Below are positions 1-64,000 of a stretch of DNA of 64,000 nt, piece after piece. The translations under genes and the position numbers were made by a program. Within the stretch, counting starts at the first letter, position 1. Every line of letters starts with the position of its first letter. Under the pieces are notes generated by a model. That model ran no database searches. It was not told the origin of the DNA and saw only the letters and a program-made list of their open reading frames with translations. Source of the DNA: Crateriforma conspicua (GTDB lineage Bacteria > Planctomycetota > Planctomycetia > Pirellulales > Pirellulaceae); assembly GCF_007752935.1 (NCBI RefSeq), contig NZ_CP036319.1:6490501-6554500 (forward strand). Reading direction: 5' to 3'.

Positions 1-1
1 C

Positions 2-1276
2 GAGGAAACTCGTCGACGCTTCCGCACCAAGCTGCTGGAAAACCACTTCGTCTTGGTCGAAGCCTACAAGACGCTGAAGAAGGTCTATCGCGGCCAACTG
101 CCGTTCGATCGCACCGTCCAAGTGTCGGTGACCGATCGCCTGGAGAAAGAACAGATCGTCGGACGGCTGCCCCACAACCTGCGGACACTGCAAACCCTGC
201 TGCAGCGAAACCGCCACGATTGGAAGGTCGCCCTCAGCAAGAGTGCTTCGCAACGGCGTCGTGCCGAAGCTTGGCGTCAACTGGGCCGGCGCCGTCGCCG
301 CGCCGTTCGCTTGGTCGAAGAACTGGGTCTGCGGACCCAACGAATCGAAACCCGCATCGATCTGCTGGACCGATTCTCCCAACGGCTGACCGAGATCGAC
401 GAGCTGATCAAGCAGCAAAAACGCACCAAGCACGGTCGCGAAGTCCGCGAAAGCTTGCTGCACGAACGTCGCCAGATCCTGACCGCTTGCCAAGAAACGC
501 CGACGTCCCTGCGGAATCGCGTCAAGATGCTGCGCCGCGTTTACGGCGATTACCAACAAGCCAAACGTGAACTGAGCGAAGGTAACCTGCGGCTGGTCGT
601 CAGCATCGCCAAGAAGTATCGGAACCGTGGCTTGTCTTTCCTGGACCTGATCCAAGAAGGCAATGCGGGCCTGATGCGTGCGGTCGACAAGTTCGAATAC
701 CGCCGTGGGTTCAAGTTTTGTACGTACGCGACCTGGTGGATTCGCCAAGCGATCACTCGCGCCGTGGCCGACCAAAGCCGAACGATTCGTATCCCCGTGC
801 ACATGGTCGAAACCATGTCTCGCGTGCGAAACGTGGCACGCCAACTGTTGCAAGAACTTGGCCGTGAACCGACGATCGAAGAAACCGCACGCCGCGCCGA
901 CGTCACCGTCGAAGAAGCCCGCCGTGTGCTGACGATGAGCCGGTTCCCGATCAGCTTGGATCGCCCGGTCGGCAACAGCGAAGACAGCCAATTCGGCGAT
1001 CTGTTGCCCGACGGCACCGCGGAAAGCCCGCAAATCGGGGCGACCCAGGAAATGCTGCGTGACCGGATCACCGGCGTGCTGAAATCGCTGTCCTACCGTG
1101 AACGCGAAATCATCAAGCTGCGTTACGGCCTGGGCGACGGATACAGTTACACCCTGGAAGAAGTCGGGCACATCTTCAAAGTGACCCGAGAACGGATCCG
1201 CCAGATCGAAGCAAAAGCGGTTCGCAAGCTGCAACAACCCAGTCGCAGTCAAGAACTGGTGGGCTTCCTGGACTGA
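2..1276 (+). CDS. RNA polymerase sigma-70 factor (RpoD/RpoS-like), 5' end outside window
   Basis: Promoter-recognition subunit of RNA polymerase. The open frame runs to the first base of the window without a start, so the true N-terminus lies upstream; an apparent TTG start at 53 is internal. The first ~180 residues visible are basic and probably helical, with an Arg-rich stretch, and resemble the non-conserved region of a primary sigma. Region 2 follows ([45 protein letters not shown]), then region 3 (IRIPVHM) and region 4 ([16 protein letters not shown] with a C-terminal helix-turn-helix [13 protein letters not shown]). This is the full layout of a group 1 or 2 sigma, not an ECF sigma. A strong terminator follows directly. 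Whether it is the housekeeping RpoD or a paralogue cannot be decided without the N-terminus. Confidence 0.93.
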
Positions 1277-1312
1277 TCCCGACGGTCCCACCTGCGTGCA
1301 TGAATCCAAAAC

Positions 1313-1357
1313 AAAACGCGGCGTCCCGAAATCGGTTCGCCGCGTTTTTTCGTTTTT
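1313..1357. terminator. Rho-independent terminator between the sigma gene and lipA
   Basis: AACGCGGCG pairs with CGCCGCGTT around a 14-base loop. A T run follows on the + strand and a TTTTGTTTT run on the - strand, so it can serve both convergent genes. Confidence 0.85.
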
Positions 1358-1411
1358 TAGTAGCCACCGCATCGACCGCCGGCAGAGCTCTGTCGCCCCA
1401 CCACGGCAACA

Positions 1412-2335
1412 CTAGTTCAGATCGGTTTCCGCCATGTCGCGCGCGTGATAGCTGCTGCGGACAAACGGTCCACTGGCGACCTTCGCGAACCCCATCGCCT
1501 TGGCCAAATCAGCCAGCTCGTCAAATTCCTCCGGCGGAACATAGCGAACGACGGGCAGGTACTTTTCACCCGGCTGCAGATACTGGCCCAGGGTCAAGAA
1601 ATCGACGCCGTATTCCCGAAGATCCGCCAACGCATCCAACAGTTCGCCACGTTCTTCGCCCAGCCCCAGCATCAAACCGCTTTTGGTTTTGACATCGGGG
1701 TTGTACCGCTTCACCTGGCGCATCATTTCCAGCGTCCAGCGATAGTCGCTTTTGGGCCCGCGAACCCGCCGGTACAAGCGTGGCACGGTTTCCATGTTGT
1801 GATTGAACACGGTCGGGAACGCATCGATGACGGTTTTCAATGCCGGTTTGCAGTGGACAAAATCAGGGGTCAGCACCTCGGTCGTCGCTCCCGTTCGCTC
1901 CCGCACCGCAATGACGCAATCATGAAAATGGCGGGCACCACCGTCGGGCAAATCGTCACGCGTGACGCTGGTGATGACGACATGTTTCAGCCCAAGACGC
2001 GCCGCCGCTTCGGCGACCCGCTGGGGCTCATCCGCCTCGGGCAACTGCGGAGGCCGTCCGCGATTGACCGCACAAAACCCACAGGGCCGGGTGCACACAT
2101 TGCCCAGGATCATGAATGTCGCCGTTTGCTGGCTGTAGCATTCCATGCGGTTGGGACACTTCGCGTTTTCGCAAACCGTCTCCAAATTCAATTCATCCAC
2201 CAGCGAATCGGTCAAATGATTGCTGTTGGCACGTGGAATGGGTCGCTTCAGCCACTTCGGCAGCCTGCCCGATCCGCTGGTCAAGGTTCCGGCGGGCATC
2301 TCGGGTTCGGCAACCACGGGAAGACGAAAGGCCAT
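1412..2335 (-). CDS. lipA: Lipoyl synthase
   Basis: Radical SAM enzyme that inserts two sulfur atoms into protein-bound octanoyl chains to make the lipoyl cofactor. Both iron-sulfur cluster motifs are present: the auxiliary cluster CENAKCPNRMEC (C55, C60, C66) and the radical SAM triad CTRPCGFC (C81, C85, C88). The C-terminal RSSYHA motif, which supplies the serine ligand of the auxiliary cluster, is also present. The 307-residue length is normal for LipA. It is convergent with the sigma gene. Its substrate-generating partner is probably the transferase at 28247-29029, and GcvH at 24790-25182 is a likely client. Confidence 0.97.
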   Translation of the reverse strand: MAFRLPVVAEPEMPAGTLTSGSGRLPKWLKRPIPRANSNHLTDSLVDELNLETVCENAKCPNRMECYSQQTATFMILGNVCTRPCGFCAVNRGRPPQLPEADEPQRVAEAAARLGLKHVVITSVTRDDLPDGGARHFHDCVIAVRERTGATTEVLTPDFVHCKPALKTVIDAFPTVFNHNMETVPRLYRRVRGPKSDYRWTLEMMRQVKRYNPDVKTKSGLMLGLGEERGELLDALADLREYGVDFLTLGQYLQPGEKYLPVVRYVPPEEFDELADLAKAMGFAKVASGPFVRSSYHARDMAETDLN

Positions 2336-2446
2336 GTCAGTCCTGGTTCAAGGTCAAACGGTTCAAAGGTGACTTCATTGTAGTGGCCGCACAAAATTCG
2401 ACTATCCACAGATCCCGGCACGCTACGTCGAATTCGCCGGGCACAT

Positions 2447-2452
2447 TACAAT
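2447..2452 (+). promoter_or_regulatory. Possible -10 element (TACAAT) for smpB, leaderless
   Basis: TACAAT lies 6 bases before the smpB ATG, which would put the transcript start at or beside the start codon. No Shine-Dalgarno sequence is visible. The matching -35 is poor, so this is tentative. Confidence 0.3.
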
Positions 2453-2458
2453 CGCCGC

Positions 2459-2959
2459 ATGCCCAAGAAGAACAAAAAGCAGACAAAGGCCGGAAAAAAG
2501 GCCGCTCCGCAGGTGACGATGGTCGCGGAGAATCGCAAAGCCCGGCACAAGTACGAAATCCTGGACCAGGTCGAATGCGGCATGATGTTGATCGGCAGCG
2601 AAGTCAAATCGATGCGTGAAGGCAAGCTTTCGCTGGACGAGGCTTACATCCGCACCAAAGACAACGAACTGTGGCTGATCGGCGCTGACATCGCCCATTA
2701 CAACAACGCGGGAATGTGGAATCACGACCCGCGACGGCCGCGCAAGCTACTGGTCCACGGTCGTGAATTCGACAAGTTTGCCGGGCGTGCCCATGAAAGA
2801 GGGCTGACGCTGATCCCGCTGCGGGTGTATTTCAACGCCCGTGGAATCGCCAAATGTGTGATGGGATTGGTCAAAGGCAAGAAGTTGCACGACAAACGCG
2901 AAGCGATCAAGAAACGCGAATCCGACCGTGGCCTGCAGCGGGCAATGCGACGCCGCTGA
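2459..2959 (+). CDS. smpB: SsrA-binding protein SmpB
   Basis: Binds tmRNA and delivers it to stalled ribosomes for trans-translation. The family core is visible: ARHKYEILDQVECGMMLIGSEVKSMR, the DEAYIR segment and the C-terminal KREAIKKRESDRGLQRAMRRR tail type. The protein has 166 residues with a Lys-rich N-terminal leader, slightly longer than usual. The ATG is the only in-frame start before the conserved core. It is divergent from lipA with ~120 bases between. No ssrA (tmRNA) gene was recognised nearby. Confidence 0.96.
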   Translation: MPKKNKKQTKAGKKAAPQVTMVAENRKARHKYEILDQVECGMMLIGSEVKSMREGKLSLDEAYIRTKDNELWLIGADIAHYNNAGMWNHDPRRPRKLLVHGREFDKFAGRAHERGLTLIPLRVYFNARGIAKCVMGLVKGKKLHDKREAIKKRESDRGLQRAMRRR

Positions 2960-3035
2960 TTTACAAGTGCCCGACGAAAGGAATTTCCCATGGTAGCGGT
3001 GAACCAAACCACGCCGTGAAGCTTATGTGCCGACT

Positions 3036-3710
3036 ATGTTGCTAGAAATACGTGAACTGACCAAGACGTTCGACCAACCGGGTGGCGGACGTTTGACGGT
3101 GTTGGATGTCCCCGAGTTCTTGATTGACGATGGCCAACAAATGGCGTTGATCGGGACCAGTGGTGGCGGCAAAACGACGCTGCTGCATTTAATCGCCGGC
3201 TTGTTGGCACCGGACGCCGGATCAATCCGATTGGCCGGGACCGAATTGACCCGACTCAGCGAACAAGGCCGTGATCGTTTCCGCGCCGCGACCGTCGGCT
3301 ATGTGTTTCAGACGTTCAACTTGCTGCCCGCGTTCACGGCACTGGAAAACGTGCGGCTGGGAATGACCTTTGGCCCCAATCGCGTCGACCCCAGACGCGC
3401 GATGGACCTGTTGGACAAAGTCGGCTTGGCCGATCGTGCGGGCTATCGTCCCGGCCAGTTGTCCGTCGGCCAGCAGCAGCGTGTTGCGATTGCCCGCGCT
3501 CTGGCAGGCCGACCCAAGATCCTGCTTGCCGATGAACCCACGGCCAACGTCGACCCGTCCAGCGCCCAAACCGTTTTGGATTTGATTCGCGGGTCATGTC
3601 GTGACGAAGGCATCGCCCTGTTGATGGTGACCCACAGCATGGAAATTGCCGCGATGACGGACACGACCGTTCGATTGGAAGACATCAACCGCGCGCTGAC
3701 CGGCGTTTGA
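3036..3710 (+). CDS. ABC transporter ATP-binding protein (MacB/LolD type)
   Basis: ATPase of a type VII-like exporter or lipoprotein-release system acting with the permease gene that follows 96 bases downstream. Walker A is GTSGGGKTT, the signature LSVGQQQRVAIARAL, and Walker B ILLADEP followed by TANVD, all intact, plus the Q-loop FQTFNLLPAF typical of the MacB/LolD family. About 224 residues, the normal size for a stand-alone ATPase. A GTG at 3027 would add three residues; the ATG at 3036 gives the usual family N-terminus MLLEIRELTKTF. The substrate cannot be read from the sequence. Confidence 0.92.
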   Translation: MLLEIRELTKTFDQPGGGRLTVLDVPEFLIDDGQQMALIGTSGGGKTTLLHLIAGLLAPDAGSIRLAGTELTRLSEQGRDRFRAATVGYVFQTFNLLPAFTALENVRLGMTFGPNRVDPRRAMDLLDKVGLADRAGYRPGQLSVGQQQRVAIARALAGRPKILLADEPTANVDPSSAQTVLDLIRGSCRDEGIALLMVTHSMEIAAMTDTTVRLEDINRALTGV

Positions 3711-3806
3711 CCGTCGCCAGACGCCGCGTCCCCAATCGTTCCAAACGGCCGGCTGATTTGTCGGACCGCCCTGCCCGCCCACTTTCCATTTTTTCGCAAT
3801 GCCGTC

Positions 3807-5321
3807 ATGTCGCTGATTCGAATCGCCTGGCGAAACTTTCGTTTCCGAACGCTGTCCAGTCTGCTGACCACGCTGTCATTGGCGTTGGGGGTCGGCTTGG
3901 TGGTATTGGTATTGTCGATCTACGGAATCATCAGCGAAGCATTCGTACGCAACGCTTCGGTCGGGCCCAACTTGGTCGTGGGCGCCGCGGGCAGCGGGTT
4001 GCAGTTGACGCTGAACAGCATTTTCTATCTCAGCCAACCAATCGAAAACCTGGACTACACCGACTACATGGACTTCATGTCCCAGGCGCAAAGGGCCGAT
4101 CAGGTGGAACAGTTCGGTGGCGACCCGAGTTTGGCCGAAGACGACGGAAAGTACTATGACTTCCTGGCCGGTGGTTATGCAATTCCACTTGCGTTGGGTG
4201 ACTACTACGGCACGTTTCGTTTGGTCGGCACGACACCGGACTTCTTCGAAAAGCTTCGCTTCGGCCCGATGGTGGATCAAGAGTTCACGTTTCGCGATGG
4301 GCGTGCCTTCGTCACCGAAAGCGAAGAACACGGATACTTCGAAGCCGTCTTGGGATCCCGTGTCGCGGCTGAGATGGGCATCAATGTCGGCGATGTCATC
4401 TATCCCACGCACGGCGACCCCGAAGGCAAGCAACACGACGAAGCATTCACCGTCGTCGGCGTGATGAACCCTACCGGCACACCAAATGACCGTGCCGCGT
4501 TCATCAACCTGGAAGGTTTCTATCTGATGAAGGGGCACGCCAAGCCCGTCGACAGCGCGACGGTGTTTGAATACACCCTGGGCGAATCCGTCAAACAGAC
4601 GATTGCATCGGAGTTCGATGGCGACCTGGACGACGCGTTCGTGGAAACCATGACCGATCAACTGAACAGTGCCGTGCCGGTCGCCGCCCAAACAGCGAAG
4701 GATGCGGTCGCCGCGGCGGAATTGAAACAACAACAAGCTCAGCAGTCTGCCGAAGTCACACCGCTGTCGATCCCCGAACGCGAAATCACGGCGATCTTGA
4801 TTCGCAACGGTAATCTCATGTTCGCACCGATGATGCAGAACATGATCAAGGAAACGAAGACTCGCCAGGCGGTCGCACCGATCGGGGAAATCAACAAACT
4901 AATGGGCGCGATCGTCGGACCATTGCTGACCGCGCTGATGGCCATCACATTGCTGACCTGCATTGTCGCCGCCGTGGGCATTTTGGTGGCGATCTACAAC
5001 AGCATGAATGATCGGCGCAAAGACATCGCGATCATGCGAGCTTTGGGGGCAAGGCGAGGAACCGTAACGACGATCATCTTGATGGAAAGCCTGATCATCG
5101 CACTGATTGGCGGCATCGTCGGATGGGTTTCGGCACACGCGGCGATCTTCTTCGCCAGCGGTTACATCGAATCCCAGACCGGTATCCAAGTCGGCTTTCT
5201 TTCCACCAGTAAGATGGAAATCGCCGTTCTGCCGTTGGTTCTAATCTTGGCATTGTTGGCCGGTCTGTTGCCCGCTTGGTCGGCTTACCGGACGGACGTG
5301 GGCAGCAACCTTTCCGCGTAA
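3807..5321 (+). CDS. ABC transporter permease, FtsX/MacB family
   Basis: Membrane partner of the preceding ATPase. It has the FtsX-type topology: one transmembrane segment near residues 12-40, a large extracytoplasmic domain (~45-350) of MacB periplasmic-core type, then three C-terminal transmembrane helices. The signature coupling loop RRKDIAIMRALGARRGT lies between the second and third helices. 504 residues is longer than LolC but fits planctomycete FtsX-like permeases; part of the extra length is a Gln/Ala-rich helical stretch near residues 295-320. No outer-membrane or membrane-fusion partner is encoded beside it, so lipoprotein or lipid release is as likely as drug export. Confidence 0.88.
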   Translation: MSLIRIAWRNFRFRTLSSLLTTLSLALGVGLVVLVLSIYGIISEAFVRNASVGPNLVVGAAGSGLQLTLNSIFYLSQPIENLDYTDYMDFMSQAQRADQVEQFGGDPSLAEDDGKYYDFLAGGYAIPLALGDYYGTFRLVGTTPDFFEKLRFGPMVDQEFTFRDGRAFVTESEEHGYFEAVLGSRVAAEMGINVGDVIYPTHGDPEGKQHDEAFTVVGVMNPTGTPNDRAAFINLEGFYLMKGHAKPVDSATVFEYTLGESVKQTIASEFDGDLDDAFVETMTDQLNSAVPVAAQTAKDAVAAAELKQQQAQQSAEVTPLSIPEREITAILIRNGNLMFAPMMQNMIKETKTRQAVAPIGEINKLMGAIVGPLLTALMAITLLTCIVAAVGILVAIYNSMNDRRKDIAIMRALGARRGTVTTIILMESLIIALIGGIVGWVSAHAAIFFASGYIESQTGIQVGFLSTSKMEIAVLPLVLILALLAGLLPAWSAYRTDVGSNLSA

Positions 5322-5457
5322 ACGGCGCGGTCGGACCAGATCATCACGCGTCGGAACCGTCACACGCATCCACCGCGACGTGACGGGGGAAACTAGAATT
5401 GTCGTTTCGATAATCCTGCCTTCCCGCCCCTCCCTCCATCGCGACTGGTCCACTGTC

Positions 5458-6945
5458 ATGCTGATCCATCGATCCGTTTTATCTTTGATCGTGTTGATCG
5501 CCGCAGGGGCTTCCTGCCCTGCCCCTTTGCCGGCTGCCGATCGCCCCAACGTGCTGTTTATCATTTCCGATGACTTGAACACACGCATCGGGTGCTACGG
5601 CGATCCACAAGTCCAAACACCGAATCTAGACGCATTGGCGCAGCGTGGTGTCCGGTTCGAACACGCCTATTGCCAATACCCATTGTGTGGTCCCAGTCGC
5701 AATTCAATGCTGACCGGGCTGTATCCCAACCAAACCGGCATCCTGGTCAACGCCGCCATCTTTCGTCAAAGCATTCCTGAACAAGTCAGTTTGCCGCAAG
5801 CGTTCCGACGTGCCGGATACTTCGCGGCACGAATCGGCAAGCTTTATCACTATCACGTCCCCCGCAGCATGGGCACCAACGGGAACGACGATCCCGCATC
5901 CTGGGAAATGGAAATCAATCCGGCCGGATGCGATCGATTGATTGAACAACCCGACATCTTTTCGCTACGTGAAGGCAGCTTTGGCGGCACGCTTTCCTGG
6001 TACGCATCACCTCGCAGCGACGAACAGCACACCGATGGAATGATGGCGGACGAAGCTTGCTGGGTTCTGGAACGCTGTGCCCAGCGTGACGACCGCCCAT
6101 TCTTTTTGGCCGTCGGCATGTATCGCCCCCACACCCCGTACGTTGCGCCAAAAAAGTACTTCGATCTTTACGACGTCGAACAAATGCCGGTCGTGCAAAA
6201 CATCCAAGAAGACATCCAGGACGTCCCCGAAGCGGCGCTACTGAGCCAGAAAAAGGAACAGGACAAACTGACCGATTCCCTGCGGCGTGAATGCATCCAA
6301 GCCTATTATGCCAGCACCAGTTTTATGGATGCCCAGGTCGGCAAAATCCTGGCCAAGCTGGATGAGCTGGGGCTGGCCGATGACACCATCGTGGTTTTCA
6401 CCAGTGACCACGGCTATCACTTGGGCGAAAAGAACCTGTGGCAAAAGATGAGCCTGTTTGAACAAAGCGCCCGAGTCCCGTTGATCATTGCCGCCCCCGG
6501 TCGAAAGTCCGCCGTCGCCAGCGAAGCTCCGGTGGGCTTGGTGGATTTGTACCCGACACTAACCGAACTGTGCGGCGTGCCCACACCGTCGCCGATCACC
6601 GGCCAATCCCTGGTACCGATGTTGGACGATCCGACCGAACCGGGGCGAGGATGGTCGATCACCCAAGTGCGGCGGACACAAAAGAAACAGACCTACATGG
6701 GATACAGTCTGCGGACGCCCCGATTTCGGTACACCCGCTGGGACGACGCGAAACGTGGGGTCGAACTTTATGACCACGCCGCCGATCCGCTGGAACACAC
6801 CAATCTGGCCGCCCAACCGGAATTCGCAAGTGTTTGTCTGGAACTGGAAAACACCCTAACGGATGCGATCTCCGTCGCATCACCCGACGGCGACACCCCA
6901 AAGATCAAGCATCCGCAATACCTGCCGATCTTGATCGACCCATAA
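5458..6945 (+). CDS. Secreted sulfatase, iduronate-2-sulfatase-like
   Basis: Arylsulfatase-family hydrolase that removes sulfate esters, probably from marine polysaccharides. The start at 5458 gives a clear signal peptide (MLIHRSVLSLIVLIAAGAS). Metal-binding DD occurs in IISDDLNTRIGCYG. The formylglycine motif is C77-G-P-S-R, followed by SMLTGLYP, and the second metal site is FTSDHGYHLGE. The N-terminal pattern DDLN...GCYG, AYCQYPLCGPSR is that of the iduronate-2-sulfatase branch. 495 residues is normal. An in-frame upstream start at 5380 would spoil the signal peptide. It is convergent with the hydroxypyruvate-isomerase-like gene. Activity needs a formylglycine-generating enzyme that is not in this window. 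Confidence 0.93.
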   Translation: MLIHRSVLSLIVLIAAGASCPAPLPAADRPNVLFIISDDLNTRIGCYGDPQVQTPNLDALAQRGVRFEHAYCQYPLCGPSRNSMLTGLYPNQTGILVNAAIFRQSIPEQVSLPQAFRRAGYFAARIGKLYHYHVPRSMGTNGNDDPASWEMEINPAGCDRLIEQPDIFSLREGSFGGTLSWYASPRSDEQHTDGMMADEACWVLERCAQRDDRPFFLAVGMYRPHTPYVAPKKYFDLYDVEQMPVVQNIQEDIQDVPEAALLSQKKEQDKLTDSLRRECIQAYYASTSFMDAQVGKILAKLDELGLADDTIVVFTSDHGYHLGEKNLWQKMSLFEQSARVPLIIAAPGRKSAVASEAPVGLVDLYPTLTELCGVPTPSPITGQSLVPMLDDPTEPGRGWSITQVRRTQKKQTYMGYSLRTPRFRYTRWDDAKRGVELYDHAADPLEHTNLAAQPEFASVCLELENTLTDAISVASPDGDTPKIKHPQYLPILIDP

Positions 6946-6971
6946 GTTGGCGGACGTTGATGCGGTACCGT

Positions 6972-7880
6972 TCAAGCGGGATCGACGCTGCGATATGCGT
7001 CGATTACCGCTTGTTCGCCCGCCACACCTGGCTTGGAATTACCGTGTTCCATCCCCACGATCCCGTCGTATCCCGCGTCGGCTAGGTGCTGGAAAACGTT
7101 TCCATAATGGATCTCTCCCGTTCCGGGTTCTTTGCGTCCCGGATTATCACCGCATTGAAAATAGCCGATTTCATCCCAACAACGATCGATGTTGGGAATC
7201 AGGTTTCCTTCGGTGATCTGCTGGTGGTAGATATCAAACAAGATTTTGCAGGACGGACGCCCCACCGCTTTGCAGATTTGATAGGCATGTGGTGATTCGC
7301 TCAGAAACATACCGGGATGATTCTTTTTGCTATTCAGCGGTTCCAAAACCATCACCAGACCATGTGGCTCAACGACATCACAGCATCGCTTCAGCAGATC
7401 AATCGCATTGGCCGTCTGATAGTCGCGGGGCAGCTTCGGATCGGACAAACCGCAAACCACCGTCATGTGGGTCGCGTTCACGCGTTTTGCAACCGGAACC
7501 ACGTCGCGTAACGCCTGGACGATGATGTCACGTTCCTTCGCGTTGTCGCCGGCAAAACTGACCGCCTTCTTGATTCCGCGGAGCGCGGAAATCACTCCCA
7601 TTTTCATATCCAACTGCTGCATCGCCGCGGCGACTCGCTCTTGATCCGCCACACTTCGGTCGCGCATCAAGTTGTCTTCCCAAGCGGTAAAGCCTTGGTC
7701 GGCGGCGAATTTCAATTGGTCCACCAGATCGTCACCTGCGGAACTTGCGAACATTCCGAAGTGGGGCGCAAAAGCCATCCGAAAACGCGTGACAGATTCT
7801 GAAGCGTGGACCGATGGCGTCGTAGCCACAACACCCGCTGATGCCGCAGCGGCGACCTGTAAAAACTCTCGTCGTTTCAT
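6972..7880 (-). CDS. Hydroxypyruvate isomerase-like TIM-barrel protein with Tat signal
   Basis: Xylose-isomerase-like (AP endonuclease 2 fold) protein. The N-terminus MKRREFLQVAAAASAGVVA carries an RR-motif Tat signal, so it acts outside the cytoplasm. The core shows AFAPHFGMF, the LEPLN strand end, FDIYHQQITEGNLI and GEIHYGNVF, all typical of Hyi-family barrels, including metal-binding Glu, Asp and His residues. Start chosen at the RREFL methionine, 7 bases after the stop of the oxidoreductase gene upstream on the same strand, so the two form an operon. Exported proteins of this family in planctomycetes are probably carbohydrate isomerases or epimerases; the substrate is unknown. Confidence 0.87.
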   Translation of the reverse strand: MKRREFLQVAAAASAGVVATTPSVHASESVTRFRMAFAPHFGMFASSAGDDLVDQLKFAADQGFTAWEDNLMRDRSVADQERVAAAMQQLDMKMGVISALRGIKKAVSFAGDNAKERDIIVQALRDVVPVAKRVNATHMTVVCGLSDPKLPRDYQTANAIDLLKRCCDVVEPHGLVMVLEPLNSKKNHPGMFLSESPHAYQICKAVGRPSCKILFDIYHQQITEGNLIPNIDRCWDEIGYFQCGDNPGRKEPGTGEIHYGNVFQHLADAGYDGIVGMEHGNSKPGVAGEQAVIDAYRSVDPA

Positions 7881-7887
7881 CGCTAGA

Positions 7888-9273
7888 TCACAGTACTTTG
7901 GTGACACCGGGGGTGGGAATACGATAGGAACCGTCGGCAAGCGGTTGCACCGGAGCCGGCGACTTCCAGTCGACCGAATCGGTGGTGGTCACCTTTTGGC
8001 TGGCAAACGCTTCATCCCAGCCGATTTCTTTTCCGCTGTAGGTCGCGAATCGGCCCAGGATTGCGGTCATTGTGCTGGTTGCACCATAGTCGACCTCGTC
8101 GTAATCCTTTTCACCATGGATGGCATCAATCAAATCATGCCATTCGACCAGATAGGGACTCATGTAGTCGTCGCCACGCCGTCGCGGTGACTGCCAAATG
8201 ACCGTTCCGTCGGGCGCCGTCAGGCTGCAACGCGAGGTGCCCAGCTCCGCTGTTCCCTCGCTGCCTTCGATGATCTCACCGACCTGCCGCATGCATCCCA
8301 ATTGCTGGCGACAGTAACTGTGCATCGGAACGCCGTCTTCGTAGAAATACAACACGGCATGATGATCAAAGATGTTTCCGAAACGCTTGTCGGTGCGGAC
8401 CTGACGTCCGCCCATGCCTTGGGCTCTGACCGGCAAGCCGCCTTTGACCCAATTGCAAATATCCAAGTTGTGGATGTGCTGTTCGCAAATATGATCGCCG
8501 CTTAGCCAATCGAAGAAGTACCAGTTTCGAACCTGATATTCCAATTCCGTCATCTGGTCTCGTGGAATCGCATTCTTGGCCGGCGGCCCTCCATTCCAGA
8601 AGCAACGCATGGCGACGATACGTCCGATTTGACCGTCGTGAATCCGTTGAATCGCTTCCTGGTAGGTCGCTTGATGGTGCCGTTGCAGACCGACGCCGAC
8701 CTTCAGCTTCTTTTCCTTTGCCTTGTCACCGGACGCCAGGACGCGGCGCACCCCGTGCGGATCGGTGGCCAACGGTTTTTCCATAAAGACATGCTTGCCG
8801 GCATCCACAGCCGCTTCGAAATGCAGCGGGCGATACCCGGGAGGCCCGGTCAAGATGACCAGATCAACATCACTGTCCATCATGCGTTGATATGCATCCA
8901 AACCGACAAACCGTTGTTCGCCCGGGACTCGCATCGCACCGCCGAAACCTTCGCCCTTTTCGACTTTTGATTTGCCCGCCTTGCCGCTCGACAACGACAT
9001 CATGCTGGAATAAAGACGATCTTCGAACGCGTCAGCCATCGCGGTCAACGTGACGTTTTTTCCCGTGGTCATGGCGTGGGCCGCCGCCCCGCTGCCGCGG
9101 CCGCCACATCCGATCAAACCCACTTTGATTTCATCCGATCCCGCCGCAAACGCCTTCGCCTGAATCGCGGCCGGAACGGTGGCCGCTCCGGCTGCGAGTG
9201 TTTTCTTCAAGCACGTGCGGCGATCCAGTTTTGCGTTTGACCCAAGCTGGTCCTCGTTCGGTCGCTGATTCAT
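7888..9273 (-). CDS. Gfo/Idh/MocA family oxidoreductase with Tat signal
   Basis: NAD(P)-dependent sugar-type oxidoreductase or glycosidase. N-terminal Tat signal with DRRTCLKKTLAAGAA, cleavage near AFAAG. The Rossmann motif VGLIGCGGRGSG and the family motif HVFMEKPLATD are clear, followed by the alpha/beta C-terminal domain with HIHNLDICNWV and a conserved DHHAVLYFYEDG segment. 461 residues matches the exported planctomycete subfamily. First gene of a two-gene operon with the TIM-barrel gene. Exported members keep tightly bound NAD in known Tat-dependent relatives such as glucose-fructose oxidoreductase; the role here is inferred. Confidence 0.92.
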   Translation of the reverse strand: MNQRPNEDQLGSNAKLDRRTCLKKTLAAGAATVPAAIQAKAFAAGSDEIKVGLIGCGGRGSGAAAHAMTTGKNVTLTAMADAFEDRLYSSMMSLSSGKAGKSKVEKGEGFGGAMRVPGEQRFVGLDAYQRMMDSDVDLVILTGPPGYRPLHFEAAVDAGKHVFMEKPLATDPHGVRRVLASGDKAKEKKLKVGVGLQRHHQATYQEAIQRIHDGQIGRIVAMRCFWNGGPPAKNAIPRDQMTELEYQVRNWYFFDWLSGDHICEQHIHNLDICNWVKGGLPVRAQGMGGRQVRTDKRFGNIFDHHAVLYFYEDGVPMHSYCRQQLGCMRQVGEIIEGSEGTAELGTSRCSLTAPDGTVIWQSPRRRGDDYMSPYLVEWHDLIDAIHGEKDYDEVDYGATSTMTAILGRFATYSGKEIGWDEAFASQKVTTTDSVDWKSPAPVQPLADGSYRIPTPGVTKVL

Positions 9274-9433
9274 GGTCGGGTCTACTCACGCCTGTGGAAA
9301 CAAAGTGGGGGGCCTCCGATTGTAGGAGCAGCGGACGTCGCCGTGGGGATTTCCACACTGGACCCAGAAGAAACGGACAGCCGACACCGCATGCGCGTCA
9401 GCCGCGGCAGAGACCGTTGGTCACGTGCCAGGC

Positions 9434-9925
9434 CTAGGTCGACTTTTTCTTGCGACGCAGGCGTTTGGGCCCGTGATCTTCCATCAGCGTTTCATATCGC
9501 TGAATGAACTTCTTGACCGGATAGCGTTTGATGACCTTTCCAATCAACGGCAGCGGCAGGTCATCCAGTTTCCTGAACCGAACGCACGATTTTCCCATGT
9601 CCAGCTTTTTGCCAGTCTTTGCCCACTGTTCGGAAAACCATTCCATGTCGTCGCTGTCTTGATAGATACACAGATACAGCGAGCAATAGTTTTTCTGCGA
9701 CGCCAGATGGGCGTACGGCAAGGGCTGCTTGGGATCGCAGTGGTACCCCGCCGGATACAAGTCATGCGGCACGTAATAGCCGATCATGCCGTACTGCATC
9801 CCCTCCTGGTATCCGGCCGGCAAATTCTTTTGGATGACTTGGCGAACCGCCGAAACAATTTCACGCCGTTCCGGACTTAGCTCCGCCAGATACTGATCGA
9901 CCGACGTGGCTTTGCTTTGCACCAT
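9434..9925 (-). CDS. DUF1801 (YdhG-like) domain protein
   Basis: Small cytoplasmic protein of 163 residues. Family features include the N-terminal helix ATSVDQYLAELSPERREIVSAVRQVI, the segment GYQEGMQYGMIGYYVP, and C-terminal CVRFRKLDDLPLPLIGKVI. It ends in a very basic tail (KRLRRKKKST). The molecular function of the family is unknown; some members resemble SufE/YdhG folds. Stand-alone on the - strand, 30 bases downstream of the gene at 9956, though on the far side of that gene's stop, so it could be a distal member of the bta transcript. Confidence 0.85.
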   Translation of the reverse strand: MVQSKATSVDQYLAELSPERREIVSAVRQVIQKNLPAGYQEGMQYGMIGYYVPHDLYPAGYHCDPKQPLPYAHLASQKNYCSLYLCIYQDSDDMEWFSEQWAKTGKKLDMGKSCVRFRKLDDLPLPLIGKVIKRYPVKKFIQRYETLMEDHGPKRLRRKKKST

Positions 9926-9955
9926 GGCTGCTGCACCGTTGTGACTGGAAAGCCA

Positions 9956-11818
9956 TCAGGATACCCCAACCGCATCGGCGTCGGATTGGTGGCCGGATCG
10001 TTCGCGGTGAACGACGATTTCGTGCAGCAGAACACACAAGTAAAAAATCGAGTGAATCACCGCCACCCAGAACAGGAATTCACCGACGGGTGCCACCCAA
10101 GCAATGCCGGCCAGGGCCAACAGAGTACCGGCAATCATCGGATGTGGAATGTATCCGTAAGGAAACGCATCGATTCGCTTTGGTGGATCCAACCCCAATT
10201 CCGACGAAAAATACGTTCGCCGCAGACCCAACAGATGTGCCGCATAGCCGGACAACGAAAACCCAATCGTCACCACGGCGATGGCGATCCCCGCGGTCGA
10301 GGGTGCCACGGACGACAGCGTCCCGACAAACAAGCCGATCAGCTGTGCCATCGCCACGGCTTTGAAGAAGATCGCGTCCCGGACAAACAATCCGAATGCC
10401 ACCCCGCGACGTTCGCGGAGTGTTCCCAAGTAAATCAGGTAATGCACAAAACTGGTGGCCAAAACAAACCAGCGATAATCACCCACGCATGCGGCAATGA
10501 TTGCGACTAACGCCACGTACGCGACATTGGTCCATCCAACGTACCGCACCGCCCATTCGTAAAACTTTGTGGATGCCAAAACCCATTTCGCCTTCCATCG
10601 GCTGAAAAACGCATCGGGCGCGATCGTCTGCAAGAACAGGTTTCGAGCTTTGATGTCGTAGGACGTCGTCCAACGATCCAGCAGCTTTCCATACCAACGC
10701 ATCACTTTGGGATACGCCACGAAGTGCAACTTCAAATTCACGCGTGGCCCGACCTGGTCGGCGGATGCGTCACGAGTGATGTAATGCAATTCGCGATTGA
10801 AATCAAAGGCGACTGTTTGGCCGGTTTCCAGTCGAAAGCTTTCCGGTTGGTCATAGGCGGCACCGACCATCGGAAAATGAGTGGTCACCGTTGTGTTTGG
10901 GCTGGTAGCCACCATGCATCGATAAAGTCTAGCGCCCGGGAACACCGAAAATGGCCCGTCGACATGTGACATGTAAAAGACCGTATCGGACGTGCTGCGT
11001 TTGGGCGGTCCCGTGACGTACAACTCGTTCATGCCAAAGACCGGGGCCACTTCGTACCCGGCCCCATGGAAACGCTGAATCCGGCGCATCAAGTCCGATT
11101 GGACGGCCAAACGATCGAACGCTGCCTTGGGGTCACCCTGCATATCGGCCGGCCAATAGTGCACGCTTTGCGACGGGTTGGGATGCAGTTCGGTTGCCCA
11201 CTGGCGAATCGAATGCAGATCCGACTCCGATTGCGAATCTTCCAACTTGTGAAAGTGGATTGCTTTTCGCTGAACCAGCATGCGTAGCGGTGACGTTGTC
11301 CGCTGCAAACAAGACAACACGACCAACGGCACCTGATAGACCAGATGCCAAACGAAGTGCATCCAGCGATTGCCAGTGCGACTGTAACTGCTCTGGAACG
11401 TTCGTTCGCCGGTCAGCAGGTGAGCCACGTCTTGGCCAAAGTACCCGCCCAAAAACAGTCCCAGACAAACCCACAAGCCCAACTGTGACGAATACGCGAT
11501 CGCGGCAGATCCCAAGACAATGGCGGCGGTCGGAACGAACACCACCGCCGGAATCCAAAACCAAATGACCGCCAAGTACGGCAGCGTCCACAGCAATAAC
11601 CATGGATGGGCCAGCACCAACAAGCCTTGCAACCCCAGCAATGAAACGGGCGTCGTGATCCCGTGCAACAGATTGTTCAGCGGCCGACGATGAAAGCGAA
11701 GAAATTCTAGCGACAACGTTTGCCAACGCTGACGCGCGTCGGCTTGGCTGACCAAAGTCCACCAACCGATCCAATCAACAGCATGCTGGGATGCGGTTCG
11801 TGTCGTTGCCGTACTCAT
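9956..11818 (-). CDS. Large multidomain membrane protein coupled to btaAB (DUF962-like + putative 2OG-Fe oxygenase + PEMT-like)
   Basis: Unrecognised as a whole; 620 residues. Residues ~35-180 are membrane-embedded and carry FHRRPLNNLLHG and GQDVAHLLTGERTF, resembling the Mpo1/DUF962 family (N.LH..P and GH..F.. motifs). Residues ~260-370 are soluble and contain H285-V-D287 in SHVDGPF, H345 in NRELHYI and R359, spaced like the HxD...H...R facial triad of 2-oxoglutarate/Fe(II) oxygenases. Residues ~435-605 have several hydrophobic helices and YGYIPHPMIAG ... LLHE, like phospholipid N-methyltransferases. The ATG overlaps the btaB stop (ATGA), so translation is coupled. A role in modifying the betaine lipid or its acyl chains is inference. 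The longer reading from 11977 only overlaps btaB. Confidence 0.75.
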   Translation of the reverse strand: MSTATTRTASQHAVDWIGWWTLVSQADARQRWQTLSLEFLRFHRRPLNNLLHGITTPVSLLGLQGLLVLAHPWLLLWTLPYLAVIWFWIPAVVFVPTAAIVLGSAAIAYSSQLGLWVCLGLFLGGYFGQDVAHLLTGERTFQSSYSRTGNRWMHFVWHLVYQVPLVVLSCLQRTTSPLRMLVQRKAIHFHKLEDSQSESDLHSIRQWATELHPNPSQSVHYWPADMQGDPKAAFDRLAVQSDLMRRIQRFHGAGYEVAPVFGMNELYVTGPPKRSTSDTVFYMSHVDGPFSVFPGARLYRCMVATSPNTTVTTHFPMVGAAYDQPESFRLETGQTVAFDFNRELHYITRDASADQVGPRVNLKLHFVAYPKVMRWYGKLLDRWTTSYDIKARNLFLQTIAPDAFFSRWKAKWVLASTKFYEWAVRYVGWTNVAYVALVAIIAACVGDYRWFVLATSFVHYLIYLGTLRERRGVAFGLFVRDAIFFKAVAMAQLIGLFVGTLSSVAPSTAGIAIAVVTIGFSLSGYAAHLLGLRRTYFSSELGLDPPKRIDAFPYGYIPHPMIAGTLLALAGIAWVAPVGEFLFWVAVIHSIFYLCVLLHEIVVHRERSGHQSDADAVGVS

Positions 11819-12543
11819 TTTCGCCCCAAAAAGACGTAGTAAGGTGCCTTCAACAGCGGCAAGTAAGGGACCTTGCCCCCATGTTGTTCCAAGTGAACGA
11901 CCCGCGTTCGACGCTTCAACATCGCCAAGTGATCGCCACACAAGAACACGTTGTCCATCGCGAACCACTGTTGCCAAAACGTGCGTTTCAACCAGCCGTG
12001 ATGAACCAAATCCTCGTCAGCGTGCTTGCGTGAAACAAAGAAATCCGTGACGCCCAAAATGCCACCCGGCCGCAACATGCGCAATGCATTTTCGACCGCG
12101 GCGAACCAGTCGGGAATCATCGTCAACGAATAGCTGAACGTAGCGACGTCGACCGACTGATCCGGCAGATCGAACAACGTCGCATCAGCCAAATGCGTTT
12201 GAATTTTGGTGGAACTGTCGGCAACGTGACGCTGTCCCGCCTTTTCCAACAGCGACGGTGAAAGATCAACCAGATGAATGTCTTTCAACCGGGCCGCCTT
12301 TGACCCGGCAAACAAGACGTTTTCACCCGTGCCGCATCCCAGGTCGACCCAGGTCCCGCCTTCGGGAAAATCGATCTGATCGATCAACGGTCGACGACCG
12401 TGCAACATACGACGCCGAAAGGAATCGTAATCGCCGGCTTGTCGGCCATAGAAACTCTCCAGCCGTTCTTGGTGCGTATCGCCGGTGGTTCGATGCCACA
12501 GCAATTGCCGTAGCACCCGCAGATCGCTTGCCCAATCGGTCAT
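11815..12543 (-). CDS. btaB: Diacylglyceryl-homoserine N-methyltransferase (BtaB-like)
   Basis: SAM-dependent enzyme that trimethylates diacylglyceryl-homoserine to the betaine lipid DGTS. The class I methyltransferase glycine motif WVDLGCGTGENV is clear, followed by the acidic strand end HLVDLSPSLL and the post-II segment VDVATFSYSLTMIPDW. 242 residues. Start at 12543 gives MTDWASDLRVLRQLLWH and a 4-base ATGA overlap with the btaA stop. The assignment rests mainly on this coupling to btaA; alone it would be called a generic methyltransferase. Confidence 0.88.
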   Translation of the reverse strand: MTDWASDLRVLRQLLWHRTTGDTHQERLESFYGRQAGDYDSFRRRMLHGRRPLIDQIDFPEGGTWVDLGCGTGENVLFAGSKAARLKDIHLVDLSPSLLEKAGQRHVADSSTKIQTHLADATLFDLPDQSVDVATFSYSLTMIPDWFAAVENALRMLRPGGILGVTDFFVSRKHADEDLVHHGWLKRTFWQQWFAMDNVFLCGDHLAMLKRRTRVVHLEQHGGKVPYLPLLKAPYYVFLGRK

Positions 12544-13745
12544 GCCGCCAACCCTCGCAAATCTGCGATATAGAAACTGCCGTACGTGTTGACGCGATCG
12601 TCTTGGTGAAGTGATGCCGCCAATTCGTTTTGATAGGTCAACAGATCGCCGACGCGGACGGGCTTGCCATCGACCGTCACTTGCAGCGGATCGACGAAAT
12701 CGACCTCCAACGCGGCACTGCGCCACAGCACACGTGCCTGCGCCGATGCACGATCGACGATCGCCTGCCATTCGCTGACCAACAGATCCGGAAAACGGTC
12801 GTACAACCAATCCATGTGATCCAGCAACACGTAGCGTGAAATCGGCCGATCATGTTGCCGCAGAAAGCCTTCCACCGTCGATGTGTGAACCTGGATGCGA
12901 TCGACCAATCCCGCTTTGAGTGCGTCAAAATTGTCGGCACGCAAATATTCCGGACAGCAATCCGGGGTGTATTCGCCGGTCAGATAGACCCGCCAAAAAT
13001 AGTTGTCCTTCAGCGGCATGTTCTGAAACACATGCGCGATCCGGTCTTGGATGAACTTTGCCAAGCCGCCGGGATAGTCACGGTCAATTTGATTTCTTTG
13101 GCTGCGCGGCACCCCCAACATCGCCATTGTCGCATCGCGACGCAGCATCCATCGCAGCGGACGGGTCCACAGCAGATGATCGACGTTGCGACGACGATAG
13201 ATTTCACGCTGCTGTTCCAGCGAATCGGCTTCCAGCAATTCATCGACGGCGCTCCGAAGTTCTGGTCGCCGACGGACGTACCGGTTGATCAACCACGCAA
13301 ACAGCCCGGACGTGCCCCGAAAATAGAAACTGCGTCGACGATGGCTGCCGTCAAAGAAATTGATCCGTTTGTCCCAAGTCCGCTTGGCCACATCCGACAA
13401 CTGGGCACGAACGCGATTGCGATAAATCGATTGCCAGTCCGCGTGGCGTCCATGTCCGAACAGTTGAAAGAAATCATCGAACTCCAGCGAACGAATGGCG
13501 ACGATTTTCAGCTCCAGCAGGGCGTTTTGAAGCGGATTGACGTCGATGGCGTGGACTTCCGCCGGGCCTTCCAACGCATAGTCCAGCGAATTGCATCCCG
13601 CTGATGTGATCAGAGCCACTGAATCTTGTGGCCCCAACTGCAACGCCTGGCGATCCAGCGACGGATCTTCCCAGCACGTGTTGTAAATCAGGTTTTGCTT
13701 GTGAACGACGTTAAAGCAACGGTTGGCGATACCTTGAAATGCCAT
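12540..13745 (-). CDS. btaA: SAM:diacylglycerol 3-amino-3-carboxypropyltransferase (BtaA)
   Basis: Transfers the 3-amino-3-carboxypropyl group of SAM to diacylglycerol, the first step to DGTS. DUF3419/BtaA hallmarks are NLIYNTCWEDP, the SAM-site segment LITSAGCNSLDYAL with HAIDVNPLQNALLELK, and late GEYTPDCCPEYL and LLDHMDWLYD. About 401 residues, normal for BtaA. ATG at 13745 is preferred to a TTG at 13754. First gene of a three-gene operon in which both junctions are ATGA overlaps. A minus-strand terminator at 13949-13986 separates it from the upstream phosphatase gene, so it needs its own promoter in the ~200 bases between. Confidence 0.93.
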   Translation of the reverse strand: MAFQGIANRCFNVVHKQNLIYNTCWEDPSLDRQALQLGPQDSVALITSAGCNSLDYALEGPAEVHAIDVNPLQNALLELKIVAIRSLEFDDFFQLFGHGRHADWQSIYRNRVRAQLSDVAKRTWDKRINFFDGSHRRRSFYFRGTSGLFAWLINRYVRRRPELRSAVDELLEADSLEQQREIYRRRNVDHLLWTRPLRWMLRRDATMAMLGVPRSQRNQIDRDYPGGLAKFIQDRIAHVFQNMPLKDNYFWRVYLTGEYTPDCCPEYLRADNFDALKAGLVDRIQVHTSTVEGFLRQHDRPISRYVLLDHMDWLYDRFPDLLVSEWQAIVDRASAQARVLWRSAALEVDFVDPLQVTVDGKPVRVGDLLTYQNELAASLHQDDRVNTYGSFYIADLRGLAA

Positions 13746-13948
13746 GGCGGGCAAACGGTCCTATTCGAAAATTCACGCGGGTGGATGCCGGAAAAATACC
13801 AGACTGGCCGGCTCTGGCCACGCGATCACACCCAAACGTTTACACAAACATCACAACAACTTTGCCGATGTTGACGTTCCGCTAAGCTTGACGGCGTCCG
13901 GCGAAGATCGGCCTTGGCTTCAGAGCCCAAAACGGCGACCCGCGGCGC

Positions 13949-13986
13949 AAAAAAATCGACCGAAACCTCGAAAGGTTGACGGTCGA
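13949..13986 (-). terminator. Rho-independent terminator of the LpxH-like gene
   Basis: Read on the - strand, TCGACCG and CGGTCGA close a nested hairpin (AACCT/AGGTT around CGAA-type loop) followed by seven T. It lies 60 bases after the stop of the gene at 14046. Confidence 0.8.
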
Positions 13987-14045
13987 AGAAGCGTCGCAGG
14001 TGGATCAGCCGAATTGTGCGGATCCCTGACCTCGTGCGGTGCGAA

Positions 14046-14963
14046 CTAGCCCGCAATTTGACGTACTTTTTCGAATTCCGATTCCACACCGGCGTTTCCA
14101 TCGAAACGTTCGGCATCGCTGCCGTAATACCAATCCGAACGATCGTCGGTCGAAGCCGACCGGGTCCGCATCGCCAATCGTTCGTGAGGATTCAGTTGCA
14201 GGGTTTGGGGTGTTCCATAGGTCGATTCCAAGCGAATCGTGCCGTCGTGGTGTTCCACCAACCCGGTACAGTTTTCGACCCAATCGCCGGTGTTGAAGTA
14301 AATGGAGTCTTTGCGGCGGACGATGGCCGGGGTGTGAATGTGCCCACACACCACGCCTTCACAGCGTCGCTGTCGCGCGTGTTGCATGATCGAGGCTTCA
14401 AAACTGCTGATGAACCGAACGCCTCGTTTGACTCGGTCTTTCAAAAACGCACACGCACCATAGGGATTCGACCCGACACGTCGTCGATTGACCCACCGAT
14501 TCAGGCTGAGCACGAAGTCGTACACACCGGCGGTCGCGCGTGAAACCCATTGTGCACGGGTTTCAAAGAAGTCGAACAGGTCGCCGTGGGTGATCAGCAA
14601 ACGCCAACCCTGCAGCGTTTCAAACACGAATTCGTCGGCGATTTTCACTTGGGAAAAAGCTTCCGGAATCATCCGCAGATAGTCGGCGTTTCGCAGAAAC
14701 GCGTCGTGATTGCCGGGCACATAAAACACCTCGGTGCCTTCGCGGATCAACTGCTCCAAGTGATTCAGGATCTGGTTGCATTCGTCCGGCCAGTGCCAGC
14801 CTTTGTTGCACTTCCAGCCGTCGATGAAATCACCCACCAGATAGATCTGTTCTGGCTGATAGGATTGCAAAAAGTCCAAGCAGGCTTTGACTTGCGCGTG
14901 CTTGCATCCGAGATGAACGTCGCTGATCAGAAGGGTCCGGACCGACGTTGCAGCAGAGGCCAT
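14046..14963 (-). CDS. Metallophosphoesterase, UDP-2,3-diacylglucosamine diphosphatase (LpxH)-like
   Basis: Calcineurin-like phosphoesterase. All metal-site motifs are present: D15-V-H17 (LLISDVHLG), D45 (VGDFIDGW), N84-H85-D86 (VPGNHD), HGD, and GHIHTP. The GDFIDGW and VPGNHD context and the WPDECNQILNHLEQL helix match the LpxH-like branch, which hydrolyses UDP-2,3-diacylglucosamine in lipid A synthesis. 305 residues is about 60 longer than E. coli LpxH, with an extra C-terminal tail. Start set at the ATG giving MASAATSVRTLLISDVH. It is divergent from the cytochrome gene. Lipid A synthesis is plausible, but other LpxH-like family members exist, so the exact substrate is open. Confidence 0.82.
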   Translation of the reverse strand: MASAATSVRTLLISDVHLGCKHAQVKACLDFLQSYQPEQIYLVGDFIDGWKCNKGWHWPDECNQILNHLEQLIREGTEVFYVPGNHDAFLRNADYLRMIPEAFSQVKIADEFVFETLQGWRLLITHGDLFDFFETRAQWVSRATAGVYDFVLSLNRWVNRRRVGSNPYGACAFLKDRVKRGVRFISSFEASIMQHARQRRCEGVVCGHIHTPAIVRRKDSIYFNTGDWVENCTGLVEHHDGTIRLESTYGTPQTLQLNPHERLAMRTRSASTDDRSDWYYGSDAERFDGNAGVESEFEKVRQIAG

Positions 14964-15331
14964 GGGGTGTTCCGTCGTTTCGGGAATCCGCGGCACCGAC
15001 AGGCGACCGCGATCGGGATACTTCGCTTCCTGGCGAACGAGTCGAACCTTAGCAACTGAGTGTTCAGATTCGATGACGCTGACATACGTGTTGTGCAAAG
15101 TTTGTCAGCATTGGAGGCAAAAATCGTTGGTCAATTGAAGTTTTGTAGGCTCCGCCGCCCGACAACCAACATCGCCGCTGGGCCGTATCGATCAAGGTGG
15201 TGTGAACGGGGCCGATCGACTGCGGGATACAGTGAAGGAAACGTGGCAATCGCAAAATTTTGCCGGCTTGCCGCTCCGGCGTCCGAAATTGCTTGCCTTT
15301 TGTCCCTTCCGTCATCGGTCCAATCCGCGTC
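14964..15331. other. Divergent intergenic region (LpxH-like / cytochrome c)
   Basis: 368 bases between two divergent genes. It must hold promoters for both, but I can assign no convincing -35/-10 pair. No conserved open frame or structured RNA was recognised. Confidence 0.4.
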
Positions 15332-16840
15332 ATGCGTCGCTTTCCCGTCCCGTCGATTGCCTGGATTTATCAAAAAATCATCGTTGTGGGTCGGATCAAA
15401 CGGTGCCCACCGAGCGTCCAGCGATTGATCCGCTCGTTCGCGCTGGTTCTGATCACGAGCCTGTTGGGATCGATCGTTTGCGCCGAAAACTCCGATTCTT
15501 TCACGTCAGTCGAGGCGTCTGCCGAGGCAGTCGGCGGCGATGCCCGGCGTGGGCTCCGTCTGCTGCTCGAGACCCCCCTGATCCCCTCCGACTTTGACCA
15601 GGAGACGTTTGACGCGGTCTGGCAAAGCTGGCCGGAGCCCCTACGAAGCCGCGCCGAACAATCCACCCCGGAAATTCGACGACAGATGGCGTTCGAGCGT
15701 TACGGTCTGACGCCACGTCCGGCGGGCCTTCGTGACGTCGACGACCGGCCCGATGAACGGCCGATGCAGTATGTCGTCGATGATCAGGGACGCTGGACGA
15801 TGAATTGCCTCGCCTGTCACGGCGGCATGGTCGACGGGCAACCGTCCCCCGGAGCCCCCAACAACCGATTTGCACTACAAACGTTTACCGAAGAAATTCG
15901 GGCGACCAAATGGATCTTGGGCAAGCCGTTGGCGCGGATGGATCTGGGCGCCATGGTCATTCCGCTGGGCAGCACTCACGGCACCACCAACGCGGTGGTC
16001 TTCGGCATGGGCTTGATGCATTACCGCGACGCCGAACTGAATTTCCAACCGAAGATTCCGGGCAAGTTCACGCACCATGACATGGACGCACCGCCTTGGT
16101 GGCACTTCGCAAAGCGACCGTACATCTACATCGACGGGTTCGCGGCAAAAGGCCATCGTGGACTGATGCAGTTCATGTTGGTGCCCGAGAACGGCCCGAC
16201 TTTCTTTTCCGACCACGAAGACGACTTCCGCGACGTCTACGCATACCTGTCTTCGTTGACGCCGCCGAAATTCGAAGGAGAGATCGACACGGCCGTCGCG
16301 CGACAAGGCAAAGTATTGTTCGAAGAACACTGCGCCAGGTGCCATGGCACTTACGGAACCGACGGGACCTATCCCAACCAGCGTGTTCCGATCGATGACA
16401 TCGGCACCGATCGCGTGCGCTTTGATGCGCTGTCGGTTAGCGGCCGCCAGAAGTACGCCGACAGTTGGTTCGCCAAAACGGAAACGCCGGAACGCCGCAG
16501 CATTGCGGCTCCCGATGGTTACGTCGCACCACCGCTGGACGGCATCTGGGCTAGCGCGCCCTACTTTCACAACGGCAGCGTGCCCACGTTGTGGGGTGTT
16601 TTGAATCCCGAGCAACGACCGGCGGTTTGGCGTTCGGATCGCCTGGAGTTCGATTCCCGGGATATCGGGCTGCGTCACGAAGTGGTGGATCAAGTCCCCG
16701 TCATCGTTTCCGACGCCGCCGTCCGCCGCACCTATTTCGACACCCGTCTGCCCGGCAAAAGTCGCACCGGCCATGATTATCCCGATGTCCTAACGGACTT
16801 GGAGAAACGTGCCGTGCTGGAGTATCTGAAGACGCTGTAG
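15332..16840 (+). CDS. Di-haem cytochrome c, exported
   Basis: Periplasmic electron-transfer protein with two c-type haem sites: C159-L-A-C-H163 and C334-A-R-C-H338. The start at 15332 gives an unusually long N-terminal part whose hydrophobic stretch RLIRSFALVLITSLLGSIVC at ~31-50 is the likely signal peptide; an upstream GTG-type start at 15260 only lengthens the leader. The C-terminal segment APPLDGIWASAPYFHNGSVPTL is typical of the planctomycete cytochromes related to di-haem peroxidase/MauG proteins, where the HNGSVPTL motif lies close to the second haem. Redox partner unknown; no oxidase gene is adjacent. Confidence 0.86.
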   Translation: MRRFPVPSIAWIYQKIIVVGRIKRCPPSVQRLIRSFALVLITSLLGSIVCAENSDSFTSVEASAEAVGGDARRGLRLLLETPLIPSDFDQETFDAVWQSWPEPLRSRAEQSTPEIRRQMAFERYGLTPRPAGLRDVDDRPDERPMQYVVDDQGRWTMNCLACHGGMVDGQPSPGAPNNRFALQTFTEEIRATKWILGKPLARMDLGAMVIPLGSTHGTTNAVVFGMGLMHYRDAELNFQPKIPGKFTHHDMDAPPWWHFAKRPYIYIDGFAAKGHRGLMQFMLVPENGPTFFSDHEDDFRDVYAYLSSLTPPKFEGEIDTAVARQGKVLFEEHCARCHGTYGTDGTYPNQRVPIDDIGTDRVRFDALSVSGRQKYADSWFAKTETPERRSIAAPDGYVAPPLDGIWASAPYFHNGSVPTLWGVLNPEQRPAVWRSDRLEFDSRDIGLRHEVVDQVPVIVSDAAVRRTYFDTRLPGKSRTGHDYPDVLTDLEKRAVLEYLKTL

Positions 16841-18515
<1,675 letters not shown>

Positions 18516-18751
18516 GCGTCGACGGCAATGCCACGCCACACGCCGATTCAGCCTCCTTTTCCATAGCGACCACGCGAATCGAAGCCCCCAGGCCTGAGCG
18601 CGTTTCCCGATGGTGCCACCGGCACCTCGCTTGGTCGCTTCGGTGCAACACGACCGCCACGCCACCGCCGCCACGCGTTTGCCCTTCCGATGGTCGGCTG
18701 AATTGGTGAACGCCCGGCGACACGATAGATCCCCAAAGACCGCCCGGTTGT

Positions 18752-20950
18752 ATGAAACTTCGCGACGATCTTCCCGCCTCCATTTCGGTCTTTTTGGTGG
18801 CGTTGCCCTTGTGTCTGGGGATCGCACTTGCGTCCAGCAGCGACGCGGTCCCCGTGCCGCTGATGAGCGGGCTGATCGCGGGCATCATCGGTGGAATCGT
18901 GGTGGGTTCGATCAGCGGATCGCACACCAGTGTCAGCGGTCCGGCGGCCGGCTTGGTTGCGATCGTGATTGCCCAAACCGAAGCGTTGGGATCGTTCGAG
19001 GCGTTTGTCCTGGCCGTTTCGCTGGCCGGCGTGATCCAAATTTTCTTAGGCGCGATGCGGGCCGGCGTCATTGCCTATTACTTTCCGTCCAGTGTGATTC
19101 GAGGCCTGCTGACGGCGATCGGCGTCATCCTGATTTTGAAACAATTGCCACACGCCGTGGGCTATGACCGCGATGCCGAAGGCGATTTCAGTTTCTTTCA
19201 AGCCGACGGTTACAACACGTTCACCGAACTGGGGCACATGTTCGAAGCGTTCAGCGTCACGGCCACGGTGATCAGCCTGGGATGCCTGTGCATTCTGGTT
19301 TTCTGGGAAAAACGCTTTTCCGGAAAGACTCCCATTCCCGGCCCCCTGGTGGCGGTCGTCGTGGGCACGCTGATCAACGAATTGGTCGGGCTGATCGCCC
19401 CCGACTATGCCCTGGGCGCAAGCCACCGAGTGCAACTTTCCGGCGGCGCCAATTCGTCGTCCAGCCTGTTTACGTTCCCTGATTTCAGTGCACTGCAAGA
19501 TCCCCAGCTGTATCTGGCTGCGGTCACCATCGCCTTGGTCGCATCGCTGGAAACATTGTTGAACTTGGAAGCGGTCGACCGCTTGGACACACAGAAACGC
19601 GTCAGCCCGGCCAACCGCGAACTGTACGCCCAAGGCATCGGCAATATCTGCAGCGGTATGATCGGTGGTCTGCCGGTGACCAGCGTGATCGTCCGCAGCA
19701 GCGCGAACGTGTACTCGGGAGCCAAGTCCAAAGCGTCCACGATCATGCACGGCATTTGGCTGGGCGGCACCGTGTTCACCATCCCCTGGTTGCTGGAACA
19801 GATTCCGTTGTCAGCTTTGGCCGCGATCCTATTGTTCACCGGTTACAAGCTGGCCAAACCGGCGATCTTTATGGACGCCTGGAACAAGGGATGGAACCAA
19901 TTCCTGCCGTTCGCCCTGACCGTGCTGGCAATCGTGTTCACCGATTTGCTGATCGGAATCGTCATTGGTTTGATCGTCGGTGTGATCTTTGTTCTTCGAT
20001 CGATGGAACGCACGCCATTTTTAAGCGAGCAAGAAAACCCGGTCACGGGAAATGTGACACGCTTGAAATTCGGTCAACACCTGACGTTCTTGAATCAATC
20101 CCGCGTCCGCAAAACGTTGGACAAGTTTGCCGAAGGCAGTCACCTGATTTTGGACGCCAGCAAAACCGAATACATCGACCCCGACGTCTTGGACACGATC
20201 CGTGACTTCCGCGATGTCAAAGCGCCCGCCAAAAAGATCGATGTCAGCTTTGTCGGCTTCCGTGATCGCTATGCGTTGGAAGACCGCAAGGGATACAGCG
20301 ATGTTGTGACCCAAGCCAAGCAAGCGGAATTGACACCGTTGGAAACGTTGAACTTGCTTCGCCGGGGCAACGACCGATTCTTATCTGGCGAAATGCTGGA
20401 ACGTGATTGGTCACACCAACGCGACCAAACATCCGAGGCTCAACACCCGATGGCCGCGCTGCTGGGGTGCATCGACAGTCGCGTCCCGGCGGAATTGGTC
20501 TTTGACGTCGGCATCGGTGACATCTTTTCCGTTCGTGTGGCCGGAAACGTGGTCAACGAAGATGTCCTGGGATCGCTGGAATACGCCGCAGAAGTCGGCG
20601 AAGTGAACCTGATCGTCGTCTTGGGACACACCCGGTGCGGTGCGGTTACCGCGGCTTGCCAAGGCGTCAAACTGGGCCATGTGACCGAGCTGATCGAAAA
20701 GATTTCGCCGATCGCGCAGAACGTCCGAAGCCACCATACGGGCGAAGAAGACGCCGAATTTGTCGATCAAGTTGCCAAGCAAAATGTTCTGCACGTGATC
20801 GACGAAATCATCCGTCGCAGCGAAATCATTGCGAACCTGATCAAAGAGGGCAAAGTCGATATCGTCGGCGGCATGTACCACCTAAAAGAAGGCCGTGTCG
20901 ATTTCTTCGGCGGCATGATCGAACGCCTCTCCGACACGGCGACCACTTGA
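18752..20950 (+). CDS. SulP anion transporter fused to beta-carbonic anhydrase
   Basis: Probable bicarbonate (or sulfate) transporter with a carbonic anhydrase on the cytoplasmic side. Residues 1-430 form about ten to twelve membrane helices of the SulP family, with SVSGPAAGL and the TSVIVRSSANVYSGAKSK region. Residues ~435-530 resemble a STAS domain (LILDASKTEYIDPDVLDTI). Residues ~545-725 are a beta-class carbonic anhydrase with zinc ligands C573-x-D575-x-R577 (CIDSR), H626 and C629 (HTRC). 732 residues agrees with known SulP-CA fusions. The arrangement suggests coupling of bicarbonate import to CO2/HCO3- interconversion. Confidence 0.94.
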   Translation: MKLRDDLPASISVFLVALPLCLGIALASSSDAVPVPLMSGLIAGIIGGIVVGSISGSHTSVSGPAAGLVAIVIAQTEALGSFEAFVLAVSLAGVIQIFLGAMRAGVIAYYFPSSVIRGLLTAIGVILILKQLPHAVGYDRDAEGDFSFFQADGYNTFTELGHMFEAFSVTATVISLGCLCILVFWEKRFSGKTPIPGPLVAVVVGTLINELVGLIAPDYALGASHRVQLSGGANSSSSLFTFPDFSALQDPQLYLAAVTIALVASLETLLNLEAVDRLDTQKRVSPANRELYAQGIGNICSGMIGGLPVTSVIVRSSANVYSGAKSKASTIMHGIWLGGTVFTIPWLLEQIPLSALAAILLFTGYKLAKPAIFMDAWNKGWNQFLPFALTVLAIVFTDLLIGIVIGLIVGVIFVLRSMERTPFLSEQENPVTGNVTRLKFGQHLTFLNQSRVRKTLDKFAEGSHLILDASKTEYIDPDVLDTIRDFRDVKAPAKKIDVSFVGFRDRYALEDRKGYSDVVTQAKQAELTPLETLNLLRRGNDRFLSGEMLERDWSHQRDQTSEAQHPMAALLGCIDSRVPAELVFDVGIGDIFSVRVAGNVVNEDVLGSLEYAAEVGEVNLIVVLGHTRCGAVTAACQGVKLGHVTELIEKISPIAQNVRSHHTGEEDAEFVDQVAKQNVLHVIDEIIRRSEIIANLIKEGKVDIVGGMYHLKEGRVDFFGGMIERLSDTATT

Positions 20951-21084
20951 CCGAAACGGCCCGCGACACCGACATCGCCCCGGCGTCACACCGGGCCGGG
21001 CCCTGCATGTCACTTCGCCGCGACGCCCACTTCGGCAATCTTTGATCCTTACCGTTCCCGCGACGCACGGGTATCCTGCGCCCC

Positions 21085-23364
21085 ATGGAAGTCTCTCAAC
21101 AATTGACCGACCGCCTCATGCAGTTGGTCCATACGGCCGAATATCGCCCCAGCAAACCGAAACACATCGCAGCCGCTTTGAAGCTGGATCCGGATGAGTA
21201 TCGCGAATTGCGGCGTGTCATCAAACAATTGGTCATCGAAGGCCGCTTGGTCTACGGCGGCAACCATTTGGTCATTCCGGCCAGTGCGTTCGAAGGCGGA
21301 TCGGACACTCTGCGCGGCAAGTTTCGCCGCGCCATGGGCGGCGGATTCGGGTTCGTCCGCCCCGGCGATGGCGGCAACGATCGTGACGCCGAAGTCCCCG
21401 ACGATATCTTTGTGCCACCCGGCAAAACGATGGGGGCCTTGGAAGGCGACATTGTCGAAGTCCGCATCGAACCCGGACGGCGTGGCGGCACCGAGGGCGA
21501 AGTCGTTCAGGTTCTGCAGCGGGTTCGCCGCCAGTTCACCGGCACGTTTCAAAACGAACAGGGATCTCCGGTCGTTTACCTGGATGGGACGCCGTACGAA
21601 CACCCGGTCCATGTCGGGGACGTTCGGGGGATGCCGTTGACGGCCGACGACAAAGTCTTTGTCGAACTGGTGGAATTCCCCGGTGAAGACGGCTTGGGCG
21701 GTGAAGCGGTCATCCTGGAACGACTGGGCACCAGCAAGAACCCTGCGATCGACACACTGTCGATCATGCGGCAATTTGCATTGCCCGACCACTTCCCCGA
21801 AGCGGTGTTAGACGACGCCCGCCAGGCCGCCGACGCTTTTGACGACGAATCGGTGCCGGACGACCGGCTGGACCTGACCGACAAACTGACGATCACCATC
21901 GACCCGCGTGACGCGCGTGATTTCGACGACGCGATCTCGCTGGAACGCGAAGACGGCCGTTGGCGATTGTGGGTCCACATCGCCGATGTCAGTCATTTCG
22001 TACGTCCCGGCGGCCCGCTGGACCGCGACGCCCAGAACCGTGCGACCAGTGTCTACCTGCCCGACCGCGTTGTACCGATGATCCCTGAAATCATCAGCAA
22101 CCATTTGGCCAGCTTGCAGCCGGAAAAGATGCGGCTGACCAAAACCGTCGAAATTGAATACACCGATGACCTGGTCATCACGCACACCGAAGTGCACAAC
22201 GCGGCGATCCGCAGTGACATGCGATTGAACTATGAACAAGTCGATCGCTTCTTGGCCGACCCGCTACAGCATCGCGGCAAATGGGGCGACGCGGTTTGCG
22301 ATCTGTTGTCACGGATGCATGAACTGGCGATGCACATCCGGCGACGTCGATTCAAATCGGGATCACTGTCGATGGACATGCCCGACATCAAACTGGATTT
22401 GGATCGCACCGGTAAAGTCAAAGGTGCCTATCTGGTCGAACACACCGAAAGCCACCAGATCATCGAAGAATTCATGCTGGCGGCCAACCAAGCGGTGGCA
22501 ACTTGGCTGGACGACCAAGAATTGAATTTCCTGCACCGCATTCACGCCCCGCCCGAGCGGCGCAAGTTGCGGCAACTGTCGACGTTCCTACAAGACCTGG
22601 GATTGACCAAACAGTCGGTTGAAAGCCGATTTGAAATCCAGGCGATCCTGGATGCCGTTGCGGGCAAGCCGCTTGAAAACGCGGTCAATTTTGCCGTGCT
22701 GAAAGCGATGAGCAAAGCGATCTACGCGCCCAACCGCGAAGGTCACTACGCCTTGGACATGGAACACTATTGTCACTTCACCAGCCCCATCCGTCGGTAT
22801 CCCGATTTGTCGGTGCACCGATTGGTCCAGCGATTGATTGAAAATCGTTCGCCTGCGAACGAAAGTTCACGTCCGGACGATTCGTTCGCCGAATTGGTCA
22901 AGCTCGGCCATCATTGCAGCGACATGGAACGCAACGCGCAACAGGCCGAACGGGAACTGATCGAACTGAAATTGCTGCACTTCTTGAAAAAGAAGGTTGG
23001 TGAAACGTTGTCCGCGGTCATCAGCCGCGTTTTCGCCGATGGGCTGCACGCGCGATGCATCAAATTACCGGTCGACGGATTCATTCCCGTCTCCAGTTTG
23101 CCCAAAGACCAGTACCGTTTTGAACGACGCGGTCAAATGATCGTCGGATTCAAAAAGGGGAACCAATTTCGCCTCGGCGACCAACTGACGGTGAAGATCG
23201 CAAACGTCGATCTACAGGACCGTCAATTGTTTTTGGAAGTGGTGACCAACCACAGTGCTTCATCGTCGGCGGATCGTCCGCGCGAGCGGAACAGCAAAAA
23301 ACCGAAATACAAAGCCAAGCGACAGACGGAACGGCGTGCGAAAAAGAAACGTCGCAAACGCTAA
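21085..23364 (+). CDS. rnr: Ribonuclease R
   Basis: 3'-5' exoribonuclease of the RNB family that degrades structured RNA and takes part in trans-translation quality control with tmRNA-SmpB. Order: an N-terminal winged-helix segment (~5-70), cold-shock domains (~75-220), the RNB catalytic domain with DPRDARDFDDAIS (metal-binding Asp cluster) and DMEHYCHFTSPIRRYPDL, then a C-terminal S1 domain (~640-720) and a very basic tail of Lys/Arg. 759 residues is typical. smpB is 18 kb upstream. The ATG lies at the beginning of the conserved N-terminal helix. Confidence 0.96.
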   Translation: MEVSQQLTDRLMQLVHTAEYRPSKPKHIAAALKLDPDEYRELRRVIKQLVIEGRLVYGGNHLVIPASAFEGGSDTLRGKFRRAMGGGFGFVRPGDGGNDRDAEVPDDIFVPPGKTMGALEGDIVEVRIEPGRRGGTEGEVVQVLQRVRRQFTGTFQNEQGSPVVYLDGTPYEHPVHVGDVRGMPLTADDKVFVELVEFPGEDGLGGEAVILERLGTSKNPAIDTLSIMRQFALPDHFPEAVLDDARQAADAFDDESVPDDRLDLTDKLTITIDPRDARDFDDAISLEREDGRWRLWVHIADVSHFVRPGGPLDRDAQNRATSVYLPDRVVPMIPEIISNHLASLQPEKMRLTKTVEIEYTDDLVITHTEVHNAAIRSDMRLNYEQVDRFLADPLQHRGKWGDAVCDLLSRMHELAMHIRRRRFKSGSLSMDMPDIKLDLDRTGKVKGAYLVEHTESHQIIEEFMLAANQAVATWLDDQELNFLHRIHAPPERRKLRQLSTFLQDLGLTKQSVESRFEIQAILDAVAGKPLENAVNFAVLKAMSKAIYAPNREGHYALDMEHYCHFTSPIRRYPDLSVHRLVQRLIENRSPANESSRPDDSFAELVKLGHHCSDMERNAQQAERELIELKLLHFLKKKVGETLSAVISRVFADGLHARCIKLPVDGFIPVSSLPKDQYRFERRGQMIVGFKKGNQFRLGDQLTVKIANVDLQDRQLFLEVVTNHSASSSADRPRERNSKKPKYKAKRQTERRAKKKRRKR

Positions 23365-23614
23365 TCGCCGACACGGGGGTGATTCCGCGCATCATCGTCC
23401 CGATGGCCCGTTCGGCTTTCCCCCCCAGGCATCGCGGCAATGTGAAATCGGGGGTAGGCGGTCGTGACGGGTCGTTTACACTGAATGCCCGAGGCGGCCG
23501 ATACGGTCGCCCCAACACTGATCCTTTCCATCACGGCAATTGATTCCTACGGCATCGCGATGAATTCATTGCGTTTGCTACGGCGATACCTTTGTGCACC
23601 CAGGACCAGCATTC

Positions 23615-24730
23615 ATGAATTTGGCCCCGGCCACCACGCCGTTAGATTCCTGGCACCGCCAAGCCGGTGGGAAAATGGTCGACTTTGCCGGCTACGCGCT
23701 GCCGGTTCAATACGCCGGGGGCGGAATCGTCGCCGAGCATCAAGCATGCCGCACAGCGGCGGCACTCTTTGACGTCTCGCACATGGGACGCCTGCGTTTC
23801 GATGGCGTGGGCAGCGAAGCGTTGCTGGATCACTTACTGACACGCCGCGTCAGTGACATGCCGGTTGGCCGAGTGCGATACGGATTGCTCTGTAATGCCG
23901 AAGGCGGTGTGTTGGACGACGTCCTGGTTTCACATCTGGAAACACCGTCCGGCCAGCGGTATCACCTGATGGTGGTCAACGCCAGCAACCGCCAAAAGAT
24001 TTGGAAATGGATCCAACCTCATTTGGACGATTTCCCCGGCGTCACACTGACCGACCGGACGGAATTGACCGCGATGATCGCTGTCCAAGGCCCCAAGGCT
24101 ATCGAACTGTGCGATCGCCTGTTCAAGGTGCCGCCGTCGCGTCTGAAGTATTACCGCGCCACGGTCACCGAACAGTTCCAGAAACCTGCGATCGTCAGCC
24201 GAACGGGTTACACCGGCGAAGACGGATTTGAATTGATCGTGCGTGCCGAAGACGCACCGCGTGTATGGGAAAACTTGTTGTTGGCCGGACGGGACCATGG
24301 CGTGATTGCGGCGGGTCTGGGCGCACGCGATACGCTGCGTTTGGAAGCCGGCATGCCATTGTACGGTCACGAATTGACCGAACAGATTGACCCGTTGTCG
24401 GCCGGACTTTCGTTCGCCTGCAACCTGAAGGACCGATCTTTCATCGGCGACGAAGCGCTGCGTCAGATTGCCGATCGCGGTCCCGAAAAGGTGCGCATTG
24501 GATTGTTGCCCGAAGGAAAACGTCCGGCCCGCGAAGGTTGTGACGTCGTTTCATCCGACGGCCAAGTGATCGGACGTGTCACCAGCGGCGCCCCATCGCC
24601 GACTCTGGGACGACCGATCGCGATGGCCAGCATCGATGCGGCCCAAGCCGACAACCAGCGATTCGAAATCGACATTCGCGGCAAACGCGTCGCGGCGATT
24701 CGGACCGCCCTGCCCTTCTACAAACGCTGA
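23615..24730 (+). CDS. gcvT: Glycine cleavage system T protein (aminomethyltransferase)
   Basis: Transfers the methylene group from the lipoyl arm of GcvH to tetrahydrofolate. Family features include KMVDFAGYALPVQY, AALFDVSHMGRLRF, GYTGEDGFEL and RDTLRLEAGMPLYGHE. 371 residues from the ATG at 23615, which has AGGA 9 bases upstream; a GTG at 23594 is the alternative. First gene of gcvT-gcvH-gcvPA-gcvPB, all on the + strand with gaps of 59, 144 and 79 bases. No glycine riboswitch core was recognised in the 250 bases upstream. Confidence 0.97.
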   Translation: MNLAPATTPLDSWHRQAGGKMVDFAGYALPVQYAGGGIVAEHQACRTAAALFDVSHMGRLRFDGVGSEALLDHLLTRRVSDMPVGRVRYGLLCNAEGGVLDDVLVSHLETPSGQRYHLMVVNASNRQKIWKWIQPHLDDFPGVTLTDRTELTAMIAVQGPKAIELCDRLFKVPPSRLKYYRATVTEQFQKPAIVSRTGYTGEDGFELIVRAEDAPRVWENLLLAGRDHGVIAAGLGARDTLRLEAGMPLYGHELTEQIDPLSAGLSFACNLKDRSFIGDEALRQIADRGPEKVRIGLLPEGKRPAREGCDVVSSDGQVIGRVTSGAPSPTLGRPIAMASIDAAQADNQRFEIDIRGKRVAAIRTALPFYKR

Positions 24731-24789
24731 ACCCCGCGCACACGCGTTCCCCCACGAATTCCGTTTTCAGATCTTTCAGGAGACCCAAG

Positions 24790-25182
24790 ATGGCCCGTGA
24801 CACATCCAAACTTCGCTACGCGGAAACTCATGAGTGGGTCGATGCCGGCGATGACGGCGTCGCAACGATCGGCATCTCCGCCTTCGCGATCGAACAGTTG
24901 AACGACTTGGTCTACATGGACCTGCCCGAAGTCGGAAAAGATGTCGCCGTGGGTGACGAAATCGGTGAAGTCGAATCGGTCAAAGCGGTCAGCCCTTTGT
25001 ACAGCCCGGTATCCGGACAGGTGGTCGAAGTTCACACCGAGTTGCCAGACAACTTGGACAACCTGAAAGAAGACCCATACGAATTCGGATGGATCATCAA
25101 GATCAAGATGACCGATGCGTCGGAGGTCGAAAACTTGATGGACCATGCGGCCTACGAAAAACAGTGCAGCGAAGCGGGCTGA
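24790..25182 (+). CDS. gcvH: Glycine cleavage system H protein
   Basis: Lipoyl-carrier protein that shuttles the aminomethyl intermediate between the P, T and L proteins. The lipoylation site K65 lies in GEVESVKAVSPLYSPVSG, and the fold signature YAETHEWV and GISAFAIEQLNDLVYM is complete. 130 residues, normal size. AGGAG lies 7 bases before the ATG. The nearby octanoyl/lipoate transferase and LipA are the expected modifying enzymes. Confidence 0.98.
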   Translation: MARDTSKLRYAETHEWVDAGDDGVATIGISAFAIEQLNDLVYMDLPEVGKDVAVGDEIGEVESVKAVSPLYSPVSGQVVEVHTELPDNLDNLKEDPYEFGWIIKIKMTDASEVENLMDHAAYEKQCSEAG

Positions 25183-25326
25183 CCCGCACCTCACAGGTTT
25201 GCCCGACTGGCTTGCCAGACACGGCTGCAATTCCGTCACAGCATTACGAAACGTCGGACAGGACGACCGACGCTCTGGTCAAGGAAGCGATCAAACACGC
25301 CTCTGAAAAACCTTTGCGACAGCGTC

Positions 25327-26697
25327 ATGGCCTATCTATTTCACACCGACGCCGACCGTGCACAAATGTTGGCATCGATCGGCGCCGATTCGGTCCAGCA
25401 GATCATCGACCAACAAGTCCCCCAAGATGTCCAGCTGCAGCGGTCGCTGAACCTGGGCGATGCGGCCGGTGAACTAACGCTTGAATCGGAGATGCGTCGG
25501 CTTGCCGCCCAAAACTCTTCGGCCTCCAGCCACGCGTGCTTCTTAGGTTGTGGCGCGTACGACCATTTCATCCCCGCAGCGGTCGATGAAATTGCATCTC
25601 GCGGCGAATACTACACCTCGTACACGCCGTATCAGGCCGAGGTCAGCCAGGGCAATCTGCAGGTGATGTTCGAATACGAAACTTTGATCACCCAAATCAC
25701 CGGATTAGCCGTCAGCAACGCCAGCCTATACGACGGTGGTTCGGCGGCCACCGAAGGCGTCCTGATGGCGTTGGCGTCGGTTCGCAACCGTGAAAAGGTC
25801 ATCACCAGCGAAGCCGTCCACCCGGAATACCGCGATATTCTGGAAGCCTATCTGAAAAACATCGGCGCCACTTTGGTCACGGTTCCCGTTGGTGACAACG
25901 GGGATTCGTCAGCGATCATTTCGGCCATCGATGAACAAACCGCCTGCGTGCTGATCCAGCACCCCAATTTCTTGGGGCGATTGGAAGACGTCACCGCCAT
26001 CGCCGATGCGGCACATTCCAAGGGCGCGTTGCTGGTTCAATCATTCGATCCGATCAGCACCGGATTGCTGAAACGCCCCGGTGACTTGGGGGCCGACATC
26101 GCGGTGGCGGAAGGCCAATGTCTGGGCAACCCATTGCAATATGGCGGTCCTTACCTGGGCATCATGGCGTGCCGCGAAGATCTGGTACGACGCCTGCCGG
26201 GGCGAATCGCCGGGCAAACCACCGACCGCCGCGGAAATCGCTGCTGGGTCCTGACGTTGCAAACGCGGGAACAACACATCCGTCGCGAAAAGGCGACCAG
26301 TAACATCTGCAGTAACCAAACGTTGCTGGCGTTGCGGGCGACCGTCTACCTCAGTTTGCTGGGCCCCGAAGGCCTACGCGAAACCGCGTCACACTGCCTG
26401 CGGAAAGCTGATTACGCCAAGCGACGCATCACCGCGTCGGACCGATTCGACATCGTCCACGACGGACCGGTGTTCAAGGAGTTCGTCGTCCGCGACCGAT
26501 CCGATGATGTCGACGGTTTGCTGCGGCATGCCGAATCCCAGGGCATCCTGGCCGGCGTTGCCTTGGGCCAGTTCGACCCGTCCATGAACGATTGCTTCCT
26601 CGTGGCGGTGACGGAAAAACGCAGCCGCGACGACATCGACCGGTTGGCCGCTGTCCTCTCCGACGCGCCCTGCCGTTCGGCCGTGGCATCCGCCTAG
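25327..26697 (+). CDS. gcvPA: Glycine dehydrogenase (decarboxylating) subunit 1
   Basis: N-terminal half of the split, two-subunit PLP-dependent P protein. Motifs: FLGCGAYDHFIPAAV, YTPYQAEVSQGNLQ, SLYDGGSAATEG, and the late GQTTDRRGNRCWVLTLQTREQHIRREKATSNICSNQ region (each cited only in part). 456 residues matches GcvPA of the thermophile/Gram-positive type rather than the ~950-residue fused P protein. Followed after 79 bases by its partner gcvPB. Confidence 0.97.
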   Translation: MAYLFHTDADRAQMLASIGADSVQQIIDQQVPQDVQLQRSLNLGDAAGELTLESEMRRLAAQNSSASSHACFLGCGAYDHFIPAAVDEIASRGEYYTSYTPYQAEVSQGNLQVMFEYETLITQITGLAVSNASLYDGGSAATEGVLMALASVRNREKVITSEAVHPEYRDILEAYLKNIGATLVTVPVGDNGDSSAIISAIDEQTACVLIQHPNFLGRLEDVTAIADAAHSKGALLVQSFDPISTGLLKRPGDLGADIAVAEGQCLGNPLQYGGPYLGIMACREDLVRRLPGRIAGQTTDRRGNRCWVLTLQTREQHIRREKATSNICSNQTLLALRATVYLSLLGPEGLRETASHCLRKADYAKRRITASDRFDIVHDGPVFKEFVVRDRSDDVDGLLRHAESQGILAGVALGQFDPSMNDCFLVAVTEKRSRDDIDRLAAVLSDAPCRSAVASA

Positions 26698-26776
26698 GCC
26701 GTCATGACGGCACCCGATCAAGCGTGCCACGCGTCTTCCATCTTCGCCATCCGGTTCCGAGTCATTTGTCCGCATC

Positions 26777-28243
26777 ATGCGAAACCAACAAGCCACCAAT
26801 CTGCTGTTTGAATTAAGCCGTCCCGGACGCCGTGCCCATCGGTTGGACGACCTGGACATTGATTCGCCAGACGTCGAACACTTGATTCCTGATGAACATC
26901 GGGCCGATCAACCACCACCGTTGCCGGAGTTGGCTGAGGGCGATGTCGTCCGTCACTTCGTCGGTTTATCGACGCTGAACATGAGCGTGGATACCCATTT
27001 TTATCCGCTGGGTTCCTGCACGATGAAGTACAACCCCAAGCGGAACGAACGCCTGGCATCGCTGCCCGGCATCCTTGATGTGCACCCGATGCAATCCGAA
27101 GGCACCACGCAAGGTTTGCTGGCGTTGTTGTATGACCTGCAAAACATGCTGGCGGAAATCAGCGGCCTGCCCGGTGTGTCGCTGCAACCTGCCGCCGGTG
27201 CGCACGGTGAACTGACTGCGTTGCTGGTGGCGGCTGCCTATTTCCGTGACTCCGGTGAAGACCGCAAAATCGTCTTGACGGCCGATTCGGCGCACGGCAC
27301 CAACCCGGCCAGCGCCCAGATGGCCGGATTCAAGACCAAGGCGGTCAAAAGCAATGCCGACGGTTTGGTCGACATGGACGATTTACGCGCCAAGCTGGAT
27401 GACCAAACGGCCGTCTTCATGTTGACCAACCCCAACACCTTGGGCTTGTTCGATTCACAGATCAAGGAAATCACCGACCTGGTGCACCAGGCGGGAGCCC
27501 TGATTTATTTGGACGGTGCCAACATGAATGCGATCCTTGGCATCACGCGGCCTGGTGATTTCGGCGCCGACCTGATGCACTTCAATCCACACAAGACGTT
27601 CTCCGGACCGCACGGTGGTGGTGGCCCAGGTGCCGGTCCGATTTGTGTTCGTGATTTCCTGGCGCCGTACCTGCCATCACCGATCGTTGATAAAGACGAT
27701 CAGGGAACGTACCGATTGCGACGACCGGACAGCAGCATTGGTCGTGTTCGCAGCTTCTTTGGCAATGTCGGCGTTTTGGTGCGGGCGTACCTTTACATCC
27801 GGACCTACGGTGGCGAAGGACTCCGTCGCGTCAGCGAAGACGCACTACTGGGTGCGAATTATTTGCTAAGCAAAGTCAAGCACATCATGGATGTTCCGCA
27901 CGGCGAACGCTGCATGCACGAATTCGTCGCATCGGCGACCAAGCTGAAGAAACAACATGGTTTATCAGCGATGGACCTGGCCAAGCGAATCCTGGACTAC
28001 GGATTTCATGCCCCCACCGTCTATTTCCCCCTGGTCGTCGATGAAGCCGTGATGATCGAACCGACCGAGACGGAAAGCAAAGAAACGCTGGACGCATTTG
28101 CCGAAGCACTGTTCCGAATCACCGAAGAAGCCGGCGACTTGGTTCACCAGGCGCCTCATACGACACGTATCAGCCGACCGGACGACGTGACCGCGGCGCG
28201 GCGTCCCGTGCTGCGGTGGCAGCCGAAATCCGAAACCGATTGA
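26777..28243 (+). CDS. gcvPB: Glycine dehydrogenase (decarboxylating) subunit 2
   Basis: C-terminal, PLP-binding half of the P protein. The Schiff-base lysine is K273 in NPHKTFSGPHGGGGPGAG, the usual glycine-rich context. The early segment STHFYPLGSCTMKYNPK-type (here VDTHFYPLGSCTMKYNP) is also diagnostic. 488 residues, normal. The stop is 3 bases before the next gene, so the two are cotranscribed. Confidence 0.97.
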   Translation: MRNQQATNLLFELSRPGRRAHRLDDLDIDSPDVEHLIPDEHRADQPPPLPELAEGDVVRHFVGLSTLNMSVDTHFYPLGSCTMKYNPKRNERLASLPGILDVHPMQSEGTTQGLLALLYDLQNMLAEISGLPGVSLQPAAGAHGELTALLVAAAYFRDSGEDRKIVLTADSAHGTNPASAQMAGFKTKAVKSNADGLVDMDDLRAKLDDQTAVFMLTNPNTLGLFDSQIKEITDLVHQAGALIYLDGANMNAILGITRPGDFGADLMHFNPHKTFSGPHGGGGPGAGPICVRDFLAPYLPSPIVDKDDQGTYRLRRPDSSIGRVRSFFGNVGVLVRAYLYIRTYGGEGLRRVSEDALLGANYLLSKVKHIMDVPHGERCMHEFVASATKLKKQHGLSAMDLAKRILDYGFHAPTVYFPLVVDEAVMIEPTETESKETLDAFAEALFRITEEAGDLVHQAPHTTRISRPDDVTAARRPVLRWQPKSETD

Positions 28244-28246
28244 TCG

Positions 28247-29029
28247 ATGACGGTCGCGAAACCTTTCTCGCTGCGATTGTTTCAACCCAGCGAATTTGAC
28301 GGCCCGACCAACATGGCCATCGATCAGGCGCTGTTGGAATCGGTCGCATCGGGTGCCCCCGGATGTCTTCGTTTCTACACCTGGAAGGGCCCGACACTTT
28401 CACTGGGATACTTTCAGTCGTCGGCCGACCGCCACGATCACGCACACAGTCGAAACATCGACTTGGTACGTCGCAGCAGCGGCGGCGGCGCGATCGTCCA
28501 CCATCGGGAATTGACGTACAGCCTGGTCGTCCCGCAACCCCGTCGGCAAGCGGCCACGCGAACCGATCTGTATGAAATCATGCACGGCAGCGTGACCGAC
28601 ATGCTTCGCGGGTATGGAATCTCCGCGGTCCGTTGGGCAAGCGTATCCAGGCCATCCGTGGTGCCGTTGCCGGCGGACGGGTCAACACCGTCACCTTTCC
28701 TTTGTTTCCAGCGACGCACCGACGAAGATCTGCTGGTGGCCGGCTACAAAGTGCTGGGTAGCGCCCAACGTCGCAGCGGTGACGCGGTGCTGCAACACGG
28801 CAGTCTGGTGCTGTCTGTCAGCCCACACGCCCCTGAATTACCGGGAATTGCCGAGCTGTCGGGGACCCGGCTGACGGCAACAGAAATCGCCGATCGATGG
28901 TGCGCAACGCTGGCCGAAAACCAGCATTGGCGGTTCCAGGAAGCCGAAATCCCCGCGTCGGTAGTTGACCGAGCCGCAATCATCCGCGACCAAAGATTCG
29001 ACGAATCTTCTTGGACACACCGCCGCTAA
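28247..29029 (+). CDS. Octanoyltransferase LipM-like / lipoate-protein ligase A family
   Basis: Biotin/lipoate ligase-fold protein that attaches octanoyl or lipoyl groups to E2/H domains. Signature RRSSGGGAIVHHRELTYSL (the RR.GGGA.....G/E.TYS loop) is present, as are the lysine in YKVLGSAQRR (K168) and LQHGSL. C153 in FLCFQRRTDEDL sits where LipM-type octanoyltransferases carry their catalytic cysteine, which favours LipM over an ATP-using LplA. 260 residues. The start is 3 bases after the gcvPB stop, linking it to GcvH as substrate. LipA at 1412-2335 could then insert sulfur. Confidence 0.85.
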   Translation: MTVAKPFSLRLFQPSEFDGPTNMAIDQALLESVASGAPGCLRFYTWKGPTLSLGYFQSSADRHDHAHSRNIDLVRRSSGGGAIVHHRELTYSLVVPQPRRQAATRTDLYEIMHGSVTDMLRGYGISAVRWASVSRPSVVPLPADGSTPSPFLCFQRRTDEDLLVAGYKVLGSAQRRSGDAVLQHGSLVLSVSPHAPELPGIAELSGTRLTATEIADRWCATLAENQHWRFQEAEIPASVVDRAAIIRDQRFDESSWTHRR

Positions 29030-29317
29030 GTCCGAAAAATGCAAACAAAAGAGACGGCGGAGAGTAAAAATTTGAAGCCCGCGACGGGCGATATTATCGC
29101 TGTAACGGCGTGTTATCGGCATTCATTCCCACCAAGTTTCGGTATAAACTGGGGGATCGGTTTACAGGTTCCCCTTCAACCTGCGGAAGACGGTTTGGAG
29201 ATTTGACGAAGGCTGTAAATTGAAACCATGTCGCGGTTTCGATTCTTCCAAGCGAGCCTATGGCTCGATAGTTTCCGGAGCCTCGACACGGCAATGAATT
29301 GACAAAAAGGGTGTCGC

Positions 29318-30004
29318 ATGCTGGTCAAGCTGAAAGTCTGCACGGGAAGTCACGAAGGAAAAGAGATCGCGGTCGCGTCCGAGAAGTTCTTGGTCGGACG
29401 CAGCGAATCTTGCCAACTTCGCCCCAAGAGCGAATCGGTCAGCCGCAAGCATTGCATCTTGGTGTTACGAAACGGTCGCGTCCTGCTGCAGGACCTAAAA
29501 AGCCGCAATGGAACCTTTGTCAACGACAAACGCTTGCCACCGGACAAGGCCAAGGTTCTGAAGCCCGGTGATCGTTTGCGAATCGGCAAACTGGAATTTG
29601 AAATTCTGATCGAACACGGTCTGAATGCCGCCAAGAAGCCCGAAGTCAAAAACGTGGGTGATGCGGCCGAACGCGTGGTTCAATCGGGTGCCGAGGAAAG
29701 CCGCTTCGAAGATATCGACGTCAGCAGTTGGCTGGACGAAGCCGACCAAATTGATCGCGTGCGTCAGTTGGCGGATCCAGAAACCCGACAGTTTCATATC
29801 GATGCATCGGAGTCGGTGGACGCGGAACACGGCACCAACAGCGACAGTGACAGCGGCGAATTGTCCGTCGAAGAATCGGACAAGCCCAAGCGACCTTCGA
29901 AACAAAAGCCGGGCAAGTTGCCCGACAATGTGCGACGCAACTTGACGGAAAACTCACGCGACGCTGCCGACGACGCGTTGAAACGTTTCTTCACCGGACG
30001 CTGA
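29318..30004 (+). CDS. FHA-domain protein
   Basis: Phosphothreonine-binding adaptor. FHA domain in residues ~1-95: FLVGRSESCQL, SESVSRKHCIL and SRNGTFVND carry the conserved Gly-Arg, Ser-x-x-His and Asn residues. The rest (~110-228) is acidic then basic and looks disordered, with several Ser/Thr sites, ending in a short helix NSRDAADDALKRFFTGR. No membrane segment. The stop is 4 bases before the ECF sigma gene, making it the first gene of a four-gene operon. It probably reads the output of a Ser/Thr kinase encoded elsewhere; that link is inferred. Confidence 0.9.
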   Translation: MLVKLKVCTGSHEGKEIAVASEKFLVGRSESCQLRPKSESVSRKHCILVLRNGRVLLQDLKSRNGTFVNDKRLPPDKAKVLKPGDRLRIGKLEFEILIEHGLNAAKKPEVKNVGDAAERVVQSGAEESRFEDIDVSSWLDEADQIDRVRQLADPETRQFHIDASESVDAEHGTNSDSDSGELSVEESDKPKRPSKQKPGKLPDNVRRNLTENSRDAADDALKRFFTGR

Positions 30005-30008
30005 TTCC

Positions 30009-30617
30009 GTGTCGACAGCCGAAACCAACGCGGCTCTGGCACGTCGCGCGTGTTCCGATCGGGCCGCGCTGTCACAATTGCTGGTGCGTCATCAATCGGT
30101 CGTCTTTCAAGCTTGTTTTCGCTGGCTTCAACATCGCCAAGATGCCGAAGACGTGACACAGGAAACGTTCGCACGCGCGGCGAAGTACATCGATCGTTTC
30201 GATCCCGACAAGCCTTTTGGTCCGTGGCTTCTATCGATCGCGACCAACCGTTGTCGAACTTGGCTGTCCAAACAATCGCGTCAACCGGCCATGTCGGCGT
30301 TGGCGGATGCCAATTGCCCGGTGGGCCAACCGGACACGGTCCTGCTTCGTGAAGAATTGCACCTCGCGCTGCGGCAGTTGCCCGTCAAGCAGCGTGAGGC
30401 CTTCGAATTGTTTCATGAACATGGCATCGGTTACGACGAAATCGCCAGGCGACTGCGTTGCCCAACCGGAACCGCCAAGACTTGGGTTCACCGTGCACGC
30501 CGTGCCATGATGCAGCACTTGCGGAACCGTGATGTCACGCCGGCGATTCGCCCCGACGAACCGGTGACGCCAGCGGTTGCCCCGACGCCGTCTTTCGTTT
30601 CGGAGACCCAACCATGA
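30009..30617 (+). CDS. ECF-type RNA polymerase sigma factor
   Basis: Sigma-70 of the extracytoplasmic-function group with only regions 2 and 4. Region 2: HRQDAEDVTQETFARAAKYIDRFDP and PFGPWLLSIATNRCRTWL. Region 4: LRQLPVKQREAFELFHEHGIGYDEIARRLRCPTGTAKTWVHRARRAM (cited here to define the span ~115-165). A Pro/Thr-rich tail of ~30 residues follows. GTG start 4 bases after the FHA gene; its stop overlaps the anti-sigma start by ATGA. Confidence 0.93.
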   Translation: MSTAETNAALARRACSDRAALSQLLVRHQSVVFQACFRWLQHRQDAEDVTQETFARAAKYIDRFDPDKPFGPWLLSIATNRCRTWLSKQSRQPAMSALADANCPVGQPDTVLLREELHLALRQLPVKQREAFELFHEHGIGYDEIARRLRCPTGTAKTWVHRARRAMMQHLRNRDVTPAIRPDEPVTPAVAPTPSFVSETQP

Positions 30618-31270
30618 TCCGATGCGAACAATTCCAACAGCGATTGGATGATCAAATGGACCGCCGCCAACCGGTCCATCAGGATTCGCAACTGATCGAG
30701 CATGCGAAACACTGCTCGACATGCGCGGTGAATCTCTCGGTGGCCCGTTCAATCCAACAGATGGAACCCGCCACCACCGCGAACCATCCGTCGGCAGCAC
30801 CTTCCACCGAGCACCACAACACCAGAAATCACAGCACCAAACCGTTTTCGATAGCCTGGGCGTCGGCGGCGTGCGTGGCAATAGGTTTGATGATCTACGC
30901 ATGGCCAGATCCAGCCAGCCCATCGGTGCAGACCGCCGGTCGGTCCGAAACGCAGGCCAATCGTTACGCCAAAGCGATTCTGCCCAAAGAACCCGCGCTA
31001 GTCGAGACGTCCGATCCGACATCGCCAATCGACCGCATCACCAACACGGATCCCGGACTGCCACAATCAGTGCTTTCGGATCAATGGCTGGCCGGAAGTC
31101 CGACGCCGAGCCCGTCGGCATCGGCGTGGCAACAATGGCGACCGGACATGTGGGTCGGTCAAACCATGCCGGTCGTCCGTTCGGTTCGCAGCAGTGTTGC
31201 ACCGGTCGGTCGGTCCCTTCTGAAAGCCATGGCATTGTTGACTTCAGATCGGGCCGGAGAAACCAGTTAA
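30614..31270 (+). CDS. Zinc-finger anti-sigma factor, single membrane span
   Basis: Partner of the ECF sigma. The N-terminal ~45 residues hold the zf-HC2/ZAS motif H-x3-C-x2-C (EHAKHCSTC), preceded by CEQFQQRLDDQMD. One transmembrane helix lies near residues 80-97 (SIAWASAACVAIGLMIYAW). The ~115-residue part beyond it is Pro/Ser/Thr-rich and probably extracytoplasmic. 218 residues. It overlaps sigma by 4 bases at the start and the next gene by one base (TAATG), giving coupled translation throughout. Confidence 0.86.
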   Translation: MIRCEQFQQRLDDQMDRRQPVHQDSQLIEHAKHCSTCAVNLSVARSIQQMEPATTANHPSAAPSTEHHNTRNHSTKPFSIAWASAACVAIGLMIYAWPDPASPSVQTAGRSETQANRYAKAILPKEPALVETSDPTSPIDRITNTDPGLPQSVLSDQWLAGSPTPSPSASAWQQWRPDMWVGQTMPVVRSVRSSVAPVGRSLLKAMALLTSDRAGETS

Positions 31271-33672
31271 TGAATCGGATCTGGTTCTTCGTTTGGTCTG
31301 TCATCCTTTGCGGTGCCACCCTGCTTCGCCCCACATTCGTGGCTGCGGAACAGTTGGTCCTGCTGCGCAACGGCATGGAACTGCGTGGCAACTATATCGA
31401 AATCCCCACGATCGACAAAAACGCGTTTTCCGGCGGCGGGACCACCGGCGGCGGTGCGCTGACCATCGCGATGATCGACGACGGACTGAAACGAACTTAC
31501 GTGCATCGACGCGGCATGGTCGTTCGCGTCAATCAGATCGATCCACGTGGTCAAGCCATCGAGATCTGGCAGCCCAAACACGGCAGCGGGACTCCCGTCG
31601 GTGGTTTGGGTCGCATCTATGGCGTCAGCCCGCTGAACGCCCATGGACGCCGTGAGATTTTTATCCGCGGTCCCAAGGGCGATACCGAAGCCGTGCTGCA
31701 AGGCATCACCGAATTGACGCCGCGTTACGCCAGCTTGGAAGCATTGACCGGTCGACCGTCCTACAAGTGGGACATGCGAGTGGCGACGTCGACCATCAGC
31801 AGCGATTCACTGCGAAGCTTGTTCGGTTCCATCTTTGACCAACAAAGTCGTGAAGAACGATTGAAGGCGGTTCGCTTTTTCATCTCCACCGAACGCTACG
31901 CCGACGCGAAAGAAGAACTTCAGAGGATCAAGAAGGACTTTCCCGACGCCAATGACGGCTTGGATCTTGATGCCAGCATCACCGAAATGTCCGAACAAAT
32001 CGCGATGCAGTATTTGCAGGAAGCACAAACGCGATTGGATGCCGGACAACCCCAGCTGGCTTCCGACATTTTGAACCGAATTCCCGTCGGCGAACTAAGC
32101 CGTGAACGTCGGCTGCAGGTGTCCGATGCAAAGGCGGCCATGACGTCGCAGCAGCAGCGTGTCGATGAAGTCCGCGAGCGTTTGACCGAGCAAGTCGCCC
32201 AATTGCCACAGCATTCCGCCGACGCGCTTCAGACATGGCTGGATGAATTGGCCCGGGACTTTAACCCGGCAACGCTGGATCGACTCAGCGACTATCTCCG
32301 CCTGGGTGAACTGGACAATTTGCCGCTCGAAAGCCGAGTCGCGCTTGCGGTCAGCGGCTGGATCATGGGCGGTGGTTCGGGTGAACAGAACCTGAAGGTC
32401 GCCACTTCACTGATCGAAGTCCGTGACTTGGTCGTAGAGTACTTGGGGGAAACGACCGCCCGGCGACGCACGGAAATCCTGGATCGCATCAATCGCCTGG
32501 AAGGTGGCCAACCTGAATACATCGCTCGGATGCTTCCGCTGATTCCACCGGCACTGACGTATCCGGATCGAGCATTTGTCGAAGATCGTGTCGGTTTGAT
32601 CGCGTGGCCACCACAGGCACAAACGGATGCACCGGAGATCGATTCAGATCCGGTGACCACCGATTTTCAGTACGAAGTCCAATTGCCGCCGGAATACGAT
32701 CCCCGACGTTCTTATCCTTGCATCGTTGCATTGCATCCGGCCGGTGGAAGCCCGAGACAACAGATCATTTGGTGGGCAGGCCAGTACAACGAAGGCCTGC
32801 AACAGCGTGTCGGCTTGGGGTCCCGTCACGGATTTGTTGTGGTCGCGCCGCGATGGAATCGACCAGGTCAGCGCAGTTATGAATACACCGCGACCGAACA
32901 CCATCGCGTCCTGTCGGCGTTACGTCACGCGATGCGTCGCGTGTCGATCGATTCGGATCGCGTCTTCATTGCCGGCCACGGCCACGGCGGCACCGCCGCG
33001 TGGGACATCGCGGTGTCGCATCCGGATCACTGGGCCGGGCTGATCGCCATCAGCGGTGAACCAGACAAGACGATTCTGCACTATGACAAGAATTCGCGTT
33101 ACATCCCCAAGTACTTTGTGATCGGGGAAATCGACGGCAGCCCGCCTCCCTTGGCACGCAACGGTGCCATTTATGACGACTACTTGAAACCCAATGACGA
33201 TTCAGTCGTGGTTGAATACCGTGGCCGCGGCAACGAACATTTCTTCGAAGAATCGCCCGACTTGTTTCAATGGATGCAGTTGTCTTCGCATCGCCGCCCC
33301 GCCATTCCGCGTGATCTGGAACTGGCCACCATGCGACCGACCGACAACTATTTTTGGTGGCTGGAATTGAACCAAATGAACGATGCGGTTCTGGTTGATC
33401 CGGTGCTGTGGGAAAACGTTCGTCGCGCCGGTTCCATTGATTCCAAGGTTAATGAAGGGAATCAGATCCGCGTCAAAGGACCAGCCAAAGAGTTTCGGAT
33501 CGGTTTGACCCCGGACATGGGAATCGACTTGGCCGAACCGATCATCGTCCGCTATGGCACCAACAGCCGTGCGTCGTTCGATTATGACGGTGGTGTGCAA
33601 TCCATGCTGGATGATGTCCGTAGTCGTGCGGATCGACGTCGTCCATTTTGGATGTTCATTCAAATTCCCTGA
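31270..33672 (+). CDS. Secreted protein with helical repeats and alpha/beta-hydrolase-like domain lacking the catalytic Ser
   Basis: 800 residues. N-terminal signal peptide (MNRIWFFVWSVILCGATLL ... VAAEQ). A small domain with LVLLRNGMELRGNY is followed by ~150-450, rich in helical, TPR-like segments (ERYADAKEELQRIKKDFP; RLDAGQPQLASDILNRI). Residues ~460-680 form an esterase/PHB-depolymerase-like alpha/beta hydrolase fold (SYPCIVALHPAGG; VFIAGHGHGGTAAWD). The expected nucleophile elbow G-x-S-x-G reads G569-H-G571-H-G573, so serine is replaced by glycine. H in GRGNEHFFEE could be the base position. Last gene of the FHA-sigma-anti-sigma operon. Likely a non-enzymatic sensor or binding protein; longer upstream readings are out-of-frame shadow of the anti-sigma gene. 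Confidence 0.82.
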   Translation: MNRIWFFVWSVILCGATLLRPTFVAAEQLVLLRNGMELRGNYIEIPTIDKNAFSGGGTTGGGALTIAMIDDGLKRTYVHRRGMVVRVNQIDPRGQAIEIWQPKHGSGTPVGGLGRIYGVSPLNAHGRREIFIRGPKGDTEAVLQGITELTPRYASLEALTGRPSYKWDMRVATSTISSDSLRSLFGSIFDQQSREERLKAVRFFISTERYADAKEELQRIKKDFPDANDGLDLDASITEMSEQIAMQYLQEAQTRLDAGQPQLASDILNRIPVGELSRERRLQVSDAKAAMTSQQQRVDEVRERLTEQVAQLPQHSADALQTWLDELARDFNPATLDRLSDYLRLGELDNLPLESRVALAVSGWIMGGGSGEQNLKVATSLIEVRDLVVEYLGETTARRRTEILDRINRLEGGQPEYIARMLPLIPPALTYPDRAFVEDRVGLIAWPPQAQTDAPEIDSDPVTTDFQYEVQLPPEYDPRRSYPCIVALHPAGGSPRQQIIWWAGQYNEGLQQRVGLGSRHGFVVVAPRWNRPGQRSYEYTATEHHRVLSALRHAMRRVSIDSDRVFIAGHGHGGTAAWDIAVSHPDHWAGLIAISGEPDKTILHYDKNSRYIPKYFVIGEIDGSPPPLARNGAIYDDYLKPNDDSVVVEYRGRGNEHFFEESPDLFQWMQLSSHRRPAIPRDLELATMRPTDNYFWWLELNQMNDAVLVDPVLWENVRRAGSIDSKVNEGNQIRVKGPAKEFRIGLTPDMGIDLAEPIIVRYGTNSRASFDYDGGVQSMLDDVRSRADRRRPFWMFIQIP

Positions 33673-33701
33673 CGCCGTCGGATTTGCCGATTTCGTCAGG
33701 G
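33667..33701. terminator. Hairpin at the 3' end of the FHA/ECF operon
   Basis: CCCTGACG pairs with CGTCAGGG and spans the stop codon of the preceding gene. No T run follows, so termination is uncertain. Confidence 0.4.
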
Positions 33702-33912
33702 CGTATTGAGTGTTTCTCTTTCGCCTAGCAACCCTCAAGTCGGTCGATCATCGGCGTCAGAGGGATGCGACCTTCTTGGGCGAATCGCCCACGACACGAT
33801 CAACCCGTTCGTGGCCGGTGATCATCGGCGGATCGCGGGAGTCGCGTGCCGAAATCTCGGCGACAACTTGGTCATACTGTTGTCTCCAACTTCCATTTCG
33901 GAGACCCCCAAA

Positions 33913-34695
33913 ATGACCGACACGACGTTCCGACAATCCATCATGGGCTGGTGCTTCAAACCCATGGACGAGTTGACTCTGGCGCAACATGCCAAACGCA
34001 TCGGCTACTCTGCGCTCGAAGGCATCGACCGGTCGGCTTATCCGAAAGTCCGAGAAATGGGCCTCGAGATCAGCCTGGTCAGCAGCCACGGATTTCGCCA
34101 GGGGCCGGTGAACCCCGAAAATCACGCCATGGTCGAGGCCCAATTGGTGGAAGCCATCGACGTGGCGGTCGAAAACGGGGCCCCCAATGTCATCACGTTC
34201 ACCGGAATGCGGGAAAAGGGCATTCAGGATGAAGCCGCTACCGCCAACTGCTTGCGGTGTTGGAAAAGGGTGCTCCCTTACGCAGAAAGCAAGGGGATCA
34301 CGCTGGTCTTGGAACACCTGAACAGCGTCGACGACAGCCATCCCATGAAGGGCCACCCGGGATACTTTGGCGACGACGTTCACCGCTGCGTCGACATGGT
34401 CAGGTCGATGGATTCCCGGAACTTTCGACTACTTTTCGACATCTATCATGTGCAGGTCATGCACGGAGACCTGATCCGTCACATTCGCCTTTATCACGAC
34501 TTTGTGGGGCATTATCACACGGCAGGAAATCCAGGACGCGGCGAACTGGACGAGACTCAAGAAATCAACTATCCCGCAGTGATAACAGAGATACGGCGGA
34601 CCGGATTTGACGGATTCTTGGCCCAAGAATTCATCCCCACCGCCGAAACCCCCATGGCGTCGCTGGAACACGCTTTCCAGATTTGCCAGGGATGA
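33913..34695 (+). CDS. Hydroxypyruvate isomerase-like TIM-barrel protein (cytoplasmic)
   Basis: Interconverts hydroxypyruvate and tartronate semialdehyde if the family assignment holds. 260 residues with no signal peptide, in contrast to its relative at 6972-7880. Typical segments are SIMGWCFKPM, ITLVLEHLNS, LLFDIYHVQVMHGDLI, HYHTAGNPGRGELDETQEINY and GFLAQEFIP. This TAGNPGR...E.NY ending is the Hyi hallmark. ATG at 33913 has a GGAG-type ribosome site 9 bases upstream; the open frame extends further 5' without coding character. Confidence 0.88.
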   Translation: MTDTTFRQSIMGWCFKPMDELTLAQHAKRIGYSALEGIDRSAYPKVREMGLEISLVSSHGFRQGPVNPENHAMVEAQLVEAIDVAVENGAPNVITFTGMREKGIQDEAATANCLRCWKRVLPYAESKGITLVLEHLNSVDDSHPMKGHPGYFGDDVHRCVDMVRSMDSRNFRLLFDIYHVQVMHGDLIRHIRLYHDFVGHYHTAGNPGRGELDETQEINYPAVITEIRRTGFDGFLAQEFIPTAETPMASLEHAFQICQG

Positions 34696-34724
34696 TTTTT
34701 TACCAGGTATTTTGAGCCCCTTGG

Positions 34725-36380
34725 ATGGTCCAAGACATTCAACACAACGACGACCTGCGAAACGACTTCCGTCGTTTGGGAGTCCGACGTGACGAATGTC
34801 GACAAGCGGTCATCCGCGAAGCCGCCGCACATCGCGCTTCCAAAATCGCGGAAGCCATTTTCAGCCAGGCGGCATCGGAGCATTTTGACTTAAAAGAAAC
34901 ATCGAATCACCTTTCCGGACTTGCGACGTCCACCTATCGGCTGTTGGATCCACGACGCCGTGTCGATTTTGTGCAGCGTGCCCACGTGGCGAGAATCCTG
35001 CCCTGCGAGTTGGCGGATTCCGAAATTGCCGAATCACAGTTCCAGCCGCTGATTCTGCCCGATGACCGCACCACGCCATGGCTGTCCGCCGATGCGGATC
35101 GCCCCGGTGGGCATCAAGGTCAAACCGACCAGCGGTTTTGCAACGATCCCGTCGTGATTGTGACGCCCCCAACTCGGTCACGTCGGCCGCGCGGCGGCAA
35201 TCGACCTGCCCAATGGATCGGTCAGTGGGCTTGGTTCACCGCGGGTTGCGTGATCGCGTTGGCTTGCATTTTGCCGGTACTGAGATCGATCCGTTCGTCC
35301 GATCGCCCAGCGGAAGCCTTGACCAACGATGCGTTGCCAGCCAATGCGTCCTTGCCCGCCGCGGTCATGCCCCTTGGCACCAACGGTAAAGTGATCCCGC
35401 CAACACCAAATGCGACGGACCGGGTGACTTTGCCGACACCCGATTCGACTTCGCTGAAGACGCAACCAGATCCATCGGTATCCGGCATCATTGCAACGGA
35501 TGCATCATCCACCGGCATGACGCCCGGAGCCCCGGAAATCGATGCCAAGTCCTTTGATTCGCTCCGCAGCAAAACGGGCAACGACTCGGCCAAATCGTCT
35601 GGACCGGATGCCGACACGCCGTCGCCATTTGACGGTGAATCGGACCCTCGGCAAAGCGAGCTTGATGCACGGCAACAAAGCCTTCTGAAGATTCGCTGGA
35701 ACGATTTGACCGCGGACCTTGCATCCGTCTTTCGAACAATCGCCGGATCGACACGGTCTTTCATTGACGCACCGGACCAGCGGTGTGCAACCGCTTTCGC
35801 GTGGGCAGCCGAGCAGACCACCAGCACCGATCAAATGATCCTGTGGTCACAAATCGGCTTGGACGCATGCGAGACCAGCCTTCGCCACGAAGCATTCGAT
35901 GCTTGCGATGTAATGATCGATTCCGTCGACACGATGAACTTGTCGCATCAACAGCGGCAGCAGTGGGATCAAATGCGGCAGGATGTCGACCAAGCCAAAG
36001 TCGTCGCCGAACGCGTGGGCGGATTCCAACAACTGTTCGAACAGTCCCCGGAGACTCAACTGTTGACCGCCCGTTACCGCTGTTTGATCTTGCGTGATTG
36101 GGACAGCGGATTAGCGATGGTGCCGCCGACCGCCAGCGGACGATTCGCACGCAGTGCCCAGCAACAGTTGCGGCGCGACCCCCACGACGTGCGCGAACTG
36201 ATTCGCGTTGCACAGCTGTGGCTGCGTACCGCGGACGACGAATCGGGTCGGGAACGCGAATCGATTCACCTGTACGTCCGCGACCAGTTGCAACGGGCGG
36301 CCGCAGTCGCCACGAATTTGCAACGGCTGGATTTGGACAAGATTCTTGATTCCATGCCCGCGGTACAATCGGCGAACTGA
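34725..36380 (+). CDS. Unknown single-pass membrane protein
   Basis: I do not recognise a family for this 551-residue protein. The N-terminal ~110 residues are helical, charged and probably cytoplasmic, with a segment YRLLDPRRRVDFVQRAH that recalls J-domain-associated helices but lacks an HPD motif. One transmembrane helix spans ~165-187. Residues ~190-310 are Pro/Thr/Ser-rich and low in complexity. The C-terminal ~230 residues are helical with regularly spaced Trp and Leu. It starts 29 bases after the hydroxypyruvate-isomerase gene on the same strand. A scaffold or sensor is possible but not shown. Confidence 0.72.
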   Translation: MVQDIQHNDDLRNDFRRLGVRRDECRQAVIREAAAHRASKIAEAIFSQAASEHFDLKETSNHLSGLATSTYRLLDPRRRVDFVQRAHVARILPCELADSEIAESQFQPLILPDDRTTPWLSADADRPGGHQGQTDQRFCNDPVVIVTPPTRSRRPRGGNRPAQWIGQWAWFTAGCVIALACILPVLRSIRSSDRPAEALTNDALPANASLPAAVMPLGTNGKVIPPTPNATDRVTLPTPDSTSLKTQPDPSVSGIIATDASSTGMTPGAPEIDAKSFDSLRSKTGNDSAKSSGPDADTPSPFDGESDPRQSELDARQQSLLKIRWNDLTADLASVFRTIAGSTRSFIDAPDQRCATAFAWAAEQTTSTDQMILWSQIGLDACETSLRHEAFDACDVMIDSVDTMNLSHQQRQQWDQMRQDVDQAKVVAERVGGFQQLFEQSPETQLLTARYRCLILRDWDSGLAMVPPTASGRFARSAQQQLRRDPHDVRELIRVAQLWLRTADDESGRERESIHLYVRDQLQRAAAVATNLQRLDLDKILDSMPAVQSAN

Positions 36381-36807
36381 CGTCGGACGCGGATCCGTCG
36401 GATCGTCGTCCCAATGCGCCATCTCTATCCGGCGGCCTCTGGATCGCGGCATTTGGCTATTGGTCGCAATCATGCCACGGAAAACTTTGCCCCAAGGCAT
36501 CAGACCACCCCCAATGTGACGCACGATTCGTCGGCCGACCGCCGGACCGCCGTGTTGCGGGGGCGATGCAAATGTTGGTTTTGGGTCGGCTGTCGCGCCG
36601 ACCGTCATTGACCGACCGTGATTGACCAGGTGTCCGGCTGGAATCCGATCGGCTGTTTGACCAACGCCGTCAGCGGTGAAACGTCGTTGCGGACCGCACT
36701 TGGCGAACGTCTTTTCTTTGTGCCACTGCACCAGCCGATACAATTTCGCGTTCCGTTCGCTGGCCGTCGCCGCAGCCCTTTCTGTTCCATCGCCCGTTCG
36801 ACTTGAG
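36381..36807. other. Intergenic region upstream of the AAA ATPase gene
   Basis: 427 bases without a convincing gene. TACAAT at 36739-36744 with TTGTGC 15 bases upstream is a weak promoter candidate for the AAA gene. No terminator with a T run was seen. Confidence 0.35.
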
Positions 36808-38238
36808 ATGTCCATGAATGCCGTTTTGGCTCCACCGAAATCATCAAACCTTCGTCAGCTCAGCGAAACCGGTTGGCAATCCAAGACGGTTAAACGCGAA
36901 ATGCGTGACAACCTGACTCGGATGCTGGCCGACGGTCAAGAACTGTTTCCGGGCATCGTTGGCTATGAAGATTCCGTGATCCCCGAGATCAATCTGGCGA
37001 TTCTGGCCGGGCACGACATGCTTTTTCTGGGGGAAAAAGGCCAAGCAAAGTCAAAGATCATGCGGTTGTTGCCGCGATTTTTGGATCCATGGGTGCCCTA
37101 CATCGATCACCCCGAGTTGCCGGTTCACGAAGATCCCCATTGCCCGATCACCTCGCTGGGCAAGGACCTGATTGCACGACACGATCCCGAAGACATCCCG
37201 ATCGCGTGGTGGCACCGAAACGAACGCTACAGCGAACGTTTGAGCCCCGGAACCAAGTTTGCCGACATCATTGGTGAAATTGACCCGGCCAAGTTGACCG
37301 GTGGCGTCAGCATGGGTGCCGAAGAAGCGCTCTCCTTTGGGCTGATCCCTCGCATGCATCGTGGCATCTTTGCCATGAACGAACTTCCCGAGTTGGACGA
37401 CTTGGTCCAAGTCGGCTTGTTCAACATTCTGGAAGAACGCGACGTTCAAATCCGCGGGTTTCCGATTCGATTCGACTTGGACATCGCCATTCTGTTTTCG
37501 GCAAACCCCGCGACCTACAACCGCAGCGGAAAGGTGATACCGCAGCTGAAGGACCGAATCGGATCCATCATCCAGACTCACTACCCACACGATCGTGTGG
37601 AGGGGATTGAGATCCTGCGTCAAGAACTGGCCGATGACCTGGATGGTGATTACCCGGTCCAGGTGCCGTTCTTTATGTATCAGATCGTCGAAGAAATCAC
37701 GGCGCAGGCACGACACAGCAAGTACATCGACCAAGCCTCCGGTGTATCAGCTCGTTTTTCCTTGGCGAACTTTCGCAACATGGTTGCCTCGGCCCGACAG
37801 CGTGGCATCCTGCACGGGGAAAAACCCGCCGTGCCGCGAATCAGCGATCTGGGGCACCTTTATTCCAGTGCACTGGGCAAATTGGAATTGGACCTGATGG
37901 GTTCGCATCAAATGAGCGAGAAGCACATCATCGATTCGATCGTTGCCCAGGCGATTGAAACCGTTTTCGGTGAATATGTCGAAGAACACGGGTTGGCAGA
38001 GATCGCTGAGATTTTCCGCGGCGGTGTCCGTGTCGAAGTCGGCGACCAACTGCCCAGCAGCCAATACGCCCAACGACTGCAAAGCGTACCACCGGCATGG
38101 GAAAAGGCTTTCGAAGTCAATGCCAGCGAAGACCAAGCGGTCCGTGCATCGTGCGTGGAATTCGTGCTAGCAGGCCTGTACGCCATGGACAAAATCAGCC
38201 GTTCCACGCAGTTCGGCAAAATCGAATACGAATTCTAG
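36808..38238 (+). CDS. MoxR/magnesium-chelatase-type AAA ATPase
   Basis: AAA+ protein of the chelatase/MoxR clade, 476 residues. Walker A is G75-EKGQAK81-S82. The Walker B-like segment [12 protein letters not shown] has Asn191-Glu192 in place of the usual Asp-Glu. Sensor 1 is [18 protein letters not shown], with a following arginine-finger-type stretch [10 protein letters not shown]. The first ATG of an ATG-x-ATG pair is used. The VWA gene begins 66 bases downstream. In known systems such AAA/VWA pairs insert metals or remodel client complexes; no client is apparent here. Confidence 0.86.
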
Positions 38239-38304
38239 GCGGCATGACCTTCGCGTCCCTGTCTCTGACGATTCCAGCATTTATCCCGTAACGAAATCAT
38301 CGCC

Positions 38305-40002
38305 ATGCGACGAGTCGGCGGCGTCATTCACGCCTACCAAAAATACGATCCCGTCCAGTTCCCACCGCCTTCGGCACCGCCGCCCGACTTGGTGTCGTCG
38401 GCGTTTGAACAGGCGATGATGTATGGGAATTATCGTGAACTGACTGAAGAGGAATTGGCCAACGCTGTTCGCTTGGATCCCAGCCAGATCGCGGGCCTTG
38501 GTCCCAGCCTGGACATGTTGCGGGCGATGCTGGAGGAGCGCAAACGGAAGATATTGGAGACCTACGAGACGTACTCCGTTCAAAAGAAGGCTCGCAAGGC
38601 ATTTCAGAACGCGGCCAAACGCGTCAAAGTCCCAAAGAAAATGGAAAGCTTGTTCCGCCAAGCCATTCATCGGGAACAGCCGTATCTTTTGGAACGACTC
38701 TGGTTTCAAGCCGGTGACGACGGTGGCGACACCGCCCGAGGTTTGCTGAACGTGACCGAACGGATGTCGGACAAACACCAGGTTCAAGAACTGGCCAGCA
38801 AGTACGACTTCACCGGCCAGCAGTCCATGTCCGTCCCCAAATCGCTAGAAATCAAGGAGGAACTGGAAAAGATCGATGAACTGTTGCAGCAATTGGAACA
38901 GGCTGCGGAAACGGCGCAGATCGGCATTATCGACATGGATCTGTTAAGCGAGTTTGCCGAACCCGGCGACATGCAATCCTTGGAGGAAATGCGACAGCAA
39001 GTCGAAAACTTGGTGCGGGAACACGCCCAACGCCAGGGTCTGGAACAGGACAAGCCTGGTGGCGGATTCCGCTTGACACCCCAAGCTTACAAAATCTTTC
39101 AAGGTAAATTGCTGCAGCGTATTTTCAGCGAATTGCAACCATCACGAAGTGGTCGCCACCACGGTGATGTGATTGGGGAAGGTGCGGTGGAACTGCAGCA
39201 GACCAAGCCCTATGAATTCGGTGACAGCGTCGCCAACATCGACCTGCCGCAAACCGTTACCAATGCCTTGTTGCGACATGGCGACCAACGACCGCTTCGA
39301 TTGCACAGCGATGACATCGTCGTTCATAAAACACGCAATCATCCGAAGTGCGCGACCAGTGTCATCATGGACATGTCAGGGTCGATGCGCTACGACGGCC
39401 AGTACATCAACGTCAAACGGATGGCCCTGGCCCTGCAGGGATTGATCACCAGTGAATACCCCGGTGACTTTCTTCGCTTCATTGAGATGTATACGTTCGC
39501 CAAATTAAGGGCTCCCGGCGAAATCATCGAACTGATGCCCAAACCGGTCACCATCCACGACCCTTGGGTGCAACTGAAATGTGACATGTCCGATGATCAG
39601 ATCAGCGAACATCAAATTCACCCCCACTTCACCAACATTCAACACGCGTTACAGCTTTCCAGGAAGAACTTGGCAAACTGTGACACTCCCAATCGTCAAA
39701 TCGTGCTGATCACCGACGGATTGCCCACCGCGCACCTGGAGGACGAATGGTTGTACATGCTGTATCCGCCAGACCCGCGGACCGAAGCGGCCACCATGCG
39801 AGAAGCCATGCTGTGCAACAAAGAAGGGATCACCATCAACATCTTCTTGGTCCCCAGTTGGTCACAGAGCGAAGAAGACATCCGCTTTGCGCGTCGGATG
39901 GCCGAAAGCACCGGCGGACGCGTCTTTTTCACCAGCGGTAACAATTTGGACCGCTTTGTCGTCTGGGACTATGTCAATCACCGTCGGGAAATCATCGGTT
40001 GA
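38305..40002 (+). CDS. VWA (MIDAS) domain protein, AAA partner
   Basis: 565 residues. N-terminal ~300 residues are helical and charged, with a coiled-coil-like stretch (KEELEKIDELLQQLEQAAET). The C-terminal von Willebrand A domain carries an intact MIDAS D356-M-S358-G-S360 (VIMDMSGSMRYDG) and later TDGLPTAH. It is the usual partner of MoxR/chelatase-type ATPases, where the ATPase and a metal-binding VWA act on a third protein. Cytoplasmic: no signal peptide or membrane helix. Confidence 0.88.
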   Translation: MRRVGGVIHAYQKYDPVQFPPPSAPPPDLVSSAFEQAMMYGNYRELTEEELANAVRLDPSQIAGLGPSLDMLRAMLEERKRKILETYETYSVQKKARKAFQNAAKRVKVPKKMESLFRQAIHREQPYLLERLWFQAGDDGGDTARGLLNVTERMSDKHQVQELASKYDFTGQQSMSVPKSLEIKEELEKIDELLQQLEQAAETAQIGIIDMDLLSEFAEPGDMQSLEEMRQQVENLVREHAQRQGLEQDKPGGGFRLTPQAYKIFQGKLLQRIFSELQPSRSGRHHGDVIGEGAVELQQTKPYEFGDSVANIDLPQTVTNALLRHGDQRPLRLHSDDIVVHKTRNHPKCATSVIMDMSGSMRYDGQYINVKRMALALQGLITSEYPGDFLRFIEMYTFAKLRAPGEIIELMPKPVTIHDPWVQLKCDMSDDQISEHQIHPHFTNIQHALQLSRKNLANCDTPNRQIVLITDGLPTAHLEDEWLYMLYPPDPRTEAATMREAMLCNKEGITINIFLVPSWSQSEEDIRFARRMAESTGGRVFFTSGNNLDRFVVWDYVNHRREIIG

Positions 40003-40044
40003 TGCCCCCAAGGCACCGTAAACCGATCGTCACGTCGGGGTGAC

Positions 40045-40536
40045 TTAAAACAGAATCGGCTTGTTCAGTCGTCGACGAATCGGCACGATCTGTCCCGCAT
40101 GCATCATGGGGTGCGTGGCAATCAAGGTAAAAAGGCTCCCGACGGTCGGGCAAAATTCCCGCATCGCTTCGGGGCCCGCGGCGCTGAGTTGATCGTCCGA
40201 CATCGCATCAAGTGCTTTGGCCGAAGCGGCGCGGGCTTGGTCATAAAGCTCCAGGTATTCACCCAGCGAATGAAACTTGGTTTGGTCGTCACAACCCACC
40301 TGTTCTTTGCTGTGGGCTTCGGCAAAGCCGTCGGGTAGTTCAATGCCCTGCCCTGGACAAGCTTGCTGCAGCAGATGGACTTCCGATGAAATCAAATGTC
40401 CCAACTGCCAGGCGATGTGATTACAACCTTCGCCCGGACGATTCATGATTTCGCCATCGTCAAAATCAGATAGGTACGACTTGAAGACTTGGTCGCTCAG
40501 TTGCATCGAATATCGAATCGCGTCTTTTGCATTCAT
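40045..40536 (-). CDS. DinB-like four-helix metal-binding protein
   Basis: DinB/YfiT-superfamily protein, 163 residues. Candidate metal ligands are the His of NHIAWQLGHL and the pair in HPMMHAGQI, spaced as in the family's three-His site. Start at 40536 gives MNAKDAIRYSMQLSDQV; the upstream extension to 40578 is unlikely. Family members include thiol-transferases (bacillithiol/mycothiol-dependent) and proteins of unknown role. Convergent with the VWA gene and 90 bases downstream, on the same strand, of the helicase stop. Confidence 0.86.
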   Translation of the reverse strand: MNAKDAIRYSMQLSDQVFKSYLSDFDDGEIMNRPGEGCNHIAWQLGHLISSEVHLLQQACPGQGIELPDGFAEAHSKEQVGCDDQTKFHSLGEYLELYDQARAASAKALDAMSDDQLSAAGPEAMREFCPTVGSLFTLIATHPMMHAGQIVPIRRRLNKPILF

Positions 40537-40626
40537 CGTCAATCTCGGAAAAGTAGTTTCAACGGGAACAGGGGACAAGACTTGAAAAAAGGTGATAGCA
40601 GAGGGCTTCCCATCGCACCGAACGGG

Positions 40627-43113
40627 TCACTTGCGTCGCCCCGGAGCCAACAGGTCATCGTTTCGCTGATGGTTGGGGCTGAGGATCTCGTCAGTGCTTT
40701 GCGGATCAATCTGCTTGCAAGTTTCGGTCAAACGTTCGGCCAATTCGTCCAACGGGTCTTCCCAAGTTTCGATCGTCGATTCCAACGGCGGGACGTTTGC
40801 CATTTCATCAAGCAACAAGATCATTCGCAGGCAATGTCGAAACAGAATGCCTTCTTCTTTCTGTAACTTGCGCGAGGTCACGTATTTGTTGAAATCGCCG
40901 CCGAATTCCAACAGTTCGCCGACGATCCAAACAGGCCGGACACGAACGTCATCCACACGTGGAAACTCGTGTCGAAACATCCGTAGCAGCTTTTCGCCGA
41001 TCGTCAGTGGCCACACGCGAGGTTCATCAAACATGACGCGACCAAACCCACGGTTGGCGACCGGTTCGTCATCGTCTTCGTCGGCGCGGGCACCCAATTC
41101 TTCCGGCGTCGCTAAGCCCAACTGCAATAACTGGGAATCCAATCGCGTGGTCGCCAAGGGGCCCGGCGGCATTTCATCGGCTTGCGGCACTCGAGCCAAT
41201 CTTGCCACGGTACCGGGCACTTCCAAAACGCTTTCCAGCGTCGCGATGCGTTCGTTGGGGTCAGCAATCGCCAGCTGATCGGCCAGATAGACGCCGTACA
41301 ACGGATTGATGCTTCGCAGATACACCAAGCGTTGCAGACGTTCGGTCGGCGTCGCGGTATCGGGCCGATAATCTTCAACTTCGTAACCACGGCTTTGGTC
41401 GACGTTTTCGGATTCATCATCGGCCTGTTCCGACGACACGTCATGCCCCTGGGCCTTCATTTCATCCAACAGATGGCCAAACAAGCCGGCCGTGGGTTGT
41501 TCCTGTTCGGAATCCGACGCTTTGGATTTGGGAGTGGCCGATTTAGGCCGTGGTTTGGGATCCAATTCGATGTAGCCGGCCGACCACAGCGTGATCAACA
41601 TGCGGTTCAGATCTTTCTGGGCGTTTTCAACACCTTTGGGCGACAGCAAACGACTGGCCACCAGATCACGTATGGGCTGGACGTCCGGATCTCGCTGCAG
41701 CAAGTACGCCAATAATCGCCACGGCAAACGCCCACGGCTGGCCAGATTAGCGGCGGACGCCTCTTGAAGCTGCAAAAACTGCGATTCGGTCCAGTACGAT
41801 TCGCCGGACCGACGTTTAGGCATCTTTTTCTTCAGTTGCTTTTTCGCTTTCAGCAAGCCCGGATCTTTGGTGTCTTCGGGAATCGCATCGTACTTTTCCC
41901 GCCAGCGATTGATCTTCACATCGTCTTCGTGCGCCAGCGAATACACGTAACCGCGATCGTCGAATTGTGGGCGTCCGGCGCGTCCAAAGATTTGCTGCGC
42001 GGATGCGATATCGACCAGTTTCTTTTTGTCCCGGGGTCCCTTAAGCAGACTGGGCAAAACCACGCTGCGGGCCGGCAGATTGATGCCCGCGGCCAGGGTT
42101 TCGGTGCACACACAAAACGAAAGCAACTTGCGTTGGAACAAATCTTCGACGATACGCCGATAGCGTGGCAAGATTCCGGCATGGTGCACGCCAACGCCTC
42201 GCTGCAGAATCGCTTTTAATTTGGGTCCGGCGCCCTGGGCCATGTCGATGTCATCCAGATAATCAGCCAAAGCTGATTGACGTTCTTTGTCGATCAGCTT
42301 TTTGCCTTTCAACATTTCGGCGGTCGTCCAACATTGGGACCGACTGAAACAGAACAGCAACGCAGGCGTTCGCCGAACCTCATCGTCTCCCGCGGAAATC
42401 TTTTCGGCAAAACCTTGTAAGATCTCGTCTTCGACCCACTCATACTGCAGCGGGACCTTTCGTTCGGTCCCCTGCACCAGCTTCACTCTTCGCCGGTGCG
42501 ATCGCCAAAGCCAAGACGTGAACTCCATCGAATTGCCAACCGTTGCCGACAACAACAGCAAGCGAACATGGGGTGGCAGCAATCCCAATGTCAATTCCCA
42601 AACGATGCCACGTTCGGGATCGTTGAACGAATGAAATTCGTCCATGACGACGGATGAAACCTCCGCAAAATCGAAGGCCTCTGGATTCAGTAGGCGGTTT
42701 AAAAGGATTTCGGCGACGACGACCAAGACCGGCGCCTGTGGGTTGACCGTGCGGTTTCCCGTGACCAGCCCGACTTGATCCGCGTCGAATCCCCAACGAA
42801 CGGCCGACAAACGCAATTCGTCCAGTTTTTGATCGGTCAACGCGATCAACGGTGTCGTGTAGTACATCCGTTTGCCGGTCCGCAACGCTTCATAGACGGC
42901 GGCTTCGGCGATCAACGTTTTGCCGGTGCCCGTGGGCGCGCAAACCAACACCCCTTCGCCGACGTCCGATGCATCTTCGGCCGGCTCGGCAAAATACGCC
43001 AGCAATGCCTCTTCCTGGACCGGATAGGGGTCGTATTTCAGCAGATCAAAATACTCCGTCGCGACATCGTCGCGGGTCGGAGGCGTCTTGGTGGATCCTT
43101 CTTCAGTGCTCAT
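40627..43113 (-). CDS. Ski2-like DExH RNA helicase
   Basis: Superfamily 2 helicase of 828 residues. Motif I CAPTGTGKT (K65), motif II D158-E-F-H161, motif III LLLLSAT, and motif VI region QIFGRAGRPQFDDRG are intact. DExH plus this QxxGRAGR form is that of the Ski2/Mtr4/Brr2 group, which unwinds RNA. C-terminal ~300 residues hold a winged-helix-like segment, a low-complexity acidic stretch (~540-590) and a helical region. The start is at 43113 (MSTEEGSTKTPPTRDD); a frame extending to 43806 is shadow of the divergent glycerate kinase gene. Confidence 0.92.
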   Translation of the reverse strand: MSTEEGSTKTPPTRDDVATEYFDLLKYDPYPVQEEALLAYFAEPAEDASDVGEGVLVCAPTGTGKTLIAEAAVYEALRTGKRMYYTTPLIALTDQKLDELRLSAVRWGFDADQVGLVTGNRTVNPQAPVLVVVAEILLNRLLNPEAFDFAEVSSVVMDEFHSFNDPERGIVWELTLGLLPPHVRLLLLSATVGNSMEFTSWLWRSHRRRVKLVQGTERKVPLQYEWVEDEILQGFAEKISAGDDEVRRTPALLFCFSRSQCWTTAEMLKGKKLIDKERQSALADYLDDIDMAQGAGPKLKAILQRGVGVHHAGILPRYRRIVEDLFQRKLLSFCVCTETLAAGINLPARSVVLPSLLKGPRDKKKLVDIASAQQIFGRAGRPQFDDRGYVYSLAHEDDVKINRWREKYDAIPEDTKDPGLLKAKKQLKKKMPKRRSGESYWTESQFLQLQEASAANLASRGRLPWRLLAYLLQRDPDVQPIRDLVASRLLSPKGVENAQKDLNRMLITLWSAGYIELDPKPRPKSATPKSKASDSEQEQPTAGLFGHLLDEMKAQGHDVSSEQADDESENVDQSRGYEVEDYRPDTATPTERLQRLVYLRSINPLYGVYLADQLAIADPNERIATLESVLEVPGTVARLARVPQADEMPPGPLATTRLDSQLLQLGLATPEELGARADEDDDEPVANRGFGRVMFDEPRVWPLTIGEKLLRMFRHEFPRVDDVRVRPVWIVGELLEFGGDFNKYVTSRKLQKEEGILFRHCLRMILLLDEMANVPPLESTIETWEDPLDELAERLTETCKQIDPQSTDEILSPNHQRNDDLLAPGRRK

Positions 43114-43254
43114 GCTGGACGGTTGTAGCAGATTACTGCCGCTGGTTCTCCGGCCGCCCAGGTCGAGGATTGCGATCGAACAATCGATGGCCGAGAGCGA
43201 ACGGCAAATCTTCATCCAATCAGCCGCTTCGCACGTCACCGGATTTCGATTGAC

Positions 43255-44631
43255 ATGAACGATGCCGCCCACCCCACGACACCTCGTCAAGACGCGACAA
43301 GTATCTGGCATGCCGGCCTGGACGCCGTGCGAGCCCGACCGCTGGTCACGCGCAGTATTCGTTTCGACGGCGATGCGTTGTGCATCGAAGACGTCCGGAT
43401 CGAACGAACACAGTTTGACCGGTTGATTGTGGTCGGTGCCGGGAAGGCGGCAACCGCGATGGCGACAGGTTTGTTGGATGCCGTCCAAGACGTCGTCCCG
43501 GTCAGCGGCTGGATCAATGTTCCCGACGGCACGCAAAGCGATCTGCCGGGAATCACGGTCCACGTCGGTCGACCGGCCGGCGTGAACGAACCGACCGAAG
43601 ACGCCGTAATCGGGGCCAATCGCATTTTGGAGATCGTTGCACAGGCCGGTCCACGCGACCTGTGCATCGCGTTGATTTCCGGCGGCGGCAGTGCCCTGTT
43701 GCCCGCACCATCGGCCGGCATCACTCTGGACGACAAGGTTGCCGTGACCCGATGGCTCAGCGGTGCAGGCGCCGACATCAAAGAACTGAACACCGTTCGC
43801 AAACACCTCAGCCGGATCAAAGGCGGCGGGCTGTTGTCGGCCTGCCGGGCGGGGCGACTGGTGACATTGGTTTTGTCGGACGTCTTGGGAGATCCGCTGG
43901 ATCTGATTGCATCAGGGCCGACCGTGATGGACCCGTCCAGCGGCGCTGACGCAATCGAAGTGCTGCGAAAATACGATCCGCAACAAACGCTGCCACCATC
44001 GGTCTATCGTTGTTTGCAACATCCCCGCAAGTCGGACACCACGGGCAACATGCCGCACGACATCGTTGTCTTGGGGAATAATCCTTTGGCCATCGACGAA
44101 GCCGGCATTCGCGCAGAATCACTTGGCTACAACCACGTCATGCAATCGGCTCGCGAATCCGAAGGTCTCGCCGAAGACGTTGGGCGACACTTGGCCCGCA
44201 TGACCACCGACATGCTGCGACGTGGTGATTCCGCCCACCCGGTGAACTGTCTGATCAGTGGTGGTGAACCGACCGTTCGACTTGCCCCACCCGAACGACG
44301 CGGTAAAGGCGGTAGGAATCAACAACTGGTCCTGGCCGCGTACGAGGAATTGTTAAAGCACGACCTTACCCCGCAACAGTGGGAACAAGTTTGCATCTTG
44401 TCCGGCGGCACGGATGGTGAAGATGGACCCACCGATGCGGCGGGTGCATTGATCGATGCTCAGGTGCATCGACGCGCTCGCGAAGCGGGATTGAATGTCC
44501 AAGACCACCTTCAACGGAACGACGCGTATACCTTTTTCCTACACTGCGGCGGACTTTTGATCACTGGACCGACCGGAACGAACGTTTGTGACGTCCGCGT
44601 CGCGGTTATCAAAAATTCATCTTGTTTTTGA
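43255..44631 (+). CDS. Glycerate 2-kinase (GckA/TtuD, MOFRL family)
   Basis: Phosphorylates glycerate to 2-phosphoglycerate. 458 residues in two domains: an N-terminal DUF4147 domain (VVGAGKAATAMATGLLD; LISGGGSALLPAP; TVRKHLSRIKGGGL) and a C-terminal MOFRL domain (CLISGGEPTVRL; GRNQQLVLAA; LSGGTDGEDGPTDAAGA). Together with the hydroxypyruvate-isomerase-like genes and the glycine cleavage operon it fits a glyoxylate-glycerate route into glycolysis. Divergent from the helicase gene with 141 bases between. Confidence 0.94.
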   Translation: MNDAAHPTTPRQDATSIWHAGLDAVRARPLVTRSIRFDGDALCIEDVRIERTQFDRLIVVGAGKAATAMATGLLDAVQDVVPVSGWINVPDGTQSDLPGITVHVGRPAGVNEPTEDAVIGANRILEIVAQAGPRDLCIALISGGGSALLPAPSAGITLDDKVAVTRWLSGAGADIKELNTVRKHLSRIKGGGLLSACRAGRLVTLVLSDVLGDPLDLIASGPTVMDPSSGADAIEVLRKYDPQQTLPPSVYRCLQHPRKSDTTGNMPHDIVVLGNNPLAIDEAGIRAESLGYNHVMQSARESEGLAEDVGRHLARMTTDMLRRGDSAHPVNCLISGGEPTVRLAPPERRGKGGRNQQLVLAAYEELLKHDLTPQQWEQVCILSGGTDGEDGPTDAAGALIDAQVHRRAREAGLNVQDHLQRNDAYTFFLHCGGLLITGPTGTNVCDVRVAVIKNSSCF

Positions 44632-44741
44632 TAGTGCGTCTTGCCGTTTGATCGCTACAACAAAGGCGTGCAACCGGCGTGACCGCACGCGGGTGTTCTG
44701 TGTATACCGGGGGGTCGACTTTCCCGTCTTTGGAGCAACCA

Positions 44742-44912
44742 ATGACGACCACACTCGTGACCGATTTAGGGCATTGTCAACGTTGCGGCACAACGGCTTA
44801 TCGTGAACGAAGGCGGTGGTACGAAAAGCTGATGTTGGTGAAGGCGGTTTATGGCTGTCACCAATGCGAAAGGCGTTTGAAGAAGTATTGGTTCTGGCCG
44901 TTCAACTGGTAG
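44742..44912 (+). CDS. Small zinc-ribbon-like protein
   Basis: 56 residues with two CxxC knuckles: C12-Q-R-C15 and C39-H-Q-C42, 23 residues apart, typical of a single zinc ribbon. The tail is aromatic (KKYWFWPFNW). GGAG lies 6 bases upstream of the ATG, which favours this start over the longer reading from 44679. Function unknown; the basic surface suggests nucleic-acid or protein binding. Confidence 0.7.
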   Translation: MTTTLVTDLGHCQRCGTTAYRERRRWYEKLMLVKAVYGCHQCERRLKKYWFWPFNW

Positions 44913-45161
44913 GCCTGCGTCTGGGGCCCGACCGTTTCTCCCCGCTCGCCTTACTCCGGCCACTAGCGAGCCCTTGCCCCCCCACCCTTTGGTAGACTGT
45001 CGTCGTTTTCAATGTTGTCGCCAACGGCGCCAACGACCAACGCTTGACAAAATCCCTCGGCCGAAAGATCGGGTGAGTCAAACGATTGCATTAACAGTCT
45101 GTCCCGACACGTGGGTCTTCCCAATGTTGTCGGCTTTCCAAAGAAACGTGGGGGAAATGGA

Positions 45162-47051
45162 ATGTGTAGACGCTACACCCGTATCGTTACCCGAACGATG
45201 ATCGCCATCGCTGCGGCTTCGTTCATCTTGGGAACCATCCACACGGCGCGGGCCGACGACCGCCCGAATATTTTGTGGATCACAAGCGAGGATAATGGGC
45301 CCGAACTGGGTTGCTACAACGACGCTTACGCCGACACGCCGCGTATCGACGCGTTGGCATCGCGATCGCTTCGATACAAGCGATGCTGGTCCAACGCCCC
45401 GGTTTGCGCGCCGGCGCGAACGACGATCGTGTCTGGCATGTATGCCACCAGCCTGGGCGCGCATCACATGCGAAGCGCCGTCGGGTTGCCCGATGCCATG
45501 CGTCTGTATCCGCTGGTCTTTCGCGACGCCGGTTATTACACCAGCAACAACAACAAGACCGACTATAACTTTGCGAATCCCGAACCCGGCTGGCACGACA
45601 GCAGTCGCCAAGCGCACTGGCGTGGTCGCGCCGAAAACCAGCCTTTCTTTGCCGTTTTCAACTTCACGGTCAGCCACGAAAGCAAGATCCGTAACAAGCC
45701 TCACACCTTGGTGCATGACCCGGCCAAAGCCAAATTGCCCGCCTACCATCCCGACACACCGGAGGTCCGGCGTGATTGGGCGCAGTATTACGACCGGTTG
45801 ACCGAAATGGATGCGATGGTCGGCAAGGTTTTGGATGACTTGAAGGCCGACGGCTTGGACGATTCCACCATCGTCTTTTACTACGGGGATCATGGCAGCG
45901 GCATGCCACGTAGCAAACGTTGGCCGTTTGATTCGGGGCTGCACGTCCCCCTGTTGGTTCATGTCCCTGAAAAGTTTCGTCCCGTTGCACCGGAGAACTA
46001 TCTTCCCGGCGGTATGTCGGACCGATTGGTTGCCTTTGTTGATTTGGCCCCCACCGCGTTGTCGATGGCGGGCATCCAACCGCCGGAAAACATGCAAGGC
46101 GTTCCTTTTGCGGGTCAGTTCGCCGGCGAAGCCAAGCCGTTCATCTTCGGTTATCGCGGCCGGATGGACGAACGAATCGACGAGGTCCGAAGCTGTACCG
46201 ATGGTCGCTTTGTGTACATGAAACACTTTTATCCGGACCGTCCCTACTTGAAGCACGTCGAATTCATGTTTCAAACACCGACCACGCAAGTGTGGAAACG
46301 GATGTTTGACGAAGGCAAGCTGAACGATGCCCAAAGCAAGTTCTGGCAACCCAAGCCGTCGGAGGAATTGTTCGATCTGGAAAGCGACCCTGATGAAACC
46401 GTCAACGTGGCTGGTCGCCCCGAGCATGCTGATCGGCTTCGTCGGATGCGTCAGGCGATGCAAGACTGGAGCATCGAAACCCGTGACTTGGGTTTGCTGA
46501 CCGAAGCGGAAATCCATCGACGCAGCGGCGACCAGGCGCCGCGGACGTTCGGATTGAGCCCCGACTATGAAATCGAACAGTTGGTTCAGGTCGCCTATGC
46601 CTGCACCGATCGAGAAAACCCGCCGTCATTGGGCAAGTTGAATCAGTGGGTTCGCAGCAGTGAATCGGGCGTCCGCTACTGGGCGGTGCGCAGTTTCCTG
46701 TGCCGACCGGACGATGCGTGGAAGAACGACGCATCGATCGCCAAGATGCTGGAAGCCGCCATGTTGGATGATTCCCCCAGCGTCCGTGTGGCCGCGGCGG
46801 AAGTCGCCATGCAAATGGACGGTCCTTTACGGCAGCGTGCTCCGGCCGTGCTGGCGAATCTGGCCGACGTGGATAACTATGGCCAATTGGTGCCGGTCGC
46901 GGCGTTGAACGTTCTGGACAAGTACTGGTCCGAGCTTCCCGATGATTTACGAGAACGCGTCGAAGCGTTGCCGGAAAAAACGAAAGATGCCCCGCAGCGT
47001 GTTTCCGGCTATGTCGGTCGCCTGCTGAAGCACGTTCAGTCGCTGCCTTAG
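45162..47051 (+). CDS. Secreted sulfatase with C-terminal HEAT-like extension
   Basis: Heparan N-sulfatase (sulfamidase)-like arylsulfatase of 629 residues. Signal peptide near residues 10-31 (MIAIAAASFILGTIHTARA). Metal residues are in WITSEDNGPELGCY. The formylglycine motif is C82-A-P-A-R86, and the second metal site is FYYGDHGSGMPRSKRW. The sulfatase domain ends near 480. The remaining ~150 residues contain HEAT-like helical pairs (GVRYWAVRSFL; SPSVRVAAAEVAMQM). ATG 45162 is preceded by GGGGGAA. The tail probably mediates binding to a partner or the substrate. Confidence 0.92.
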   Translation: MCRRYTRIVTRTMIAIAAASFILGTIHTARADDRPNILWITSEDNGPELGCYNDAYADTPRIDALASRSLRYKRCWSNAPVCAPARTTIVSGMYATSLGAHHMRSAVGLPDAMRLYPLVFRDAGYYTSNNNKTDYNFANPEPGWHDSSRQAHWRGRAENQPFFAVFNFTVSHESKIRNKPHTLVHDPAKAKLPAYHPDTPEVRRDWAQYYDRLTEMDAMVGKVLDDLKADGLDDSTIVFYYGDHGSGMPRSKRWPFDSGLHVPLLVHVPEKFRPVAPENYLPGGMSDRLVAFVDLAPTALSMAGIQPPENMQGVPFAGQFAGEAKPFIFGYRGRMDERIDEVRSCTDGRFVYMKHFYPDRPYLKHVEFMFQTPTTQVWKRMFDEGKLNDAQSKFWQPKPSEELFDLESDPDETVNVAGRPEHADRLRRMRQAMQDWSIETRDLGLLTEAEIHRRSGDQAPRTFGLSPDYEIEQLVQVAYACTDRENPPSLGKLNQWVRSSESGVRYWAVRSFLCRPDDAWKNDASIAKMLEAAMLDDSPSVRVAAAEVAMQMDGPLRQRAPAVLANLADVDNYGQLVPVAALNVLDKYWSELPDDLRERVEALPEKTKDAPQRVSGYVGRLLKHVQSLP

Positions 47052-47235
47052 TTGGCACCCGCTTGGCACCGGCGCCGCCGCCCCGCGATGCATGGGGGCC
47101 GGACCGATGGCCAATTCGGATTCTGTCTTTTAGGCTTTAGGCACTTCCATCGCCCCGCCCCGGGGCGATGTCGCGGCCGATCATGTGGCCACGAATGTGT
47201 TGAATTGAATCGATCCAAGGCAAAGACAGGTCACG

Positions 47236-48486
47236 ATGGAAATCCTAGGCGGGCCGCTGTTTACGGTCGCCGGCGCGGGTGAATCCCACGGGCCGGCGGT
47301 CACCACCATCGTGGGCGGATGTCCGCCCGGCTTCTTTTTCCGTCGCCAGCAGGTCCAGACTTTTCTGGACCGACGCCGTCCCGGTGGCAACAAGCACGGC
47401 ACGCCGCGTAACGAGAAAGACAAGGTGGTCTTTCTGTCGGGGCTGTATCAAGACGATCACGACGAATTGCTGACCGGAACCAAGATCCAGGTCGAAGCCG
47501 ACGGTGCCGAGTTTTCGACCGAGGGCTACGAAGCCGGATACACCACCGGCGAACCGATCGCCGCGATGGTTCTGTCGACCAGCAAAAAGTCGGGCGACTA
47601 CGGCCAATTCACCGGGCCGACCGGCGAAGTCCGACCGGGACACACCGATCTGCTGAAGTATCACAAGTCGCGGGGACGCGTCGACGTTCGCGGCGGCGGT
47701 CGTTCCAGCTATCGCAGCACCATCAGCGATGTCATCGGCGGGTCGATCGCCAGGCTGTTTTTGCAGCAAACCTTTGGCACGGTTTTTCTGTCATCGATCT
47801 GCCGCGTCGGTCCCATCGCCGCGAAGACAAGCCTGGCATCGGTGGTCAACGAAATGGTGATATCCCAGCCGGGAGTCCGGTTGGATTCGGAAGCCATCAC
47901 CGGCATCGAAGATCAAGTCAATGCACCGGAGATCCCGTCCATTGACCACGAGTTTGCCGCCAATGCCGCCGAACTGATCAAACAGACACGCAAAGCGGGC
48001 GATTCACTGGGTGCGATGGTGGAAGTCATCGGGATCAATGTCCCGCCTTTGCTGGGCGATCCGCTGTATGACAGCCTGAAAGTCAGGCTGATGGGAACGC
48101 TAGGCGGGTTGAATGCCGTTCAGTCATGCGAAGTCGGTGACGGCATCGACGTCGTCGCCCGCGTCGGCAGCCGCAACAACGATCCGATCCGTCATGACGG
48201 GTATCAAGGCAACACCCATGGCGGATTACTGGGTGGCATGACCAGCGGGATGCCCTTGGTGATGCGGGTTGGATTCAAACCAACGTCGACGATTCATTCG
48301 GCACAGAAGAGCGTCCGAAAGAACTTGGACGAGATCGATTTCCAATTGGAAAAAGGTCGCCACGACCCCTGCGTTGGCGTTCGTGCCGGTGTGACCCTGG
48401 AATCGCGGATGGCGATCGAAGTGATCAACGCAGCCCTTTCCCACCAAGCCGGCTTATTGGACAAGCCATTTCAACCTCTGTTTTAG
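47236..48486 (+). CDS. aroC: Chorismate synthase
   Basis: Last enzyme of the shikimate pathway, converting EPSP to chorismate with reduced FMN. Signatures include GAGESHGPAV, RRRPGGNKHGTPRNEKD, GHTDLLKYHKSRGRVDVRGGGRSS-type FMN site, and GNTHGGLLGGMTSGMPL. 416 residues is somewhat longer than the ~360 typical, by internal loops. The ATG is immediately before MEILGGPLFTVAGAGESHG, the usual N-terminus. Confidence 0.97.
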   Translation: MEILGGPLFTVAGAGESHGPAVTTIVGGCPPGFFFRRQQVQTFLDRRRPGGNKHGTPRNEKDKVVFLSGLYQDDHDELLTGTKIQVEADGAEFSTEGYEAGYTTGEPIAAMVLSTSKKSGDYGQFTGPTGEVRPGHTDLLKYHKSRGRVDVRGGGRSSYRSTISDVIGGSIARLFLQQTFGTVFLSSICRVGPIAAKTSLASVVNEMVISQPGVRLDSEAITGIEDQVNAPEIPSIDHEFAANAAELIKQTRKAGDSLGAMVEVIGINVPPLLGDPLYDSLKVRLMGTLGGLNAVQSCEVGDGIDVVARVGSRNNDPIRHDGYQGNTHGGLLGGMTSGMPLVMRVGFKPTSTIHSAQKSVRKNLDEIDFQLEKGRHDPCVGVRAGVTLESRMAIEVINAALSHQAGLLDKPFQPLF

Positions 48487-48523
48487 CGCGCGACCTAAGC
48501 AGGCGATCGGATCAATCGAAGAA

Positions 48524-48575
48524 GGCTCGCCGAAAATCCGCGGCAATCGATTCACCGCGGATTCATTGGCGAGCC
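48524..48575. terminator. Long two-part hairpin between aroC and the convergent CARDB-like gene
   Basis: Outer stem GGCTCGCC/GGCGAGCC and inner stem AATCCGCGG/CCGCGGATT around an 11-base loop. Both arms are perfect. T-runs on either side are missing, so it may be a bidirectional terminator or transcript stabiliser. Confidence 0.55.
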
Positions 48576-48615
48576 GAAAGTGATCTCGATCGCTTTTCCT
48601 TACGACGCGGGGGAA

Positions 48616-49512
48616 TCACAGCGTGTCGGAAGCCGCCTTTTCCGCCGTGACCGTGGACTGGCCCATCTGCTTGATCGCCGACTGCAGATCCGTCATCGGA
48701 ACGGTCGATTCAGCCTGACTTTGGCTTTCGCCGTTGGCCGACGAGGCGGGTGGCGTGGCCACGGTCGTGTCCGTTGCTGTCGGTGCAACGTTTGCGGCCT
48801 GGGCTTGGGTACCGGCTGCGTTCGTCTGGACAACGGTACCCGCCCCCGTTTCCACGGTGCCCACCTCCGTGGCACTAACTTCCGTGGTCACGGCCGTTGT
48901 CAGCCAAGGAATCTCGGTGACATCCATCGCACGCAAGTTGTTGGCTTCGTTCGTTTCCATCAACACGTCGTGACTGTCAATCGCAACGACCAAACGTTGA
49001 AAACCGATGGCTTGACCGTTGCGGTTGCCCATCGCCAGTGCGTCCAGCGGCAGGGTCAATTGGATTTGGACGGTTTGGCCGGCGCAGATCTTGTCGACTT
49101 TCGCCGTCACGTTGGGGCTGGTCGGAAAGATGCGGCCCAGCACGGCGACGGCCGTGACATGAAAATCGCAAACGTCACGAATGCTGTGGTTTTTGATATC
49201 GACGGCGATCTTGGGTCCGCATGCCGGGCTATCGTCGGCAACACGGCTGATGTTGGCGATACATAGATCGCCAAGTTCGCCGACCGGAATGACCGCCGCA
49301 CCGAACGGGCCGTGATGGAGCATGGAATACGATGCCGACCGATCGATGCTGTTGTTGACGCCATAGCGGTGCATCATCCCGATCACGTGATCGCATCGCG
49401 ATGCAGTCAGCAGATCATCGGTTCGCACGATCTGGGCGGACGCGGGTGAGAAAGATGTCGCTGCGATCGCGAGCAACAACATGGAAAACAGACGGGTTTT
49501 GGAACAGTTCAT
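48616..49512 (-). CDS. Secreted protein with CARDB-like domain
   Basis: 298 residues with a signal peptide (MNCSKTRLFSMLLLAIAATSFSPASA). A beta-rich segment ~85-185 (VDIKNHSIRDVCDFHVTAVAV; GQTVQIQLTLPLD; VVAIDSHDVLMETNEANN) has the pattern of CARDB-like extracellular domains, including the final D...E.NE.NN. Six or so Cys could form disulfides. The C-terminal ~90 residues are Thr/Ala/Val-rich and low complexity. Likely a cell-surface or secreted protein; the ligand is unknown. Confidence 0.72.
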   Translation of the reverse strand: MNCSKTRLFSMLLLAIAATSFSPASAQIVRTDDLLTASRCDHVIGMMHRYGVNNSIDRSASYSMLHHGPFGAAVIPVGELGDLCIANISRVADDSPACGPKIAVDIKNHSIRDVCDFHVTAVAVLGRIFPTSPNVTAKVDKICAGQTVQIQLTLPLDALAMGNRNGQAIGFQRLVVAIDSHDVLMETNEANNLRAMDVTEIPWLTTAVTTEVSATEVGTVETGAGTVVQTNAAGTQAQAANVAPTATDTTVATPPASSANGESQSQAESTVPMTDLQSAIKQMGQSTVTAEKAASDTL

Positions 49513-49582
49513 GGCTTCATTCACCTTGATGTGATCAAAGAATGTTTGGTTGGACGGGTTTTGAATTGTTGAACGAGGGCAC

Positions 49583-49621
49583 AAAAAAAGCCCGGCGGCC
49601 GATGGTTGCGGCGACCGGGCT
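49583..49621 (-). terminator. Rho-independent terminator of the Tyr-rich gene
   Basis: On the - strand AGCCCGG and CCGGGCT close a GC-rich stem and seven T follow. It lies ~50 bases past the stop of the gene at 49673 and before the CARDB-like gene. Confidence 0.9.
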
Positions 49622-49672
49622 GCGGAAGCTATGTCGTGCTGCCGCGACGATGGCTTGGCAGCTCCGGTTGAA

Positions 49673-50053
49673 TCACCAGCAACCCCAGTAGCTGCTGTAG
49701 ACGGGCGTGTAGTAGCTGTAAGTGACCGGGGTGTAGTGGCGAACCACGGGGTAGCAGTAGCTGCGGTAAACCGGGGTGTAGTAGCGGTAGCCATAGCTGC
49801 GGTATCCGAAGTGACCGTAGCTGCGATAGCGACGGTAGCAGGCCGCGATGGCTTCTTCATCGTTGCCGCCTTCTTCACCCAACAGGGCATCCACATCGGC
49901 TTGGCCCAGCAGGTCATCGTCAGCCCTGGCGACCTTCGCATCGTCTTGCGACGCTTCCAATTTGGCGACCATTTCCAACAAGTTGTCGTCAGCCATCACG
50001 TTGCCGGCGAACAGGACCATGGGAGCAACAGCGAACAGGATCTTCTTCAACAT
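49673..50053 (-). CDS. Small secreted Tyr-rich repeat protein
   Basis: 126 residues. A signal peptide (MLKKILFAVAPMVLFAGNVMA) is followed by an acidic stretch (~35-68), then 54 C-terminal residues of which 17 are Tyr, with three Cys and the repeated unit YTPVY or YTPVT (91-96, 107-111, 115-119). No known catalytic motif. The composition suggests a structural or cross-linkable wall or matrix component. It is transcribed divergently from the gene at 50446 and followed by a strong terminator, so it is a single-gene unit. Confidence 0.78.
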   Translation of the reverse strand: MLKKILFAVAPMVLFAGNVMADDNLLEMVAKLEASQDDAKVARADDDLLGQADVDALLGEEGGNDEEAIAACYRRYRSYGHFGYRSYGYRYYTPVYRSYCYPVVRHYTPVTYSYYTPVYSSYWGCW

Positions 50054-50445
50054 CGTTTCGTTCCTTAGAAGGCAGTCGAGTTTTTCAAATGACGAAATCG
50101 CGAGTCTGCCAAGCCTCGTCGTTTTCGCTCGTCAGGTGACTAACGAGCCAAGCGAGAGCGAAACGGATGTGTTACACGGAAATCCGAGAATTCCATTTCT
50201 GGCTCCGAAATCGAGGTTGAATCCGGAATGCTGATGCCAGCACGGAAAGCAGGACCGTGAATGCCGGCGCATTTAGCAACGTAGAGATCGGGCCCCGTAC
50301 AGCCACGTCTCCAGCTGCTCGTCAACGACGATGTAACGCATGCGTCTGGATTCCGCTTGGGAAAGAAAGAACACACGCGTGGCGTCCTATTCGACCAACA
50401 CTACGGTCGCGGACTGCCCCCCTGAAACTTCGAAAGGCCCGTGCC
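50054..50445. other. Divergent intergenic region between two secreted-protein genes
   Basis: 392 bases between genes at 49673 (-) and 50446 (+). Promoters for both should lie here, but no convincing -35/-10 pair was identified. The open frames over it have poor coding character. Confidence 0.35.
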
Positions 50446-51063
50446 ATGACTCCTTCGATCCGCCGATTCCTGTGCCTGACCCTGTTCGCATTCACTCTTG
50501 CTGCCGCCGGGTCATCCGACGTCAACGCACAACAAGACCTGTTTTCCAAACTTTCGATGGGCGAGGTGTTCGAGGAGGCTGATTCGGACAGCACTTCGGA
50601 CGGAAACGACCTCCAGCAATTGACCCGGCTGATTCGTAAGAACCCGGAGTTACTGAAACAGCTACTTTCGGCCGTCGAAACCGAATCGCCCAAAGACGTC
50701 GCATCATCGCCGGCGGCCACGGAACCGAAGAAGTCGACGGCTGATGCCACGAAACCCACGCCGGCTTCGGTAGCCAAATTATCCGCAAAACCGCGGATAT
50801 CGCTGGTCGGACGCTGGTCGACCCGGCTTCCGGATGGCGACGCGATGGCGATCGAATTCGCCAAAGATGCGAGCTTCGTGCTGGTCCATTTGAAAGGACA
50901 AAAACCGAACATCTCTCGGGGCAAAGCGACGCGGGGCCAAGACGTTCTGACGCTCGTCGGCGACGACAAACTGACGCTTCGCGGCAAACTGAAAATCGAC
51001 GCCGCCGATCGATTTGATTGGACGCTTGGCACGACCACGCTGCGTTTCGACCGGGCCAAGTGA
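50446..51063 (+). CDS. Secreted protein with C-terminal lipocalin-like beta domain
   Basis: 205 residues. Start 50446 gives a signal peptide (MTPSIRRFLCLTLFAFTLAAAG). A short helical segment (QQLTRLIRKNPELLKQLLS) and an Ala/Pro/Lys linker follow. The C-terminal ~85 residues form a beta-strand series beginning LVGRWSTRL and containing DVLTLVGDDKLTL and TLRFDRAK. The same domain closes the gene at 53460 (VGTWSVNL; NQLTLVRAND; LKFNRAS), so these are paralogues. Function not recognised. The next gene, a protease, starts 156 bases downstream on the same strand. Confidence 0.75.
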   Translation: MTPSIRRFLCLTLFAFTLAAAGSSDVNAQQDLFSKLSMGEVFEEADSDSTSDGNDLQQLTRLIRKNPELLKQLLSAVETESPKDVASSPAATEPKKSTADATKPTPASVAKLSAKPRISLVGRWSTRLPDGDAMAIEFAKDASFVLVHLKGQKPNISRGKATRGQDVLTLVGDDKLTLRGKLKIDAADRFDWTLGTTTLRFDRAK

Positions 51064-51218
51064 TCCAGCTGGCCGACCGCGAAAACACGCCGAAGCAGGA
51101 AAGAAGCGTGTTACATCGGCTGAGACTTGCCGCTTGGATTCATGAAACCGTCATCGAGAACCTTTTTTCTGCCCGGCTTTGCGATGCTCATCGCGGGCCT
51201 CAACCACGAGACAATCCC

Positions 51219-52418
51219 ATGAACACGTCTGAACGATCCGTCCGGAACCTGATTCGGTGCATCTTAGGCCTGGCGATGGCAGTGATTGCCGTCGGCACCG
51301 GCACGAACGCGAGCGCCGATTCGGAGAATTACAACCGTGTCTTGAAGAGTACCGCTTGGATCATTACCAGCGATGCCGACGACGAAACGTCCACCGGAAC
51401 GGGCGTCTATGTCGACGCGGAAAAGCGACTGGTGCTAACCAACGCGCATGTGGTCGGCGACAGCCGTTCGGCCGTGGTCTTCTTCCCCGACATTAAGGAC
51501 GGCTTGCCGCGGGTCGAACGCAAACACTACCTGACCAACGTCGTCAAACTGGCCCAGCCCGGCAAAGTCGTGGCGATCGATCGGCGTCGGGATTTGGCCC
51601 TGATTCAGTTGCCCAAAGCCCCCGAAAACGCCGAAGCGATCACGATTGCCGAAACCAGCACCACGCCGGGATCCAAGGTCGACACGATCGGAAACCCGGG
51701 TGACAGCGACGTGCTGTGGGTGTACACCGCCGGCCGGGTCCGCAGTGTTTACGACAAGAAATTCAAATCCAGCCACGGCGAACACGATTTTCGCGCCGTG
51801 GAGACCCAGAGCCCAATTAAGCCCGGCGATAGCGGCGGCCCGGTCGTCAATGACGAAGGCCAATTGGTGGCGATCGCCCAATCATTTTCGCCTCAAAGCC
51901 CGTTGGTCAGCTTTTGCGTGGACGTTTTGGAAATCCGGAAATTCATGGCAGAAGGTTGGAAACAGGCCCCCATCGCCACCAAGACTTTGCTGGAGAACGC
52001 CGGCATCGAGCACGAAAAACACTCGACCGGCCACTATCGCGTGGACTTCGAATATGCCACGGGAAAGAAACAGCAGGTTTTCGTCGCCAAGAACACCGAA
52101 TACTACCAGCGTGCCGACGTGCGACGTGTTTGGTCGCTGGTCCAAGTGTCCAAGGAATCCCCATCGACCGAGCTGATGATGCGGTTGTTGCGGCAAAGTT
52201 CCGCCACGAAGATCGGATCTTGGGCCGTTGAAAAGAACGACAATGGCGAATTCTTGTTGATCTACATGGCCAAACTGGACGCGACCTCCCCGGACGAAGC
52301 CGTCAGCGGAACGATCGAATACGTCGCCAAGATCGCCGGGGCGATGAACAGCGAACTGAACCCCGACGCCAAGGAAAAATCGGCGGCCGCCACCCTGGCA
52401 TCGTGGCTGGCCGACTGA
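51219..52418 (+). CDS. Exported trypsin-like serine protease
   Basis: S1-family (DegP-like fold) protease of 399 residues. Signal peptide near residues 10-33. Catalytic triad H77 (LTNAHVVG), D125 (DRRRDLALIQL) and S205 (KPGDSGGPVV). The substrate-pocket and oxyanion segments are normal. No PDZ domain follows; the C-terminal ~160 residues are a separate alpha/beta region. Start at the methionine of MNTSERSVRN. It lies between the two paralogous secreted genes at 50446 and 53460, and may act in their processing, which is inferred only from position. Confidence 0.88.
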   Translation: MNTSERSVRNLIRCILGLAMAVIAVGTGTNASADSENYNRVLKSTAWIITSDADDETSTGTGVYVDAEKRLVLTNAHVVGDSRSAVVFFPDIKDGLPRVERKHYLTNVVKLAQPGKVVAIDRRRDLALIQLPKAPENAEAITIAETSTTPGSKVDTIGNPGDSDVLWVYTAGRVRSVYDKKFKSSHGEHDFRAVETQSPIKPGDSGGPVVNDEGQLVAIAQSFSPQSPLVSFCVDVLEIRKFMAEGWKQAPIATKTLLENAGIEHEKHSTGHYRVDFEYATGKKQQVFVAKNTEYYQRADVRRVWSLVQVSKESPSTELMMRLLRQSSATKIGSWAVEKNDNGEFLLIYMAKLDATSPDEAVSGTIEYVAKIAGAMNSELNPDAKEKSAAATLASWLAD

Positions 52419-52424
52419 ACGAGT

Positions 52425-52531
52425 GTAGCTGGGCCCGCGAAGGGCTCAGGCCCCAGCACATCAAGATCCGTAGCTGGGCCCGCCGAGGGCTCAGGACGCG
52501 ATGGCCTCTGAACGCTGGCGCGTCCAGCTAC
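52425..52531. repeat. REP/BIME element, left copy (three GTAG-headed REPs)
   Basis: 107 bases with two direct REPs (52425-52449 and 52470-52494) and one inverted REP (52508-52531). Each begins GTAG; the direct units then have stem CTGGGCCC/GGGCTCAG, the inverted unit CTGGACGC/GCGTTCAG. It begins 7 bases after the protease stop. The right copy at 53213-53319 matches it in order and length with few differences. Confidence 0.88.
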
Positions 52532-52548
52532 TTCGGAACGTGGTCCCA

Positions 52549-53127
52549 TCAGCCTCGCTTTGGATCAGCCACATGAAACAAATCCGTTCGTTTCAAATAG
52601 GAAAACGCCCGCCAGAGACGCGGCCACGAGTCTTCCTGAAACAACCGCAAGTCGGGAAAACCGGGCAGTAGACAGCCGGAATATGCGTATGACGCGAACC
52701 CATCATGATCGATCAAGCCCGCCCGCTCGGGATTTCGAACGATGTATTCCACAATCGCCTGCAGCTCGGTCTGTTCGACCTCCGAGTCGCGCAAGACGCG
52801 ATCGTACGCTTGCAATTGCCACCGAAAACCGATTCGCTTCAGCGATAGATTGGTTTGTTTGCGAAAGAAACTCATCGCCACCCGCTGATATGAGTCATGG
52901 GCCAATCCATGCCAGAGCATGTGGACGTGATCGGGCATCAGGCAATACACCAGGCAAGCGATCCGATGCCGGAATCCGGTGTGCGTCAGGATCTCGCGAA
53001 ATCGATACAGAAACCAAGGATCCAACCAACCGGTGGCACGCCCGCCCATCGTCAACGACCCGTGGACCCAAGATTCGCCCTGATAAGCCCCCGGACTGAG
53101 ACGCTTTAGGTAGTCGTCCTGCGGCAT
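52549..53127 (-). CDS. REP-associated tyrosine transposase (RAYT, Y1 HUH)
   Basis: Single-domain Y1 transposase of the IS200/IS605-related RAYT group, 192 residues. The metal-binding HUH pair is H67-V-H69 in YCLMPDHVHMLWHG; the nucleophilic Tyr is likely Y128 in IVEYIVRNPERAGLI. RAYTs cleave and join REP sequences with a 5' GTAG or GGAG tetranucleotide. Here REP elements of that form flank the gene on both sides (18 and 86 bases away). No terminal inverted repeats or second transposon ORF are present, so this is a RAYT domesticated with its REPs, not an IS. Confidence 0.93.
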   Translation of the reverse strand: MPQDDYLKRLSPGAYQGESWVHGSLTMGGRATGWLDPWFLYRFREILTHTGFRHRIACLVYCLMPDHVHMLWHGLAHDSYQRVAMSFFRKQTNLSLKRIGFRWQLQAYDRVLRDSEVEQTELQAIVEYIVRNPERAGLIDHDGFASYAYSGCLLPGFPDLRLFQEDSWPRLWRAFSYLKRTDLFHVADPKRG

Positions 53128-53212
53128 GACTTTGTGATCTACGAGGAAATTGGAATCGCCCCGAAATGGCAGAGGGCTGCTGAATGCAACGCGAACTTTT
53201 GCAAATCAAGCC

Positions 53213-53319
53213 GTAGCTGGGCCCGTGGAGGGCTCAGGCCCCAGCACGTCAAGATCCGTAGCTGGGCCCGCGGAGGGCTCAGGATGCGATGGCCTCTGAA
53301 CGCTGGCGCGTCCAGCTAC
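53213..53319. repeat. REP/BIME element, right copy
   Basis: 107 bases, in the same orientation as the left copy, with REPs at 53213-53237, 53258-53282 and inverted 53296-53319. About six substitutions separate the copies, most in loops or linkers. The remaining bases to 53459, upstream of the next gene, hold nothing recognisable. Confidence 0.88.
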
Positions 53320-53459
53320 GGGAGAAGTCTGAATTTTCAGAATCCAGAAATTTTCGCTGTAACAACGCGGTGAGGTTCACGCTGAGTCCATTGTCGAGGC
53401 AACGAAATCGCTTGCCACGACGATCCGCAACACACACCGCCCTGAACCGGAATACTGCC

Positions 53460-54464
53460 ATGAAACGCTCCATCAAAAAGCTGTTCGTCCTGACCGTCAC
53501 CGCCGCGATCACCGTTGCCGGCACACCTGCCGCGGAAGCCTGTGGCGGAGGCGGATTCAGCAGTTCACGTTTGGGTTCGTTCCGCGGCCGTGGATTTGCC
53601 ACCGGTGCACCACCGGTGATGACTCGCCGCCAGCAAGTCGCCCGTCACCAAGCGACCTATTCCACGCATCCTGCGACCACCAACCATTACCCGGCACCGA
53701 ATTCGTACGCGGCCCCCGCGACCTACCACGCCCAAACGACTTACCCGCAGTCGTCCGGCGTGTCGACGATCCGACCCGCCGTACCGCAAGGCATCCCAGC
53801 AACGCAAACGATCACGCAAAGCCGCATCGCAGCACCTGCGGCCGCTGCTCCGTCGACCACGAGCATTGCTCCGGTGCAACCGAACGTAAACAGCACAAGC
53901 GTTCCGACGACTCCAGCTCCGGTGCAAAAACAAGTCGCAACCAACCAGCCGACCCCAAATGTTGTCCCCGCGACGCAACAACCCGCGACGCAAAATTCAT
54001 CGGCCGAACCGAAAACCAGCGTGAACGCTCAGCAGTCCGCATTGCAGATCCTGGCATCGCTTTCGGCAACGGAAAGCAAGCCGGCCGAAACTGCCACGCC
54101 GTCGCCCCGCACCGCACCGGCCCAAGAGCAACCCGCCGCAACGATCCCGGAATTCAGTTCCGCTGCGGCCAGTGAATCGCCGGTCGGCGGCGCCGAAGTC
54201 GGCACTTGGTCGGTCAATTTGTCGGGCAACCAATCGGTCCGCTTGACCTTGGACGACGACGGAAAGTTCGTCTGGACCGCGACGCGGGGCGGAAAAACGA
54301 ATTCCTTTCAAGGACAATATCGCCTGCAGGACAACCAGCTGACTTTGGTTCGAGCCAACGATCTGCAACAGATGCAGGGCACCTGGGTCGGCGGCGGTGA
54401 CGAATTCACCTTCACCCTGGACGGTGCCAACAACGGCGGATTGAAGTTCAATCGGGCCAGCTGA
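53460..54464 (+). CDS. Secreted Ala/Pro/Thr-rich protein with C-terminal lipocalin-like beta domain
   Basis: 334 residues, paralogous over its last ~90 residues to the protein at 50446. Signal peptide MKRSIKKLFVLTVTAAITVAG. Then an Ala/Pro/Thr/Gln-rich, probably disordered region (~50-250) with Tyr and His repeats (YSTHPATTNHYPAPNSYAAP). C-terminal domain: VGTWSVNLSGNQSVRL, QGQYRLQDNQLTLVRAND, FTFTLDGANNGGLKFNR. The length difference between the two paralogues comes from the linker. Start at 53460; a frame open from 53289 runs through the REP element. Confidence 0.76.
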   Translation: MKRSIKKLFVLTVTAAITVAGTPAAEACGGGGFSSSRLGSFRGRGFATGAPPVMTRRQQVARHQATYSTHPATTNHYPAPNSYAAPATYHAQTTYPQSSGVSTIRPAVPQGIPATQTITQSRIAAPAAAAPSTTSIAPVQPNVNSTSVPTTPAPVQKQVATNQPTPNVVPATQQPATQNSSAEPKTSVNAQQSALQILASLSATESKPAETATPSPRTAPAQEQPAATIPEFSSAAASESPVGGAEVGTWSVNLSGNQSVRLTLDDDGKFVWTATRGGKTNSFQGQYRLQDNQLTLVRANDLQQMQGTWVGGGDEFTFTLDGANNGGLKFNRAS

Positions 54465-54843
54465 ATCGGACCAAAAGAATCGATCGACCAAGGCCGCCTG
54501 GGACTCGATCGCGGGCGGCCGCTTTGATGCGCAGTCCATCACATCGGTTGGCCGCAATCCGAGCACCGCCCCGATCCGACTGCTCCGCTTGTTTCGCCGC
54601 GCCGAGAATGTGTTTAGAATAGGGGGTCCGCCTCGGGAACCACGCGATGCACCGGATCGCTGATTCGGTTTCCAATCGATGCACCCGATAGAAGCAATCG
54701 CATCGATTAGGATCGATGTTCTCTTGGCGGCCCGATCGCCCTGATCGGACAAGCATGGATGAACGACATCCCCACGGACGACCCTGCCCCGCCCCATCCC
54801 CACATCCTCTTGCCAGAGCCCCGCCCCACGGGGCTGAAGATCC
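54465..54843. other. Intergenic region with weak terminator-like hairpin
   Basis: 379 bases. GGCCGCC (54492-54498) pairs with GGCGGCC (54514-54520) and is followed by GCTTT, a weak terminator for the upstream gene. Nothing else was recognised; short open frames lack coding features. Confidence 0.35.
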
Positions 54844-55281
54844 ATGCGAGCCAACCGAAACATCACCCGTATCGACCGCAAAACCACCGGCGGCTATCTG
54901 GTCCGTGTCATGCGGCGCGGCGAATTGACGTCCTGGTACTTCAGCGACAAGGAGTACGGCAGCAAACGAAAGGCTTTGGCCGCGGCGAAAGAGTACCGCG
55001 ATGAACTGGAAGGCGGATTGGCCGGCTATAGCGCCAAACAGTTGGCCAAGAAGCAGCGCAGCAATAACACCTCCGGCGTCGTCGGCGTTCGCTTGGTCGA
55101 AGAAAAGGACCCACGTTGGCCTTCACAACCGACCTACCGATACTGGGTGGCCCAGTGGAGTCCGCAAAAGGGAATTCGCCGTACCAAGCGGTTCAGTGTT
55201 GAAAAGTATGGCGAAGACAAGGCCTACAAAATGGCGGTCCAAGCGCGCAAGAAGGGCGTCGCCGAAATGGAAGACCGCTAG
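54844..55281 (+). CDS. AP2-like DNA-binding domain protein (two copies)
   Basis: 145 residues. The C-terminal half (~73-140) resembles an AP2 domain as found in homing-endonuclease and integrase-associated proteins: SGVVGVRL, YRYWVAQWSP, TKRFSVEKYGEDKAYKMAVQAR. The N-terminal half (~3-60) has a similar pattern (ITRIDRKTTGGYLVRVMRRG ... KEYGSKRKALAAAKEYRDEL), so it may be a tandem of two. Strongly basic. No endonuclease domain. Likely a DNA-binding protein, role unknown. Confidence 0.7.
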   Translation: MRANRNITRIDRKTTGGYLVRVMRRGELTSWYFSDKEYGSKRKALAAAKEYRDELEGGLAGYSAKQLAKKQRSNNTSGVVGVRLVEEKDPRWPSQPTYRYWVAQWSPQKGIRRTKRFSVEKYGEDKAYKMAVQARKKGVAEMEDR

Positions 55282-55290
55282 CCAGATTGA

Positions 55291-55313
55291 CGGCAACACC
55301 CGATGCGTTGCCG
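55291..55313. terminator. Short hairpin between convergent genes
   Basis: CGGCAAC/GTTGCCG around a 9-base loop between the AP2-like gene and rpiB. No T run, so the assignment is tentative. Confidence 0.4.
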
Positions 55314-55320
55314 TGGTCGA

Positions 55321-55794
55321 TCAGGCCTGGATGCCCTTCTTTTCAATCTCCAGCACCTTGTCCAGCCGCCGCTGATGCCGCGGCTGCGGTGCGTAGGTGG
55401 CGTTCAAAAACGCGTCAATGATCTCGAACGCCAATTCGCTGCCGATGATCCGGCCACCGATGCACAGGACATTCATGTCATCGTGCTCCACACCCTGGCG
55501 TGCGGAATAGGTGTCGTGGCAGATCGCCGCGCGGATCCCCGGGATCTTGTTCGCCGCGACACTGACCCCGACGCCGCTGCCACAAATCAGCAAGCCTTTG
55601 TCGGCGCGTCCGGCCAACAATTCTTTCGACACCGCGACCGCGAAATCGGGATAGTCACAGCTTTCCGCTGTGTCCGTCCCACAATCGACCAGCGAAACGA
55701 CTTGGTCGGCATATCGTTGGGCGACATCGGATTTCAGGGTGAAGCCGGCGTGATCGCCCCCCAGGGCAAGACGGACATCAAAGTTCTTGGACAT
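55321..55794 (-). CDS. rpiB: Ribose-5-phosphate isomerase B
   Basis: Interconverts ribose 5-phosphate and ribulose 5-phosphate; RpiB/LacAB family. Motifs ALGGDHAGFTLK, GTDTAESCDYPDFA, LICGSGVGVSVAANK and ARQGVEHDDMNVLCIGGR are complete, including the active-site Cys of CGSG. 157 residues from the ATG at 55794; the extension to 55905 has no family match. Confidence 0.96.
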   Translation of the reverse strand: MSKNFDVRLALGGDHAGFTLKSDVAQRYADQVVSLVDCGTDTAESCDYPDFAVAVSKELLAGRADKGLLICGSGVGVSVAANKIPGIRAAICHDTYSARQGVEHDDMNVLCIGGRIIGSELAFEIIDAFLNATYAPQPRHQRRLDKVLEIEKKGIQA

Positions 55795-56171
55795 GATCGA
55801 GATCTGGACGAAATATCGTGGTGGGGGGGAAAGAAAGATCGTGAAACGGGCGGGGGGAAACAGGGGCCGAGCCGCTTGGGAAGGCCGACTTTCATAACCC
55901 CGCATCGGATTCGTGGCTAGACGTGGGGGAATTCATCGTGCCAGTCGTGCAAAGCCGTGAATTGTCGGCCGATAGACGTTGTGATCACCGCGGGGCTTTG
56001 TTACCCTCCCAGACCCTGTGCATGGAACGTGTCCCCATGCGCCGATCCGCCGACCGGCCTTCTTTGCGGGTTTTCCCCGGCCGGGCGATCGATTTCCCGT
56101 TCCTCCAACCCCACCAGCGCGGTCACGCAATTTCTTCTTGAGACCGACCGCCTGCGTCCCCGGAATTTTTC
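55795..56171. other. Divergent intergenic region (rpiB / rpsA)
   Basis: 377 bases upstream of both genes. rpsA promoters are expected here. G-rich runs near rpiB and a TTGTCG-type hexamer near 55963 are present, but no pair was convincing. I see no ribosomal-protein autoregulatory structure. Confidence 0.35.
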
Positions 56172-57971
56172 ATGGTCAACCGTAACCTCATTCGCAACCT
56201 CGAAGACGACGACATCCTCAACGAACTGGCCGTGCTGGCTCCGGAGGAAGAGGCGGAAGATTGGCTGCTCGATGCGATCGCCGCCGAGCAACAAGATTAC
56301 GCCCAAGGCAAAATCGTCGACGGCCGCATCGTCGAACTCAATGACGAATGGGCATTGATCGACGTCGGATTCAAGAGCGAAGGCACCGTCGGGCTGGACG
56401 AATGGGGTGCCGACGAAGACCCGCCGAAGGTCGGCGACACCGTGCGTGTCCTGATCGAGGAAATGGAGGACGAGCTGGGCGCCGCCGATGACCCGTACGG
56501 CATGATCGCGCTGAGCAAGCGCAAAGCCGAAAAGATCATCGAGTGGGAAAAGATGATGGAATCGGTTGCCGAGGGCCAAGTGGTCACCGGTACCGTGATT
56601 CGCAAGATCAAGGGCGGCCTGTTGGTCGACATCGGCGTCAACGTCTTCCTGCCGGGCAGCCAAGTCGATATCCGACGCCCGGGCGACATCGGCGATTTCA
56701 TCGGCCGCGTGATCCAAGCCGAAGTGCTGAAGATCGACGACACTCGTCGCAACATCGTCATCAGCCGCCGAAGCCTGATCGAACGTCAACGCGAAGAAGA
56801 CCGCGCGTACCTGATGCAGGAATTGGAAGTCGGCCAGATCCGCAAGGGGATCGTCAAGAACATCGCCGACTTCGGTGCCTTCGTGGACCTGGGCGGCATC
56901 GACGGCCTGCTGCACATCACCGACATGGCTTGGGAACGCATCGGCCACCCGACCGAAATGGTTTCGATCGACCAAGAGATCGAAGTCAAAGTGCTGCACA
57001 TCGACCGCGAGAAGCAAAAGATCGCGTTGGGTCTGAAGCAAAAAGACCGCAACCCCTGGGAAAACATCGAAGAGAAGTACCCGGTCGATTCGGTTCACCC
57101 CGGCGAAGTCGTCAACGTCATGTCCTACGGGGCGTTCGTCAAACTGGAACCGGGCATCGAAGGCCTGGTCCACATCAGCGAAATGTCGTGGACCAAACGG
57201 GTCAATCACCCCAGCGAACTGGTCAACATCGGCGACAAGATCGATGTGATGATCTTGGGCGTCGATCCGGAAGGCCAGCAACTGTCGCTGGGCATGAAGC
57301 AGACCCAAAAGAACCCGTGGGACGACGTCCTGGATCGTTACCCCGAAGGTACCGATGTCAACGGCAAGGTCCGCAACCTGACCAATTACGGTGCCTTCAT
57401 CGAATTGGAAGAAGGCATCGACGGCTTGCTGCACGTCAGCGACATGTCGTGGACCCGAAAGATCAGCCACCCCAGCGAAATGCTGGAAAAGGGCCAGGAA
57501 CTGGCCTGCCGCGTGCTGAGCGTCGACGAACAACGCCGCCGGATCGCATTGGGTCTGAAGCAACTGGACAACGACCCGTGGGATGGCGACATTCCGGACA
57601 AGTATCAACCGGGCCAACTGATCAAGGGCAAGGTCACCAAGATCACCAACTTCGGCGTCTTCATCGGACTCGAAGACGGCCTGGAAGGCTTGCTGCACAT
57701 TAGCGAATTGGCCGAACACAAGGTCGAAGACCCCGAAGAAGTCGTCAAAGTCGGCGACGAAATCGAGGTCAAGGTCCTGCGTGTGGACACCGACGAACGC
57801 AAGATCGGCTTGTCGCTGAAGCGAGTCGACTGGAGCGAGGAACAAGAAAAGAGTGCCGCCGCACAGGAAGCCGCCGAGAGTGGCGTCCCGAGCAGCAGCG
57901 TCAGCGACGAAGATCTGAAGGGTGGTTTGGGCAGCGCAGGTCCGCTGATCCCGACCGGCGGCGACGAGTAA
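56172..57971 (+). CDS. rpsA: 30S ribosomal protein S1
   Basis: Binds mRNA and helps initiation. 599 residues with six S1 (OB) domains, recognisable by GxVxxIxxxGxFVxL(x)xGxxGLxHIS repeats near residues 50, 140, 225, 310, 395 and 480, e.g. GIVKNIADFGAFVDLGG and GKVTKITNFGVFIGLEDG. The first two are more divergent, as in other S1 proteins. An acidic N-terminus precedes the repeats and a Ser/Gly-rich tail ends the protein. A terminator follows directly. Confidence 0.97.
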   Translation: MVNRNLIRNLEDDDILNELAVLAPEEEAEDWLLDAIAAEQQDYAQGKIVDGRIVELNDEWALIDVGFKSEGTVGLDEWGADEDPPKVGDTVRVLIEEMEDELGAADDPYGMIALSKRKAEKIIEWEKMMESVAEGQVVTGTVIRKIKGGLLVDIGVNVFLPGSQVDIRRPGDIGDFIGRVIQAEVLKIDDTRRNIVISRRSLIERQREEDRAYLMQELEVGQIRKGIVKNIADFGAFVDLGGIDGLLHITDMAWERIGHPTEMVSIDQEIEVKVLHIDREKQKIALGLKQKDRNPWENIEEKYPVDSVHPGEVVNVMSYGAFVKLEPGIEGLVHISEMSWTKRVNHPSELVNIGDKIDVMILGVDPEGQQLSLGMKQTQKNPWDDVLDRYPEGTDVNGKVRNLTNYGAFIELEEGIDGLLHVSDMSWTRKISHPSEMLEKGQELACRVLSVDEQRRRIALGLKQLDNDPWDGDIPDKYQPGQLIKGKVTKITNFGVFIGLEDGLEGLLHISELAEHKVEDPEEVVKVGDEIEVKVLRVDTDERKIGLSLKRVDWSEEQEKSAAAQEAAESGVPSSSVSDEDLKGGLGSAGPLIPTGGDE

Positions 57972-60398
<2,427 letters not shown>

Positions 60399-60424
60399 CC
60401 GCCGGCGAACCATGATGATGCCAC

Positions 60425-60468
60425 AAAAAAGCCTCGCCGGCGAACCATCACCGGCGAGGCTTTTTTTT
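60425..60468. terminator. Bidirectional terminator between icd and SOD
   Basis: Stem GCCTCGCCGG/CCGGCGAGGC with AAAAAA before and TTTTTTTT after, so it can end both convergent transcripts. Confidence 0.92.
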
Positions 60469-60490
60469 CAGTGGGCTGCGAACCGCTTGA

Positions 60491-61114
60491 TCACTTCGCG
60501 GCGGCGTAGCGTTCGGCGACGGCGTCCCAATTCACGACGTTGAAGAACGCGCTGATGTAGTCGGGACGACGGTTTTGATAGTTCAGATAGTACGCGTGTT
60601 CCCAGACGTCCAATCCCAGAATCGGCGTGCCCGAGATGCCGGCGATATCGGCACCCATCAACGGGCTGTCTTGGTTGGCCGTGCTGCCCACTTTCAGTTC
60701 GCCACCGTCGACGTACAACCAAGCCCAACCGCTGCCGAATCGGGTGGCTGCGGCGTTGCTGAAGGCTTCTTTGAAACCGTCAAACGATCCACAGGCTTTG
60801 TTGATCGCATCGGCCAAATCGCCGCTGGGCTGGCCGCCTTTGCCCGGGCCCATCACGGTCCAAAACAGGCTGTGGTTGGCGTGTCCGCCGCCGTTGTTGC
60901 GAACCGCCCCCAGCTTGTCGGCTGGGACGTTACCCAGATTGCTGACCAGGTCTTCGATGCTCAGCTTTTCCAGATCGGTGCCTTCGATCGCCGCGTTGAC
61001 TTTGGTGATGTAGGCGTTGTGGTGCTTGGTGTGGTGGATCTCCATCGTCCGCGCGTCGATGTGGGGTTCCAGCGCGTCGTATGCGTAGGGCAAATCGGGA
61101 AGGGTGTAAGCCAT
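60491..61114 (-). CDS. Superoxide dismutase, Fe/Mn family (Mn-type residues)
   Basis: Dismutates superoxide. 207 residues; metal ligands H27 ([12 protein letters not shown]), H81 ([11 protein letters not shown]) and Asp/His in [12 protein letters not shown]. The NQDSPL segment puts Gln at the position that distinguishes Mn from Fe enzymes, favouring Mn. No signal peptide, so cytoplasmic. Start at 61114 gives [20 protein letters not shown], the family N-terminus. A short upstream part to 61162 is not conserved. Confidence 0.95.
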
Positions 61115-61274
61115 GTCGCTGTCCGTACTCGGGTTAAGAAGTTTTGAAGCGTGAAAGGACACAAAACCTACAAAACCATAGCGGTTCGCCCAGCGTTGGC
61201 GAAACGGGGGGCCACGACCGCAACCAACGGCGGCGGGGTCCCCGGACGTTGACAGACCAGCCGTGGCGGCGGGC

Positions 61275-63536
61275 CTAGGCTTCCTCGGCCGATTGCACCT
61301 GGCCCATTAGATAGCAGTTCAAACTGCTGATGACCTGCGAAACACAGGCGTGCAATTCGCGACGACGACGGTCACGGTTGCGGACCGGGCGGATATGGGC
61401 GTGCACACGTGTCTGACGCACGCGTGACCCGCTCATCTGATCACTCAGGGTCAACAGGACCTGCAGCGAGATCTGTTGGTCGGCCACGCGTCGGCCGCCG
61501 CTGCTGCACAGGGCGTTGACCCGCAATTCCAGCTGGTCGGCTTTGACCTGGATGATTTCCGCGTGATGGTCGGCGATGAAGCCGCGCAGTTTTTCCACGG
61601 CCAATTCCAGCGGAACCGTCGTCAGCACGACGAACTCTTCCTTGGCCGCCTTGCGGTTTCCGTCCAGCCAGCCCAGCCAACCGGATCGTTTACCGACCGA
61701 TTCGCTGGCGTCGGTGGCCCGGCCGCTGCCCAGTTGGATCACGCGGTTTCGGCCATTGGATTTGGCTTGCAATAGGGCGCGATCGGCTCGTGCCAAAATG
61801 GTTTGGCTGGTGTCGCCGGATTGAAATTCCGTGACGCCAAAGCTGGCCGTGATACAGTCGTTGCCGATGCTTTTCAGCGGCATCACTTCCAAAGCTTGGC
61901 GAACCGCTTCGGCACGCCGAGTCGCCGTGGCGTTGTCACAGTTGGCGGTCAACAACAGAAATTCTTCGCCGCCATAACGGGCCACCAAATCGTCGTCGCG
62001 GCTGTGCGATTCCAGCAACCGGGCGAACTGCACCAAAGCATCGTCGCCGGCCGGGTGACCGTGCACGTCGTTGACTTGTTTGAAATGGTCGATGTCGCAA
62101 ATGACCAAGCTGAACGTTGCTTCCCCGGATTTAGCCGACTCGGTCAGTTCCAACAATTGCCGATCGAATTCGGCACGGTTGGCCACTCCGGTCAACGGAT
62201 CACGGGTGACCTTGTTGTTCAGTTTTTCCAGACGCTGTTCCAGGTCGGCTTTGTCCGACAAGTCGTGAAGGATGACCACGACGCCCTGCAATCCAGGCTC
62301 GCTGCCCATCACAGGCGAAACTTGAATGTGCACCGGCAACGGATCTTTGCCCGGACGCTCGATCATCATCTTCTTGGAAACCTGGGCTCCGCCGCCCAGA
62401 CAATCCGTCACGGGGCATCCCGATCGCGTGCCATCGGTGTCCCGCAAACGCAGGGTTTCGTCCTTCCAACGCTGGCCAATGATCGCGTCGGCGGCGATGC
62501 CCGTCATGCGAGTCATCGCGTGATTCCAGCGTTCGACCGTGCCTTCGCCGTCGGCGAACACCATTCCCTCGGTCATGTGATCCGACAGACGTTCCAGGAA
62601 GAACTCGTCGCGACGCTTGACGTACTTGCGGGTGGACTGCGTATTGACCTGCAACGCTGCGGCGTCGCCGCCGATCATCGGACGATCCACATCTTGGCCC
62701 AGCTTCTGCAGCCAGCGATTGACGACGGCTCCCTGCAGCAACTCGGGACGCTGTTCCAGCATCACGCCGAAATCCAAACTCAGTTCCGGATCGAATTGCG
62801 TGCCGCTGCCGCGGATCAGTTCGCTGATCGCACGTTCACGGCTGAGCGCCGGCCGATAAACCTGGTCGGTCGTCATCGCGTCAAAAGCGCTGGCGATCGA
62901 CAGCATTCGCGATCCCAGCGGCAACGCGTCGCCACGCATCGATTCGTCCTGGCGGCGACTGTCGTACCAAGTGTCCGCGTAGCGGATGATGTCCAACAAT
63001 TCCGTATCCGCGGTGCACCCACGCAAGATTTCGCAGGCGATTTGCGGACAAGTGCCCATCGCCAACTGTTCGTCGACCGAAAGCTTTCCAGGCTTACGCA
63101 GGATCCGATCGGGGATCCCGATTTTGCCCAAATCGTGAAGCAGCGCGGCGACTTCGATCCGATCGCGTGCCTCGTCATTGAATCCCAGACGCTGGGCCCA
63201 GGCCGAACACGCCAAAGCGACACGCAAGCAGTGTGCGGCCGTCGGCGCATGCTTCGTGCGCAAGGCGTAATACAGCGATGTCGCCATGCCCAGACGAACC
63301 ATCGCCAAATGGTTTTCGAATTTGGCTTCCTGCGCCGCGGTCCCCGAATCGGCCGGTGCTAAGGCGTTTTCGCGCAGTCCCGCCAGCAGATCACCGACGC
63401 GTGAATCCGGCGGAATTTCCGTCGGTGCGACCGGCCGATTCGTTGGACCGGACGCGGCGGGCGAAGCGGCCACCACGGGTGCAAATGCGGGGTTCGCCGA
63501 AGATTCCAGAGGGCACGATGGATTCAGGTCGGACAT
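61275..63536 (-). CDS. HD-GYP-like / PAS / GGDEF signalling protein with degenerate HD-GYP
   Basis: 753 residues, cytoplasmic, no membrane helices. An Ala/Pro-rich N-terminus (~1-60) is followed by an HD-type domain (~85-300): the catalytic HD is present ([14 protein letters not shown]134-D135) but the HHExxDGxGYP motif is replaced by [10 protein letters not shown]...MRGDALP (~187-205). Then a PAS domain (~315-420; [22 protein letters not shown]). A GGDEF domain (~440-610) has intact G-G-E-E-F near 522-526 and an RxxD inhibitory site (RDDD) five residues earlier. The final ~140 residues are unassigned. Likely an active diguanylate cyclase with an altered c-di-GMP phosphodiesterase-like sensor domain. 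Confidence 0.87.
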
Positions 63537-64000
63537 GGGGGTTGGTCGGTCAAGTTGTGAGCGTAGGTCCGTCGATCGCGGGCGCCGCTGTTGGACATTC
63601 GGCCCTCCCGCTGAATGAAACCTAGGTCAGAATGCCCCCCAAAAAGCCCGCATCCGGACGTTTTGCCGAAATCTGTCACCTCCAGCTGACGTTGTCGTCG
63701 CAAAACCCCTCCACAAGACCAAAAACGCTCAAACACCGCCCTTTCGGCAGGCACAAAGCCACGGCAACGTATACAAATCACCACACCAATTTCGCACCGC
63801 CGCCCGATCGGGCGGGATCGGGTGGTGATGAAAAAAGGACGGGCAAGCCGCGGGCGATCGCTGCGATTTCTGCGGCGAGGCGACTATCATTGTTATTGGC
63901 GTCCCGGCGCCGCACCGTCGCCGGTGTCCCGCCATCGCCACGCGCCTCCAAAATCATCCCTGCGACGACGACGGATCGAAGCGTCTTCTCTTCAAAGTTA
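63537..64000. other. Right-end region upstream of the HD-GYP/GGDEF gene
   Basis: 464 bases to the window end. It should hold the promoter of the - strand signalling gene and perhaps the upstream region of a + strand gene beyond the window. No supported gene or element was seen. Confidence 0.35.

Follow-up and report, generated by a model that had tools for sequence, protein, structure and literature searches.

Does a RAYT gene that stands between two nearly identical arrays of palindromes form a self-contained REPtron, and has such a unit moved, or sown its repeats, in the genome that carries it? The question is raised by a locus of Crateriforma conspicua (genome G000, 7.18 Mb), contained in a 64,000-nt stretch of DNA that was analysed as a whole and is called the window here; the only other member of the genus seen, G001, served for comparison. 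The locus contains two direct 107-nt copies of one repeat family, at 52425–52531 and 53213–53319, which lie 788 nt apart and are identical at 102 of 107 positions (95%). Each copy comprises two 25-nt GTAG REPs on the plus strand and one 24-nt inverted REP. By repeat search and hairpin pairing, the plus-strand REPs were placed at 52425–52449 and 52470–52494 in the left array and at 53213–53237 and 53258–53282 in the right array, and by hairpin pairing the inverted REPs were placed on the minus strand at 52508–52531 and 53296–53319. In all six, a GTAG head (GTAG or GTGG being the form sought, directly before a palindrome of 20–40 nt) is followed by an 8-bp stem of seven Watson–Crick pairs and one G·T pair, with a loop of 4–5 nt. 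The plus-strand REPs are of an alpha type with a 5-nt loop, GTAG + CTGGGCCC-loop-GGGCTCAG, and the inverted REPs of a beta type, GTAG + CTGGACGC-GCCA-GCGTTCAG. REP 2 and the inverted REP of the left array together make a 62-nt REPIN-like doublet.

Between the arrays, at 52549–53127 on the minus strand, lies a RAYT (TnpAREP-like) gene with an ATG start and an open frame of 192 amino acids. Its neighbours, both on the plus strand, are a trypsin-like protease gene (Pfam Trypsin_2; 51213–52418, the start being a chosen ATG within a longer frame) and a 334-aa gene (53460–54464) whose product is probably secreted, as judged by eye from its signal-like start, and has no Pfam match. The original prediction had thus described the locus correctly in its near-identical triple-REP elements, in their order and GTAG heads, in the complete RAYT gene that they bracket, and in its position between a protease gene and a gene for a secreted protein.

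The protein encoded between the arrays has the features expected of a RAYT. An AlphaFold2 model built from 25 sequences (mean pLDDT 92.5) adopts the Y1 HuH fold of TnpAREP, and a Foldseek search with it gave 1293 matches at E values of up to 10, led by 4er8_A (E 1.5e-7, 14% identity over the aligned part), the E. coli RAYT (TnpAREP) bound to a REP hairpin. The next ranks are held by solved structures of IS608, ISDra2 and other IS200/IS605 transposases; a sequence search of solved structures with the RAYT returned none at E 0.1. The HuH motif reads DHVH (H67 and H69) and the tyrosine motif YIVRNP (Y128 and N132), with Y128 the putative catalytic tyrosine as assigned by motif. These four residues are invariant in all 11 aligned rows, and in a larger set of clade proteins, which includes near-duplicates, [ND]HxH is present in 91 of 91 and Y[IVL]xxNP in 88 of 91. 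The WQ signature of REP-linked subclasses, described for W94 and Q95 (PMC6006769), is represented ahead of the tyrosine motif by W103 and Q104, and the nearly invariant W23 is lost in the G000 protein.

By comparison, the standard models score this protein low. Against the curated cut-offs of the two databases, which are their detection thresholds, the RAYT scores 18.8 bits with Pfam Y1_Tnp (cut-off 23) and 44.2 bits with NF047646 (REP_Tyr_transpos; cut-off 80), the latter being its sole NCBIfam match. Of 11 clade members, all match NF047646 at E 0.001 and ten match Y1_Tnp at E 0.1, and since the best Y1_Tnp value is E 0.0011, all 11 are expected to lie below the Pfam cut-off.

The RAYT gene is flanked on both sides by its own REPs, at least one of them inverted, and is found as a single copy at the same site in both species. 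We conclude that the locus is very probably a REPtron, in which the single gene for a RAYT, an HuH nuclease of single-stranded DNA, is enclosed by two arrays of the hairpins that this protein would recognise. On the basis of the fold, the motifs, the REP anatomy and published work on the E. coli and Stenotrophomonas enzymes, which bind single-stranded REP and cut at CT next to the hairpin as far as that account goes (PMC8266576), the RAYT would bind REP DNA while it is single-stranded, cut beside the GTAG hairpin through Y128 and rejoin the DNA, and may once have seeded single REPs round the chromosome. No match was returned by PADLOC for a defence role.

Several known systems come close to this locus. 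The group 3 REPtron Sm of Stenotrophomonas maltophilia resembles the window locus in hairpins, rather than proteins, which were the objects compared: GTAG stands directly before an 8-bp palindrome with a short loop, and REP and iREP adjoin the gene, whereas its stem is perfect with a 3-nt loop and that of the window has one conserved G·T pair and a loop of 4–5 nt (PMC8266576). The E. coli TnpAREP system shares with the window, besides the fold, GTAG REPs in REPIN-like pairs, but the REPs there have a bulge on which activity depends (PMC8266576). In the same phylum, Rhodopirellula baltica is rich in tyrosine-transposase genes with flanking repeats; the likeness is one of description, the flanks there being REP or TIR (PMC3733652). 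A TIRtron would have long terminal inverted repeats unrelated to GTAG, whereas the flanks here are direct GTAG arrays. The usual arrangement of one tnpAREP gene per REP type has been described (PMC3733652, PMC6006769, PMC2817692), and REPtrons have likewise been reported from species that lack GTAG repeats, and with no dispersed REP family to match them (PMC3733652). The locus is in this sense an ordinary REPtron of an already well-described kind, and it is the contrast in REP number with its sister system, set out below, that is worth a specialist's note.

The close fit of the arrays to their neighbours raises the alternative that they are kept for host use, at the 3′ end of the protease transcript and in the leader of the secreted-protein gene, with the RAYT as a passenger. 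The left array begins 6 nt past the protease stop and the right array ends 140 nt ahead of the secreted-protein gene, and the arrays as single-strand DNA fold better than shuffled sequences (z −1.9 to −3.1), as this alternative would have it. However, no terminator-like site was found in the arrays and no promoter-like site for the RAYT or in the region; furthermore, the RAYT frame is intact with a dN/dS well under 1, and the right array of G001 has lost one REP. We therefore regard maintenance of the arrays for host use as quite unlikely.

The locus was then compared with its counterparts in relatives. G001 retains the RAYT (92% amino acid identity), both arrays and the tested neighbour genes in the same order as G000. 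It differs by 10 additional nucleotides ahead of the left array and by a 45-nt deletion in the right array that removes one REP, a loss of the kind that recombining direct REPs would produce. Among 58 other genomes searched, all outside the genus, 10 have a match to the protease, and the best five were compared. In four of them (G013, G018, G019 and G028) the protease gene is followed by the secreted-protein gene with no RAYT between; the fifth, G027, has no match to the secreted-protein gene. The protease–secreted-gene spacer, taken to the most upstream start of the latter, measures 312 nt in G013, 427 nt in G018, 204 nt in G019 and 391 nt in G028, as against 1041 nt in G000, where subtraction of the 895-nt element leaves 146 nt. 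The right part of this residual spacer aligns with the spacer of G018, with none of 300 shuffles as good; the spacers of G013, G028 and G019 align with it weakly or without significance, their scores being reached by 10, 32 and 211 of 300 shuffles, respectively. The simplest account of these sequence comparisons would be that the element was gained once, in the ancestor of the genus, repeated loss being the less simple alternative. The unit would on this account have entered the protease–secreted-protein spacer before the two species split and been inherited in place since. The RAYT-free spacer of G028 (L083) has past the protease a GTAG hairpin array of its own, GTAGCATGGGCCCCCCGGCCCGTG and kin, read by eye as three direct hairpins and one inverted; by this reading, the same spacer would have been reached by another REP family.

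Gain at this site could also mean that the whole unit is mobile as one element, in which, by analogy with IS200/IS605, one direct array would act as the left end and the other as the right. The arrays share their polarity, which would be expected if they were single-strand ends, and the unit entered this spacer once. In addition, the RAYT of Stieleria tagensis, the nearest other one and the sister of the window's, occupies another locus, and the window neighbour genes tested were all absent from the stretches examined around 28 of the 80 clade loci treated below (L106–L133) and around 9 other family loci. By contrast, IS200/IS605 elements move as a unit and occupy multiple sites, whereas each of the two species has one copy of this RAYT, at the identical site; the 62% amino acid identity to the Stieleria copy moreover implies a divergence long enough for relocation to have had other causes. 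Mobility of the unit as one element is thus very unlikely in our judgement, and we retain the reading of a REPtron that stays in place. The original prediction of a REPtron inserted or duplicated here accordingly stands as regards insertion, in view of the four RAYT-free spacers, and fails as regards duplication or movement as a unit, since one locus only was found. Its expectation of further copies in the genome failed for the 107-nt unit and held for single GTAGCTGG-type REPs, 20 of which lie outside the element. As for variation among close relatives, the element is present at the same site in two of two genus members, against the prediction, and it does vary, through the 45-nt REP deletion and the 10-nt indel.

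Substitutions between G000 and G001 point to moderate purifying selection under which the unit would have been kept. The RAYT has a dN/dS of 0.228 (17 non-synonymous and 21 synonymous changes), the protease gene 0.034 and the secreted-protein gene 0.303; the gene at 54844–55281 gives 0.010, and part of the gene that we take to be S1 gives 0.009, both of these genes being named from the look of their proteins. An rpiB comparison was set aside as meaningless, since the frame read in G001 ended after 54 codons. Judged by these values, the RAYT is constrained, if loosely: more loosely than the protease and much like the secreted-protein gene. The left arrays of the two species are identical at 99 of 107 positions, as compared with 102 of 107 between left and right arrays within G000. 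No conclusion was drawn on concerted evolution of the arrays, as the changes are too few and the right array of G001 is shorter. Recombination between adjacent REPs would be the main source of present change in the arrays; one 45-nt loss of this kind has been seen.

Whether the REPtron has spread its REPs was examined by searches of the genomes. The 107-nt unit has no copy in G000 beyond this locus (the next match covers 16 bases, E 0.76), and among 98 relatives it occurs in G000 and G001 only. The alpha REP, sought in G000 as a 25-mer with up to 3 mismatches, matches only the four plus-strand REPs of the element (backwards control, 0 matches), and no exact beta REP was found in G000 outside the element. 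Dispersed beta-type REPs, counted by the pattern GTAGCTGGRYKCGCCAGMRYTCAG with up to 2 mismatches, are nevertheless present: 22 matches in G000 and 18 in G001, two of them in the element in each case, 45 in Stieleria and 2 in G019, as compared with none in G007, G013, G018, G028, G037 and G045 and none in the backwards controls. This leaves 20 single REPs outside the element in G000 and 16 in G001. A REPtron confined to its locus without any dispersed REPs is also ruled out by a looser pattern, in which any stem may stand between GTAGCTGG and TCAG (23 matches in G000, 6 of them in the element, against 10 in the backwards control).

The dispersed REPs closely follow the beta REP. Exactly one compensated stem pair separates 11 of the 20 G000 copies from it, ACGC/GCGT being replaced by ATGC/GCAT in 8 and by ACTC/GAGT in 3, and these common forms keep the head, the loop GCCA, the tail TCAG and the G·T pair; additional changes are seen in the remaining 9. 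The dispersed REPs are solitary or arranged in direct runs of 2–3, and inverted partners were absent from the stretches examined. As alpha and exact beta REPs are confined to the element, it is by similarity that the dispersed set is linked to the RAYT. The dispersed GTAGCTGG REPs (GTAGCTGGATGCGCCAGCATTCAG, as compared with the element's beta REP) could instead stem from another RAYT, lost or unrecognised, in which case the REPtron would be confined and would never have spread REPs of its own. That the 107-nt unit and the alpha REP occur at this locus only, that no dispersed REP is identical to the beta REP, and that none has an inverted partner in those stretches would all agree with such a source. 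G000 also contains other Y1_Tnp-like ORFs (18 matches at E 1 including this RAYT, 12 of them above the cut-off) as possible makers of dispersed REPs, and a further REP set, described below, has no close RAYT in this genome. Against this, more than half of the dispersed REPs differ from the beta REP by the one compensated pair only, and the sole other G000 match to the RAYT at E 0.001 is remote, with 29% identity. Furthermore, the beta-type pattern with up to 1 mismatch occurs in 8 of 149 family genomes, and in only four of them at counts of at least 14, namely G000 (17), G001 (14), G165 (57, at the same match coordinates as in Stieleria tagensis, G098) and G180 (181); the RAYT lineage is present in the three of these four that were searched for it. 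We consider another RAYT unlikely as the source of the dispersed REPs, and prefer the reading in which the RAYT of this lineage once seeded them. In G180, the 181 REPs are of the GTAGCTGGGCCCGCCAGGGTTCAG type, and no other genome of the family sample (149 genomes) has as many of this type.

Comparison of the two species indicates that these REPs are mostly old. Ten G000 copies were compared with one 240-kb stretch of G001: 8 fall at 5 sites and 2 could not be placed. All five sites bear REPs in G001, although at the last one, which has two positions, the sequence at the first departs from the REP after GTAGCTG and that at the second has degenerated. Seven more G000 copies lie at four sites with REPs in both species, one pair of which is 79% identical and may be a different site. 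In all, 15 of the 20 G000 copies map to nine sites that also bear REPs in G001, with the other 5 unplaced, as are three of the sixteen G001 copies. Among the placed sites, none was found where one species has a REP and the other a clean empty site, which argues that the REP population is mostly older than the species split. Recent REP movement was not seen between G000 and G001, and REP spread may be slow or have stopped in this genus.

The distribution of the dispersed REPs along the chromosome was also considered. A test for strand bias relative to the direction of replication counted 9 of 14 loci when the terminus was set at 3.42 Mb (p 0.42) and 5 or 11 of 14 when it was set elsewhere, and so showed no bias. 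In a separate observation, 11 of the 14 loci lie within 0.9 Mb of the GC-skew sign change (p 4e-5; G000:C1:3271578-4306264), a clustering that was tested post hoc and that includes sites which share flanking sequence and are not independent. Origin and terminus were set by the GC skew of 20 samples alone, with the sign change between the samples at 3.24 and 3.60 Mb. At L248 (G000:C1:3318518-3320848), an extra segment of about 2.5 kb is for the most part enclosed by a pair of direct REPs, and G001 has one REP there. The segment contains a 430-aa ORF that looks like a DDE transposase.

A second REP set of G000 consists of 14 copies (up to 1 mismatch) of GTAGTGGACGAGGTCACGAGTCC and kin (GTAGTGGACGAGG), 10 of which cluster at G000:C1:1815789-1836268 (L091 and L092) near genes that look sulfatase-like by eye. 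No close clade RAYT accompanies this set in G000, whereas in G001 a RAYT accompanied by REPs of this kind is retained at C12:156800 (L056); these REPs seem to have outlived their RAYT in G000. Two members of the set enter coding frames (L091:2039-3649 and L091:8306-9928), where they read as VVDEATSP... and VVDEVTSP..., an arrangement that we interpret as in-frame REP insertion or extension.

The sister system in Stieleria tagensis (L106, NZ_JAMYFE010000058.1) provides the main comparison for REP number. In the tree, the RAYTs of the window and G001 stand beside that of S. tagensis with support 100/95. The two systems have the same order of REP, REP and inverted REP and the same stem plan, and the Stieleria alpha stem CTGGACCG/CGGTTCAG differs from that of the window in two pairs, both compensated. 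By comparison, the triple unit is repeated upstream in Stieleria, the inverted REPs are without the G·T pair, and the RAYT frame is cut short by a stop at codon 172 of 192, which may be a sequencing error, whereas the window RAYT is intact. The Stieleria REP GTAGCTGGACCGGCCACGGTTCAG has 283 copies (up to 2 mismatches, flanking ones counted), and among the copies listed many are in tandem at 88–118 nt. Two related bacteria thus have a hairpin plan and a RAYT lineage in common, with REP numbers more than ten-fold apart, and the pair of Crateriforma species shows which REP sites are old. Together they offer a usable natural comparison, if no surprise, for the question by what means RAYTs spread REPs and what leads cells to keep them. 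A literature search for this clade or for Stieleria REPs found no paper, which is a weak negative.

The RAYT belongs to a wider clade. An alignment-based search gave at least 302 confirmed relatives, the best 80 loci of which come from Planctomycetota, Verrucomicrobiota, Lentisphaerota, Kiritimatiellota and Armatimonadota. Of these 80 loci, 63 have both flanks of at least 400 nt, and a GTAG/GTGG-headed 14-mer (up to 2 mismatches) is common to both sides of the gene in 60 of the 63. In the corresponding controls, such a match arose at 4 of 103 positions shifted within the same loci, in 19 of 630 shuffles and in 323 of 2000 flank pairs drawn from different loci, the last value being high probably because REPs are common to related loci. 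Set against these controls, the count indicates that REP bracketing is the rule in the clade. The WQ position reads LQ or FQ in 74 of the 85 clade proteins in which the motif was found (91 examined). We tentatively suggest, as a reading that is possible but falls short of probable, that the window RAYT represents a subclass across the Planctomycetota–Verrucomicrobiota group that is under-detected by standard models, that usually has LQ or FQ in place of WQ, and within which REP number may be uncoupled from RAYT integrity. The uncoupling would be seen on comparing this genus, where the RAYT is intact and the REPs number about 20 and are mostly old, with S. tagensis, where the frame stops at codon 172 and there are 283 REPs, many in tandem; the triple-REP unit is kept in both.

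Two further observations concern other loci. In G013, clade RAYTs at L057:2198-3377 and L058:2602-3127 are flanked by tandem units of 100–110 nt, a length near that of the window's 107-nt unit, with up to 9 (L057) and 5 (L058) among the copies listed. In G000 itself, a Y1-transposase-like ORF (L098, G000:C1:2226023-2226801) is adjoined by three GTAGGTCATGCT repeats and is perhaps a second, unrelated REPtron.
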